Positions 1 to 47,984 of a stretch of DNA of 47,984 nucleotides are shown piece by piece. A model generated the notes under the pieces. The model was not told where the DNA came from, made no database searches, and saw only the letters and a program-made list of their open reading frames with translations. The stretch comes from an uncultured Granulosicoccaceae bacterium (GTDB lineage Bacteria > Pseudomonadota > Gammaproteobacteria > Granulosicoccales > Granulosicoccaceae), in NCBI GenBank assembly GCA_937931165.1, contig CALHCI010000147.1:1-47984 (forward strand). The letters run 5' to 3'. Position 1 is the stretch's first letter. Each line of letters opens with the position of its first letter. A program made the position numbers and the translations under genes.

Positions 1-3000
1 GTTTGGCAAGCTCGGCAGAAGCCCGATCACCGGCAGCTTGATGAGACTCCTGCAGTTTCTTGTAGGCGTCTTCCTGAGCCGCAAGTTTGCCCTTCAAGCC
101 CTCCAGCTCCTTGATACGACCTTGCAGCGAGGCTGTTTCGGAAGCATGTTTATCTGCTGCAGCTTTTTGCGCTGAAAGCAGTTTCTGATTTTCAGCTTCC
201 CGGGCACTCAGCTTGCCACGCAATTCTTCGAAGCTTTTAATTTTTTGATTTAGTGATCCAATCTGCCCCTCGTGAGACTGCTTCATTGATGCGACTTCAC
301 GCTGCAGTTTTGCCTCTGCCTCAGTAGCGCGCTTTTCACTCTCTGACAGTTTCTTTTCAAGTGTCGCACTGGACTGTTGCAGCCCGGTGAGTTGCTTCTG
401 ACGTTGCTCGATCTCGGCGCGGAACTTGTTGCCCTCCGCCCCTTGCTCTGATTTCATGCGACCGATATCAGACTCGAACGACTTAATTTTCTGCTGTGCC
501 TGGGACAAGCTCTTTTTGCTTTCCTCTGACTCTTTACGGGCCGCAGCAATAGCAGCGTTCAACTCTTCGAGTTTTTTGTCACGATGCGCAATATCGCCGC
601 GCAACTGATCGAGTTGCTTCACTTTATTGTCAAGATCAGCAATCCGCTTGTCACGCTGCGCAAGCAACTCAGTATTCTGTTTTGATATCTGAGCTACCTT
701 CTGCTCAAGCTGCACACCACTATCTGCTTTGAGTTTTACAATGCTCGCCTGGTGACTCTTAGCCTCCTGCTCTGCTTTTTGAAAGCGTACCTGCCATGGC
801 TCAAGTTCTTTGATCTGAGCCAGAAAACGGTTTTCACTTTCTTTTGACGATTGCTTCAGCTGATTGATCTGAGTTTCATAGCCACTCGATTTCTTGCGCA
901 AAGGCTCTACCTCCGCAGCGACTTCTTTCAGCTTGCGCATCTCGGCGTCATAACGCTCTTTCTCTTTGGCCGCAGCAATGCGCGCTTCATCTGAAGCTTT
1001 TTTAAGCGCAGAGATTTCCGCACGCCGTTGTTCGGTAGTTTTTTCGGCTTCAGCCAGCTTGCCGTTAAGCTGCTTGATTTCAGCATCGTATTTGGCGTTC
1101 TGATCGCGAAGTTTGTCGAGTGTCTGCATTTTTTCACGCAGGTCGGCAATATGCTTGTCACGCTCAGTGGTAACTTCTGCCGCGTTCTTAAGCGACAGAT
1201 CAAGTTTACCCTGCAGCTCTGTAATGGCTTTCTTGTCACGTTCTCCGCTTTGTTTCTGCTCTTGCTGCAGCGCCGCAAGACGCTCTTTGTCTTTTCTGGC
1301 AGCAGCATTCAATTGCTCGAGCTCTCGCGTCTTCGCAGTTACTGTCTGTTTTTCACTCTCAAGTGTTTTACGCAAGGCGTCAGCTTCGCTTTTCGCCAGG
1401 TCAATATCTTTACTTAACCGCGCGATCTCGTTGTCGTACTCACTCTTTTGCTTGCGAAGCTTTTCAACCTCGGTGTTTAGCCCGGCTATTTTGCTGTCAC
1501 GCTGCCCGACGTCGGCCCGCAGAGTTTGCAGTTTAGACGCCTCGGACTTCAACGCTGCAATCTCTTTGTCTTTGCTACCGGATTGTTCAGCAGAGGATTT
1601 TTCTATCTGCGCGATCTTGCTTTGGGTTATGCGAAGCTCTTCAGCACTCTTGTTCAACGCCAGCTTATGTTCATTCTGTAGCTTAAGCGTGGTCTGCTCC
1701 TGATCTTTCAGCTGCACCCGCAGTTTGTCCAGATCAGTGAGTTGCCCCTGATATTTCTTTACCTCTGACTGGTGCTGGCTCTTAAATTGAACAAGATTGT
1801 TCTTTTCAGCTTCTGCCTCCCTTTTAATCCGGATAACTTCGGCTTTCTCGTTTTCATGCGCCTTACGCACTGAAGCGAGATCGGCGTTTATCTTGCGCAA
1901 CTCGTCTTCTTTGCTTTTTAACGCCGCTTCATGTTTTGTTTTGGTCTCGTTATATTCAGCGCGTGCCGTTTCCAGTTGTTTATGCAATCTGGCCAATTCA
2001 GCGGTTTTATCATTCAGTGACTGACTGACTTTATCGAACTCAGCTGATCTGACCTCGAGCTTGGTTATTTCCTGCTGTGCAGACTGGACTTTACTGTTTG
2101 CCTCTTTCAACTCTTTACTAAGCTGGGTAACCCGGGCATCTGCCGCACTTTGCTGCGTGCGGAAGCGGTTGGTATCTGACTGCAGTGTCTGGTACTTGCT
2201 GTCAGAATCTTTGATTGTCTTTCTGAGATTAAGCAATTGGCCTTCAAATTCGACGTCTCGGGCTTTACTTTGCTTGCGTAGCTCTGCGAGTTCAGCCTCG
2301 CTTTTCTCAAGCCTGGTACGTTGATCAAGAATGACTGATTCAAATTTTTTGGCGGAAGCTTCGGTGCTGCGGGTAAACTCAGCCAGCTGTTTTTCTACTT
2401 CTTTGGTATCACTTGACTCACGCTCAAGTTCTGTCGCGCGGGATTTCAGAGAAACAATGCTGGTTTCTTTTTCTTTCAGCGTCACTTGCAGTGTACCGAG
2501 CTCTTCTTTCCAGCGGTTGCCCTGTGACTCAATACGAATCCGCTCTTTACCGGTCTGATCGAGATCTGTTTTCAACTTGACGATCTGCTCGTCTCGCTGA
2601 GCTATCTGCTTGCGCAGATCTTCCAGTCGCTTACCCAGCAGATCATATTCACGGTTGCGCGCTTCAAGCGTTGCTGTGAAGTCGTTCATCTGACTTTTGG
2701 TTGCGCGATCGGCCTCCGCCAGTTTGCGTTTATAGCTGTCTACTTCTGCCTGCGAAGCATTGGCTGTGTTGGCGCTGAAATCTGCCTTCATGGTTGCAAG
2801 GTCGTGATCCCGACCACGAAGTTTGCGATCGAACTCCTGACGCATGACCTCGGTTTGGTTGCGCTGCAAATCAATTTTCTTACGCAAATCAAGAATGATC
2901 GCTTCCTGCTGCTCGGCTCTTCTGCGCAGCGGGCGTAGTTCCTGTTCTGACAAGTCGGGCTGCTTTTCCTGAAAATTCAGTTTCTGCTCAAGCTCACCGG

Positions 3001-3901
3001 CATAGGCCAGTGCCTGAACCTTGGCATAAGACTCGTCTTGCAATGAAGATTTAAGCACCCGCTCACGATCAGCAGCACCTGTGTCTACCTTTACTTTGGC
3101 AGGTGCCGGTGCCGGCGCTGGCTGCGACCGTAATGCCAGTAACTCACGAACCTTGGTTTGCAGTGTTTCCACCTGGCGGTTTTTCTGCTCCAGTAATCGC
3201 TGGTAATCTTTTATTTGCGTGGTACTGGCAGCAGACACCTGAGGCGGGTTACCAACCACTTTGGTGCTCTGCACACTGGGGGACTGACGCTCCAGTTCAC
3301 CGAGTTTCGCCAGTGCCTGAATCTTTTCATAAGACTCTGCCTCAAGCTTTCGTTTGAGCTCGGTCTCACGTTCGCCGGCATTGGCCAAAGCCTGTACCTT
3401 CTGATGGGTTTCATCATCGAGGCGGGCTCGCATTTCGGCATTGCCGCCATCGTCACGCGAGCGGCTGTAGGTTGCTTCGCGCAGATCACTGGCGCGCGTG
3501 GTTTCTGTTCGCGAACGCGAGGTGCCACGAACGGTAACCGATGCACTGTCACGCATGTCTCTGCGAGCGACTGCGTATCGGTCAGCAGCCGGCTTTTTGT
3601 CACCTGCCGCAATGCTCATTGATCGCTGGCCGGTTGCCGCAGCAGCAGAAGAAGTGTTCGCCGCCTGTGAGCGCGGAGCCTGTGAGCGCGGAGATTGGGA
3701 TCGTCTGGATGCACTATAACGAAGATCGTCACGCAACTGATCGATCTCTCTATCCCGGTGATAAACATCAGACTCGAGTCGTCGCTTGTTAGTCAACCAC
3801 GTTCTCGACATACGAAAACGCCCGATCAGCCAACCGATAAATAAACCGATCAAACTGGCGACTAACAGAGAGAGTCCGATTTCTCCGATAAGATATTGCA
3901 T
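1..3901 (-). CDS. Very long membrane-anchored coiled-coil protein (C-terminus cut off by window edge)
   Basis: An uninterrupted reading frame of 1300 codons runs from an ATG at 3901 off the left edge. The start follows a good ribosome site (GAGGGGA, about 8 nt upstream). Residues about 4-24 form one hydrophobic segment (LIGEIGLSLLVASLIGLFIG), followed by an Arg/Ser-rich linker. The rest is almost entirely Lys/Glu/Gln/Leu heptad-type coiled coil. A short motif, KVQALAxAGE with Glu and Ser/Thr-Tyr/His before it, occurs three times in the N-terminal third, near residues 160-177, 187-201 and 286-303. This implies an inner-membrane anchor with a very long rod. The membrane side and the function are unknown, and the unseen C-terminus could carry a defining domain. 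It lies 276 bp downstream of the sigma/SPOR operon on the same strand. Its reality is near certain; the function is not assigned. Confidence 0.88.
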   Translation of the reverse strand, partial: MQYLIGEIGLSLLVASLIGLFIGWLIGRFRMSRTWLTNKRRLESDVYHRDREIDQLRDDLRYSASRRSQSPRSQAPRSQAANTSSAAAATGQRSMSIAAGDKKPAADRYAVARRDMRDSASVTVRGTSRSRTETTRASDLREATYSRSRDDGGNAEMRARLDDETHQKVQALANAGERETELKRKLEAESYEKIQALAKLGELERQSPSVQSTKVVGNPPQVSAASTTQIKDYQRLLEQKNRQVETLQTKVRELLALRSQPAPAPAPAKVKVDTGAADRERVLKSSLQDESYAKVQALAYAGELEQKLNFQEKQPDLSEQELRPLRRRAEQQEAIILDLRKKIDLQRNQTEVMRQEFDRKLRGRDHDLATMKADFSANTANASQAEVDSYKRKLAEADRATKSQMNDFTATLEARNREYDLLGKRLEDLRKQIAQRDEQIVKLKTDLDQTGKERIRIESQGNRWKEELGTLQVTLKEKETSIVSLKSRATELERESSDTKEVEKQLAEFTRSTEASAKKFESVILDQRTRLEKSEAELAELRKQSKARDVEFEGQLLNLRKTIKDSDSKYQTLQSDTNRFRTQQSAADARVTQLSKELKEANSKVQSAQQEITKLEVRSAEFDKVSQSLNDKTAELARLHKQLETARAEYNETKTKHEAALKSKEDELRKINADLASVRKAHENEKAEVIRIKREAEAEKNNLVQFKSQHQSEVKKYQGQLTDLDKLRVQLKDQEQTTLKLQNEHKLALNKSAEELRITQSKIAQIEKSSAEQSGSKDKEIAALKSEASKLQTLRADVGQRDSKIAGLNTEVEKLRKQKSEYDNEIARLSKDIDLAKSEADALRKTLESEKQTVTAKTRELEQLNAAARKDKERLAALQQEQKQSGERDKKAITELQGKLDLSLKNAAEVTTERDKHIADLREKMQTLDKLRDQNAKYDAEIKQLNGKLAEAEKTTEQRRAEISALKKASDEARIAAAKEKERYDAEMRKLKEVAAEVEPLRKKSSGYETQINQLKQSSKESENRFLAQIKELEPWQVRFQKAEQEAKSHQASIVKLKADSGVQLEQKVAQISKQNTELLAQRDKRIADLDNKVKQLDQLRGDIAHRDKKLEELNAAIAAARKESEESKKSLSQAQQKIKSFESDIGRMKSEQGAEGNKFRAEIEQRQKQLTGLQQSSATLEKKLSESEKRATEAEAKLQREVASMKQSHEGQIGSLNQKIKSFEELRGKLSAREAENQKLLSAQKAAADKHASETASLQGRIKELEGLKGKLAAQEDAYKKLQESHQAAGDRASAELAK

Positions 3902-4177
3902 ATTTAAATCCCCTCGTCTTGCAAATGCTACTTACGATTTGCCTGCGTTTTTACCGTGCAAACAGTAAAAATACACCGATACCAAAAACTGTTTTTTACG
4001 ATGCACTACATGACAACCAAATTACTTGTCAGCAGAACTACGAATATTTCCAACAGGTTACATCATAACGCCAGCTTTCCACGACTTGGTAATAATTTGT
4101 TACGCAACCAGGGAAATGCGACATCGACAGACAAGTTGGTGCAAATTTATCCGTAGCACAGCGGATGAATCGAGGGT

Positions 4178-5113
4178 TTAGAACAATTCGGATTTAATAT
4201 TTTTAATAGAAACGACTTCTGCGCCTGCAGCAACATCCAGTTGATTCCGTAGCTCAACAGCGGTGTCGCGGGTGTTAAAACTGCCCGATAAGAGCACCCA
4301 TCCGTGGACTTCGCTATGCAGGAACACCGGGTCAAAAAGCACACTGGCGGCTGACAGTTCATTTGCCAGTTTTTCAAGCGCTGATCTGTTGCTCGACATG
4401 GCCACCTTCAGCGTAAAATGCTCATCGGATTGACTCAACAGCCAGTCATGACCAGTCGGCTCCGGGCTCAGCTGAATCGAGGTGTTGCTCGCCATATCGG
4501 AATCTGCTGACATCATCTGGTCAGATGCCACCCGGGACTCACCGGCCTGGAAGCTTAATGTAGTACGGGCTTGCGGCCGGGCAGCATCCACCGTTGTGGA
4601 CAGCTTTCGTTTCTGCTGTACGACACCTGCCAGCGTATCATCAGAGGGTACAGGTGCCGTGGCTTTCTGAGCGGTTGCTCCCTCTGCGGAGGCTGTCTCC
4701 GCGACCGCTTTCTCAGTGGTTGCTCTACGTGTGGCTGCGTTCTCCTGGATTAACGCAACTTTTTCATCAGCCACCACCAAAGGGGACGAGACAGTATCAG
4801 CGGTCACTGACTCTTCACGCGACTCAGTGTCCTCCAGCGACACGACAGAAGGTGTGATCGAGGGCGAATCTGCGACTTCTGCAGCAGGCGCCATGGAGTC
4901 AGTACCAGTTAGAGGTGGCGCGCCGTTACGAAGCACCACCGACAGCCCGAGAATGCCGACACAAGCCATCGACAACGCCGGTGCCCAAATGTGCCAACGG
5001 CTGCGTGCCGGCTCCGGGGCGTGCAGACGAGCGTGAGCAAGCACGGCATTGTCGAGCGCTTCGGGCGATTCGAGCCGCGGGGTGCGGCGATAGAGTTCAG
5101 TTAAATCGCTCAT
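4178..5113 (-). CDS. Membrane protein with SPOR-like C-terminal domain, putative anti-sigma partner
   Basis: 311 aa. The N-terminus (about residues 1-32) is a short charged segment containing LYRRTPRLESPEALDNAVLA, of the kind found in small membrane proteins encoded after ECF sigma factors. Residues about 43-62 form one transmembrane helix. A long Ala/Ser/Thr/Glu-rich low-complexity stretch follows. Residues about 226-305 resemble a SPOR (denuded-glycan-binding) domain, including WVLLSGSFNTRDTAVELRNQL-type sequence read as WVLLSGSFNTRDTAVEL. The gene overlaps the sigma factor gene by 4 bp (ATGA), which implies translational coupling. By position it is a candidate membrane anti-sigma factor whose periplasmic part may read the peptidoglycan state. 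The SPOR call is moderately confident; the anti-sigma role is inferred from context only. Confidence 0.72.
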   Translation of the reverse strand: MSDLTELYRRTPRLESPEALDNAVLAHARLHAPEPARSRWHIWAPALSMACVGILGLSVVLRNGAPPLTGTDSMAPAAEVADSPSITPSVVSLEDTESREESVTADTVSSPLVVADEKVALIQENAATRRATTEKAVAETASAEGATAQKATAPVPSDDTLAGVVQQKRKLSTTVDAARPQARTTLSFQAGESRVASDQMMSADSDMASNTSIQLSPEPTGHDWLLSQSDEHFTLKVAMSSNRSALEKLANELSAASVLFDPVFLHSEVHGWVLLSGSFNTRDTAVELRNQLDVAAGAEVVSIKNIKSELF

Positions 5114-5652
5114 GATTCGCCCAACCGCTGTTTCAGGGTTGCTCTGGCATAGCGCAATCTGCTTTTGACAGTTTCAGTGCCGACTCCGGTGATTTTACAA
5201 ATTTCGCGCTGGCTGAAGCCTTCCTGCTGTAGCACAAACGTATCTCGCTGCTCAGCCGGCAACTGATCAAGCGCTGCTATCAGTTGCTGCGTAAGAATTC
5301 GATCGTCGGAGCTCATTGACGTATCGGCGATACTCACATCGTCAATATCCGCGTGTGCCTGGTTAGCGCGCTTTCGCTGATGGTCGATAAGTTTATTTCG
5401 GCCGACGGTGTAGAGCCATGTTTTGAAGGTAGCATCGCGCTTCTGGTAAGTTTTGGTCTGGTCAATAACAACCATCCATACCTCCTGGGCAATCTCCTCA
5501 GCGGCAGCGTAATGCCCGAGGCTGCGAAACAGGTAGTTGTACAGTGCGTCTTTATGCCGCGCGTACAGTTTCTCAAAAGCCGTAACATCGCCCTTCGCAT
5601 ATCCGCGAAGCAGACTGACATCTGATCGGGCAAATTTTTCGAACGTCCCCAC
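5110..5652 (-). CDS. ECF-family RNA polymerase sigma factor (sigma-70 region 2 and 4)
   Basis: 180 aa, normal for an ECF sigma factor. Region 2 spans about residues 20-95, with the core-binding and -10-recognition stretch around YNYLFRSLGHYAAAEEIAQE and TFKTWLYTVGRNKLIDHQRK. Region 4 (about 120-178) has the helix-turn-helix GFSQREICKITGVGTETVKS. The start is a GTG at 5652 with no strong ribosome site; no better in-frame start precedes region 2. It is the first gene of a two-gene operon with the SPOR-domain membrane protein. A TATACT-like element about 35-40 bp upstream could be a promoter, but it is weak. The target regulon is unknown. It is confidently a sigma factor, probably involved in an envelope response. 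Confidence 0.92.
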   Translation of the reverse strand: MGTFEKFARSDVSLLRGYAKGDVTAFEKLYARHKDALYNYLFRSLGHYAAAEEIAQEVWMVVIDQTKTYQKRDATFKTWLYTVGRNKLIDHQRKRANQAHADIDDVSIADTSMSSDDRILTQQLIAALDQLPAEQRDTFVLQQEGFSQREICKITGVGTETVKSRLRYARATLKQRLGES

Positions 5653-5725
5653 TTCAAATTGACTTGTCGTTGCGCAGGCTTCTCATAGTATAAACGCAGC
5701 AGATCGGGATTAAGGGTTAACAGGT

Positions 5726-5753
5726 AAAAAAAAGAGCCGCAATTGCGGCTCTT
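5726..5753 (-). terminator. Rho-independent terminator of the GH12 gene
   Basis: A perfect inverted repeat (GAGCCGCAATTGCGGCTC, extended by AA/TT on both sides) is followed on the minus strand by eight T residues. It lies 40 bp after the stop codon of the GH12 gene and upstream of the sigma factor gene, so it insulates the two. Confidence 0.9.
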
Positions 5754-5793
5754 CAGTACTTCAACAACAGAGGTGCTTCACAACAGAGGGTGG

Positions 5794-7299
5794 TTATCTG
5801 GTGACGCGGAACTCGTGCAGTGTAAAGGTGCCGGTACCCCAGAAAGTTTCGGTGCCAATTTCAATCGCACCCATACATGTGTTGGCACCTATGTCCCACA
5901 CACCGTACTGAGGGCCCTGATAACGAGTCCAGTTCACAAACTTGTTCCAGTCGAGCCAGCCTTCAGTTGAGTCCTGCTTAACGACAAATGCCACATAGCC
6001 CCAGCCCAGTGCCGGATTGATGTAGACATCCCAGACCTTACCGTCGATCGTGGCTTCAGTAACTTTGGTGCCTGGCGTTCTGATGTTCGGCTTTCCGACC
6101 CAGATCATCATTTCGAATTGTTTGTTCCACTCTTCTGCTTCACAACTGGTGTGGAAGAATGATTCCAGCGCAACATTTCGTTCCGGCGAACCGGTTTCGG
6201 AATACTTGTATCGAACTTTGAAGTCAGGAATGTTGTTCAGGGGCGCAGGGACTCCGAGCTTGGCAGGCGTACCTGACTGGGTGTTTTTGGTTTTGCGACC
6301 GTAGTAGACCTGTGGGTAGCTCTTTACCGAGTATTCGTTACCTTCATCCCGACGCAACCAGTTGTAATCCCACTTGGCAATGTAGTTGCCCGGCCCCCCA
6401 GTGACAGAAATGCACTGTGACCAGTTGTCAGTCCAGACATCACTGTCATTCCAGGTGTTGTTCTGCAACACGTAGTCACCGTATGCAATTTCGGCCCAGG
6501 GCTGACACCAGCGGGTATTCAACAGAGGGTTGCTCGGAGTCGCGGTGACGCCGGAAACCACCTTACAGGTGCGCTCATTCTCATAACCAAAACCGTCGCC
6601 GTTTCCATCGCTGGAATCTGTAAGGCAAATTGGTGAGCCGTTATCGTAACCGGGTACTGCAGCAGCAACCGGTGGAGGTGCCGCACCGTTAGGGTCGAGA
6701 TCGGTTTGCGGAGTCACATTGCCCCACTGGCAAGACTGCCCCTGCTCAAATCCCCAGCCGTCACCGTTGTCAGTGGCATTCACTGAACACTGCGGTGCAC
6801 CGCTGTTATTGTTTGAATTGGTGTCAGAGAACCGGCAGGACTGGCCGTTCTCGTATCCCCAGCCGTCACCATTATTTGCAGCAGATGTGCTGCATGTCGG
6901 GTAGCCGTTGGAATTCGTATTGGTGGTCGGGCTGGCTCCGCCAGACCAGCGGCAGGAAGTGTTATTTTCCCAACCCCAGCCGCCACCGTTGTCGATTGCA
7001 TTGGCTGAGCATGTCGGCCGGCTGCCATTGTTATTCTGGGTTTGAACAGTACACGAAACACCATTCTCATAACCCCAGTTACCATTGATGGTAGCTGTGG
7101 CTGAACATGGAGGGTGACCATCTGCGATCTTGCAGGATCGACCTGCTTCGTAGCCCCAGCCATCGCCGTCCCTGTCGACTATCGCGCTGGTGCAGGTTGG
7201 AGATGAAGCCTGTGCATTCCCGGGCAGGCCTGTCAAAATGAATAATGTTGGCAAACAGCACAGTGTGGCTGCCGCCCTCTTCAGGGTGTTTATAATCAA
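5794..7299 (-). CDS. Secreted GH12 endoglucanase/xyloglucanase with six CBM10-like repeats
   Basis: 501 aa. Starts at TTG 7299, the only start giving a full signal peptide (basic LKR, hydrophobic core, cleavage after AQA near residue 31). Residues about 33-248 hold six copies of a unit of roughly 20-25 residues of the form PxCSxxxxDNGDGWGYENGxSC, a shortened CBM10-like module with two Cys and conserved Trp/Tyr, joined by Asn/Ser/Pro-rich linkers. Residues about 262-501 resemble glycoside hydrolase family 12. The family's two catalytic Glu appear as E396 (FEMMIWVG, nucleophile) and E484 (GTETFWGTG, acid/base). Family knowledge suggests hydrolysis of beta-1,4-glucan or xyloglucan outside the cell. 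Monocistronic, with a clear terminator. Family call strong; substrate unproved. Confidence 0.9.
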   Translation of the reverse strand: MIINTLKRAAATLCCLPTLFILTGLPGNAQASSPTCTSAIVDRDGDGWGYEAGRSCKIADGHPPCSATATINGNWGYENGVSCTVQTQNNNGSRPTCSANAIDNGGGWGWENNTSCRWSGGASPTTNTNSNGYPTCSTSAANNGDGWGYENGQSCRFSDTNSNNNSGAPQCSVNATDNGDGWGFEQGQSCQWGNVTPQTDLDPNGAAPPPVAAAVPGYDNGSPICLTDSSDGNGDGFGYENERTCKVVSGVTATPSNPLLNTRWCQPWAEIAYGDYVLQNNTWNDSDVWTDNWSQCISVTGGPGNYIAKWDYNWLRRDEGNEYSVKSYPQVYYGRKTKNTQSGTPAKLGVPAPLNNIPDFKVRYKYSETGSPERNVALESFFHTSCEAEEWNKQFEMMIWVGKPNIRTPGTKVTEATIDGKVWDVYINPALGWGYVAFVVKQDSTEGWLDWNKFVNWTRYQGPQYGVWDIGANTCMGAIEIGTETFWGTGTFTLHEFRVTR

Positions 7300-7800
7300 C
7301 TGTTAAATCCCGGTTTAAGTTATTGACTGAATACTTGCGTGACATGAAAATGGATCGCCAAGCGGTTCACATATGCTCGGTTGCGGTTCCGAGCGACAAC
7401 CCTGGTCGACCCGTACAAACGTGCGAAAGTATAAAATGTGAAACCCAGATGTCAGGTTAAACGACGGTAATACAGACACTTAGGATCTAGATTTCGCATT
7501 AAGTTTACGTTCTACACGGTTGTCGGCACGTCAAATAAAACTCTAGATTACGCAAAAGACATGATTGCCCTGCTACCTCAGCAGGTAACGCGCTCAAGCC
7601 CTCGTGTAACCCATTTCTTTCAGCCTATTGTTTAGACGAAATCGGGTGAGTTGATGCAGAAACCGTTCTATCACGGTATCCCGGCAAGGCGATTTTGCCG
7701 GGATGAATGTCACACGCTTAACTTAACCATTTGTTTATAAGAGTTATTTTCCAGCTGGAACATTAACAACCCGGTAATAACTTTTTTTTATAACATCTTG
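7300..7800. other. Non-coding interval between GH12 and ettA, with one strong hairpin
   Basis: No convincing gene in about 500 bp. A 10-bp perfect stem (ATCCCGGCAA / TTGCCGGGAT, 7-nt loop) lies at 7678-7704 without a U-tract on either strand. It sits about 100 bp past the ettA stop and could end or stabilise the ettA mRNA. A short palindrome TTCCAGCTGGAA lies at 7750-7761. The GH12 promoter should lie near 7310-7450 but no clear -35/-10 pair was recognised. Confidence 0.5.
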
Positions 7801-9465
7801 TCATACAAGCTTTTTGTAGCGAATCCGGTGCGGTTGACTTGCATCTTCACCCATCCGGCGACGCCGGTCTTCTTCATACTCGGTGTAATTTCCGGCAAAA
7901 AACTCGACATGAGAGTCGTCTTCGTAAGCCAGAATGTGTGTTGCTACGCGATCAAGAAACCAGCGATCGTGCGAGATAACAATGGCCGATCCGGGAAATG
8001 CCAGCAACGCTTCTTCGAGGGCACGCAGGGTTTCAACATCCAGATCGTTAGATGGCTCATCAAGCAACAGGACATTGGCGCCCTGCTTCAGTGTCATGGC
8101 AAGCTGCAGGCGACCGCGCTCCCCGCCCGACAAGTCTTTGACCAGTTTTTGCTGGTCGGCACCTTTAAAGTTAAAGCGGCCTATATAAGCACGGGACGGC
8201 ATTTCAAAATTACCAATAACAATCTGATCGTGACCACCGGATAGCAACTCAAAGACGGTTTTATCGCCTTCCAGCGCATCGCGACTTTGATCAACCCAGG
8301 CGATATCGACGGTTTCCCCTTTCTCTATGCTGCCGCTGTCGGGCTGTTCTGTCCCCATGATCATGCGAAAAAGCGTCGATTTGCCGGCACCATTGCCACC
8401 GATAACACCTATAATGGCCCCCTGGGGCACTGAGAAACTCAGGTCATCAATAAGCAAGCGGTCGCCAAACCCTTTAGTGACATTTTTAAAGTCGAGTACT
8501 TTCTCACCCAGCCGCTGACCGTTGGGAATATAGATTTCGTTGGTTTCGCTGCGCTTTTGAAACTCTTTTGACTGCATTTCCTCAAAGCGGGCTATTCGTG
8601 ATTTCGACTTAGACTGCCGGGCTTTGGCGCCTTTTCGCACCCACTCGAGCTCGGCCTTCATCGCTTTGGCATGTGACGACTCTTGTTTGGCTTCCTGATC
8701 GAGCCGCTCTGCTTTCGCTTCCAGCCAGGTTGAGTAATTACCTTCAAAGGGAATACCTCTGCCGCGATCAAGTTCGAGAATCCAGCCAGCGACATTATCG
8801 AGAAAATAGCGATCGTGGGTGATCGCCACCACAGTGCCATCGAACTCGTGAAGGAACCGCTCAAGCCAGGCCACCGAGTCTGCATCGAGGTGGTTGGTCG
8901 GCTCGTCAAGTAACAGCATATCGGGCCCTGACAACAGCAGTCGGCACAGTGCTACCCGACGTTTCTCTCCACCGGAAAGATGCTTTACGACAGCATCCCA
9001 TGGCGGCAGGCGAAGCGCATCGGCTGCAATGTCGAGCTGTCGCTGCAGATCGTGGCCACCAGTGGCCTGCAGCATTGCTTCAAGCTTCGCCTGCTCTGCT
9101 GCGAGCGCATCGAAGTCGGCATCAGGTTCGGCGTATGCGGCATACACTTCATCAAGCCGCGCTTGCGCTTCTTTCACCTGATCGACTGATTCTTCTACCG
9201 CGTCGCGCACGGTTTTGTCCGGATCGAGCTCCGGTTCCTGAGGCAGATAACCGACTTTGATATCCGGCATTGCGCGCGCTTCACCATCAATTTCGGTATC
9301 ACGACCGGCCATGATTTTCAGCAGCGTGGACTTTCCGGCACCATTCAGTCCAAGCACACCAATCTTGGCGCCGGGGAAAAACGATAAAGAAATATCTTTT
9401 AGGATCTGACGCTTGGGGGGCACGACTTTGCCCACCCGATTCATTGTGTATACGTATTGAGCCAT
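7801..9465 (-). CDS. ettA: Energy-dependent translational throttle protein EttA (ABC-F ATPase)
   Basis: 554 aa, the usual EttA length. It has two ABC ATPase domains: Walker A GLNGAGKS near residue 40 and GGNGAGKST near residue 360, with signature sequences LSGGEKRRVALCRLL and LSGGERGRLQLAMTL and Walker B segments LLLDEPTNHLD and LLLDEPSNDLD. The lysine/arginine-rich linker between domains (around KAMKAELEWVRKGAKARQSK) is the ABC-F tRNA-interaction motif. The N-terminus MAQYVYTMNRVGKVVPPKR is typical of EttA. EttA binds the ribosomal E site and gates entry into elongation according to ADP/ATP ratio. Single gene, divergent from glcB. Confidence 0.96.
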   Translation of the reverse strand: MAQYVYTMNRVGKVVPPKRQILKDISLSFFPGAKIGVLGLNGAGKSTLLKIMAGRDTEIDGEARAMPDIKVGYLPQEPELDPDKTVRDAVEESVDQVKEAQARLDEVYAAYAEPDADFDALAAEQAKLEAMLQATGGHDLQRQLDIAADALRLPPWDAVVKHLSGGEKRRVALCRLLLSGPDMLLLDEPTNHLDADSVAWLERFLHEFDGTVVAITHDRYFLDNVAGWILELDRGRGIPFEGNYSTWLEAKAERLDQEAKQESSHAKAMKAELEWVRKGAKARQSKSKSRIARFEEMQSKEFQKRSETNEIYIPNGQRLGEKVLDFKNVTKGFGDRLLIDDLSFSVPQGAIIGVIGGNGAGKSTLFRMIMGTEQPDSGSIEKGETVDIAWVDQSRDALEGDKTVFELLSGGHDQIVIGNFEMPSRAYIGRFNFKGADQQKLVKDLSGGERGRLQLAMTLKQGANVLLLDEPSNDLDVETLRALEEALLAFPGSAIVISHDRWFLDRVATHILAYEDDSHVEFFAGNYTEYEEDRRRRMGEDASQPHRIRYKKLV

Positions 9466-9677
9466 GCGAAAACTTACTCTGGAGAGTCGTGGTTACAGGT
9501 GCTACTCAAGCAAACCAGGCATATATCAAGCATGTGACAGGTTCACCGGGTTAACAGTGATCATGTCGGAACTGTTACCATTGTCCGGTTGCCATCCGGA
9601 ATTTCACTGGATACCGGAATGCAACAGCCGACAACGGATTCATTCAAGAAAACGCTGATACAGAGGACCTTTGGTTG

Positions 9678-11849
9678 ATGAGCGCAAACGAGTATATCAC
9701 CCACGGCGAGCTGAGCATTGCCTCGCCCCTTCACCGTCTGGTTGCAGAAGAAGTTTGCCCTGGTACCGGCGTCGAGCCGGACACCTTCTGGAACGAGCTT
9801 GAAGGCATCATAAAAGACTTTGCCCCGCGCATAAAAGCCCATCTGGCGACTCGTGATGACATGCAGGAACAGATCGATAGCTGGCATCGTAACAACAAGA
9901 GCTTCAACGCGGCAGACTATAAAAGCCACCTGACCGATATCGGTTATCTGGAACCAGCCGTCGACGCTTTTAGCATCGCTACATCTCGTGTAGACGCCGA
10001 AATCGCCAATACCGCAGGCGCACAGTTAGTTGTTCCGCTGGATAACGCCCGCTTTGTTCTTAATGCGGCAAACGCTCGCTGGGGCAGCCTCTATGATGCG
10101 CTGTACGGTACAGACGCTATCTCTGAGGACGACGGTGCCACCCGCAGTGGCGGCTACAACCCGGTACGCGGTGAAAAGGTGGTTGCTTACTGCCGCGCTT
10201 TTCTGGATGAGCACTTTCCACTTGCTGCAGGCTCACACAAAGATGCCACCGGTTATAAAAACGACAACGGCAAACTTGCGATCAGCCTGGCAAACGGCAG
10301 TGACACCGCACTTAAAGAACCGGCGCAGTTTGCAGGCTTCACTGGCGCAGGTGAATCACCCGATAAAGTTCTGCTGACAAAAAACAATCTTCACGCAGAA
10401 TTGTGCTTCGACGCCAGCCACCCGATCGGAAAAACCGATGCGGCCAACCTGTGCGATATTATTCTTGAGTCGGCTATCACTACTATATGCGACTGCGAAG
10501 ACTCGGTCGCGTCGGTAGATGCCGATGACAAATGCATGGTCTACCGCAACTGGCTCGGTTTGATGACGGGCAAGCTGAAACACAGCTTTGAGAAAGGCGG
10601 CCGCACAATCGATCGCAAGCTCGCGGCGGACCGTGAATACCAGACTCCGGATGGCGGCAGCCTTACCCTGCCAGGTCGCAGTGTACTGCTGGTCAGAAAC
10701 GTCGGATCACAACTGATGATCGACACCGTTAAGTACGCCGGTGAAGAGGTTCCCGAAACATTGATTGACGCGATGGTTACTTCGCTGTCTGCCAAACATG
10801 ATCTGCTCGGTCTTGGCGAACACAAAAACAGTCGCAATGGTTCAGTTTATATTGTTAAGCCCAAGATGCATGGCTCTGCCGAAGTTGCATTGGCTAACGA
10901 ACTGTTTGAGCGCGTCGAGAAAGCCCTGTCTATAGAACCTAACACGTTAAAAATGGGCATCATGGATGAAGAACGCCGAACCACCGTCAATCTTAAAAAC
11001 GCGATCTCTGCTGCAAAGAACCGCGTGGTCTTTATTAACACTGGCTTCCTCGACCGAACAGGTGATGATATTCATACCTGCATGGAAGCGGGCGCGATGT
11101 TGCCAAAAGCAGAAATCAAAGAGGCCACCTGGCTGGTGGCCTATGAAAATAACAATGTCGACTGTGGACTCGCCTGTGGACTGCAGGATCATGCACAGAT
11201 TGGTAAAGGCATGTGGGCAATGCCAGATGAAATGGCCGCCATGCTTAAAACCAAAATCGGTCACCTGCAGCAAGGCGGCAATACGGCATGGGTCCCTTCA
11301 CCAACAGCTGCAACATTGCACGCAACGCATTACTTTTCGATGAATGTCCGTGATCGACAGAACGAACTCAAGTCACGAACACCGGCAAGCGTTGATGACA
11401 TTCTGACGATCCCGTTGCTGCCGACAGGTCGCAACCTCAGTGCTGACGAAATTAAAAACGAACTCGACAACAACTGTCAGGGAATACTCGGTTATGTTGC
11501 ACGCTGGGTTGGTCAGGGAATCGGTTGCTCCAAAGTACTGGATATCAATAACGTCGCGTTGATGGAAGACTGCGCTACGTTGCGTATCTCAAGCCAGCAC
11601 ATCGCCAACTGGTTGCACCATGGCATTATCAGCGAGCACGACGTTACCGAATCAATGAAACGGTTGGCACTGTTTGTTGATGAGCAGAACAGCGGCGACG
11701 CAGACTACTCACCGATGTCTGCAGACTTCGACAACAGCGTAACTTTTCAGGCCTCTCTGGATCTTGCATTGAAAGGTCGGGTTCAACCAAACGGCTATAC
11801 AGAATTTATTCTGTACGAACGTCGCCGTGAAGCTAAAGCCGCTGGTTAA
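9678..11849 (+). CDS. glcB: Malate synthase G
   Basis: About 723 aa, the characteristic length of the G isoform (malate synthase A is about 540). Contains family segments such as [18 protein letters not shown] and [20 protein letters not shown] and a C-terminal lobe with [20 protein letters not shown]. It condenses glyoxylate with acetyl-CoA to give malate in the glyoxylate/glycolate pathway, in the cytosol. The ATG at 9678 is preferred over a TTG one codon earlier because AGAGGA lies about 10 nt upstream of the ATG; the two differ by one residue. No isocitrate lyase gene lies nearby. A 45-bp palindromic repeat follows the stop codon. Identification is very secure. Confidence 0.96.
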
Positions 11850-11874
11850 TAACTAAAGGAAGCACGATCACCCC

Positions 11875-11919
11875 ACCCTCCCGCTTGCGGGAGGGTCGGC
11901 GTCTAAGCGCCGGGAGGGT
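11875..11919 (+). repeat. 45-bp palindromic REP-like element, copy A
   Basis: Two adjacent hairpins: ACCCTCCCGC/GCGGGAGGGT (10-bp stem, TT loop) and CGGCG/CGCCG (6-nt loop TCTAAG). A second GGGAGGGT at the 3' end can compete for the same ACCCTCCC arm. A near-identical copy in opposite orientation lies at 26621-26665, after another gene. Position 26 bp past glcB suggests an intergenic REP-like element rather than a U-tract terminator. Confidence 0.8.
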
Positions 11920-12247
11920 ACCCGCCGCAATACGCGTTTCAAGCAAAAGGCAAAATCAAATAACGTTCACAATCGGTAACCACAGACAGATCAAAACATA
12001 ACCAATCGAGTTCCAACAAGGCAAATACATTAACCACGGTAATTCAATAATTCGTTACATTCCGCCAAAGTACAGCTAATAAACATTGGCACAAACAGTG
12101 CGCCAACCTCACCAGAGGCAATTGCGCATATAGTCTTTTTCAGTGCACTGGTCATGTTGTGAACTGATTCAAGTTGTCACCGCGTCAATCGCTAACAGTA
12201 ATACGGGTCTAACTCTGTAGACTTGTGAACGACTGACGGGGTAACTT
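11920..12247. other. Upstream region of the channel module
   Basis: About 330 bp without a convincing gene. AT-rich between 11950 and 12070. It must hold the promoter for the three-gene membrane module, but no clear -35/-10 pair was identified. An ACGGGG ribosome-site-like sequence lies just before the ATG at 12248. Confidence 0.45.
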
Positions 12248-12958
12248 ATGGCTCAAGCAATCGCAAGCGCCGAACAAACCAACGACGGCCAGAACCGGGC
12301 TCCATCCGGACTCAAATCTTACGTTAAGTCTATCGCTGATCCACACAGATCACTTCTGTTACTGCGCTTCATTCTGCTTAACCTGTTTGCCTTTGCACTA
12401 CTCGGGGTGGCGTGGTCACAAGGCTACGTGCAGATGGTTATTGACGCTGACAAAACCTACCTTTCAGTTGTTATCTTTGCGGTATTCCTGATTGGACTGA
12501 TCATCTGCACACAGAAGGTCTGGCAAACCAATACAGAAGTCGATGCACTCAACAGCAAGGACGGTATCCGCGCACAGGGTGTCAAGCACCTTGTTTCAGC
12601 CATAGACACCCCTAACGCCGAAAGCAGAGCAAATCTTAGTGGATCACTCCGAATGCGTATCGCACACAGGATTTCTGTCGTGCGTCACCTCGCCAATACA
12701 CTGGTACTTCTCGGGCTGATTGGTACTGTGCTGGGGTTTATCATCGCACTGTCTGGTGTCGACCCGGAAACTGCCTCTGATGTAAACGCGATTGCACCAA
12801 TGGTTTCAATGCTTATCAAAGGTATGTCTACTGCACTGTATACCACGCTGATCGGTTCGATTTTAAATGTGTGGCTGATGGCCAACTATCAGATACTGGC
12901 TGGTGGCACGGTTCAGTTAATCGGCTCGCTGCAGGAGGCGGTCGAAAAAAATGCGTGA
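12248..12958 (+). CDS. MotA/TolQ/ExbB-family proton-channel subunit
   Basis: 236 aa with four hydrophobic segments, at about 36-56, 72-88, 149-168 and 190-211. The third and fourth carry the family hallmark: ANTLVLLGLIGTVLGFIIAL, then APMVSMLIKGMSTALYTTLI and GSILNVWL. A cytoplasmic loop of about 60 residues separates helices 2 and 3, as in TolQ/ExbB. Members of this family form a pentameric inner-membrane channel that uses the proton gradient with a MotB/TolR/ExbD partner. The next gene overlaps by 8 bp and encodes a single-helix protein in the partner position. There are no flagellar, tol or tonB genes around it, so this is a stand-alone module. Family call strong; cargo unknown. Confidence 0.88.
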   Translation: MAQAIASAEQTNDGQNRAPSGLKSYVKSIADPHRSLLLLRFILLNLFAFALLGVAWSQGYVQMVIDADKTYLSVVIFAVFLIGLIICTQKVWQTNTEVDALNSKDGIRAQGVKHLVSAIDTPNAESRANLSGSLRMRIAHRISVVRHLANTLVLLGLIGTVLGFIIALSGVDPETASDVNAIAPMVSMLIKGMSTALYTTLIGSILNVWLMANYQILAGGTVQLIGSLQEAVEKNA

Positions 12959-13559
12959 GTTCGATCTGTTTGACGAGGAGAGCACATCAACACTTTTTCG
13001 CGATGTAATAATGCTGGCACTGGCAGGCTTTGTCACTCTGGTGATGCTGCTGGTACCGCATGTTAATCCGAAGGCGGTAGCAGAAGAGACATCTAAATCC
13101 CCGGGTAACCTGACTGTCGAACTTCGTTGGCCAGATGACATCAATGCCGATGTAGATCTGTGGGTTGAAGCGCCCGGTGATACGCCTGTCGGGTACTCGA
13201 ACAAGGGTGGCCAGATTTTTAACCTGCTGCGAGACGACCTTGGTGACACTGCAGACCTGACCGGTCTCAACTATGAGTTTACCTATTCCCGCGGTGTTCC
13301 TGAAGGCGAGTATGCCGTCAACGTGCATTTATACAGAAACGCTGCAGCGGTCTATCCCATACCAACTACAGTAGTGGTCAGCTTAAAGAAGCCCGGGTAC
13401 CGTTCGGCAAAGCAGTTGCTGGTAAGCAAGGTTGACCTCACGCATCAGGGAGAAGAGTCAACAGTTTTTCGTTTTCAACTCGACGAAAAAGCAAACCTTG
13501 TAGCAGGCAGCGTACACAACCTGCCTAAGAAGTTGCGCAACCGGAATAAAAAAACATGA
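12951..13559 (+). CDS. Single-pass membrane protein with DUF2135-like periplasmic domain
   Basis: 202 aa. A short acidic N-terminus (MREFDLFDEESTSTLFRD) precedes one transmembrane helix at about 18-37. Residues about 50-150 contain LTVELRWPDDINADVDLWVE and a later GVPEGEYAVNVHLYRN, a beta-rich pattern resembling DUF2135/YfaP-type domains. The topology (short cytosolic tail, one helix, periplasmic domain) matches MotB/TolR/ExbD partners, but the domain is not OmpA-like nor typical ExbD. The usual partner Asp near the start of the helix may be D19 (FRDV), which is only a suggestion. AGGAGG lies about 13 nt upstream of the ATG inside the previous gene. Overlaps both neighbours, so co-translated. 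Function unassigned. Confidence 0.82.
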   Translation: MREFDLFDEESTSTLFRDVIMLALAGFVTLVMLLVPHVNPKAVAEETSKSPGNLTVELRWPDDINADVDLWVEAPGDTPVGYSNKGGQIFNLLRDDLGDTADLTGLNYEFTYSRGVPEGEYAVNVHLYRNAAAVYPIPTTVVVSLKKPGYRSAKQLLVSKVDLTHQGEESTVFRFQLDEKANLVAGSVHNLPKKLRNRNKKT

Positions 13560-14071
13560 CCGTCACCACGCATTGGTTCGTTATTGGCGCTGCCCTGACG
13601 GCATTACTATGCAGCATTGCTATCTGGGCGCCACGGTCGGTAAAACTTAAAATGGCAGCACTTGTCTGTGCAGCACTATTTCTGCCGGTAGGATATACCG
13701 CACTGAACGATATTCTAAGTCGCCCGAAACCGATGAACCTCGAAACAGCTCATAAAGATCTGCAGGAAGTCGGTGTGATAAGCGCTTTGATGCGTGAGGA
13801 TGAAGGCATCTACCTCTGGCTGCAGCTTCCCGAGATTGAAGAGCCACGCTCTTATAAGCTTCCGTGGTCGGAAGAAGCAGCAAAACAACTGCATAAGGCA
13901 CAACAAAGTGCTGAGGCAAACGGCACAGAAGTACAAATGAAAAAACCGTTTGAGACAACGGTAGACACGCAGGACCCGGTATTTTATGCAGCACCGCAGG
14001 CAGCACTACCCCCAAAACAGCCACCGGAAGAAATGCCAATAGAATTTAAGTCTGCCGCCAAATCACAGTAA
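13556..14071 (+). CDS. Unknown two-helix membrane protein, third gene of the channel module
   Basis: 171 aa. Two hydrophobic segments lie at about 6-25 and 32-50 (AALTALLCSIAIWA and MAALVCAALFLPVGYTAL). A soluble part of about 120 residues follows, with a basic-acidic mix and a Pro-rich tail (ALPPKQPPEEMPIEF). No family was recognised. The ATG overlaps the stop of the preceding gene by 4 bp (ATGA), so it very likely belongs to the same complex as the channel subunit and the DUF2135-like protein. The soluble segment includes EGIYLWLQLPEIEEPRSYKL, a beta-like sequence. Reality is supported by overlap and length; function cannot be assigned. Confidence 0.78.
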   Translation: MTVTTHWFVIGAALTALLCSIAIWAPRSVKLKMAALVCAALFLPVGYTALNDILSRPKPMNLETAHKDLQEVGVISALMREDEGIYLWLQLPEIEEPRSYKLPWSEEAAKQLHKAQQSAEANGTEVQMKKPFETTVDTQDPVFYAAPQAALPPKQPPEEMPIEFKSAAKSQ

Positions 14072-14089
14072 GCAATAGTCCCTGGCCTG

Positions 14090-14563
14090 CTACGAACTGA
14101 TACCGGCAAACTGATACCGGAAGTACTTAACTCCGTCCAGGGGGTTTTCACAATACGGTTCAATCTCGCTGAACCCGTAGTGTCGATACATGGCCTGCGC
14201 TGTTTTCATCGATGGTAACGTATCAAGCACTATTGACGTGTAGCCTATTGCAGTGGCCTTTTCCATTGCCGCCGTAAACAGCATTTTACCCGCCCCCTGC
14301 CCTTGATAATCCGGCTTTACAAACAGCCGTTTTAATTCTGCTTCCGGCCACACATTCGGACGCACAGCGACGCAGCCGATAGTTTCTTTATTGCGTATCG
14401 CCAGCAGTATGCTGCCACGTGGTGCTGCATAACATCCAGGTAGCTCGGCAAGCTCAGCCTCAAAACCCTGAAAACAAAGATCAACACCAAGCCATTGCTG
14501 ATACTCGCGAAACAGCTGCTTAACGAGTGGTATATCGTGCGCTTCGGCTTCAATCAGATTCAT
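14090..14563 (-). CDS. GNAT-family N-acetyltransferase
   Basis: 157 aa, a single GNAT domain. The acetyl-CoA-binding motif A is visible as LKRLFVKPDYQGQGAGKMLF (V-x-P-x-x-Q-G-x-G), followed by a later YRHYGFSEIEPY segment typical of motif B. It transfers an acetyl group from acetyl-CoA to an amine; the substrate cannot be told from sequence. The gene is convergent with the channel module and divergent from ggt, so it is likely transcribed alone. The family call is secure. Confidence 0.88.
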   Translation of the reverse strand: MNLIEAEAHDIPLVKQLFREYQQWLGVDLCFQGFEAELAELPGCYAAPRGSILLAIRNKETIGCVAVRPNVWPEAELKRLFVKPDYQGQGAGKMLFTAAMEKATAIGYTSIVLDTLPSMKTAQAMYRHYGFSEIEPYCENPLDGVKYFRYQFAGISS

Positions 14564-14758
14564 AGGAATTAACGTCCGGACCGGCTAGTGTCTGTCAACC
14601 TTATCTGTTTGTTTGAAGATCAACAATTATATTACCCGAATTCAGGTCGACCAAATCAACCGGAACGCCAGGGACGAGTGTGTCTGTCGAAGATTACGAT
14701 GCTTCAGTCCGGTTTATGGCAAACTGTTCCAGCGACATCCAATACTACGGAGAGAGGA

Positions 14759-16501
14759 ATGAAACTACGCACGGTCACGCTGCCACGCCTTGCATTAGCG
14801 CTGGGTACAGCAACGTTATTCACTAGCCTTGTTGCCGGCACAGCTTCGGCAGACAGTCAAAATCGTTTTCCAAATTCCACCACCGGTACGTACCACATGG
14901 TCTCCAGCGCACATCCGCTGGCGTCTCAGGCTGGAGTCGACATACTGGAAGCCGGTGGCACCGCAATGGACGCAGCGGTGGCAGTGCAACTGATGCTAAA
15001 CCTTGTGGAGCCGGAATCGTCGGGCATCGGCGGAGGTGCTTTCCTGTTGTTCTGGGACGGTTCTGCACAGAAACTACTCACTTACGACGGTCGGGAAAAA
15101 GCACCCGCCAGCGCCACTCCCGAATATTTCCTCAAAGCAGATGGCGAACCCATGAAATGGCCCGAAGCGGTACCGGGCGGACTATCCGTCGGTGTACCAG
15201 GCACGTTAATGCTGTTGGAAACAGCACATACAGACCACGGCATTAAACCATGGGACAGTTTGTTCACCGCGGCTATTAATCAGGCAGAAAGCGGATTTGA
15301 AATCAGTGAGAAGTTATCCGGTTCAATTGCACGCGCGGCAGAGCGAGGACTCACACTATTTGATTCTACCCGTGAGTATTTCTTTAACGATGACGGCACA
15401 CCACTCGCGGCAGGCAGCGTCGTGAAGAACCAGGCTTTCGCAGACACATTAAAACTACTGGCTGCGAAAGGAACTGACCCGTTCTATGAAGGTGAAATTG
15501 CACAAAGTATTGTCGATGCCGTAACCACAACCAGCACCAACCCCGGCCGGATGACACTCGAAGACCTTGCGGCTTACAGAGTAATTAAAAGACAACCGGT
15601 CTGTTTTCCGTATCGTGACTATGAAGTATGCGGCATGGGGCCGCCAACATCCGGTGGACTGACCATGGGTCAGATATTGGGGATGCTCTCGCACTACGAT
15701 CTGCCAGCGATGGGACCCACCGCAGATGCCTGGCATTTGTTTATAGAAGCGGCAAAGCTCGCCTACGCAGACCGCGGTATGTATATGGCTGACGCTGACT
15801 TTGTCACCATGCCTGAAGGTCTTTTAAATGCAGACTATTTAAAAAGCCGCGCTGATCTGATCAACCCGAAAACATCAATGGGTAAAGCCGAAGCCGGCAC
15901 CCCGCCATGGGAAGAAGCGCAACTGCGTTATCCGGATTTACAGCCAGAACGCGCCGGTACCTCACACTTTTCTATCATTGACCGGTACGGCAATATGGTA
16001 TCAATGACTACCACCATTGAAAGTGGTTTTGGTTCTCGGGTGATGGCAAACGGGTTTCTGCTCAACAACGAACTCACCGACTTTTCATTCAGACCGGAAA
16101 AAGACGGTAAACCCGTGGCCAACCGGGTAGAGGGTAACAAACGCCCTCGATCATCCATGTCGCCAACCATTGTGTTAAAAAACAATCGACCAGTGCTGCT
16201 AACCGGCTCTCCCGGTGGTTCACGAATCATAAATTACGTCACGCAATCAGTCGTAGCAATACTCGACTGGGGTATGGATCCGCAAGACGCGCTTAACATG
16301 GGCCATGTAGTAAATCGCAACGGAAAGACCGATCTCGAAGAAGGTACTGAAGCGGTAGAACTGCAAGCAGAACTCGAAGCACTGGGGCACGAAATCAATG
16401 TGCGCAGCCTGAACTCGGGCTTGCACACCATTTTGATCCATGGGGGTCGCTACTTCGCTGCAGCCGATCCACGGCGCAACGGTGAAGCTATTGGTGAATA
16501 A
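14759..16501 (+). CDS. ggt: Gamma-glutamyltranspeptidase (periplasmic)
   Basis: About 580 aa from ATG 14759. This start is chosen over an upstream GTG at 14588 because GGAGAG sits just before it and because the protein then begins with a clean signal peptide (MKLRTVTLPRLALALG, cleavage after ASA). The precursor self-cleaves before a catalytic Thr, here Thr401 in GTSHFSIIDRYGNMVSMTTT, matching the family motif. The oxyanion and substrate-binding segment is present as RPRSSMSPTIVL and LTGSPGGSRIINYVTQ. The enzyme hydrolyses or transfers the gamma-glutamyl group of glutathione in the periplasm. Single gene; a strong hairpin follows. Confidence 0.95.
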   Translation: MKLRTVTLPRLALALGTATLFTSLVAGTASADSQNRFPNSTTGTYHMVSSAHPLASQAGVDILEAGGTAMDAAVAVQLMLNLVEPESSGIGGGAFLLFWDGSAQKLLTYDGREKAPASATPEYFLKADGEPMKWPEAVPGGLSVGVPGTLMLLETAHTDHGIKPWDSLFTAAINQAESGFEISEKLSGSIARAAERGLTLFDSTREYFFNDDGTPLAAGSVVKNQAFADTLKLLAAKGTDPFYEGEIAQSIVDAVTTTSTNPGRMTLEDLAAYRVIKRQPVCFPYRDYEVCGMGPPTSGGLTMGQILGMLSHYDLPAMGPTADAWHLFIEAAKLAYADRGMYMADADFVTMPEGLLNADYLKSRADLINPKTSMGKAEAGTPPWEEAQLRYPDLQPERAGTSHFSIIDRYGNMVSMTTTIESGFGSRVMANGFLLNNELTDFSFRPEKDGKPVANRVEGNKRPRSSMSPTIVLKNNRPVLLTGSPGGSRIINYVTQSVVAILDWGMDPQDALNMGHVVNRNGKTDLEEGTEAVELQAELEALGHEINVRSLNSGLHTILIHGGRYFAAADPRRNGEAIGE

Positions 16502-16527
16502 GTAGTGAATAACTGGTAAACCGTTTT

Positions 16528-16558
16528 AGCGCAACAGACAGCTGCCGTCTGTTGCGCT
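16528..16558. terminator. Strong hairpin between convergent ggt and HtrA-like genes
   Basis: A 12-bp perfect stem (AGCGCAACAGAC / GTCTGTTGCGCT) with a 7-nt loop lies between two convergent genes, 27 bp after ggt and 13 bp from the opposing stop. It lacks a U-tract on either strand, so it may be a bidirectional mRNA 3'-end structure rather than a classical terminator. Confidence 0.55.
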
Positions 16559-16570
16559 CTGACTTACCGC

Positions 16571-17554
16571 TTATTTAAACCACTTCTGACGATCAGCGGT
16601 TACGACCGTTGTCGTTACTAACTGCCCTTCCCTTTCAATTATTAACTCGACAGCTGTGCCACTGTTACCGGCAGCCCATAAGGTCTGATACATGTCTGCC
16701 ATTTTGTAGACTCTCTTATTGTTGAGTGCGATCACCGCATCATTGACCTGAAGATCAGCCTGCGCTGCCGGGCTATCATCAGCGATGCGTGCGATTTTCA
16801 GATCTGGAATGGACTCATTAAGTGTTACACCGAGCCAGGGCCGGTTTTCTGCGGTTTGCCTGCCAGTAAGCAGTGTGCCGAATTCTTCTCTGAGGTGTTC
16901 AACCGGAATAAACAGATTACCGTTCACCGGCGTTAAATTGTTACCGGCACTAATATCGCTGAGTAACAGACTACCAATGCCAACTAATTCAGCATCCCGG
17001 TTAATAAGCGCTGCTCCGCTAAAGGCCCGCGTAGCAGGTGATGTATAAAACGCGTTGCCAAGCAGATACTCCCAGGAGCCGGCAAACTCGCGAACACCGG
17101 CTACCCGCGTCACATGAGCATTGTCTGTTCCGCCATGCGGTAATACAACGACATCCTGATCAATACCGATAAGGCTTGAATCACCAAGCGGTATAGAGAC
17201 TGTTCCCTGTGGTAATTGCGTGCGCAGCAAGGCAAGACCCGTAGCCTGATCATTCACAATGACTTCAGCCGCACGCGTCGTGCCATCGTTAAAGGTTACA
17301 TCAACCTGCGAAGCTTCAAGTACCAGATAACCGACGGTAACCAGCAATCCGGAGGCATCAATGACCACAGCACTGCCGCTGCGGTTACTACCGAGAGTAG
17401 CTTGCGTGCGAGCATTCTGTTTTACCACAGTATTCAACTCGACCACTGCGGCCGCAAACCGGGTAGCATCCGGCTCTGCATACCCCTTTATTGAACAACA
17501 CAACAACGACGCAGCAAAGAAGCTGACAATAATCCTGATCATGACCCGACTCAT
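16571..17554 (-). CDS. HtrA/DegP-like protein with degenerate protease triad and PDZ domain
   Basis: About 327 aa. Signal peptide at the N-terminus (MIRIIVSFFAASLLCCSIKG, cleavage near YA-EP). Residues about 35-215 follow the S1C trypsin-like fold: GSAVVIDASGLLVTVGYLVLEA aligns with the HtrA segment normally reading TNxHVVxxA, so the catalytic His is replaced by Tyr76. QATGLALLRT aligns with the segment normally carrying the catalytic Asp, replaced by Gly106. The Ser loop FSGAAL keeps a Ser (Ser179) but not the usual GNSGG. A C-terminal PDZ domain follows (RPWLGVTLNE onward). This is best read as a pseudoprotease or chaperone-like sensor in the periplasm. Start uncertain among GTG 17569, ATG 17554 and ATG 17542. 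Confidence 0.82.
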   Translation of the reverse strand: MSRVMIRIIVSFFAASLLCCSIKGYAEPDATRFAAAVVELNTVVKQNARTQATLGSNRSGSAVVIDASGLLVTVGYLVLEASQVDVTFNDGTTRAAEVIVNDQATGLALLRTQLPQGTVSIPLGDSSLIGIDQDVVVLPHGGTDNAHVTRVAGVREFAGSWEYLLGNAFYTSPATRAFSGAALINRDAELVGIGSLLLSDISAGNNLTPVNGNLFIPVEHLREEFGTLLTGRQTAENRPWLGVTLNESIPDLKIARIADDSPAAQADLQVNDAVIALNNKRVYKMADMYQTLWAAGNSGTAVELIIEREGQLVTTTVVTADRQKWFK

Positions 17555-17618
17555 CAAAGATGGCAGCACAGTGTACTGCTATTCTTGCAATCGAGTTAAC
17601 TGCAACCGGGCAGGCTCG

Positions 17619-18788
17619 CTACTTAAATGCGATAGACGGCGCTGAAGGTCTGCTGAGAGGTGAGTTTCTCGCGGCACTTAGCGCCGGTTTGATTGACGTA
17701 TCTGCAGGGTTGATTGTCAACTCGGCAAAGTCTTTTAATTCACCGAGATAATCCCCGCGTTTTGCAGCCACCGGCGCGTCAGCTAAACCGGGAGAATGCG
17801 TAATTCGATAATCCCACCCCAATGCACCGGCATATCCGTTGCTGTACCAGCTCTCAAGCATGGCGATGTGATCAACCCCGTTCAGTCCTTCTATAGGGTA
17901 CTCTCCCATGATCAATGGTTTATCATCTAACCCGAAATCTGCGGGCGAGGCATTGTACGGCCAGTAGTCATTGACCCAGTCATAGATGTGCGTTTGATAA
18001 AAATCGACGTCGAGCTTTGACCAGGCGCTGGCCCATTTGACCGCGGCAGACCCGACCGAAACCGGAATATCCGGCGTTTCCTTTCTCAGCACACTAATGG
18101 TGTCTGCAATAAATACCTCCATCTGATCATGGGTAATGACTTGCAATTCGTCATCCGGATCAAACTGATCGCCACCGTGAGTACTGCCATATTTATTCTC
18201 ACCGGTTACCGCCCACTCGGGTTCATTGATAATATCCCACGAATGCAGACTGTCCAGGTGCGGGCTTTGCTGCAACGCACGTGCAAAGGGTGTCACGACA
18301 TTAGTCATCAATGCCGCACGTCTGGCATTATCGGTAACAATGTCGTAATAACCGGTCATAGTAATCCCGTATGACTGACGGGTTGGCCGGAATCCATCGA
18401 AAGAAAACAGACAGAACATAATCCGAATGCCAGCGTCATTGGCGAGTTCCAGCGCCTTTAATCCATCATCAATCGCCTGCCGGCCGAGCACTCCGGGTGA
18501 CCCATCGGCGGAAAAATCAATTGCATCGGTCCAGAACTCGGGCCATACCCACCAGCGCACCACCTTAACGCCGTGCGCGGCCATCTCCTGCATTTCCGCA
18601 GCGTAGGCTGCCGGGTCCGCAGCGACGCCCTTCTTGCCCCAACCCGCGATACCCCCAAAATCACCCGCGTAGTTTTTCCATGCGTAGTTAATGCCGTAGC
18701 TAAAACTTTCCTTAAGCTCGGCACTCTGAACCGCAGAACATGCATATGTCAACAGGGTAAAAGCAATGGCGATAACAGGCTTTCGCAT
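17619..18788 (-). CDS. Secreted clan GH-A (GH5-like) glycoside hydrolase
   Basis: About 389 aa from ATG 18788, chosen over an upstream start because it gives a signal peptide (MRKPVIAIAFTLLTYACSAV, cleavage after QSA). The body is a TIM-barrel hydrolase. The acid/base Glu is E189 in HSWDIINEPEW and the nucleophile Glu is E296 in PLIMGEYP, at the ends of strands 4 and 7, as in GH5 and relatives. HIYDWVNDYWPY provides the usual aromatic and His residues after strand 6. It probably cuts a beta-linked plant or algal polysaccharide such as mannan or glucan, but neither the subfamily nor the substrate is visible. It lies 64 bp upstream of the HtrA-like gene on the same strand, and so may be cotranscribed with it. 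Confidence 0.86.
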   Translation of the reverse strand: MRKPVIAIAFTLLTYACSAVQSAELKESFSYGINYAWKNYAGDFGGIAGWGKKGVAADPAAYAAEMQEMAAHGVKVVRWWVWPEFWTDAIDFSADGSPGVLGRQAIDDGLKALELANDAGIRIMFCLFSFDGFRPTRQSYGITMTGYYDIVTDNARRAALMTNVVTPFARALQQSPHLDSLHSWDIINEPEWAVTGENKYGSTHGGDQFDPDDELQVITHDQMEVFIADTISVLRKETPDIPVSVGSAAVKWASAWSKLDVDFYQTHIYDWVNDYWPYNASPADFGLDDKPLIMGEYPIEGLNGVDHIAMLESWYSNGYAGALGWDYRITHSPGLADAPVAAKRGDYLGELKDFAELTINPADTSIKPALSAARNSPLSRPSAPSIAFK

Positions 18789-19066
18789 ACACTCTGGTCT
18801 CCATCCAGTCGGCCGCCGGTATAACGGCCACTTACCGGTTGCCTTCAAACCATTAACAAGAGCAATAAAGGTGCACGCTCAATGCTGCAGCCACAAAAGA
18901 CCAAGTGTAATTTACAGATAACCGCCTGATAAATCTAGACATTCGTGCGGGTTAGATTTTTCTGTAATCGCACCCCACACACCCAAAAATGTAAACATCG
19001 CAATCCGACTGACACCGACTGACGCAATAGGTACCATCCGTTTCCCGCTGACAACGAAAACAGGCA

Positions 19067-19933
19067 ATGCGAAACGCTCCATTCCTAACCCTTCTCTTTT
19101 GCATTTTGCTGCTCCCGCAGATTGCCGCCGCGCAAGAAACAGCTGGCGAATCGGCCATTGACCGCAGACTGTCACTGACCCGATCCACAGATGACAACCC
19201 ATTTGCGATCGCGGCGCACAAATCCAACTATCTACTGCCGCTTACAGTTACCTCAAACTCTATTATCGAGGACGGTCAGGCCGCCGAAATAAAGTTCCAG
19301 TTCAGTCTGCTGGTGCCAATGTTGCGCGGGATTTTCGATACTGACGCCTCGGTGGCGTTTGGCTATACCAATCAATCACACTGGCAGGCATTTAACAGCA
19401 AATTGTCCAGCCCGTTTACAGAAACCAACCATGAGCCGGAAGTATTTCTGGTCGTGCCGTATCGCAGGAAGATTGCGGGTTTTAATCAACGAGGCGCGAT
19501 TGTCGGCATTTCACATCAATCAAACGGACGCACACCGCCATTTTCCAGAAGCTGGAATCGCGTTTACGTCGACTTTTTATTCGAGAGAAGAAACACCTAC
19601 TTTTCATTTAAAACCTGGTATCGCTTACCAGAGGAACTCAAAGAAGATGTTCTGCAAGCCGAAGGTGACGACAACCCCGACATTGCAGACTTCATGGGCA
19701 ACTTCGAACTCACTGCATTCCACAAACGTGGAGGGCACAGTTACTCGGCTATGGTGCGACATAACCTTTCATCAGAACAACGTGGTGCATTGCAGATAGA
19801 CTACGACTTTCCAATTACCGACAAACTAAAACTGACGGCACACCTCTTCACCGGCTATGGCGAGAGCCTGATCAACTACAACAAATACGTTAACAGGATA
19901 GGTATTGGATTCAGGTTATCGAACTGGCTCTAG
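19067..19933 (+). CDS. pldA: Outer-membrane phospholipase A1 (OMPLA)
   Basis: 288 aa with a signal peptide cleaved after AAA-Q (residues about 1-22). The OMPLA active-site motif is intact: GISHQSNGRTPPFSRSWNRVY contains the His-x-Ser pair and the downstream Asn of the catalytic triad. The remainder alternates as amphipathic beta-strands and ends GIGFRLSNWL, an outer-membrane barrel terminus. It hydrolyses phospholipids that reach the outer leaflet and is active as a calcium-dependent dimer in known members. Single gene, convergent with the DUF445 gene. Confidence 0.95.
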   Translation: MRNAPFLTLLFCILLLPQIAAAQETAGESAIDRRLSLTRSTDDNPFAIAAHKSNYLLPLTVTSNSIIEDGQAAEIKFQFSLLVPMLRGIFDTDASVAFGYTNQSHWQAFNSKLSSPFTETNHEPEVFLVVPYRRKIAGFNQRGAIVGISHQSNGRTPPFSRSWNRVYVDFLFERRNTYFSFKTWYRLPEELKEDVLQAEGDDNPDIADFMGNFELTAFHKRGGHSYSAMVRHNLSSEQRGALQIDYDFPITDKLKLTAHLFTGYGESLINYNKYVNRIGIGFRLSNWL

Positions 19934-19956
19934 TGGCGCTTGCATTTTAAAGAGAA

Positions 19957-20679
19957 TTAAACCAGAAAAAACGCCGAAATAAATCCGATTATCCCGCCAA
20001 ATACAGCGCCCCAAACCACCAGCCACCCGAGGTGTTTGCGTATCATTCGCTGTATGATCTCTTTGACCATTTCAGGGGTCAGTTCATCAAGGCGATTTTT
20101 GACAATAGCCCCAATGCGATCAACAAAATCATCGCTCTGGGTAATACTTTGTAGTTGCTTGTTGAGGTTTTTTTGAAATGACGGCGAGCGCACAGTCGTT
20201 AACAGAAAATCATGCATACGTGCCTTAAAAGGGTCACGCATGGTATCAAGCGCCTTCTCTCCACCGAACATACCAAGCATTCCTCCGAGAGAAGAATCCA
20301 TCACTACCGCCACCAGCTGATCAAACGCATCGTCCATATCCAGATTTTTAATCACAGGCTCAAGATCAATGTTTTTTTGATCCTGATTGTTTTGAAAAAA
20401 ACGTTCAACACTTTCGCGATTAAACAGCTCTCGCGTTACCAGCTTCTGAATACCCGTTTTAAATTCTTCGAAGTGCAGCGGTATAACGCCGGATCCATAC
20501 AGTCCCGGCACTTTTTCAAACAGCATGTGCACGGCGAGCCAGTTAGTCACTGCACCGGACAAAGCAAACAAGCCGGTATAGAAAACAAACTTTCCGATCG
20601 GCTCCGGCAACAGCAGCCCAAGCCCGATCAGCACGAGGGCAACAAGATTTGGAACAAGGTTTTTATCAAAAAAAGCCAT
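19957..20679 (-). CDS. DUF445-family membrane protein
   Basis: 240 aa. It opens with two hydrophobic helices (NLVALVLIGLGLLLPEPIGK and FVFYTGLFALSGAVTNWLAV), the second containing the GAVTNWLAVHMLF stretch characteristic of DUF445. A soluble helical middle follows, then a C-terminal helix (WGAVFGGIIGFISAFFLV). Family members are inner-membrane proteins of unknown biochemical role, shorter here than the roughly 400-residue members. It lies 14 bp after the DUF2058 gene, so the two are probably one transcript, perhaps continuing from the metal transporter. Confidence 0.88.
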   Translation of the reverse strand: MAFFDKNLVPNLVALVLIGLGLLLPEPIGKFVFYTGLFALSGAVTNWLAVHMLFEKVPGLYGSGVIPLHFEEFKTGIQKLVTRELFNRESVERFFQNNQDQKNIDLEPVIKNLDMDDAFDQLVAVVMDSSLGGMLGMFGGEKALDTMRDPFKARMHDFLLTTVRSPSFQKNLNKQLQSITQSDDFVDRIGAIVKNRLDELTPEMVKEIIQRMIRKHLGWLVVWGAVFGGIIGFISAFFLV

Positions 20680-20693
20680 ACGTTATATTTCTA

Positions 20694-21227
20694 CTACCAC
20701 ATTAAATCGTCAGGAACCTGAAAGTCGGCGTACTCATCATCTACCGATTCATCATCAACACTGTCGTTACAAACCAATACGGCTGAATCATCTCTCTCGG
20801 CAATTTTTAATGCCGCCTTGCGCGGAAGCAGGTCGTAAGTATCGTTTGTTTTCACAATTGCTAAAACACCATTAATGACCGCCTTACGCTGCATATCGGT
20901 GAGCAGCAGAGTCATAATTTTGCTGCCGTCCGGAAAGCGGTGTTCTATGTCACCTCTTTCCGCCACGCGATTCATCGCGACAAGCTGATGTATCTGTGCC
21001 TGTATTGCCGCCTGCTCCGCCTGACGATTTTTTTCAGCGTTTAGTGCTTTGTCTTTTGCGAGCTTTTCTTCTCTGGCCTTCTTCGCGAGCATTTCAGCTT
21101 CGTCTTCGACTTCCTTACCGGTGCGTTTCAGTTTCTCTTTGCTGTTTTTTGCTTTTTTAGCACGCACCGCCTGCTTTTTGTTGGCAAGCCCCGCTTTGAG
21201 CAACTGATCTTGTAGTGATTTTCCCAT
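20694..21227 (-). CDS. DUF2058 (YaiL-like) nucleoid/nucleic-acid-associated protein
   Basis: 177 aa. The N-terminal half is a highly charged Lys/Glu helix (MGKSLQDQLLKAGLANKKQA), the standard start of DUF2058 proteins. The C-terminal half (about 95-160) is a small globular part with IEHRFPDGSKIMTLLLTDMQ. Members are small, soluble, often annotated as nucleoprotein or polynucleotide-associated enzyme, without an established activity. An acidic tail (NDSVDDESVDDEYADFQVPD) extends this protein. It lies 42 bp downstream of the ABC permease genes on the same strand. Confidence 0.9.
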   Translation of the reverse strand: MGKSLQDQLLKAGLANKKQAVRAKKAKNSKEKLKRTGKEVEDEAEMLAKKAREEKLAKDKALNAEKNRQAEQAAIQAQIHQLVAMNRVAERGDIEHRFPDGSKIMTLLLTDMQRKAVINGVLAIVKTNDTYDLLPRKAALKIAERDDSAVLVCNDSVDDESVDDEYADFQVPDDLMW

Positions 21228-21269
21228 AGAGCAATTTAACCTGTCAGTTAATTCATCCGTTTAATTGGT

Positions 21270-22139
21270 TCATTTCATTGGATCGATAGGGGGTTCTATG
21301 CGCTTGCTCGTCAGCGTTCTGGTCACCACACCGTGCGTTGGGGCAAACAAAAACGCCAGTATAAAAACCACCATCAATGCCAGTACAATGGTCGGTGCAG
21401 TGGCGCTGCCAATGTACAGACTCCCCAGAACGCCCACTACTGCACATACAATACTCACCACCACCGCTACCAGCAACATTCGATCAAACCGGTCTGCCAG
21501 CAAGTGTGCAATAGCACCAGGGGCGATTAGAAGTGCGATAACCAGAATGATGCCAACCGCCTTGAGGCCGGCAACAATAACAACTGAAAGGACAATCAAT
21601 AGTCCATAGTGCAATAAGGAGATCGGCAACCCGATGGTTTTGGCGTGCTGTGGATCAAACGCCAGTAACATCAGATCTTTTCGCTTGACCAGAATAACCG
21701 CACAGGCAACAACCGCTACCACACCGGTTTTAGCGACATCGGACCAACTCAGGCCAAGAATGTCACCAAAGAGTATTTCGTGCAGATGCACATCAATTTG
21801 AAACATTGAGAACAGCAAAATCCCGAGCCCGAACATGCCGGAAAAGACAATACCCATCACCGTATCTTCTTTTAACCGGGAATTTTCACTGAGATAACCG
21901 GTTGCAACAGAGCAGAACAGCCCGGCCACAAACGCACCGATAACTACCGGAATACCAGCGGCATAAGCGAGCACTATGCCCGGCAATACCGCATGCGAAA
22001 TCGCATCACCCATCAATGCCCAGCCTCGCAACACCAGCAGACATGACAACACAGCGGCGGCAACACTGAGCAGTATTGCCATAGTCAGTGCCTGCTGTAT
22101 GAAGTCGTAGGACAGTGACTCTGCCAGTGACGCCAGCAT
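21270..22139 (-). CDS. Metal ABC transporter permease (SitD/MntC type)
   Basis: 289 aa with about eight to nine transmembrane helices, an ABC-3 family permease. It carries the motif LRGWALMGDAISHAVLPGIV and the conserved late segment LIAPGAIAHLLADR. It forms the inner-membrane channel with the preceding permease and passes manganese or ferrous iron delivered by the binding protein. The start overlaps the previous gene's stop by one base (TAATG), implying coupling. Ions suggested by the adjacent MntR-type regulator: manganese first. It is the last gene of the sit-like operon; the DUF2058 gene follows after 42 bp. Confidence 0.92.
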   Translation of the reverse strand: MLASLAESLSYDFIQQALTMAILLSVAAAVLSCLLVLRGWALMGDAISHAVLPGIVLAYAAGIPVVIGAFVAGLFCSVATGYLSENSRLKEDTVMGIVFSGMFGLGILLFSMFQIDVHLHEILFGDILGLSWSDVAKTGVVAVVACAVILVKRKDLMLLAFDPQHAKTIGLPISLLHYGLLIVLSVVIVAGLKAVGIILVIALLIAPGAIAHLLADRFDRMLLVAVVVSIVCAVVGVLGSLYIGSATAPTIVLALMVVFILAFLFAPTHGVVTRTLTSKRIEPPIDPMK

Positions 22140-22987
22140 TATCCAGCCTCCAGAGTCTGACGGCGGCGCCCAGCCAGCAAACCATGTACCGGTGCAAAGA
22201 CAAAGGCGGTGAGTAATACCAGAGTTTGCAACACCACGATAACGCCACCGGTCACGCCATCAAGAAAGTAGCTTACGTAACTACCGACCAGACTGGTCAC
22301 CGCACCAATGGCAACGCTAATAATAATTAATCGCGAAAATCGATCAGTCAGCAGGTAGGCAGTAGCCCCCGGTGTTACCACCATCGCAATAACCAGAAAT
22401 GCACCGACTGCCTGCAACGCGGCAACCGTGCATGCACTGAGTAAAGTAAAGAACATCACCTTAAGATATTCCGGACGAATGCCAACGGAACGCGCGTGGT
22501 TTTCATCAAAAAATACGACCATCAGATCTTTCCATTTGACAGTCAGTACCAGCAAAGAAATAACTGCAATTGCGACCAGTTGCCATTTGTCGGCGGGCGA
22601 GATGTGCAGGATGTTGCCAAATATAATCGTATCTATCTGCACAGAAGCGGGATGCAGCGAAATCATAAAAAGACCAAGCCCGAAAAAGCCGCTGAAAATC
22701 AAACCGATCACGGCATCTACCTTGAGCCTGGAGCGATTACTGATAAACAACATTGCCATAGCCGCAAGCCCGCCTGACAAAAAGGCACCAACGGCATAGG
22801 GCAGTCCCAACAGATAAGCACCGGCAACACCAGGAACCACGGAGTGAGATAAAGCATCGCCAATCAATGACCAGCCCTTAAGCATCAAATACGCAGACAG
22901 GAACGCACAAACCGCCCCTACCAACGCACTGACCCACATGGCATCTACCATATAAGTGTACTGAAAGGGCTCGAGTAGTCGACTCAT
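22139..22987 (-). CDS. Metal ABC transporter permease (SitC type)
   Basis: 282 aa, ABC-3 family permease, paralogous to the next gene ([20 protein letters not shown] matches its LRGWALMGDAISHAVLPGIV). About eight transmembrane helices. The conserved [14 protein letters not shown] lies near residue 225. It pairs with SitD-type permease as a heterodimer. Start ATG overlaps the ATPase gene stop by 4 bp, so the two are translationally coupled. Strong family call; manganese or iron specificity inferred from the regulator. Confidence 0.92.
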
Positions 22988-23874
22988 AGCGGAGGTTCGT
23001 TACCGCTTTCACTAGCGCGTTGTTCGTTCTCGCCATAGAGAACAAACGGACGTTCGTCATCAGTTACTACGGTAACTTCACGCGAATCATCATCATCGTG
23101 CAGATCATGGCCACCAAGCACGTGAAATCGCAGCACACCGCCAAAAGTTTCTTCAAGATTTTCGAGTGTAAACACTTCTTTAACAGAGCCACTGGCAAGC
23201 ACCGTGCGGTTTATCAGCACCACGTGATCACAAAACTGCGGCACACTACCGAGGTTGTGCGTAGACACCAGCATCACCCGTCCCTCATCACGCAAGCCAC
23301 GCATAAGTTCAATAATAGATTCCTCGGTTTTAACATCGACACCGGTGAAAGGTTCATCAAGCAGAATAACGCGGCCTTCCTGAGCCAGCGCACGAGCCAG
23401 AAAGACACGCTTTTTCTGACCACCGGATAACTCACCAATTTGCCGGTGGCGGAAATTGATCATCCCTACCCGATCAAGCGCCGCAGACACATGCTCGTGA
23501 TCAGTTGTAGACGGTCGCCTCAACATGCCCATGTGCCCGTAGCGCCCCATCATGACGACATCTTCTACCAGTACCGGAAAGTCCCAGTCCACATCTTCAT
23601 TCTGCGGCACATAAGCGACGGTATTGCGCTGCAGCGCACGCCCCGCGGGCTTACCGAGTATGTCGACAGAACCGCTGGCCAGCGGTACAAACCCCATGAT
23701 CGCTTTGAACAACGTAGATTTACCGGAGCCGTTAATACCGACCAACGCGCAAATAGTAGAGTTGGGGATATCGAAATTCGCATCTCGCAATGCGGTATGT
23801 CCGTTGCGGTAAGTGACGGTCACGTTGTTTGCCACAATACCGGGAGCGGACTCAGTCATTAGTGACTTGGGCAT
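22984..23874 (-). CDS. Metal ABC transporter ATP-binding protein (SitB type)
   Basis: About 296 aa. Walker [10 protein letters not shown] near residue 48, signature [17 protein letters not shown] and Walker [13 protein letters not shown] are all present. It powers import through the two ABC-3 permeases encoded downstream. Beyond the domain a C-terminal tail of about 50 residues carries [16 protein letters not shown], a His/Asp-rich stretch that could bind metal. The start at 23874 overlaps the binding-protein gene by 23 bp; an alternative ATG at 23859 overlaps by 8 bp. Operon position: second gene. Confidence 0.93.
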
Positions 23875-24736
23875 TAGTTAATCCGCTAACAATAGTTTCA
23901 GTAGTCAATCGCAGCAGCTCAAGATACGTAGGCACCGGCCCGTCTTCCTTGCTGAGTGAATCGACATACAATACCCCGCCATATTCAGCACCCGCTTCAC
24001 GAGCCACCTGTTTCGCGGCTTTATCTGACACAGTGCTTTCACTGAATACTGCAGGAATGTTGTGCTCTCTGACGGCGTCAATCATTTGTTTGACCTGCTG
24101 CGGGGTACCCTGTGAATCGGCGTTGATTGGCCACAGGTAGATTTCACCCAGCCCGAAATCACGCGCCAGGTAACTGAATGCCCCTTCACTGGTGGCGAGC
24201 CAGCGGCTCTGCTCGGGGATCTCTTCAATCTTTGCCTTAAGCGGCTCAACCAGATCGGTAATTTGCGTAGAAAACTGTTTGGCGTTGTCATTGTAAACAT
24301 CCGCATTGTCCGGGTCGTGCTTAACCAGTGCTGCGCGAATATTCTCTACGTATAACAACGCCGCTGAGGGAGACATCCATGCGTGCGGATTCGGTTTGTT
24401 TCGATAAGGCCCTTTGGTGATCGGGATTTCCTCTACCCCTTCGGATAACACCACCTGTTCGGCGTTTTTGATGCGACGCATGAATTTTTCAAACCACAAT
24501 TCCAGCCCCAGGCCATTCCAGAAAACCACATCGGCATCTCTAATGCGCAGCAAATCTTTCGGAGTTGGCTGATAGTTGTGAATTTCAGCCCCCGGGCGAG
24601 TGATTGACACGACATCTGCTGCGTCGCCTGCAACATTTTGCACCATGTCTGCAATGACAGTGAATGTGGTTGCCACAGTCAACCTGTCACCGCCAAACGC
24701 AAGCGGCGTTGCCAGTAGAAGTGTCGCCGCAACCAT
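23852..24736 (-). CDS. Metal-binding periplasmic protein of the Sit/Mnt ABC importer (SitA type)
   Basis: About 294 aa from ATG 24736. Cluster A-I metal-binding fold: ligand His residues are expected in [13 protein letters not shown] and [14 protein letters not shown], with the C-lobe acids in the [14 protein letters not shown] region. It binds manganese or ferrous iron in the periplasm and passes it to the two permeases. Oddly, from ATG 24736 the signal peptide ([16 protein letters not shown]) lacks a basic N-region. The frame stays open upstream and would add NWFRS and more, but without ATG, GTG or TTG. The true start may be non-standard, for instance ATC at 24775, which follows GGAGAG. First gene of the operon. 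Confidence 0.9.
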
Positions 24737-24790
24737 TGATCGGAACCAATTCCCACTAATTTCAGCTACTCTGATGTTGTCTCTCCAATA

Positions 24791-24845
24791 TTAGCCTATG
24801 CTTAGTTTATACACCTTGAATAATAATTCAAGACTAAGGTAAACT
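24791..24845. promoter_or_regulatory. Divergent mntR/sit control region with nested palindromes
   Basis: Between the divergent sit operon and MntR-type gene lie CTTGAAT-AATA-ATTCAAG (24815-24832, perfect), and around it ACCTT...AAGGT (24813-24840) and AGTTTA...TAAACT (24804-24845). To the left, ATTAGCCTATGCTTAGT (24790-24806) is an imperfect palindrome vaguely like the enterobacterial MntR box. These are the best candidates for the regulator's operator; assignment is inferred from position. Confidence 0.5.
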
Positions 24846-24949
24846 TCCGGTAGTTTCACGGAGCAATCGTTATTTCAGGTAAAGCGAGAAAAATCGAGAT
24901 CAACAGAACCCTGCCAGATGTAAAAAAGCAGGCAGAAAGATTCAATTGC

Positions 24950-25330
24950 GTGCGAGAAGCACACAAATACGAGGCGATTGAGGACTACGTTGAGCTGATA
25001 GACGATTTAATCAATGCCACAGGCGAGGCGCGATTGGTTGACCTGGCTAACCGCATGGGCGTCTCGCAGCCCACTGTCAGTAAGTCTCTTACGCGACTAC
25101 AGCGCGACGGCTACATCACCTCCGAACCGTATCGATCCATATTTCTCACTGAAAAAGGCAAGCTGCTTGCAGAGACCAGCCGCGCTCGCCACGACATCGT
25201 GTATCGATTCCTGATAGCAATCGGGGTGAACTCCGAGGTGGCTAAACAGGATGCAGAAGGCATGGAACATCACGTCTCGGAAGAAACGCTGACAGTTTTT
25301 GAAAAGCTGACAGCGCAAAAAAACGATTAG
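24950..25330 (+). CDS. mntR: MntR-type (DtxR-family) manganese-responsive repressor
   Basis: 126 aa from GTG 24950. The winged-helix region contains DLANRMGVSQPTVSKSLTRL and the C-terminal dimer/metal domain ends with AEGMEHHVSEETL, nearly identical to the same part of E. coli MntR, with Glu and His metal ligands. It should repress the divergent sit-type manganese importer when manganese is plentiful. E. coli MntR continues before this point (GFRQVREAH), and the upstream frame here reads VKKQAERFNCVREAH and stays open to 24854, again without ATG/GTG/TTG. Translation may begin upstream at a rare codon (ATT 24872 follows CGGAG by 8 nt, or a CTG). Confidence 0.9.
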   Translation: MREAHKYEAIEDYVELIDDLINATGEARLVDLANRMGVSQPTVSKSLTRLQRDGYITSEPYRSIFLTEKGKLLAETSRARHDIVYRFLIAIGVNSEVAKQDAEGMEHHVSEETLTVFEKLTAQKND

Positions 25331-25796
25331 TTGCCTTCAAACCCAAAGCGGCTGAGCAGCAACCCGCAGTAAATACCGGCACCGCCACCGACGCTAACGT
25401 TTCAAATTTCCTTGAGACTGCCGCCAATTGCGGTAGACACCACAGTTCCGCTGCAGAACTGGTCTGCACAAGCGTAAATACATTACTTTTGACTTGTAGT
25501 AAGTCAGTTTATCTTTATAATGCGGCTGTTATGTCGCTCGGACATTTATCGGCAGATTCCTGACCAGAGCATCCGCGCAGGTCCGAATCGCAAATTTGCC
25601 TAATCCACAGACTTAAATTAAAAACGATCAATCAGCAATTGCCTGACGTTAGTGCTCCAACACCCCTTATCCTCGCTTTCCGGAATTTTTCATCGGACGG
25701 TAGTGATGTGGGTGTTCGTGTCGTTAACCCGTGCAACTGTGTTAACATCCGCGCCCCTTTCAGGCGTAGCAAGCAAACACCAGAGAGACCCCTTGT
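25331..25796. other. Gene-free interval holding a promoter and about 270-nt leader
   Basis: 466 bp without a gene. A promoter-like pair lies at 25494-25521 facing right, so the transcript would carry a leader of about 270 nt before the coiled-coil gene. Within the leader GTTAAC occurs twice, 12 bp apart (25723-25728 and 25741-25746). No tRNA or recognisable RNA family was found. A small RNA inside the leader is possible but unproved. Confidence 0.45.
25494..25521 (+). promoter_or_regulatory. Sigma-70-like promoter
   Basis: A perfect -10 hexamer TATAAT (25516-25521) with TTGTAG 16 bp upstream (25494-25499). TTGACT overlaps just upstream but at a 21-bp spacing. It points toward the coiled-coil gene at 25797. 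Confidence 0.6.
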
Positions 25797-26528
25797 GTGA
25801 GTGAAACCAAAGACGACATCCAATTACAGGTCTGGAAAGACCTCGCGCTGAGCAAACAGCTCCTCGCAAATGAAATAATAAAAGCACTCGACCTCGATTC
25901 AACAGCCACTGCGCCGGACATCAAATCGGCTCTTAACAAGCTGATTGACCGTGCCAGGCATGCCGACGACTCTATCCGCGATGCTCGCAGGCGCGCCGAA
26001 GAATCGATCAACGAACTGCGCAACGAACTGAAAACCAGCGAAAAGGCGCGCAAAACAGCGGAGGAGGCGATCAACGAAACTGTTGCCCGTCGCGAAGCTG
26101 CAGAGAACGCACTTGCCGTCGGCCGTGAAAACAACAGTGGCGCGCTGAAAAAAGCCAAGGCAGATCTGGAAAAGAAAGAGCGCGAACTCAAAGCGATCAA
26201 CACTGCACTTGCTGACACACCTGAAAATGTGGTTAAAAAGCTGAAGGCGCTGAAAAAACAGAAGATGGACGAGAACGCCGCACGCAAAACGGCAGAGACT
26301 TCCGTAAGACAGCTCAAGAAAGAAAAGAAAGAGCTAACCGAGCAGCTCGAAGAGCGCAAATCTTTGCTGGAGCAAAGCGGCAAGCTGGTCGATCATTATC
26401 GCGAGCTACGCACCGCTGCGGAAACCCATCTTGAAAAACTGGACGACAGTGAGTTATCGCTGCCGGAACAGGATGACGAACTGCTCGAAGGTATTGAGAT
26501 GGCGGCGACGGTCGAGAAAGACGACTAG
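25797..26528 (+). CDS. Cytosolic coiled-coil protein of unknown function
   Basis: 243 aa, no signal peptide or membrane segment. After about 45 residues (LQVWKDLALSKQLLANEI), the protein is nearly continuous Lys/Glu/Ala-rich helix with heptad character to about residue 220, and ends in an acidic tail (LPEQDDELLEGIEMAATV). Start GTG 25797 with AGAGAG about 10 nt upstream. Transcribed alone: promoter about 300 bp upstream and a clear terminator after the stop. No family recognised. It could be structural or a scaffold; nothing in the neighbours points to a pathway. Confidence 0.85.
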   Translation: MSETKDDIQLQVWKDLALSKQLLANEIIKALDLDSTATAPDIKSALNKLIDRARHADDSIRDARRRAEESINELRNELKTSEKARKTAEEAINETVARREAAENALAVGRENNSGALKKAKADLEKKERELKAINTALADTPENVVKKLKALKKQKMDENAARKTAETSVRQLKKEKKELTEQLEERKSLLEQSGKLVDHYRELRTAAETHLEKLDDSELSLPEQDDELLEGIEMAATVEKDD

Positions 26529-26555
26529 CGCAACGCTTGAAATGAATACATTATA

Positions 26556-26582
26556 AAGGCCGCTTTTTGCGGCCTTTTTTAT
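26556..26582 (+). terminator. Rho-independent terminator
   Basis: Stem AAGGCCGC / GCGGCCTT with a TTTTT loop, followed by a T-run, 28 bp after the coiled-coil gene's stop. Confidence 0.92.
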
Positions 26583-26620
26583 GTAGTGTCGCTTGAAACG
26601 ATGACGAGCTGCAGTGGAGC

Positions 26621-26665
26621 ACCCTCCCTGTCGCTTAGGCTTCGACCCTCTCGCAAGCGGGAGGG
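26621..26665 (-). repeat. 45-bp palindromic REP-like element, copy B
   Basis: Reverse orientation copy of the element after glcB: read on the minus strand it gives CCCTCCCGCTTGCG, AGAGGGTCG, CCTAAGCG, then GGGAGGGT. Differences from copy A fall mainly in the second hairpin and keep some pairing. It lies between a terminator and the end of polB, again in intergenic DNA. Confidence 0.78.
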
Positions 26666-26748
26666 CTGGTCCGCGCCCTATTAGAATCCTCCTTTTACGA
26701 CAATCACGCTGGCGGGACGATAGGATGATCGTACCTTTTAAAACAGCA

Positions 26749-29064
26749 TCAAAACAGCGAGATTTGAGCACCGTTGATTCGCTCAAAGCTGTTATCCAGA
26801 AAATGCAAAATACCGTCAGCTACCGGCTCAAGCTGCTTTTCAAGATAATGCTGATAATCAATTTCCGAGGTACGCTCTTCACTGGGCTCTGGTCCGTTAA
26901 CCGTAATCAGGTAACTTATCCAGCGACCCGGACTGGAGTGTTTTCGTGCCGCCTGCACATGCGGCGGAACGTTGCGGGTGTACTCACTCAGTTTGCGACG
27001 TAAACGTTTGCGATAGACCAGCTTGTCATCGAGCTCACCCGACTGAAGCGCAGTCGCAGTCTGTCGAATAAAATCTTCCACCGGCTCTTCGTTAAATACT
27101 TTTTCATACAGCGTGCGCTGAAACTCCCGTGCCAGCGGAGTCCAGTCTGTGCGCACTGCTTCCAGCCCCTTAAAAATCAATTGCACACGTTGATTTGCTC
27201 CGCGAACCATACCGGCATAACGCTTTTTACTGCCAGACTCAGAACCTCTGACAGTAGGCATCACAAACTTTAAGTAGTGCGTTTCAAACTCCACCTCTAA
27301 ATGGGACTGCAGTGAGTACCGTTCCATTAAGACCTGTTGCCAGTACTGGTTGAGATTCGATTGCAAACCCTCCCCGGCCGAGTTCACAACACTCTCTGAA
27401 AGACTTTCATCAAGTAATACAAAAAGAGAGTCCGTATCTCCATAAATGACTTCGTGCCCGGCAACCTCAATCTGCTTTTTACTTTCAAGAATTATTTCAT
27501 GGCCACGACGGGTAATACTGCTGGCAAGTTGATGATGATGGAAGCGGCAATTGCTGGTACCAAGTACACCGTAAAGCGAATTCATTATAATTTTTATTGC
27601 CTGTGATAACGCTGCGTTTTTCTGTGCCTTGGCGATATCACGCTGCGCCCACAACTCTTCAACCAGTACAGGTAGTATGTGATTGGTGCGGGAAAACATT
27701 GCACCCTCGAACCCCGGCACTCCGTCATCCCTGCCCAGTGTTAAACCCAGTGGATCTATCAGGAACGTACGAATAATACTGGGGTACAGGCTCTTGAAGT
27801 CGAGCACGATGACATTGCGATAAAGGCCCGGGCGTGAATCAAGCACATATCCTCCAGGGCTGTTTTTTGTCTCCTGTTGTGTAAACGCAGGAGCGACATA
27901 GCCCTTGCGATGTAAGCGCGGCAGATACAAATTATCGAATGTTTGTACAGCACCACCCGATTTATCAAGTGGTAAACCGGTCATTTGAGCCCGCTGCATC
28001 GCAAACTCGGTAAGACCGGTTTTTTCAAAGATTTCATTTACCAGCCTGCAGTCGACAATGTTGTACTTTGCAAGCGATGATTTATCGTTGCGGTAGTAAT
28101 CGTTTATCTGCGCTACCCGGTCACTGGTTGCGATGGTTTTACCGTAGCCAAGGATTTCCTGTGCAACATGCTCAAGCGAGAAACTCTCGAAATTCCAGAA
28201 TGCCGCACGCAAGGTATCAACACCATCAAGCACTGCCCTGCCAGGTATTCTGGCAATCCGCATCTGACTATTTCCGGGCCTTAAGATAATTGACTCATCA
28301 CTGCCCCGCCCCATGGCGAAATTAATACCGAGCGCCTGACACTTACGTGCAATAAAGTCGAGATCAAAATTGACAACGTTCCACCCGATCAGCACATCCG
28401 GATCCAGTGTCCGTAACAGTGCAAAGAACCCCTGCAACAGAGACTTTTCGGAATCATAGATTTTGCAGGTAAAGCTGCCATCATTGTCGACAGGCTGGCT
28501 TGAGACCATCAACACCACTGACACATCACCACAATGCACCGCAATAGAATAAAGCTTCCCACTTAGCCCTTGTGTTTCTATATCAATTGACGCAATAGTC
28601 AACTGCGGCAGATAAGTACCCGGGGTTAGTCGCGGATTCAGTATTTCGCTGTAACCATCATGATTAACCAACTCCCCCTGCGCTTCAAAACCCGCACAAA
28701 TAAAACGCTCCATCAGGTAGCGATCGTGCGGTTTGATATCACTTTCGTGCAACAGCCCGTTTTGTCCAAAACGCTGGTGCAACTCCGCCATGTGGTTTTG
28801 TTTTAACGTATAGATTCCATCAACGGGGGCACCACCTGCGATATTGAGCTCAAGCGATTTTCGCTCTGCTCCCGCCGGCAGGGGAATCGTAGCCGTGCGA
28901 TCAATGAAACATACAGATCGCTGTGCTGGAACATGCAAACGGACAGGCCCGATTTCGGTTGCAGCCCAATAGGAAAGATCTACACCGGCAGTGAAGTCAC
29001 GCCACTGCCGGGTGAGCAGGAAGCCCCTGATACTTTTTGATCGATCAGACAATGGACACGCCAC
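26749..29064 (-). CDS. polB: DNA polymerase II (family B)
   Basis: 771 aa, close to the E. coli PolB length. Exonuclease motifs: Exo I SIDIETQG (D161, E163), Exo II GWNVVNFDLDF (227-237), Exo III YNIVDC (334-339). Polymerase motifs: A DFKSLYPSIIR (422-432), B KIIMNSLYG (491-499), C YGDTDS (541-546). All catalytic acids are present, so both proofreading and polymerase activities should be intact. Family role: DNA-damage-related synthesis and replication restart. Start at GTG 29064; the homologous region begins near SIRGFLLTRQW, so the true start could be slightly later. Single gene; no LexA box was recognised upstream. Confidence 0.96.
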   Translation of the reverse strand: MACPLSDRSKSIRGFLLTRQWRDFTAGVDLSYWAATEIGPVRLHVPAQRSVCFIDRTATIPLPAGAERKSLELNIAGGAPVDGIYTLKQNHMAELHQRFGQNGLLHESDIKPHDRYLMERFICAGFEAQGELVNHDGYSEILNPRLTPGTYLPQLTIASIDIETQGLSGKLYSIAVHCGDVSVVLMVSSQPVDNDGSFTCKIYDSEKSLLQGFFALLRTLDPDVLIGWNVVNFDLDFIARKCQALGINFAMGRGSDESIILRPGNSQMRIARIPGRAVLDGVDTLRAAFWNFESFSLEHVAQEILGYGKTIATSDRVAQINDYYRNDKSSLAKYNIVDCRLVNEIFEKTGLTEFAMQRAQMTGLPLDKSGGAVQTFDNLYLPRLHRKGYVAPAFTQQETKNSPGGYVLDSRPGLYRNVIVLDFKSLYPSIIRTFLIDPLGLTLGRDDGVPGFEGAMFSRTNHILPVLVEELWAQRDIAKAQKNAALSQAIKIIMNSLYGVLGTSNCRFHHHQLASSITRRGHEIILESKKQIEVAGHEVIYGDTDSLFVLLDESLSESVVNSAGEGLQSNLNQYWQQVLMERYSLQSHLEVEFETHYLKFVMPTVRGSESGSKKRYAGMVRGANQRVQLIFKGLEAVRTDWTPLAREFQRTLYEKVFNEEPVEDFIRQTATALQSGELDDKLVYRKRLRRKLSEYTRNVPPHVQAARKHSSPGRWISYLITVNGPEPSEERTSEIDYQHYLEKQLEPVADGILHFLDNSFERINGAQISLF

Positions 29065-29231
29065 GGCATCTTAACGTGCAATAGCGATCGATAAGATCAG
29101 GCGTTGTATAAACAAAGTGATTCAAGGCACCTCCAATCCACCACACGTGGAATCAAATGCCGGACTTTATCTTAACAGATACCTCGTCATCACAAACAAC
29201 GCCGTCCTATTACAACTTTCGTTTTAACTAA

Positions 29232-31034
29232 TTAATTAGCAGTAACCGTACAATTATCAAACACAGCCGGGTCTTCGCTATACACCACTACTGAGCCAAA
29301 CTTACTGCCCTCAGGTGCGGTCAAGGTTGTCGAATAGTCTGTAAACACACTACCGTTGACTGGAAGTTCACTGTTTTCAAGCGCGCTGTAACTCGCGTTC
29401 AACAGCGCAAGACTGACACTGGTATATTGCTGTGCAGCATCCCGCCGCGCACGACAATTCATCTGGTAAGTGCTGCCAGGTGAAATATCGAACTCCTGAT
29501 ACATACAACCACCACCGGTCACCGCCAGCGCAGCATTGCCGGAATCAGCATCTGAAACAACGGTAGAAAGGTTTGCCTGCGCACAACTGAACCAGTTGTT
29601 TAATTCAGATTCAAAGCCGCCGTTGGCGAGAATGTTTTGATCAGGATCGACCGGAGGTGGCGGCTCCGGCTGGTCGATTTCACCACCGGATAATACACAA
29701 CTGTCAAAGCTGGTTTGATCTTCACTGTACAATAGTGCCAGTGCGTAAACGGTATTAGCCGGCGCGGTTCCGGAAGCGGTATGTGCGGTATAATTGCCTC
29801 CGGTACTGATCTGGCGTACCTCGGTCTCTATCGCGTTATAGCCGGAGTCGAGGTATGAGAATTCCATGATACTCCACAATGAACCCGGTCGCGTTGCCTG
29901 GCAGGTTAATGTGTAGTCTTCACCCACGGTGACCGGCACTTCCTGATAGATACATCCGCCACCACTGACACCCAGTGCCTGACTGCCTTGCTGCGCATTG
30001 TTATTAATCACAACATTGTTAGCGTCTCCACAGGATCCCCAACCGGCAAGATTTGATTCAAAGCCACCATTGACCAGCAGATTGTCTGGCTCCGGCTCTG
30101 GCTCTGGTTCAGGCTCTGGTTCAGGTGGTGGAGTTACCGTGCCGTCAACTACTTCAATTCTCGGCCCTGATGCATGCCAGATGCTCGCCCCTTCACGGGA
30201 GGCATGCGGCAGGTGGGAAATGTACCACATGACGATATCCTGACCGTTGATGTTCTCTTGCGGGCTCATGTAGTTGTTGCCGATTTCACCTCTGGCGCCA
30301 AGACGCCAGCGACCAACCTCTTCAGACTTGTATAAACGACCCGCAGCATCCCATTGTGCAAAGCCATCCGGCGATCCATCATCGGCAGAAGGCACCAGTC
30401 TGACGCTGTCTCCAGTGACGGTATCTTCTACCGTCCAGTAAGTGGTATTGGCGGTAAGATCATTAAACTCTACCGTTTGCGCATCATCTGCACCGCGCAG
30501 AATCCGGTCATTATCCTGGTCACCGATATCAAAATCGAACATCCACTGTGCGTGGTGACGATGATCTACCTGGCACTGCAGGCCACGACTGTAGACACGC
30601 GAGTCTATGTAGCCTTCTGCACTGAAGTAGTAGGTCTGATAGATCTGGTACTCACCAATCTGCCAGTTGGACCCTACTTCAAGCATTTGTTCACCGTTTT
30701 GTGTAAACGTTCGGCGGCATACAGACTGCCCGTCACAGGCACTGTTTGGCGCACCGGTATTGGCCGGTCGCAACCGGGTAGCTGAAAGAATATCCGCATA
30801 CGGGCCACAGATGTCGCGATCATACTCAACACGCATCACCGGCATACTGGCCTTGCTAAGAATGCGCTTACCGTTGTAGTCAACGTTCTTAATCACCAGA
30901 CCCGAAGCATTTTCATTAGCGGTGTAATCAAAGCTCCACCCCTGCCACTCAACGTCGGCGGCAACTGCAACATTGGCAACTATCACACTGCTGGAAACAA
31001 CTAAACCACAAAGAAATCGATATAATGAGTTCAT
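29232..31034 (-). CDS. Secreted copper amine oxidase-like catalytic domain with two CBM-like modules
   Basis: 600 aa. Signal peptide cleaved after AVAA (about residue 26). Residues 27-298 resemble a shortened copper amine oxidase catalytic domain: VEWQGWSFDY and NGKRILSKASMPVM match its opening. GEYQIY (Tyr129) aligns with the cofactor Tyr motif NYDY, with Asn and Asp changed. DHRHHAQWMFDFDIGD aligns with the HxH copper ligands (His158, His160), and WYISHLPH with the third His. This is about 270 residues against a usual 400-plus. A PEPEPEP linker (about 302-316) leads to two repeats of about 130 residues, each beginning N(L/I)LxNGGFES and resembling CBM4/9-like modules. It overlaps the lipoprotein gene by 4 bp. 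Whether the domain is active is unknown. Confidence 0.78.
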   Translation of the reverse strand: MNSLYRFLCGLVVSSSVIVANVAVAADVEWQGWSFDYTANENASGLVIKNVDYNGKRILSKASMPVMRVEYDRDICGPYADILSATRLRPANTGAPNSACDGQSVCRRTFTQNGEQMLEVGSNWQIGEYQIYQTYYFSAEGYIDSRVYSRGLQCQVDHRHHAQWMFDFDIGDQDNDRILRGADDAQTVEFNDLTANTTYWTVEDTVTGDSVRLVPSADDGSPDGFAQWDAAGRLYKSEEVGRWRLGARGEIGNNYMSPQENINGQDIVMWYISHLPHASREGASIWHASGPRIEVVDGTVTPPPEPEPEPEPEPEPDNLLVNGGFESNLAGWGSCGDANNVVINNNAQQGSQALGVSGGGCIYQEVPVTVGEDYTLTCQATRPGSLWSIMEFSYLDSGYNAIETEVRQISTGGNYTAHTASGTAPANTVYALALLYSEDQTSFDSCVLSGGEIDQPEPPPPVDPDQNILANGGFESELNNWFSCAQANLSTVVSDADSGNAALAVTGGGCMYQEFDISPGSTYQMNCRARRDAAQQYTSVSLALLNASYSALENSELPVNGSVFTDYSTTLTAPEGSKFGSVVVYSEDPAVFDNCTVTAN

Positions 31035-31738
31035 TGGATGAGACCCTCTTCACTGACAGTGTCGTTACTTAAATTCGCCAGTGCGCTGTATGTCGGCAAC
31101 TCGCCTTCTCCCTGCCCGAACGTCACATACATCACACGCTCTGCATAAAACTGCTGTCCACTGTCGGTATTGGCACTTGAACGCGGAAACGCCAGCATGG
31201 CAGTGCCGATAAGTCCGGCAGTCTCAAAACCGCTGTTGATCAGTGCCGTTTCAGCAAGTGCTATCGCACGCTCAACTTCACTGGCATGTTCTGTTGGTTG
31301 GTACTGGGCCGCCGGGTAGGTAACCGTGCTCACTTCACCATTGCGGGCAAGATTCACTTCAACCGTACTGTTGGCGGTATAACTGAAAAACAGAAACGAT
31401 GCGGTAATGTCTCCCTTCGAATCACCAAGGCTGCCATCAAATTCAACGTAATCATCGCCCAGCACCTGCCGCACTGACGGATTATTCATCACCACACCTC
31501 TGGCCGCGTTTATCACACTGCTCTGCGCACCTTCACGAGCGCTGGAAGGAAGTGGTTCTACATTGGTCATACCAAGAGGTTGCGGAGGCCAGACACCCTG
31601 TTCAATGTCTGTATGAGGCGTGTGCTGCCCCTGCCCCGGCAGGTTGTCGATCACTGCAACGCCGTCTGAGTCGCTGCAGCCTGTTATCCCGACGAGGACG
31701 CACACCGTCAACATCGCTCTGTAAGCCTGAAATTGCAT
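31031..31738 (-). CDS. Lipoprotein resembling copper amine oxidase N2/N3 domains
   Basis: About 235 aa from ATG 31738, chosen because it yields a lipoprotein signal (LTVCVLVGITGC lipobox; Cys followed by Ser) and a GAGAGA ribosome-site-like sequence; an upstream start at 31837 would add 33 unlikely residues. The mature part contains SFLFFSYTANSTVEVNLARN, GEVSTVTYPAAQYQPTEHAS and AERVMYVTFGQGEGELPTY, which read like the N2 and N3 domains that precede the catalytic domain in copper amine oxidases. The stop overlaps the start of the catalytic-like gene (ATGA). This suggests the two halves of one enzyme are encoded separately and meet in the periplasm or outer membrane. The domain resemblance is by eye. 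Confidence 0.72.
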   Translation of the reverse strand: MQFQAYRAMLTVCVLVGITGCSDSDGVAVIDNLPGQGQHTPHTDIEQGVWPPQPLGMTNVEPLPSSAREGAQSSVINAARGVVMNNPSVRQVLGDDYVEFDGSLGDSKGDITASFLFFSYTANSTVEVNLARNGEVSTVTYPAAQYQPTEHASEVERAIALAETALINSGFETAGLIGTAMLAFPRSSANTDSGQQFYAERVMYVTFGQGEGELPTYSALANLSNDTVSEEGLIQ

Positions 31739-31880
31739 TACTGTCTCTCTGCTTCGCTTTGGTGGTACAACAGGCTCATACAACACCTGTAGTGATTGCT
31801 TCGGCAACTTCTGTACCATCGAGGCCCGCAACAGCAAAATCGCCGGGATCTACTACACTCTTCACTATCAGTCAGGCCAA

Positions 31881-32138
31881 ATGCAGAGCAGAACAGTGCT
31901 AAATACCGAACAATTTTCGATCGGTGAATTTGATTTCGTCGTTGAAAGAGATGTGTCGGCCGACCCGTTAAACGGCGTCGCGGTGTGGGTGCTGTTCAGA
32001 GACGAACCGTGCTGCGACGAGAATGGTCATCAATACCGGTTTTTTCTGCCACTGGGTGTGCAAAACAGCAGTATCAGGGATGTCTGCCAGGCGTTTACCC
32101 TGGCCACCCATTGTGAAGCGCTGGAAATTGCTGCGTAG
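31881..32138 (+). CDS. Small hypothetical protein
   Basis: 85 aa, no signal peptide or membrane segment. It contains EPCCDENGHQYRFFLPLGVQ, a Cys-Cys pair and mixed beta-like sequence. No family recognised. It lies on the plus strand in a gap between two minus-strand genes with no overlap, which makes a real gene plausible, but only a weak ribosome-site sequence precedes the ATG. Composition resembles its neighbours. Confidence 0.5.
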   Translation: MQSRTVLNTEQFSIGEFDFVVERDVSADPLNGVAVWVLFRDEPCCDENGHQYRFFLPLGVQNSSIRDVCQAFTLATHCEALEIAA

Positions 32139-32185
32139 CGACCGATCCGTTCTGATTTCCCAGGCTTCGCCTTTACCATGAAGCG

Positions 32186-32533
32186 CTAGCTCTTGCGCTC
32201 AGCTTTCTCCGCACAACTTACACACAGACGAACCGCGGGGTTCATTTCAATTCTTGCCTTCGCGATATCTTCGCCACAGTCTTCGCATATTCCGTAGTCG
32301 TCCGTGTCGAGCCTGTGCCTCGCTGCCTGCAACTGTGCAATCTGGCGGGTAACACGTCTCAGAGTTTCTACCTGCATGGCCTGGGTCTGCAGCGCATCCA
32401 TTCGCGAAAGCCGCCCAACCCGGCTTTGGTCAAGCTGTACTGCTGCAGCACTTTCTTTTAGCTCGTGCTGATGTTGTCCAAGTGAGGTCAGCTGATCATC
32501 AATAAGACTGGCGATAAGTGTTTTATCGATCAT
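32186..32533 (-). CDS. DksA/TraR-type zinc-finger protein
   Basis: About 115 aa. An N-terminal coiled coil (about 5-70) precedes a C4 zinc finger: CEDCGEDIAKARIEM and then CVSC, as in DksA/TraR proteins. The coiled-coil tip acids that contact RNA polymerase in DksA are not clearly present, so it may be a distinct member. Start ATG 32533 preferred; GTG 32548 would add five residues and lengthen the overlap with ypeA. Last gene of the pyc-ypeA-dksA-like run. Confidence 0.85.
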   Translation of the reverse strand: MIDKTLIASLIDDQLTSLGQHQHELKESAAAVQLDQSRVGRLSRMDALQTQAMQVETLRRVTRQIAQLQAARHRLDTDDYGICEDCGEDIAKARIEMNPAVRLCVSCAEKAERKS

Positions 32534-32960
32534 GGTCCGCTGCGTCACTAATCAAACGCTTACCCATGCTCAGCACACTGTCTTCCGTGTAGCCGATATT
32601 GGCGTAAAAGTTCACAACTTGCTGATTATCATGACGCACCTGCAAATTGAGTTTCGGACAACCCACGGCAATCAGGCGTTTTTCAAGCGCCTGCACTAAT
32701 TGCTCGCCAAGCCGCTGCCGCCGCATGGTCGGACAAACAGCCAGATAGTTCATCCAGCCGCGATGCCCGTCATACCCGCCCATTACTGCAGCTACCACAC
32801 GCCCCTGTGATTCTCCGACCAGAAACAGGTTTGCTCCTACCGACTGCTTGCGCAGGATGTCGAGCTCAGGATCGTTCCATGGACGCAACAAACCACATAC
32901 GTTCCACAAATCGATTACGGCGTCTTTATCTTTTATAACAAACGGACGTATTTCCAGCAC
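32523..32960 (-). CDS. ypeA: GNAT acetyltransferase YpeA
   Basis: 145 aa. It follows YpeA closely along its length: LWNVCGLLRPWNDPELDI near the start, then VMGGYDGHRGWMNYLAVCP, QRLGEQLVQALEKRLI (acetyl-CoA site) and VLSMGKRLI at the end. Substrate unknown in the family. It starts 36 bp after the pyruvate carboxylase stop on the same strand, so it is probably cotranscribed, and overlaps the zinc-finger gene. Confidence 0.93.
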   Translation of the reverse strand: MLEIRPFVIKDKDAVIDLWNVCGLLRPWNDPELDILRKQSVGANLFLVGESQGRVVAAVMGGYDGHRGWMNYLAVCPTMRRQRLGEQLVQALEKRLIAVGCPKLNLQVRHDNQQVVNFYANIGYTEDSVLSMGKRLISDAADHDR

Positions 32961-32996
32961 AACTGCTCCACTTATTGCCAGGGCTTTACAAAAAGC

Positions 32997-35900
32997 TTAC
33001 TCAATAATAGCGAGCAACTCTCCGGTTTCTATTTCACTACCGGGCTTCACCAGAATCTCCTTTATCTTGCCGGCCTTCTGTGCATAGATAGTTGATTCCA
33101 TTTTCATCGCTTCCAGCACCATGACCGCCTGTCCTTTCTCTACCTTCTCACCAATCCCAATCGCCACATTGACCACCATGCCAGGCATTGCAGCAGCGAC
33201 ATGATCGTCGTTACCCGGATCAGCCATTCGATGAGAATCTACCGATGAGGTCAGCGTGCGGTCGACAATAGATACTTCCCGTGGCTGGCCGTTAAGTTCA
33301 AAGAAAACCGTTCTTCGGCCATCCTGATGAGCATCACCTACCGTAAGAAACTTAATGATAAGTGCGCGGCCCTGATACTCATCAATAACGATTTCTTCAC
33401 CCGCCCTCAATCCATAGAAAAACACCGGTGTTGGCAATGCGCTGGTGTCGTCATAGCGCTCCTGATGGCTGACCAGATCTTTGAAAACAGCCGGATACAA
33501 GGCACTGGCGATAGTATCTTTAAGTGTGGGCGACTCCAGACCAAGCTCTTTCAGCTCACTTGATATCTGCTTAAAATCGACTGGCTCAAGTGCCGTGCCG
33601 GGGCGACCGCGCATTGGTTTCTCACCGCGCAGTATTCTGTTTTGTACTTTCTTCGGAAACCCTTTGTACGGCTTACCCATCATGCCGCTGAACAAATCCA
33701 CCACCGAGTTGGGGAAGGCGAGCTCTTTATTCGGGTCCATCACATCATCGATATCAAGGTTATTGGCCACCATAAACAACGCCATATCACCGACGACTTT
33801 CGATGTGGGCGTCACTTTAACAATATCACCGAACAACTGATTTACCGATGCATAGGTATCACAGACGGTTGACCATTGATCAGCAAGGCCTAGCGCCCTG
33901 GCCTGCTCGTATAAGTTGGTGTACTGGCCACCCGGCATTTCATGACGATACAAGTCGCCGGACGCCGGTAGTGTTTCACTTTCAAAAGGGGTATAAAAAT
34001 CCCGAACGCTGCGCCAGTAATCTGCGATTTCATCAAGCTTGCGCGAATCAAGACCGGTTGCCCTTGGCCCAAACCGGATCGCCTCAGCTACAGTATTTAA
34101 ATTCGGTTGTGACGTGCCACCTGACAACGGCGCCATTGCCACGTCAGCAATATCAAGCTTTGCACCACTGGCGTTAAGAATTGCCGCTGCCTGTATACCT
34201 GCTGTGTCGTGGGTATGGAAGTGAACAGGAATACTGAGCTCACTTTTCAGGGCTTTTGTCAGTATAACGGCTGCCTCTGGCTTACACAGACCACCCATGT
34301 CTTTTATACACAGGATATGCGCACCAAGATCTTCAAGCTGCTTTGCCAGATCGATGTAGTAGTCCAGTGTGTACTTGTGTTTTTCGGGGTTAAGAATATC
34401 ACCGGTGTAGCAGATGGCCGCCTCACAGATGCCACCATGCTTGCGCACACTGTCCATGGTGACTTTCATGTTGGGCACCCAGTTCAGTGCATCAAACACA
34501 CGGAACACATCCATACCACTATCAACAGACTGTTTGATAAAAGCCTTAACCAGATTGTCGGGGTAGTTGACATAACCTACCACGCTTGAAGATCTCACCA
34601 GACATTGAAACAGTATATTCGGAATGCGCTCACGCAGTTGTTCCAAACGCTGCCAGGGGTTTTCTTTCAAAAACCGCATAGAGGTATCAAACGTAGCGCC
34701 CCCCCACATTTCTATTGAAAACAGATCAGCACAATGGTGTGCGTAGTGGTTAGCAATGTTCAGCATGTCGTCAGTACGCATTCGGGTAGCAAAAAGCGAC
34801 TGATGTGCATCACGAAAGGTAGTGTCGGTTAACAACAATCGCTTTTGCTTGAGTATCCACTGACTGAAATCATCTGCACCCATTTCAAGGAACAAATCAC
34901 GCGTACCCTTTGGCAGCTTATCGCTTGCAGGAATTGCCGCCAGTGGTACCGGATCACGTCTGCGCGACTCCGGCCGCCCTTCAACCAGCTCATTACCATT
35001 GACTGCAACATCGGCAAGGTAGGTTAATACACGGCTGGCACGACTGGGCTGATCTTTAAAATCAAACAGCTCCGGTGTGTTATCGATAAAGCGGGTATTA
35101 CACTCACCGGCATTAAACACCGGATTTTGTAAAAGGCGCAGTAAAAAAGGAATATTGGTTTTAACACCACGGACCCGAAACTCATTCAGTGCTCGCTGCA
35201 TTCGCAGTACCGCACGTTCGAAATTCTTACCGCGCGCACTTACTTTTACCAACATGGAATCATAGTAAGGGGTAACCACCGCTCCTACGAAAGCGCTACC
35301 CGCATCCAGCCGTATACCAATACCACTTGCTGATCGATACTGATTAATCCGACCGTAGTCCGGCATAAAGTTATTACCCGGATCTTCAGTGGTGACACGA
35401 CATTGCAAGGCAAAGCCATGTGTCGTGATGTCACTTTGCCCTTCAATGCCAATTTCGTCGAGCCGATCACCTTGTGCAATTAGTATCTGCGCTCTGATCA
35501 AGTCGAGCCCGGTGACTTCTTCTGTAACGGTATGCTCTACCTGAATGCGCGGGTTAACTTCAATGAAGAAAAACTTGCCACTGTCTGCATCGACCAGAAA
35601 CTCCACCGTACCGGCATTTTGATAATTAGCTGATCGCGCAATCGCACAGGCGGCATCACAGATTTCATCCCGGAGTTTTTCAGGTAGGTTTGGTGCTGGT
35701 GCAATCTCTACTACTTTCTGATAACGACGCTGTACCGAGCAGTCACGCTCATAGAGGTGCACCAGATTGCCGTGCATATCCCCAAGAATCTGTACTTCAA
35801 TATGTCTGGCATTGGCAACAAAGTTTTCAATAAACACAGCCTTACTGCCAAATGCTGCGAATGACTCGCGTTGCGATGCCTCAAGCGCTTCTTTAAAAGA

Positions 35901-36455
35901 CTTTTCATTCTTTACCACACGCATGCCACGACCACCACCGCCATGTGCTGCTTTGAGCATGATTGGAAAACCGGTGCTCTTTGCTTCTTTTAAACCCGAG
36001 GCATAAGAAGTGATTGCTTTTTTGCTGCCCCCAAGCACGGGGACACCGGCCTTCTTTGCAATATTACGTGCAGAAGTTTTATCACCGAGGTTGTCCAGCG
36101 TGTCATTAGCCGGCCCGATAAAGATGATCCCCTCTTCACGACAACGCGCAGCGAACTGCGGGTTTTCACTCAGAAACCCATAACCGGGATGAATCGCATC
36201 GATATTATGCTGTTTGGCAATGGCAATAATCGATTCAATATCAAGGTAGCTGCGTATCGGCTCACCGGGCTTGCCCACCTGATACGACTCATCAGCCTGA
36301 AAGCGATGCAGTGCATAGCGGTCTTCATGACTGTAAATTGCAATGGCCTGCATGCCCAGCTCATGAGCACTGCGAAAAACGCGAATTGCAATTTCACTGC
36401 GGTTGGCAACAAGAATACGATTAATTTTATTTACGTGCGACAAAGTGTTCACCAT
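32997..36455 (-). CDS. pyc: Pyruvate carboxylase (single-chain)
   Basis: 1152 aa, full length. Domain order: biotin carboxylase with ATP-grasp (about 12-460; NRSEIAIRVFRSAHELGMQA, KAAHGGGGRGMRVV), carboxyltransferase (about 540-850; LTDTTFRDAHQSLFATRMRT), the linking domain, and C-terminal biotin carrier domain with the biotinylated Lys in VLEAMKMEST. It converts pyruvate, bicarbonate and ATP to oxaloacetate in the cytosol, an anaplerotic supply to the citric-acid cycle. Paired with malate synthase elsewhere in the window, it gives flexible C2/C3 use. ATG start. ypeA and the zinc-finger gene follow. Confidence 0.97.
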   Translation of the reverse strand: MVNTLSHVNKINRILVANRSEIAIRVFRSAHELGMQAIAIYSHEDRYALHRFQADESYQVGKPGEPIRSYLDIESIIAIAKQHNIDAIHPGYGFLSENPQFAARCREEGIIFIGPANDTLDNLGDKTSARNIAKKAGVPVLGGSKKAITSYASGLKEAKSTGFPIMLKAAHGGGGRGMRVVKNEKSFKEALEASQRESFAAFGSKAVFIENFVANARHIEVQILGDMHGNLVHLYERDCSVQRRYQKVVEIAPAPNLPEKLRDEICDAACAIARSANYQNAGTVEFLVDADSGKFFFIEVNPRIQVEHTVTEEVTGLDLIRAQILIAQGDRLDEIGIEGQSDITTHGFALQCRVTTEDPGNNFMPDYGRINQYRSASGIGIRLDAGSAFVGAVVTPYYDSMLVKVSARGKNFERAVLRMQRALNEFRVRGVKTNIPFLLRLLQNPVFNAGECNTRFIDNTPELFDFKDQPSRASRVLTYLADVAVNGNELVEGRPESRRRDPVPLAAIPASDKLPKGTRDLFLEMGADDFSQWILKQKRLLLTDTTFRDAHQSLFATRMRTDDMLNIANHYAHHCADLFSIEMWGGATFDTSMRFLKENPWQRLEQLRERIPNILFQCLVRSSSVVGYVNYPDNLVKAFIKQSVDSGMDVFRVFDALNWVPNMKVTMDSVRKHGGICEAAICYTGDILNPEKHKYTLDYYIDLAKQLEDLGAHILCIKDMGGLCKPEAAVILTKALKSELSIPVHFHTHDTAGIQAAAILNASGAKLDIADVAMAPLSGGTSQPNLNTVAEAIRFGPRATGLDSRKLDEIADYWRSVRDFYTPFESETLPASGDLYRHEMPGGQYTNLYEQARALGLADQWSTVCDTYASVNQLFGDIVKVTPTSKVVGDMALFMVANNLDIDDVMDPNKELAFPNSVVDLFSGMMGKPYKGFPKKVQNRILRGEKPMRGRPGTALEPVDFKQISSELKELGLESPTLKDTIASALYPAVFKDLVSHQERYDDTSALPTPVFFYGLRAGEEIVIDEYQGRALIIKFLTVGDAHQDGRRTVFFELNGQPREVSIVDRTLTSSVDSHRMADPGNDDHVAAAMPGMVVNVAIGIGEKVEKGQAVMVLEAMKMESTIYAQKAGKIKEILVKPGSEIETGELLAIIE

Positions 36456-36512
36456 AGCTAGTGAAGTTAAGAGGGTGAGGGGTTATGAGTGCACGAATCG
36501 CTGTAATAATAA

Positions 36513-36532
36513 CACCGCACAATTGTGCGGTG
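36513..36532. repeat. Perfect 20-bp palindrome
   Basis: CACCGCACAATTGTGCGGTG lies between the DUF533 gene and pyc (both minus). On the minus strand it is followed by TTATTATTA, so it may be a weak terminator for the DUF533 gene, or an operator upstream of pyc. Confidence 0.5.
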
Positions 36533-36664
36533 CCACGTTAATTTGAGCTCCAGCTGATTCGATACGATATTTTCGCGCTGCGCGATACCTTAATTTGCCC
36601 GTGATCAGGGCTCGTAGCGGTGGGCAGTGTTTAAATAACACCGGCACCAACAAGAGTAATAAGA

Positions 36665-37402
36665 TCAGCTGTACAGTCGTTGAGCACCAAGTCTGTCGTG
36701 AATGGCGTTTGATTGTTCATTGGTAACGCGCAATCCGCGGGCAAGGGCATCGAGAAACTGCGCCTCGGTACGATTGTCCAGATTAATAGCCATCAGCGCC
36801 ACCGCATAGACTTCTTCTTCAATGCCTCTGGGTACGGTTTGAATAAAGGCACTGACGTCAGTGCCTTTCTGCATCTCACCGCGAATAAAATCCGCTTCTC
36901 GCTTACCAACGTTTCCTACTTTTTGCAGAATGGCCTGCTGTTCATTTTCATCCATTCTGCCGTCAGACATTCCAGCCTGAATCATGGCACGAATGTATAC
37001 CTCGGTATGTTCATTTTGCACTGCTGCAGGAGCCTGTGCCGGTGGGTCAAAAGGGTTGTTGCTGCTTGCGGACCCTGTACCTCCGGTCTGCGCTTTGGTG
37101 AGTTCTTTCAGGGCCTTGCCAAGCAGATCACCAAGCCCACCTCCGGGTGCGCGTTGCTGTTGCTGGCCACCGCCAAAGACACCACCACCGGATTGCCCCT
37201 GATCACCGCTGCGTCCACCGCCGCCACCGGTTTGCTGATCACCGCCACCGAACACACCACCGCCACCGCCTTGCTGACCACTGCCAACCCCGAGCAAGTC
37301 TTCCAGCACCTTCGCACCGGCACCGCTATTCAGGTTGCCACTGCCGCTGCCGCGCCTACCACCGCCCAGCAGCTCTCCCAGAATTTGCGTTGCATCGACC
37401 AT
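36665..37402 (-). CDS. DUF533 / TerB-like protein with Gly/Gln-rich N-terminus
   Basis: 245 aa. Residues about 10-110 are a Gly/Gln/Ser low-complexity region (runs such as GQQGGGGGVFGGGDQQ). Residues about 130-245 are an all-helical TerB-fold domain: AMIQAGMSDGRMDENEQQAI, then VYAVALMAINLDNRTEAQFL and ARGLRVTNEQ, typical of DUF533 (YebE-like). No convincing transmembrane segment. Function of the family is unknown. Monocistronic by spacing. Confidence 0.88.
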   Translation of the reverse strand: MVDATQILGELLGGGRRGSGSGNLNSGAGAKVLEDLLGVGSGQQGGGGGVFGGGDQQTGGGGGRSGDQGQSGGGVFGGGQQQQRAPGGGLGDLLGKALKELTKAQTGGTGSASSNNPFDPPAQAPAAVQNEHTEVYIRAMIQAGMSDGRMDENEQQAILQKVGNVGKREADFIRGEMQKGTDVSAFIQTVPRGIEEEVYAVALMAINLDNRTEAQFLDALARGLRVTNEQSNAIHDRLGAQRLYS

Positions 37403-37487
37403 TGTTATTCTCCGTCATTTAGTTAACTGTACTGCCTTTAAAACAGCATTACTTTTTACACAATTATAAGACTGCAGACCGCTGCAG

Positions 37488-37919
37488 CTAGGCGTCGGCC
37501 GCTCTTGCCTCAAGCCTTGGTCGCAGCGCTTCAAGTGAATAGCCGGCCTGCGCTGCTATAGCCAGAATTTCATCTATGGGACGTTTTCCGGCCTCACTTA
37601 ATGCCCACAACACCGTGCACCGTGTGCCGGAACGGCAATAGGCGAGCACAGGACCGGAAAGGCTTTCCAGGTGATCGGCAAAGGTGTCGACGTCATCGTC
37701 GCTGATGATACTGCCGTTTACCGGCTGAAATTCGCTGATCAGGCCTTGCGCATCGATCGCATTTTGGACTTCACGGTAAGTTGGCTGTGTGACTTCTTCG
37801 TAGTCCGGACGGTTGCAAAGCACCGATTTAAACCCTTGAGATTTGACAGTCTCAAGATCACCCGCTACCAGTTGCGGAGCGACAGAAAGTTGCTCGGTAA
37901 GTTTACGGATGTCGGCCAT
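37488..37919 (-). CDS. DUF442 / TIGR01244-type phosphatase- or sulfurtransferase-like protein
   Basis: 144 aa from ATG 37919, with AGGA five nt upstream; a longer frame to 38102 has no such site. Residues 1-110 match the dual-specificity phosphatase-like DUF442 fold: GFKSVLCNRPDYEE near residue 35 and the catalytic Cys loop in LAYCRSGTRCTVLWAL near residue 102. Members occur alone or fused to metallo-hydrolases handling sulfide; here no such partner is adjacent. Divergent from the GFA-family gene. The family call is secure; the reaction is not. Confidence 0.88.
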   Translation of the reverse strand: MADIRKLTEQLSVAPQLVAGDLETVKSQGFKSVLCNRPDYEEVTQPTYREVQNAIDAQGLISEFQPVNGSIISDDDVDTFADHLESLSGPVLAYCRSGTRCTVLWALSEAGKRPIDEILAIAAQAGYSLEALRPRLEARAADA

Positions 37920-38136
37920 TGGATTCCTGTTGTGTTCGGGCGAAGGCGTGCCTGCGGAAACTTTTATCCGTGCAATATTAACACATTCATGTGACACCCA
38001 AGCGAAAGGCAAACAGTGAGATCTGCACGAAACACCGGCGCGCAACACCCTGGCTTCCATCACACACAGATTTTGCTTGTCCGCCAGAACGCACTTGGCC
38101 ACACTGTGCGCTCACAACAAACACAGAGAGTAAAAC

Positions 38137-38559
38137 ATGGCAGAAATAAGCGGCGGGTGCATTTGTGGCGCACTGACCTACAAAGCCAACGGTGAGCCAC
38201 TTCGCATGGGGCAGTGCCACTGCAAACATTGTCAGCGTGCGTCAGGTACGGGCCACATGTCACTGGCGTTTTTTAAAAAAGAAGATGTAAAGATTGAAGG
38301 TGATTTCACCGAGTACGCAGCAGAGGCAGACAGCGGCAACCATAATATCCGCGCATTCTGCCCGACCTGCGGTGCCAGAGTATTCAGTCGCAACTCGGCC
38401 AACGACGCTGTTGTCGGCATTACTGCTGGCTGCGCGGACGAGCACGACTGGTTCGAACCACAGTTTATCGTCTACAACAAAGACAAACCCGCCTGGGACC
38501 AAATGGACAGCAATGTCCCGGCGTTCGAAGCGATGCCTCCACCGAAGCCGGCGAGCTGA
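38137..38559 (+). CDS. GFA/CENP-V-family zinc protein
   Basis: 140 aa. Zinc-binding Cys motifs in order: GGCICGALTYKA near the N-terminus, CHCKHCQRASGTG, and AFCPTCGARVFSR, as in glutathione-dependent formaldehyde-activating (GFA) proteins. The enzymatic role is not proved for most members. Start ATG 38137 directly follows GAGAGTAAAAC. Single gene. Confidence 0.92.
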   Translation: MAEISGGCICGALTYKANGEPLRMGQCHCKHCQRASGTGHMSLAFFKKEDVKIEGDFTEYAAEADSGNHNIRAFCPTCGARVFSRNSANDAVVGITAGCADEHDWFEPQFIVYNKDKPAWDQMDSNVPAFEAMPPPKPAS

Positions 38560-38771
38560 AACCAGCGCGCCTGACTTGTTGGTTTGCGACACGGAATTCG
38601 ATCGAAATTGAATAGCACCTGAACTAAATCGAACACAGGGGGTCTTTGTAACTAGCCGTGCTCGCGATTGCTGCTGGCATTCGGCACTTATACCTGTCGG
38701 GGGAAACAAACGTTAGCCGCGTTCCGACTCGTGACCATAATCAAATGCCATTGTGCTAGTGGAGACCTCCT

Positions 38772-39803
38772 GTGAGTCAAACCAAACTACCAAGTAAGTT
38801 CAATCGTCACCCATTGCGTACCGCGGTCATCGCGGGGTCAGTGGCCATGACAAGTGCATTTGCACTGTCAGCCTGTAACAGCCAGCCAACCACCGATGGT
38901 TCTTTACCTGTAGCCGCAAAAAAAGAAATCAAGGCAGCAGCCAAAGCTTGTAATCCGTGTAATCCATGCAACCCTTGCGCTGCCAAAGCATGCAATCCGT
39001 GCAACCCTTGTGCTGCCAAAGCCTGTAATCCGTGCAACCCTTGTGCTGCCAAAGCCTGCAATCCGTGCAACCCTTGTGCTGCCAAAGCCTGTAACCCGTG
39101 TAACCCTTGTGCAGCCAAAGCATGTAATCCGTGCAACCCGTGTGCTGCCAAAGCCTGTAATCCGTGCAACCCGTGTGCTGCTAACGCTTGCAATCCATGC
39201 AACCCTTGCAACCCATGTGCAGCCGGCGGTATTAAAGCTGCTGACTTCGTTCGACCCGCTGGTGTCTCACTTGACGCCGCAGCGATGGCAGGTCTTGCTG
39301 CCACCGGTGAACAACTTTGGAATGACACTTCACTGAGTTCAAACGGCCTGGCATGTAACTCCTGCCACAATGGCGGTGCGTTGCTGAATGCCTCTTTCGC
39401 TAATCCGTACCCACACGAAGTAGCCATGCCTAAGCAACAGGCAGGTGTTGCTGCGGTAGACGTCGATGAGATGGTTAACTTCTGCATGCTCGCGCCAATG
39501 CAGGCTGCACCACTGGCATGGAACTCAAAAGAGATTCTCGCCCTGTCAGCTTACACACTGGAACTGCAAGCCGGTTTTAATCCTTGTGCTGCTAAAGCAG
39601 TCAACCCTTGTGCTGCGTGTAATCCGTGCAACCCTTGCGCTGCCAAAGCATGCAACCCGTGCGCCGCGAAAGCTTGTAACCCATGTGCGGCAAAAGCATG
39701 CAATCCATGTGCAGCCAACGCCTGTAATCCATGTGCTGCCAAAGCGTGCAACCCTTGTAATCCCTGCAACCCATGCAATCCATGCGCTGCAAAAAGCAAC
39801 TAG
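38772..39803 (+). CDS. c-type cytochrome lipoprotein flanked by two CNPC repeat arrays
   Basis: 343 aa from GTG 38772, with GGAG 7 nt upstream. A lipoprotein signal ends at FALSAC (Cys35). Residues 60-149 are an array of CNPC units with AAKA spacers: an 11-residue [11 protein letters not shown] unit six times, bordered by [10 protein letters not shown] blocks, 26 Cys. Residues about 150-268 form one cytochrome c domain with heme site CNSCH (195-199), possible axial Met in VAMPKQ or ML near 219-243, and [20 protein letters not shown] at its end. Residues 270-338 are a second array with 18 Cys. It should be exported, lipidated and heme-loaded. Metal storage, disulfide network or electron wire are all open. 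First gene of an operon-like set with an FGE-like gene. Confidence 0.9.
38949..39218 (+). repeat. 33-bp coding tandem repeat encoding CNPC units (array 1)
   Basis: Period 33 bp within the cytochrome gene, copies near identical with synonymous changes at Cys, Asn and Ala codons (for example TGC/TGT, AAT/AAC). A second shorter array lies at 39579-39785 with mixed 24-bp and 33-bp spacing. Tandem identity implies recent expansion or homogenisation. Confidence 0.9.
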
Positions 39804-39812
39804 TCTGAGTGC

Positions 39813-39870
39813 ACTAAACGATCTTGTTTAGTCTGTTAAGACGAGGGGGCTCTGGTTTCAGAGCCCTCTT
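39813..39870 (+). promoter_or_regulatory. Two tandem hairpins at the start of the FGE-like gene
   Basis: Hairpin 1: ACTAAAC / GTTTAGT (39813-39832), its loop and 3' arm holding the TTG start codon of the FGE-like gene. Hairpin 2: GGGCTCTG / CAGAGCCC with GTTT loop (39847-39866), followed by TCTTTG. They lie in the gap and signal-peptide codons after the cytochrome gene and could attenuate transcription or limit translation of the downstream genes. Confidence 0.6.
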
Positions 39871-40684
39871 TGCCTCTGCTGTAATGTGTACCAGTGCCTG
39901 TGCCGGCATCACCACACCGGAAGTGATCACCGTGCCAGCAGGTAACTACCGGTTTGGGTCCTCCTCCGAAGAACGGGAATACGCCTACCAACTCGATGAA
40001 CGCGCATACGGCCACTCAGTCACCCGGAATTCCGGCTGGTACGCCAACGAACCCGCCTTGCAAACCCTTAGTCTTGGTGAATATCACATCACCACAACAC
40101 CAATTACCAACCGTCAGTACCAGCAATTTGTACTTGCGACAGGACACCCGGCACCAAATGTCGACAAACAGACGTGGCAGGGCTACGGACTGGTACACCC
40201 GTTTTCAAGAACCGCCCGGCATCGCTGGAACGGCAATAATTTTCCTGATGGTCGTGAGGCGCATCCAGTAGTTTTAGTCAGCCACAACGACGCAACCGCG
40301 TATGCTAAATGGATGAGCAAAGAAACCGGTGAACACTGGCGGCTGCCCACCGAACACGAATGGGTAAAGGCCGCACGCGGACCGAATGGCAGTGTATTTC
40401 CATGGGGCAACGAGTTCGATGCTGAAAAGCTCAATAGCCATGACTCGGGACCTTTTGATACAGTACCGGTCGGGTCGCGCTCAACATCCAGCCCCTTCGG
40501 TCTGGTTGATCCTGCAGGCCAGGTGTTCGAATGGATTCTGTCACCGTCGACAGCCAAAAGAAGCTGGGTCAAGGGTGGTTCCTGGGACGACAAAGGCTGT
40601 GGTGTATGCCGCCCTGCGGCACGACACAGCAGACCAAAAACAATCAAACACATATTGATCGGCTTTAGATTGGTAAAAGAATGA
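39824..40684 (+). CDS. Secreted formylglycine-generating-enzyme-like (SUMF1/FGE-sulfatase) protein
   Basis: 286 aa from TTG 39824, which yields a signal peptide (LLRRGGSGFRALFASAV, cleavage near ACA-G). The remainder is the FGE-sulfatase fold: ITVPAGNYRFGSS, TPITNRQYQQF, HPVVLVSHNDATAYAKWMS, WRLPTEHEWVKAARGP, DPAGQVFEWILS, WVKGGSWDDKGCGVCRPAAR and HILIGFRLVK, in family order. In the active-site region C259 and C262 remain, while the first Cys position of true FGE appears to be Trp254. So it may not be a standard copper-dependent formylglycine maker. Being exported, it could act on the neighbouring CNPC protein. No ribosome site precedes the TTG; ATG of the next gene overlaps its stop (ATGA). 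Confidence 0.87.
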   Translation: MFSLLRRGGSGFRALFASAVMCTSACAGITTPEVITVPAGNYRFGSSSEEREYAYQLDERAYGHSVTRNSGWYANEPALQTLSLGEYHITTTPITNRQYQQFVLATGHPAPNVDKQTWQGYGLVHPFSRTARHRWNGNNFPDGREAHPVVLVSHNDATAYAKWMSKETGEHWRLPTEHEWVKAARGPNGSVFPWGNEFDAEKLNSHDSGPFDTVPVGSRSTSSPFGLVDPAGQVFEWILSPSTAKRSWVKGGSWDDKGCGVCRPAARHSRPKTIKHILIGFRLVKE

Positions 40685-41427
40685 ACACCGGTAATCACCC
40701 TGAAATAGACTTGCTAGAGGCCCTGACGACAGAGCAGCTAAACACCATGCTGCTGGCGGGCGCACAAATCAAAAACTGCTATCGACTGTTATTAAAAAAC
40801 GAAAGCTACGGCAATGTTGTGCGTGAAGTGCTGAAAGACCAGGGGCAGTTTATTGAGTTTGATCACTACCCCAAAGGTGATGTACACGATAGTGAAACGC
40901 ATTGTCAGTATTTTTACCATGCACATCGCGGCATCAACGGCGAGAACGGCCACTTCCATACCTTTTTGCGCGCCAAGGGCATGCCTGAAGGCGTATCACC
41001 CGCTCCCTACGATGGCGATACCGAATGGCCCAGCGGGGATGATGCGCTAAGCCATATTGTTTGCATCTCCATGGACCCGAAAGGCTACCCGATCGGGCTT
41101 TTCTCAACCAACCGCTGGGTTACCGGAGAGACGTTTTATAGCGCCACTGACGTCATATCAATGCTCGATAAATTTGAAATGGACATGCTGTATCCGTCAT
41201 GGCCGGTCAACATCTGGATTACTTCAACGATGCGCCTGTTCCGCCCGCAGATAGAACAACTGCTACGGCAACGCGATGTCTCAATTGAGGAATGGCGGAG
41301 CAAACATCCTGACTCTGATGTTTATGAAGACAGAGACCTGGAAATCACCAGTCAACAGACGATTGATGTTGACACGCAACTGCAACTGATTACCAACATA
41401 TTGCAAAGCCGCGGGGCGCTGCACTAA
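40681..41427 (+). CDS. Unknown His-rich protein, third gene of the CNPC cluster
   Basis: 248 aa, no signal peptide or membrane helix, so probably cytosolic. Residues 74-95 carry the most striking motif: HCQYFYHAHRGINGENGHFH, with five His (74, 80, 82, 91, 93) in H-x-H patterns that could bind a metal. Later: SHIVCISMDPKGYPIGLFST and a C-terminal helix ITSQQTIDVDTQLQLITNIL. I recall uncharacterised proteins with a similar AHRG...HFHTFLR core but cannot name the family with confidence. The gene overlaps the FGE-like gene by 4 bp, so the products are probably made together. Confidence 0.85.
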   Translation: MNTGNHPEIDLLEALTTEQLNTMLLAGAQIKNCYRLLLKNESYGNVVREVLKDQGQFIEFDHYPKGDVHDSETHCQYFYHAHRGINGENGHFHTFLRAKGMPEGVSPAPYDGDTEWPSGDDALSHIVCISMDPKGYPIGLFSTNRWVTGETFYSATDVISMLDKFEMDMLYPSWPVNIWITSTMRLFRPQIEQLLRQRDVSIEEWRSKHPDSDVYEDRDLEITSQQTIDVDTQLQLITNILQSRGALH

Positions 41428-41449
41428 AACGTTCTACGCACACGGTGTG

Positions 41450-42667
41450 CTAGCCGCGGTTTTTATCAACCAGGCTTGCAACTACAGTGTCTGGCGGAGC
41501 ATTAAGCATAAAGTAATCAACCACACCCTGTGAGATGGCCTTGGCCAGTTTTCGCTGATGCCTGCGTGAACGAAGTTTTCGCTCTTCACGGGGGTTGGAT
41601 ATAAATGCCGTCTCCACCAGCAGGCTCGGTACATCCGGTGCTCTCAACACTGCAAAGCCGCCCTGCTCCACCTGTGGTTTATGCAGGTCGTTAACCTTAC
41701 CCAGCTGATCAAGGATCAGGCTACCGCATTCAATACTCGATTCAAGTACAGCATTTTGCGCCAGATCAATAAGCATCTTTGAAAGTGCTTCACTGGAATC
41801 TCCAACCGCTATTTCACCAAACAGTTTATCAGCCTGATTTTCTGTCTCAGCAAGCACCTGTGCCGCCTTTGAACTCGCGCCTTTGGTAGAAAGCGCAAAC
41901 ACTGATGATCCGTGAGCGGACTTTTGTGGAAACGCATCAGCGTGAATTGAAATCAGTAAATCAGCGCGCCCTGCACGTGCACGTCGGACGCGTTCCGACA
42001 ACGCAAGATAACGATCATCTTTACGAATAAGAAACGGCTTAAAACCCTTGCGACGTCTGAGTCTCTTTTCGATCTCGTGAGCGATCTTCAGGGTGATGTC
42101 TTTTTCCTGCGTTTTCAGATGACCGATAGCGCCGGGGTCTTTACCACCGTGTCCGGCATCAATGGCAATCACAATGTCACGCAGGTCTGCCGCATCGACG
42201 GGTTTGTCATTGGCAGGTGCAGTCACCGGCTTCATACCGAGATCAACCACCAGTCTTTTTAAATCAGTCCCTTTAAACTGATAGATTCGGCTGCTGACAT
42301 CTCCGGGCTTCAGATTAACGTCAAGCACAATGCGCAAGTCGTCCTGATTACGTCTGCCGTAACGAATGCGGCGAACCGTCCCGCGGGCCTTCAAGTCTCG
42401 CGACAATAATGTTGAAAAGCGGCTGCCTGCAAGATCAACCACAATGCGCTGCGGATTGTCGAGCACAAATACTTTGTAGTTTGCCGGTACGCCGTCGAGG
42501 TCGAGGTGCAGCTTCATGCGGCCCCGGTCTTCGTGGAAATAAACCCCGGTGACTTTGGTTTGCAGAGATGTGTCGGCAGACTGCGCAGGCGACGACAGCC
42601 ACATGCCGCCGACACCACAGGCAGCGCCCAGAAACCTTCGCCGGTTTGTCGTCAGGTTTGAAGCCAA
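41450..42667 (-). CDS. N-acetylmuramoyl-L-alanine amidase with AMIN domain (AmiB/AmiC type)
   Basis: About 405 aa from TTG 42667; TTG 42700 would add 11 residues. The N-terminus has a twin-arginine signal (TNRRRFLGAACGVGGMW), as in AmiC. An AMIN domain (about 45-145, LDGVPANYKVFVLDNPQRIV) targets the septum or envelope. The Amidase_3 domain (about 165-395) begins IVIAIDAGHGGKDPGAIG with the first zinc His; the metal Glu and later His lie in LLVETAFISNPREE-type segments and DLLISIHAD. It cleaves the bond between MurNAc and L-Ala in the periplasm. tsaE lies upstream, the usual pairing. Confidence 0.93.
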   Translation of the reverse strand: MASNLTTNRRRFLGAACGVGGMWLSSPAQSADTSLQTKVTGVYFHEDRGRMKLHLDLDGVPANYKVFVLDNPQRIVVDLAGSRFSTLLSRDLKARGTVRRIRYGRRNQDDLRIVLDVNLKPGDVSSRIYQFKGTDLKRLVVDLGMKPVTAPANDKPVDAADLRDIVIAIDAGHGGKDPGAIGHLKTQEKDITLKIAHEIEKRLRRRKGFKPFLIRKDDRYLALSERVRRARAGRADLLISIHADAFPQKSAHGSSVFALSTKGASSKAAQVLAETENQADKLFGEIAVGDSSEALSKMLIDLAQNAVLESSIECGSLILDQLGKVNDLHKPQVEQGGFAVLRAPDVPSLLVETAFISNPREERKLRSRRHQRKLAKAISQGVVDYFMLNAPPDTVVASLVDKNRG

Positions 42668-42852
42668 GGGAGTGCAGCTCTCGATATTTAACTGTAACAA
42701 GAACGCTACAGTTTTGAACTAAGTCGATTCAACTTAACTGGATTAAATTTAGCAAGATAGCCCACTAATTTAAAGTTAAAGTTAAGTCGGCAACTCCAAT
42801 AGTAACCGCTGCTTAACAACTCGGTAATGTAACGGTAACCGGCTGTTGCAGA

Positions 42853-43329
42853 TCACTTGTGGCGCTGGACTTCCAATCGCCTGGATCCGGCATCAATATG
42901 CTCGATCGAAATGCTCACCGACGCCGTATCGGACAGAGTCGGCACACGCTCAGGCCACTCAATCAGCATTGCCGCGCCACATCCAAACAAATCTCTGAAG
43001 CCGATAAACTCCAGTTCCTCCGGATCTTCAAGACGATACAGATCCAGGTGGTATAAGGTGGCAACCGCCGTCTCGTAGACTTCCAGCAACGTGTAGGTTG
43101 GGCTCTTTACCGCGCCATCGTGTCCGCACGCGCGAATGAACCCGCGTGTGAAAGTCGTTTTACCCGCACCAAGCTCACCGCTTAGCGTGATCACACTATC
43201 ACTGAGCGCGTTGTTATCAATGAGTTCACGGGCAAAGCGGGCTCCCGCTTCGAGCATTTGCGGCTCACCAGTAAGCACGGATGTTTCTATCGAGCCTTTC
43301 TTACTTTGTTCCAATTGGGTTTGTTCCAT
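42853..43329 (-). CDS. tsaE: TsaE, ATPase of the tRNA t6A synthesis complex
   Basis: 158 aa. Walker A is GELGAGKTTF near residue 52, then the family segments GAVKSPTYTLLEVYE, YHLDLYRLEDPEELEFIGF and MLIEWPERVP. It drives the TsaBDE complex that makes the N6-threonylcarbamoyl modification at A37 of ANN-decoding tRNAs. It lies 21 bp downstream of the sppA start region's gene end and upstream of the amidase, giving an sppA-tsaE-ami run. Confidence 0.96.
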   Translation of the reverse strand: MEQTQLEQSKKGSIETSVLTGEPQMLEAGARFARELIDNNALSDSVITLSGELGAGKTTFTRGFIRACGHDGAVKSPTYTLLEVYETAVATLYHLDLYRLEDPEELEFIGFRDLFGCGAAMLIEWPERVPTLSDTASVSISIEHIDAGSRRLEVQRHK

Positions 43330-43350
43330 TACAGAATCCGGCGCTGCCGT

Positions 43351-44364
43351 TTAGCGAACAGGCGGCAGACCAGACAGACCGGATAGCAACCTGTCGACAA
43401 CCGATACCCCGATACCATCAGTCAGTTGTTCAAGCAGCCCATCAGACGGTGTGAAATTAACCAGCTTCTCGGCCCCCAGCACGTCACGCGCAACAGAAAG
43501 GTCGCTGCCCAGTGAATCGATCAGACCGTTCTCGACGGCCTGTTCACCGGTCCAGATCAAGCCGTTAAAAATATCCTCACCGGCGACCAGTGCATCTCCC
43601 CGCCCTTCCTTGACCACTTCTTTAAATTGCTCATGGATGTCTGCCAGTACACTGTTCCAGTGCGCCACCTCATTCTCTTTTAACGGTGCAAAAGAATCCA
43701 GAAACGCTTTGTTGTCACCGGAAGTGAAAACGCGTCTTTCAACACCAGCCTTTTCCATGGTGTCGACAAAACCGAAGCCCCCGCTGATCACACCGATAGA
43801 CCCGACGAGGCTGGCTTTGTCGGCATAAATTTTGTCGGCAACTGCAGCGATGTAATAACCACCGGAAGCACACATCTCTTCAACTACTGCATAAAGAGGT
43901 GTTTCGGGATGCTCGGCACGCAGACGTTTTACCTCATCGAACACCTTGCCTGCCTGTACCGGACTGCCTCCCGGGCTGTTGATACGCAGAATCACCCCCG
44001 CGGTGCTTTCATCTTCGAAAGCCGCTCGCACACCGGCAATTATCCGCTCGGCACTGGCAGCCTCGCCACTGGCAATCATGCCGGATACATCAACCACTGC
44101 CGTGTGTTGTTCAATCTCGTTAAAAGAGAAATTAAACAACCCTTTGCCATAAGCCATCAACATGGCAAAGGCAACGTAGGCAAACGCCAGAGCTTTAAAA
44201 AAGACACTCCAGCGTCGGGAGCGGCGCTGCTCTTTTATTGACTCGGTGGCAAGCTTTTCAATAACACTTCTTTCCCAACCGGGTCGCCGGCCGCGGGGTT
44301 CGCGGCCATCGCGTACCCGTTCACCGACACGATCTCCGTGTGCCCATCTTTCTTCTTCGTTCAT
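43351..44364 (-). CDS. sppA: Signal peptide peptidase SppA, short S49 form
   Basis: 337 aa, the short single-domain form rather than the roughly 600-residue E. coli SppA. Charged N-terminus, one transmembrane helix at about 55-75 (FKALAFAYVAFAMLMAYGKG). Catalytic Ser in VVEEMCASGGYYIAAVAD and catalytic Lys in YADKASLVGSIGVISGGFG. It degrades cleaved signal peptides at the inner membrane as an oligomer. It follows rluC by 127 bp. Confidence 0.93.
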   Translation of the reverse strand: MNEEERWAHGDRVGERVRDGREPRGRRPGWERSVIEKLATESIKEQRRSRRWSVFFKALAFAYVAFAMLMAYGKGLFNFSFNEIEQHTAVVDVSGMIASGEAASAERIIAGVRAAFEDESTAGVILRINSPGGSPVQAGKVFDEVKRLRAEHPETPLYAVVEEMCASGGYYIAAVADKIYADKASLVGSIGVISGGFGFVDTMEKAGVERRVFTSGDNKAFLDSFAPLKENEVAHWNSVLADIHEQFKEVVKEGRGDALVAGEDIFNGLIWTGEQAVENGLIDSLGSDLSVARDVLGAEKLVNFTPSDGLLEQLTDGIGVSVVDRLLSGLSGLPPVR

Positions 44365-44491
44365 TTTATTATTTATCTCGATTTGAGCGGTGGTCAGCCA
44401 GCGGGATTCAGCCGCGTACCCGTAACAAGGTCCAGGTGCAACTGCCGTACCCTGACTACCCGGCTTGCGACTAAACAGCGCTCACAGTTTG

Positions 44492-45451
44492 TCAGGCGTT
44501 CGCTTGTACCATCATCTGCTGCCAGCTTTCTGATTCGTCTGCGGTAAACCTGCAGTCTGGCGAATCAGGATTGTCGGTGATGAATGCAGGAAACCCGATT
44601 TCGGCAGCATGCAGATACATGCGCTTTTCGGAGAATTCTGCGAGTTGTTTGTTGGTTTTTTTGTTGCCATAGCGCGGGTCACCCAGAACCGGATGATCAC
44701 GATGCGCAGCGTGCACCCGTATTTGGTGGGTACGACCTGTTTCGATTTCAACATCCACCAGCGAACAGCGCCTGCCTGGAGTCACCGGGTGAAACCGCGA
44801 CAAAGCAGATTTTCCATGCTTGTGATCAACCACCACCATGCGCTCGCCATCCTGTGGCTGGTTTTTGACCAGCGGCGATTTTTCAACAAAACCGTGGTCA
44901 ACCGTCCCTGCCAGAATTGCCCGATAGCGCTTTTTTACATCGCCAGCGCGCAGTGCCTGTTGAAAATGGACCGCCACCGGCCGGGTTTTCGCCAGCACTA
45001 AACAGCCGCTGGTCTCGCGATCGAGCCGGTGTACCAGACTGATCGATGAATCATCAAAAAGGGATTGCACCAGATCAATGACACCGAACTTTACCCCGGT
45101 GCCGGCATGTACCGCGAGACCCGCGGGTTTGTTCACCACCACCCATTGCGAGTCCTGGAAAATGATCGAGCTTTCCACCGCTTTCACTGCCGATGCCGGA
45201 AGATGCACGGTATTTGCATTGGCAAGGGTCACAGGTGGAATTCGCACCTGATCGCCGGTAGTCAGCTTGAACCCGGGCTTTACCCGCCCCTTGTTCACCC
45301 GCACCTGGCCTGTCCTGAGCAGCCTGTACACAAGGCTTCTTGGCGCTGTTTTCAGCTTCCCCATCAGAAAATTGTCGATCCGCTGGCCTGTGTTTGCGGC
45401 GCCTACCTCCACATGTTGTACCTGATGAAACTGCTGTTCGGAGTCATGCAT
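44492..45451 (-). CDS. rluC: 23S rRNA pseudouridine synthase RluC
   Basis: 319 aa. N-terminal S4 domain (about 18-75; QRIDNFLMGKLKTAPRSLVY), then the RluA-family catalytic domain with LVHRLDRETSGCLVLAKT (catalytic Asp) and EIETGRTHQIRVHAAHRDHP. Makes pseudouridines 955, 2504 and 2580 in E. coli 23S rRNA. Divergent from rne, a conserved gammaproteobacterial arrangement. ATG 45451 lacks an obvious ribosome site. Confidence 0.96.
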   Translation of the reverse strand: MHDSEQQFHQVQHVEVGAANTGQRIDNFLMGKLKTAPRSLVYRLLRTGQVRVNKGRVKPGFKLTTGDQVRIPPVTLANANTVHLPASAVKAVESSIIFQDSQWVVVNKPAGLAVHAGTGVKFGVIDLVQSLFDDSSISLVHRLDRETSGCLVLAKTRPVAVHFQQALRAGDVKKRYRAILAGTVDHGFVEKSPLVKNQPQDGERMVVVDHKHGKSALSRFHPVTPGRRCSLVDVEIETGRTHQIRVHAAHRDHPVLGDPRYGNKKTNKQLAEFSEKRMYLHAAEIGFPAFITDNPDSPDCRFTADESESWQQMMVQANA

Positions 45452-45927
45452 GGAGAGAATGTCAGAAGTCGGGTTTGAAGGAAGGGAGGTTGACTGCTAT
45501 ATTACCTGAACGGTTGGTAAAAGTTGCCTTGGAAGCATAAGCCTCATTTGCAACTACCGCCGTTTGAAGAACCACCGCTACCCGAAGTGACCCGACGCCT
45601 CCGATATCAACGCGTCTGACCAGAGTTTTATACCTCGTGTAGCTGTTTAAGAATCACTCCTCGTTCTGTACCGCAGGCATATCCCCGGCAACCAGGCCAC
45701 AAATCGGCCCGACCGGCGCTGCCGTCACAGAACGCGGAACACTATGTTAAGAAATACGTAGTTCGGCACCAATAACAATACGGACAACTCCGCTGACATG
45801 CAGTCATTCAAATACCGCACTCAAGGATACGTTTTTTAGAAAATCACGTGAACTCAAAAGAGGGTAAGGAACCAATCAGCAAGTCCCATTGATGCGTGTG
45901 CCGTCCACATAACCGGACGAGACCTCA
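45452..45927 (+). promoter_or_regulatory. rluC/rne intergenic region and long rne leader
   Basis: 476 bp with no gene. In E. coli, rne has a leader of about 360 nt that RNase E cleaves to limit its own synthesis; a leader of that size would fit here. No -35/-10 pair stands out with certainty; TTGACT near 45490 on the plus strand lacks a good -10 at the right distance. Individual leader hairpins could not be assigned by eye. Confidence 0.5.
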
Positions 45928-47984
45928 ATGAAACGAATGCTAGTAAACGCCACTCAACCTGAAGAACTTCGGGTTGCGATAGTGGACGGTCAAAAGCTAG
46001 ACAACCTGGATATAGAGAATAAATCTAGAGAACAAAAAAAAGCCAATATATACAAAGCAAAAATTACACGGGTAGAACCCAGCCTTGAAGCAGTATTTGT
46101 AGACTACGGCGCTGATCGCCACGGTTTCCTGCCATTTAAGGAAGTAGCCAAAGAATACCTTGCAGACGCAGCGCTTAAAGACGGCGGGCGTCCCAATGTA
46201 AAAGCCGGTATTCGCGAAGGCCAGAGCATTCTGGTTCAGATCGAAAAAGAAGAACGCGGCAACAAAGGCGCGGCGCTGACCACATTTGTCAGCCTGGCTG
46301 GTCGCTTTCTGGTACTGATGCCAAACAACCCTCGTGCCGGTGGTGTTTCACGGCGCATCGAAGGTGACGAGCGTACCGAACTTAAAGCCGCGATGAACGA
46401 TCTGGTCATCCCGGACGGCATGGGCATTATTGTCCGCACCGCTGGCGTCGGCCGCAGCGCCGAAGAACTGCAGTGGGATCTGGATTATCAGGTAACGATC
46501 TGGGAGGCGATTCAACGCGCCGCCGAAGATGCTGACAACAGCAGCCTGATTTACCAGGAAAGCAATGTCATCGTGCGAGCCCTGCGTGACTACTTCAGAA
46601 GTGATATCGGCGAGATCCTCATCGATGAAGAAAAAGTCTACGAACAGGCACAGGTGTTCATGTCGCAGTACATGCCGCACAACCTGCGTCGACTCAAAAT
46701 GTACACCGACGATGTACCGCTGTTTAATCGCTATCAGATCGAAGGCCAGATTGAATCGGCATTCCAGCGTGAGGTGCGACTGCCCTCCGGTGGTGCACTG
46801 GTAATCGACCACACCGAAGCACTGATCTCCATAGACATCAACTCGGCACGTGCGACCAAGGGTGCTGATATTGAAGAAACCGCCACCAACACCAACCTCG
46901 AGGCCTGTGTCGAAGTCGGGCGTCAGTTGCGACTGCGAGATCTGGGTGGTCTGATCGTTATCGACTTCATCGATATGATGTCACCAAAAAATCAGAAGCT
47001 GGTCGAAAACGCATTGCGTGATGTCGCCAAACTTGACCGCGCGCGAGTGCAGATCGGTCGTATTTCAAGGTTTGGTCTGATGGAAATGTCACGTCAGCGT
47101 CTGCGGCCCTCGCTTGGTGAAACCAGTGAGATTGTCTGCCCGCGCTGTGACGGCCAGGGTACTATCCGTACGGTCGATTCACTGGCGCTGCAACTGCTGC
47201 GATTGCTTGAAGAAGAATCGCTGAAAGAGAACACCGATCGTGTATTGATCAAAATGCCGGTTGCAGTAGCGACCTATTTACTCAATGAAAAACGCGATGC
47301 TATTCGTGAAATCGAAGAGCGCAATCACACAATGGCGCTGCTGGTGCCGGACACCAATCTGCAGACACCACACTATGAAATCGAGCGCATCCGCGTCAGT
47401 GAGTCTGAACACGAATCGCATCAACTGAAAAGTCATGAGCTGGCTACCCACAAAGTCACCAGCTACACACCAGCCAAAGACAAAGCAGAGGTGCGCGAAA
47501 CTGCAGAAACGGCAGCAGTGCAAGGTGTGGTACCTGCTTCACCAATCCCTGCCCCGACTCAGAAAACAGCCATCGCCGATGCAGGTGCAACAAAGCCCGG
47601 CATAATCGGCAAGATTATGGAATGGTTCAGCGGCGGCTCTGAAACCGAAGAAACACCGAAAGAGAAATCCAACAACCAGCGTCGCAACAATAATCGCGGG
47701 CGCGGGCAGCGCAATAACAACCAGCGCGGCAGAGGTCGTAAAGATACCCAGAACGCACAGAGCAAGCGCGCCGGTGGCAACAAGGATGCTAGTGGTCGAA
47801 AAGACCAACAAGCCAAAAACGACAATCAGGACAACAAACGCACCAACGATACTGATGCGCAGAAGTCGAACAACCGGCAGAGGGGCAGCAAGCCACGCAA
47901 TCAGAATCGCAACAACCGTTCTGCATCTGACACCCGTTCCGATAACAAAGAACAATCAACCGACAACAATAACAACTCGCGTCA
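45928..47984 (+). CDS. rne: Ribonuclease E (C-terminus cut off by window edge)
   Basis: 685 codons seen. The N-terminus [20 protein letters not shown] is typical. S1 domain at about 35-120 ([34 protein letters not shown]). DNase I-like catalytic core with metal Asp in [18 protein letters not shown] and [11 protein letters not shown]. Zn-link Cys pair in [10 protein letters not shown]. From about residue 560 a low-complexity Asn/Arg/Gln/Gly region begins, the degradosome scaffold and RNA-binding part, still running at the edge. RNase E starts mRNA decay and processes rRNA and tRNA. Start ATG 45928. Confidence 0.97.

Follow-up and report, generated by a model that had tools for sequence, protein, structure and literature searches.

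Cysteine-repeat arrays with predicted export signals are paired with DUF6969, a candidate cytosolic maturase or chaperone

A three-gene locus in a 47,984-nucleotide stretch of DNA from an uncultured Granulosicoccaceae bacterium (here called the window) encodes a lipoprotein cytochrome with dense cysteine repeats, a protein of the FGE-sulfatase fold and a His-rich protein, and raises the question of which partner acts on the repeats and what the repeats are for. The original prediction was that the exported FGE-like protein may modify the array cysteines. Its description of the locus was confirmed: the coordinates hold, one heme domain stands between a CNPC array with 26 Cys and another with 18, and the 4-bp overlap that it had reported between the FGE-fold gene and the His-rich gene is real, at positions 40681-40684. 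The features are collected in Table 1. Scans of the operon for promoters and terminators returned no more sites than scans of shuffled sequences.

Table 1. Features of the array lipoprotein locus in the window
Feature	Position	Strand	Remarks
Array lipoprotein with one heme c	38772..39803	+	343 aa; signal and lipobox predicted from sequence
NPC array 1	38949..39218	+	residues 60-149, 26 Cys
SoxA-TsdA_cyt-c domain (PF21342)	39306..39557	+	CNSCH at residues 195-199; Cys238
NPC array 2	39585..39785	+	residues 272-338, 18 Cys
FGE-fold protein (PF03781)	39824..40684	+	predicted to be exported; lineage-restricted, candidate accessory
DUF6969 protein (PF22308)	40681..41427	+	N-terminus not hydrophobic; candidate cytosolic maturase or chaperone for Cys-repeat precursors
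DUF6969 His motif, His80-His93	40918..40959	+	HAHRGINGENGHFH in the window; EHGHFH in most relatives

The array lipoprotein is organized as lipobox, array 1, TsdA/SoxA-type domain and array 2, and its gene starts with GTG, as does that of its closest relative (L057). Its 48 cysteines comprise Cys35 of the lipobox, those of the two arrays, Cys195 and Cys198 of the single CxxCH, and Cys238. In the 4.86-Mb genome (94.89% complete), the 14 matches to a DNA pattern that encodes CNPCNPC all lie within this gene; the reversed genome used as control has none. Six copies of an 11-residue array unit show 44 pairwise nucleotide differences, all 44 of them at third codon positions, as expected under selection on the protein repeat. 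An origin of the arrays by chance or from low-complexity sequence was considered and rejected on the basis of the CNPCNPC counts, the third-position differences and the control windows described below.

The distribution of the arrays identifies DUF6969, the family of the His-rich protein, as their usual partner. A frame with (N/S/A/K)PC(G/A/S) repeats lies within 2 kb in 31 of 45 loci found through DUF6969 alone, compared with none of 80 control windows (Fisher 8e-19, with loci that share descent and a pattern picked after the peptides had been seen; a looser test, at least three PC, matches 18 of the 80 controls). Other exported Cys-repeat peptides were recognized by eye at eight more loci (L045, L047, L048, L053 and L167-L170), which brings the count to 39/45. 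At the remaining six (L043, L044, L157, L162, L165 and L176) no peptide was found; the exact NPCAAKNP DNA pattern is present in one of these genomes, that of L162, where DUF6969 lies at a contig edge. The Sec signals on the Cys-motif precursors are present as judged by eye from the sequences.

The same partnership is seen from the side of the cytochrome, in a set of relatives (91 found, 80 kept) that overlaps at some places with the set found through DUF6969, for instance at L172, which is L114. Arrays are carried by 71 of the 80 relatives. For 65 of them, DUF6969 is present at the locus or elsewhere in the genome (one match, L070, being only a fragment), versus one of the nine array-less relatives; in that single case (L113), a KCAPK-repeat peptide abuts DUF6969. 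Among the cytochrome relatives, DUF6969 tracks the array, not the heme. The heme domain is found in 7/45 of the loci collected through DUF6969 alone, and free array peptides without heme sit directly upstream of DUF6969. DUF6969 was not found in six array-bearing genomes (L081, L083, L098, L108, L118 and L127); two of the six are Motiliproteus, and L118 is an isolate while the other five are titled as MAGs. On plasmids, 168 records match DUF6969, and a Cys-repeat ORF adjoins it in four of the five examined (Skermanella mucosa, Ciceribacter thiooxidans, Sinorhizobium meliloti and Burkholderia glumae); none was seen beside DUF6969 on the plasmid of Azospirillum lipoferum. The repeat motif varies among loci (NPC, SPC, CAAT, GCC, CGAK). 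In NPCAAK arrays, Cys recurs at every sixth residue, and a neighbour filter that requires CxxC misses them.

The FGE-fold protein does not show this distribution. It belongs to the FGE/SUMF1-EgtB-PvdO family (PF03781, E 8e-41, residues 31-285 of 286), although it forms a subfamily of its own with a GCGVCRPAAR signature, is predicted to be exported, and falls far short of the cut-off in each of six NCBIfam models that it touches. The longer motif GGSWDDxGCGVCRPAARHxR is present in 10/10 aligned FGE-fold sequences. True FGEs have a catalytic Cys pair at a copper site, and the HMMER alignments to solved FGEs end before that region. As had been stated, the window array protein holds no CxPxR (0 matches), and it thus lacks the substrate motif of a true FGE system. 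Homologues (BLASTP, E < 1e-20) occur in eight of the 80 cytochrome loci, with the copy at L108 running off its contig; none was found at this threshold in the other 72, some of which are short. The three-gene linkage proposed for other genomes is real, in that the full order cytochrome, FGE, DUF6969 recurs in seven of the 80 loci (L057-L062 and L066), but its centre is DUF6969 and not the FGE-fold gene. Moreover, L037 has a truncated copy of the latter and L063 no more than a remnant, yet the array and DUF6969 frames are still open in both. With the signature, the fold and the shared gene order in its favour, an array-maturing role of this protein nevertheless appears very improbable. Two genomes of a single genus from a different class of the same phylum (L159 and L161) also have it next to DUF6969, and it may therefore be a periplasmic accessory, present in few lineages. 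Searched against plasmids, it matches 397 records, at below 60% identity.

The third gene encodes a protein that had been described as His-rich and of unknown family; it is indeed His-rich, and it has a family name, DUF6969 (PF22308; E 2e-78, 263.1 bits versus a cut-off of 27), with no function assigned. Six histidines (H62, H80, H82, H91, H93 and H125) are invariant in 55/55 alignment rows, and the HxH..HGHxH motif is present in 44/45 of the loci found via DUF6969 alone. The first His of HGHxH is Asn in the window, a position with 48 H and 7 N among the 55 rows. The structure model has a pLDDT of 91.8. Foldseek gave no matches at E<=0.001 against the PDB (best E 0.56, probability 0.14) or against viral models, and we consider the fold to be without a convincing match because of the low probabilities, since the E threshold alone also fails the heme domain. 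There was no match to DUF6969 in the phage collection.

We hypothesize that the locus represents a two-part system, widespread among bacteria and apparently undescribed, and we assign this reading a probability of roughly one half. The first part would be a peptide or larger protein that leaves by the Sec route and repeats a Cys motif, most often (N/S/A/K)-P-C-(G/A/S); the second would be DUF6969, a dedicated cytosolic partner with an invariant His set and no export signal. DUF6969 would act as a metal-dependent maturase on the Cys motifs prior to export or, less likely, as a metal- or sulfur-loading chaperone, and the periplasm would receive an array of many soft ligands. The form in the window would be tethered as a lipoprotein, with a TsdA/SoxA-type heme set between its two arrays; this heme might pass electrons to or from thiol or sulfur groups there. 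More tentatively, as a possibility somewhat short of probable, DUF6969 could define a new class of RiPP-type maturase, a His-ligated metalloenzyme of a new fold that modifies Cys in exported NPC/SPC-type repeats, the window then encoding a redox-active sulfur or soft-metal device made of modified arrays and a His/Cys heme. The modelled DUF6969 fold gives no hint of an enzyme activity, which speaks against a maturase. Counting against the two-part reading as well are the six array-bearing genomes in which DUF6969 was not found, the six DUF6969 loci without a peptide, the variable motif and an MNIO frequency near DUF6969 no higher than in controls.

Alternatively, unmodified thiol arrays might simply chelate Cu(I), Hg(II) or similar ions, with DUF6969 as a metal chaperone or sensor, a role that its six invariant histidines would fit. 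MerT clusters are found in 6/80 and MerR-type clusters in 8/80 cytochrome loci, thioredoxin (14/80) and DsbD_TM/CcdA (13/80) could keep thiols reduced, and genes for a bufferin-like peptide, MNIO, a DUF2063-type protein and DoxX adjoin DUF6969 in L040 and L170 (three genes of L170 and the MNIO of L040 assigned by Pfam, the remainder by BLAST, the bufferin-like peptides by eye). However, such metal-related genes occur in a minority of loci, DUF6969 shows no enrichment of MNIO in its neighbourhood (2/45 loci versus 1/20 controls), and a free-thiol buffer would have no obvious need for a co-encoded cytosolic partner. We therefore regard plain metal buffering as unlikely.

The heme domain, overlooked in the original prediction, is TsdA/SoxA-like. 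It matches SoxA-TsdA_cyt-c (PF21342) with 35.2 bits versus a cut-off of 27, and the first 12 Foldseek rows are all TsdA (thiosulfate dehydrogenase) or SoxA, SoxAX included, with probabilities of 0.98-1.00 and E-values of 0.015 or worse, none at E<=0.001. SoxA and TsdA hemes are ligated by His and Cys. The CxxCH Cys and His and one extra Cys (Cys87 of the alignment) are conserved in 64/64 rows, and a profile comparison places the extra Cys opposite one in SoxA 1h31 (E 0.0034); His/Cys ligation of the window heme is predicted from this alignment. TsdA and SoxA enzymes have two heme domains in many members, whereas the window protein has one CxxCH only, flanked by Cys arrays.

This relationship is consistent with a sulfur relay, in which unmodified array thiols would carry periplasmic sulfane sulfur, the heme would load or oxidize these thiols, and DUF6969 would work in the cytosol with sulfur import by YeeE/YedE. 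YeeE/YedE genes lie near DUF6969 in 16/45 loci versus 0/20 control regions, clusters of YeeE/YedE and of DUF302 (one member checked by Pfam) each occur in 23/80 cytochrome loci, and in S. meliloti an annotated sulfurtransferase and YeeE/YedE stand beside DUF6969. YeeE is reported to mediate thiosulfate uptake (PMC11073785). However, the heme domain is missing from most loci found via DUF6969 alone, its Foldseek E-values are weak, and no YeeE was seen beside the window genes, the two matches of the genome lying elsewhere. We consider such a relay rather unlikely. From the original prediction of thiophilic-metal or redox function, thiol or thiophilic-metal chemistry stays a leading class.

The proposed maturase or chaperone pairing most resembles the bufferins and oxazolins, MNIO-modified and Sec-exported Cys RiPPs, in that a signal-bearing Cys-motif precursor is encoded beside a cytosolic protein. 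Buf1 bufferin clusters have been reported to include genes for a sigma factor and NrsF (PMC12452194, whose passages covered here contain neither DUF6969 nor NPC). Sigma factor, NrsF and DoxX neighbours occur in both, with an ECF sigma cluster in 34/80 cytochrome loci and sigma-70 with NrsF at the Skermanella locus, and L040 and L170 hold both systems. In contrast to bufferins, the window's genome has no match to PF05114 (MNIO; 94.89% completeness), DUF6969 is a different Pfam family, the motif is mostly NPC/SPC-type, and arrays are sometimes fused to heme domains. No paper of the literature searched contains 'DUF6969', PF22308, CNPCNPC or NPCAAK. Metallothionein-like Cys-rich proteins share the dense Cys repeats of these arrays. 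They differ from the arrays, which are exported, mostly of NPC/SPC context and paired with DUF6969.

The pairing gives a functional handle on DUF6969 and predicts its substrate, and it is directly testable, as it consists of two small genes. If DUF6969 modifies Cys, an enzyme class would be added beside MNIO for exported metal- or sulfur-binding peptides. The hosts are environmental bacteria, among them Marinobacter, Gallionella, Aromatoleum, Sedimenticola and Sinorhizobium.

The operon encodes an array lipoprotein cytochrome, an FGE-fold protein and a His-rich protein of the DUF6969 family. By eye, the cytochrome carries a lipobox; it contains 48 Cys, and the two CNPC arrays of the original prediction, with 26 and 18 Cys around a single CNSCH heme domain, are borne out. 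All 14 occurrences of the CNPCNPC pattern in the 4.86-Mb genome fall inside this gene, and the 44 nucleotide differences among six copies of one array unit are without exception at third codon positions. Neighbours of the operon, a TIGR01244 sulfur transferase and a GFA-family gene, recur in other loci (L057, L060, L062).

Coordinates of genes in the window and in loci of other genomes (L numbers)
Location	Feature	Position	Strand	Remark
Window	TIGR01244 sulfur transferase	37488-38102	-	
Window	GFA-family gene	38137-38559	+	
Window	Array lipoprotein cytochrome	38772-39803	+	343 aa
Window	FGE-fold protein	39824-40684	+	FGE-sulfatase PF03781
Window	DUF6969	40681-41427	+	PF22308
L064	ELTQxPCQFLESExG protein	9112-9585		
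L074	MNIO	9705-10604	-	PF05114
L138	NPC array protein	213-1304	-	

Relatives of the cytochrome were collected with a four-sequence profile from 84,980 species genomes, and the best 80 of 91 were used. Arrays, called from at least three PC within the frame, are present in 71 of these 80 and absent from nine; most are of the NPC type, with GPC-type arrays instead in four loci (L065, L068, L069, L072). Seven of the nine array-less relatives, titled Halomonas or kin (L122, L124, L130, L132, L134, L135, L136), have acidic EAEGEA-type repeats at the array's place, and searches of their whole genomes returned no DUF6969. Of the 71 array loci, 61 also encode DUF6969 (L070 as a 70-aa fragment only), and in 51 of these 61 it lies at most 1.5 kb from the cytochrome. 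Whole-genome searches of 20 genomes (the 18 without DUF6969 in the locus, plus L113 and L070) located it elsewhere for four array cytochromes (L080, L085, L089, L125) and nowhere in six array genomes (L081, L083, L098, L108, L118, L127). The linkage to the His-rich family that had been predicted thus holds for 65 of 71 array cytochromes, as opposed to one of nine array-less genomes (L113, where a free KCAPK-repeat peptide abuts DUF6969; Fisher 9e-7, a value that ignores kinship, seven of the nine being related halomonads). The Motiliproteus loci L118 and L098, with long NPC arrays and no DUF6969 match in either genome, are exceptions to the rule. The array cytochrome of L046/L129 has an internal stop in the N-terminal array frame, which could reflect a broken gene copy or an assembly error.

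The association was also approached from DUF6969. PF22308 matched 26 of 274 genomes in the window's class and 20 of 398 in the phylum (window genome counted in both), and 45 further loci were picked regardless of arrays, a few coinciding with cytochrome loci. At least three (N/S/A/K)PC(G/A/S) per 60 residues occur within 2 kb of DUF6969 at 31 of the 45 loci, compared with none of 80 control windows (4.75 kb each) drawn from 20 of the genomes that contain these loci. Requiring at least three NPC gave 21/45 versus 0/80, and at least four PC 30/45 versus 2/80; at least three PC (35/45) is unspecific, because 18/80 controls were positive. Other exported Cys-repeat peptides, recognised by eye at the same position (L045, L047, L048, L053, L167-L170), bring the count to 39/45. 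No such peptide was recognised at L043, L044, L157, L162, L165 and L176; the exact NPCAAKNP DNA pattern is present in one of these six genomes, L162, with DUF6969 at one contig's edge and arrays at another's. A divergent group (L051-L056, L033, L034, L036, L173, L175) shares precursors with MGSALGLAAIAVAIDHTRHRLPEP followed by SPCGL-like repeats; most of these precursors overlap or abut DUF6969. DUF6969 matches 168 plasmid records; of five named loci read, four have an adjoining Cys-repeat ORF, and that of Azospirillum lipoferum has none. We regard a partnership between arrays and DUF6969 as very probable.

DUF6969 is most likely cytosolic, since it has no hydrophobic N-terminus (judged by eye); its partner proteins bear export signals. 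In an alignment of the window's protein with those of 54 loci (55 sequences), H62, H80, H82, H91, H93 and H125 are fully conserved; at position 89, 48 sequences have H and seven, the window's included, have N. The HxH...HGHxH motif is kept in 44 of the 45 DUF6969-only loci, the sole exception (L165, one of the peptide-less loci) carrying HRHREGEIGHFH. AlphaFold models the protein with confidence (pLDDT 91.8, pTM 0.90) and places the His residues in or beside neighbouring strands (DSSP), where they may form a metal site. Foldseek returned nothing from the PDB at E≤0.001 (best E 0.56, probability 0.14) and no match among viral models.

We hypothesize, with a probability of about 0.5, that the system works like that of the bufferins, in that an exported Cys-motif precursor would be served by a dedicated cytosolic His-rich partner. 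It shares this pairing with Sec-exported RiPPs such as bufferins, whereas the partner is DUF6969 and not MNIO. Because of this difference, and because MNIO gave no match in the genome of the window, we do not file it as a bufferin. MNIO adjacency to DUF6969 is not enriched (BLASTP, 2/45 loci versus 1/20 control regions). In L040 and L170, genes for an array-type peptide, DUF6969, a bufferin-like peptide (named Buf1 by eye), MNIO, a DUF2063-type protein and DoxX lie side by side. According to the MNIO landscape paper (PMC12452194), Buf1 clusters contain sigma factor and NrsF genes; in Skermanella, DUF302, sigma-70 and NrsF genes stand behind DUF6969 and its NPC peptide. The Gallionella array-cytochrome locus L074 has an MNIO gene ~7.7 kb from DUF6969.

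Neighbours in the best 80 of 91 cytochrome loci were grouped by single linkage, with one member per cluster identified by Pfam. Clusters comprise ECF sigma (34 of 80), carboxymuconolactone decarboxylase-like (25), YeeE/YedE, DUF302 and VTT/pyridine-nucleotide oxidoreductase (23 each), thioredoxin (14), DsbD_TM/CcdA (13), MerR-type (8) and MerT (6) proteins. By BLASTP, YeeE/YedE is present in 16/45 and ECF sigma in 5/45 DUF6969 loci, versus 0/20 control regions each. The Mer and bufferin neighbours point to metals, and the arrays could form an unmodified metal buffer, which we consider a less likely alternative. YeeE and DUF302 point instead to sulfur, as does the kinship of the heme domain to TsdA and SoxA, and a sulfur relay is likewise a less likely alternative. 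This domain matches SoxA-TsdA_cyt-c (PF21342; 35.2 bits, cut-off 27), and its model (pLDDT 95.4) has TsdA and SoxAX as top structural matches, with probabilities reaching 1.00, E-values of 0.015 or higher and no hit at 0.001. Cys238 (alignment Cys87) is unchanged in all 64 rows of an alignment that covers the window and 63 of the 80 loci, and the profile places it opposite a Cys of SoxA 1h31. In SoxA and TsdA, this Cys is a heme ligand. In L138, an NPC array protein has a C-terminus like cytochrome P460 (PF16694, 1.8e-4, under the cut-off), so that heme domains of a second type may also bear arrays.

It had been suggested that the FGE-like protein may modify or mature the arrays. Its subfamily is tight (GGSWDDxGCGVCRPAARHxR in 10/10 aligned proteins), and in L057-L062 and L066 its gene separates the array gene from DUF6969; the L108 copy, which runs into the end of its contig, is ~2.8 kb away from the cytochrome. 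L159 and L161, two genomes that belong to one genus in a class other than the window's, likewise have this gene ahead of DUF6969, and an NPCAANPC peptide is encoded there 1.2-1.4 kb off on the opposite strand. L037 has a truncated form of the gene and L063 a remnant. The protein is a recurrent but dispensable accessory that may retain FGE catalysis; a role as array-modifying enzyme is highly improbable.

A conserved, exported ELTQxPCQFLESExG protein (by eye; two members checked, no Pfam match) is encoded in L064 and 16 other loci, often adjoining DUF6969. In the model species S. meliloti (pSymB, L202), an annotated sulfurtransferase, YeeE/YedE, an APC-repeat ORF and DUF6969 form one run, and a Burkholderia glumae plasmid (L203) groups genes for a KCAPK-type peptide, DUF6969, thioredoxin, CcdA, a sigma factor and an arsenosugar-type glycosyltransferase.
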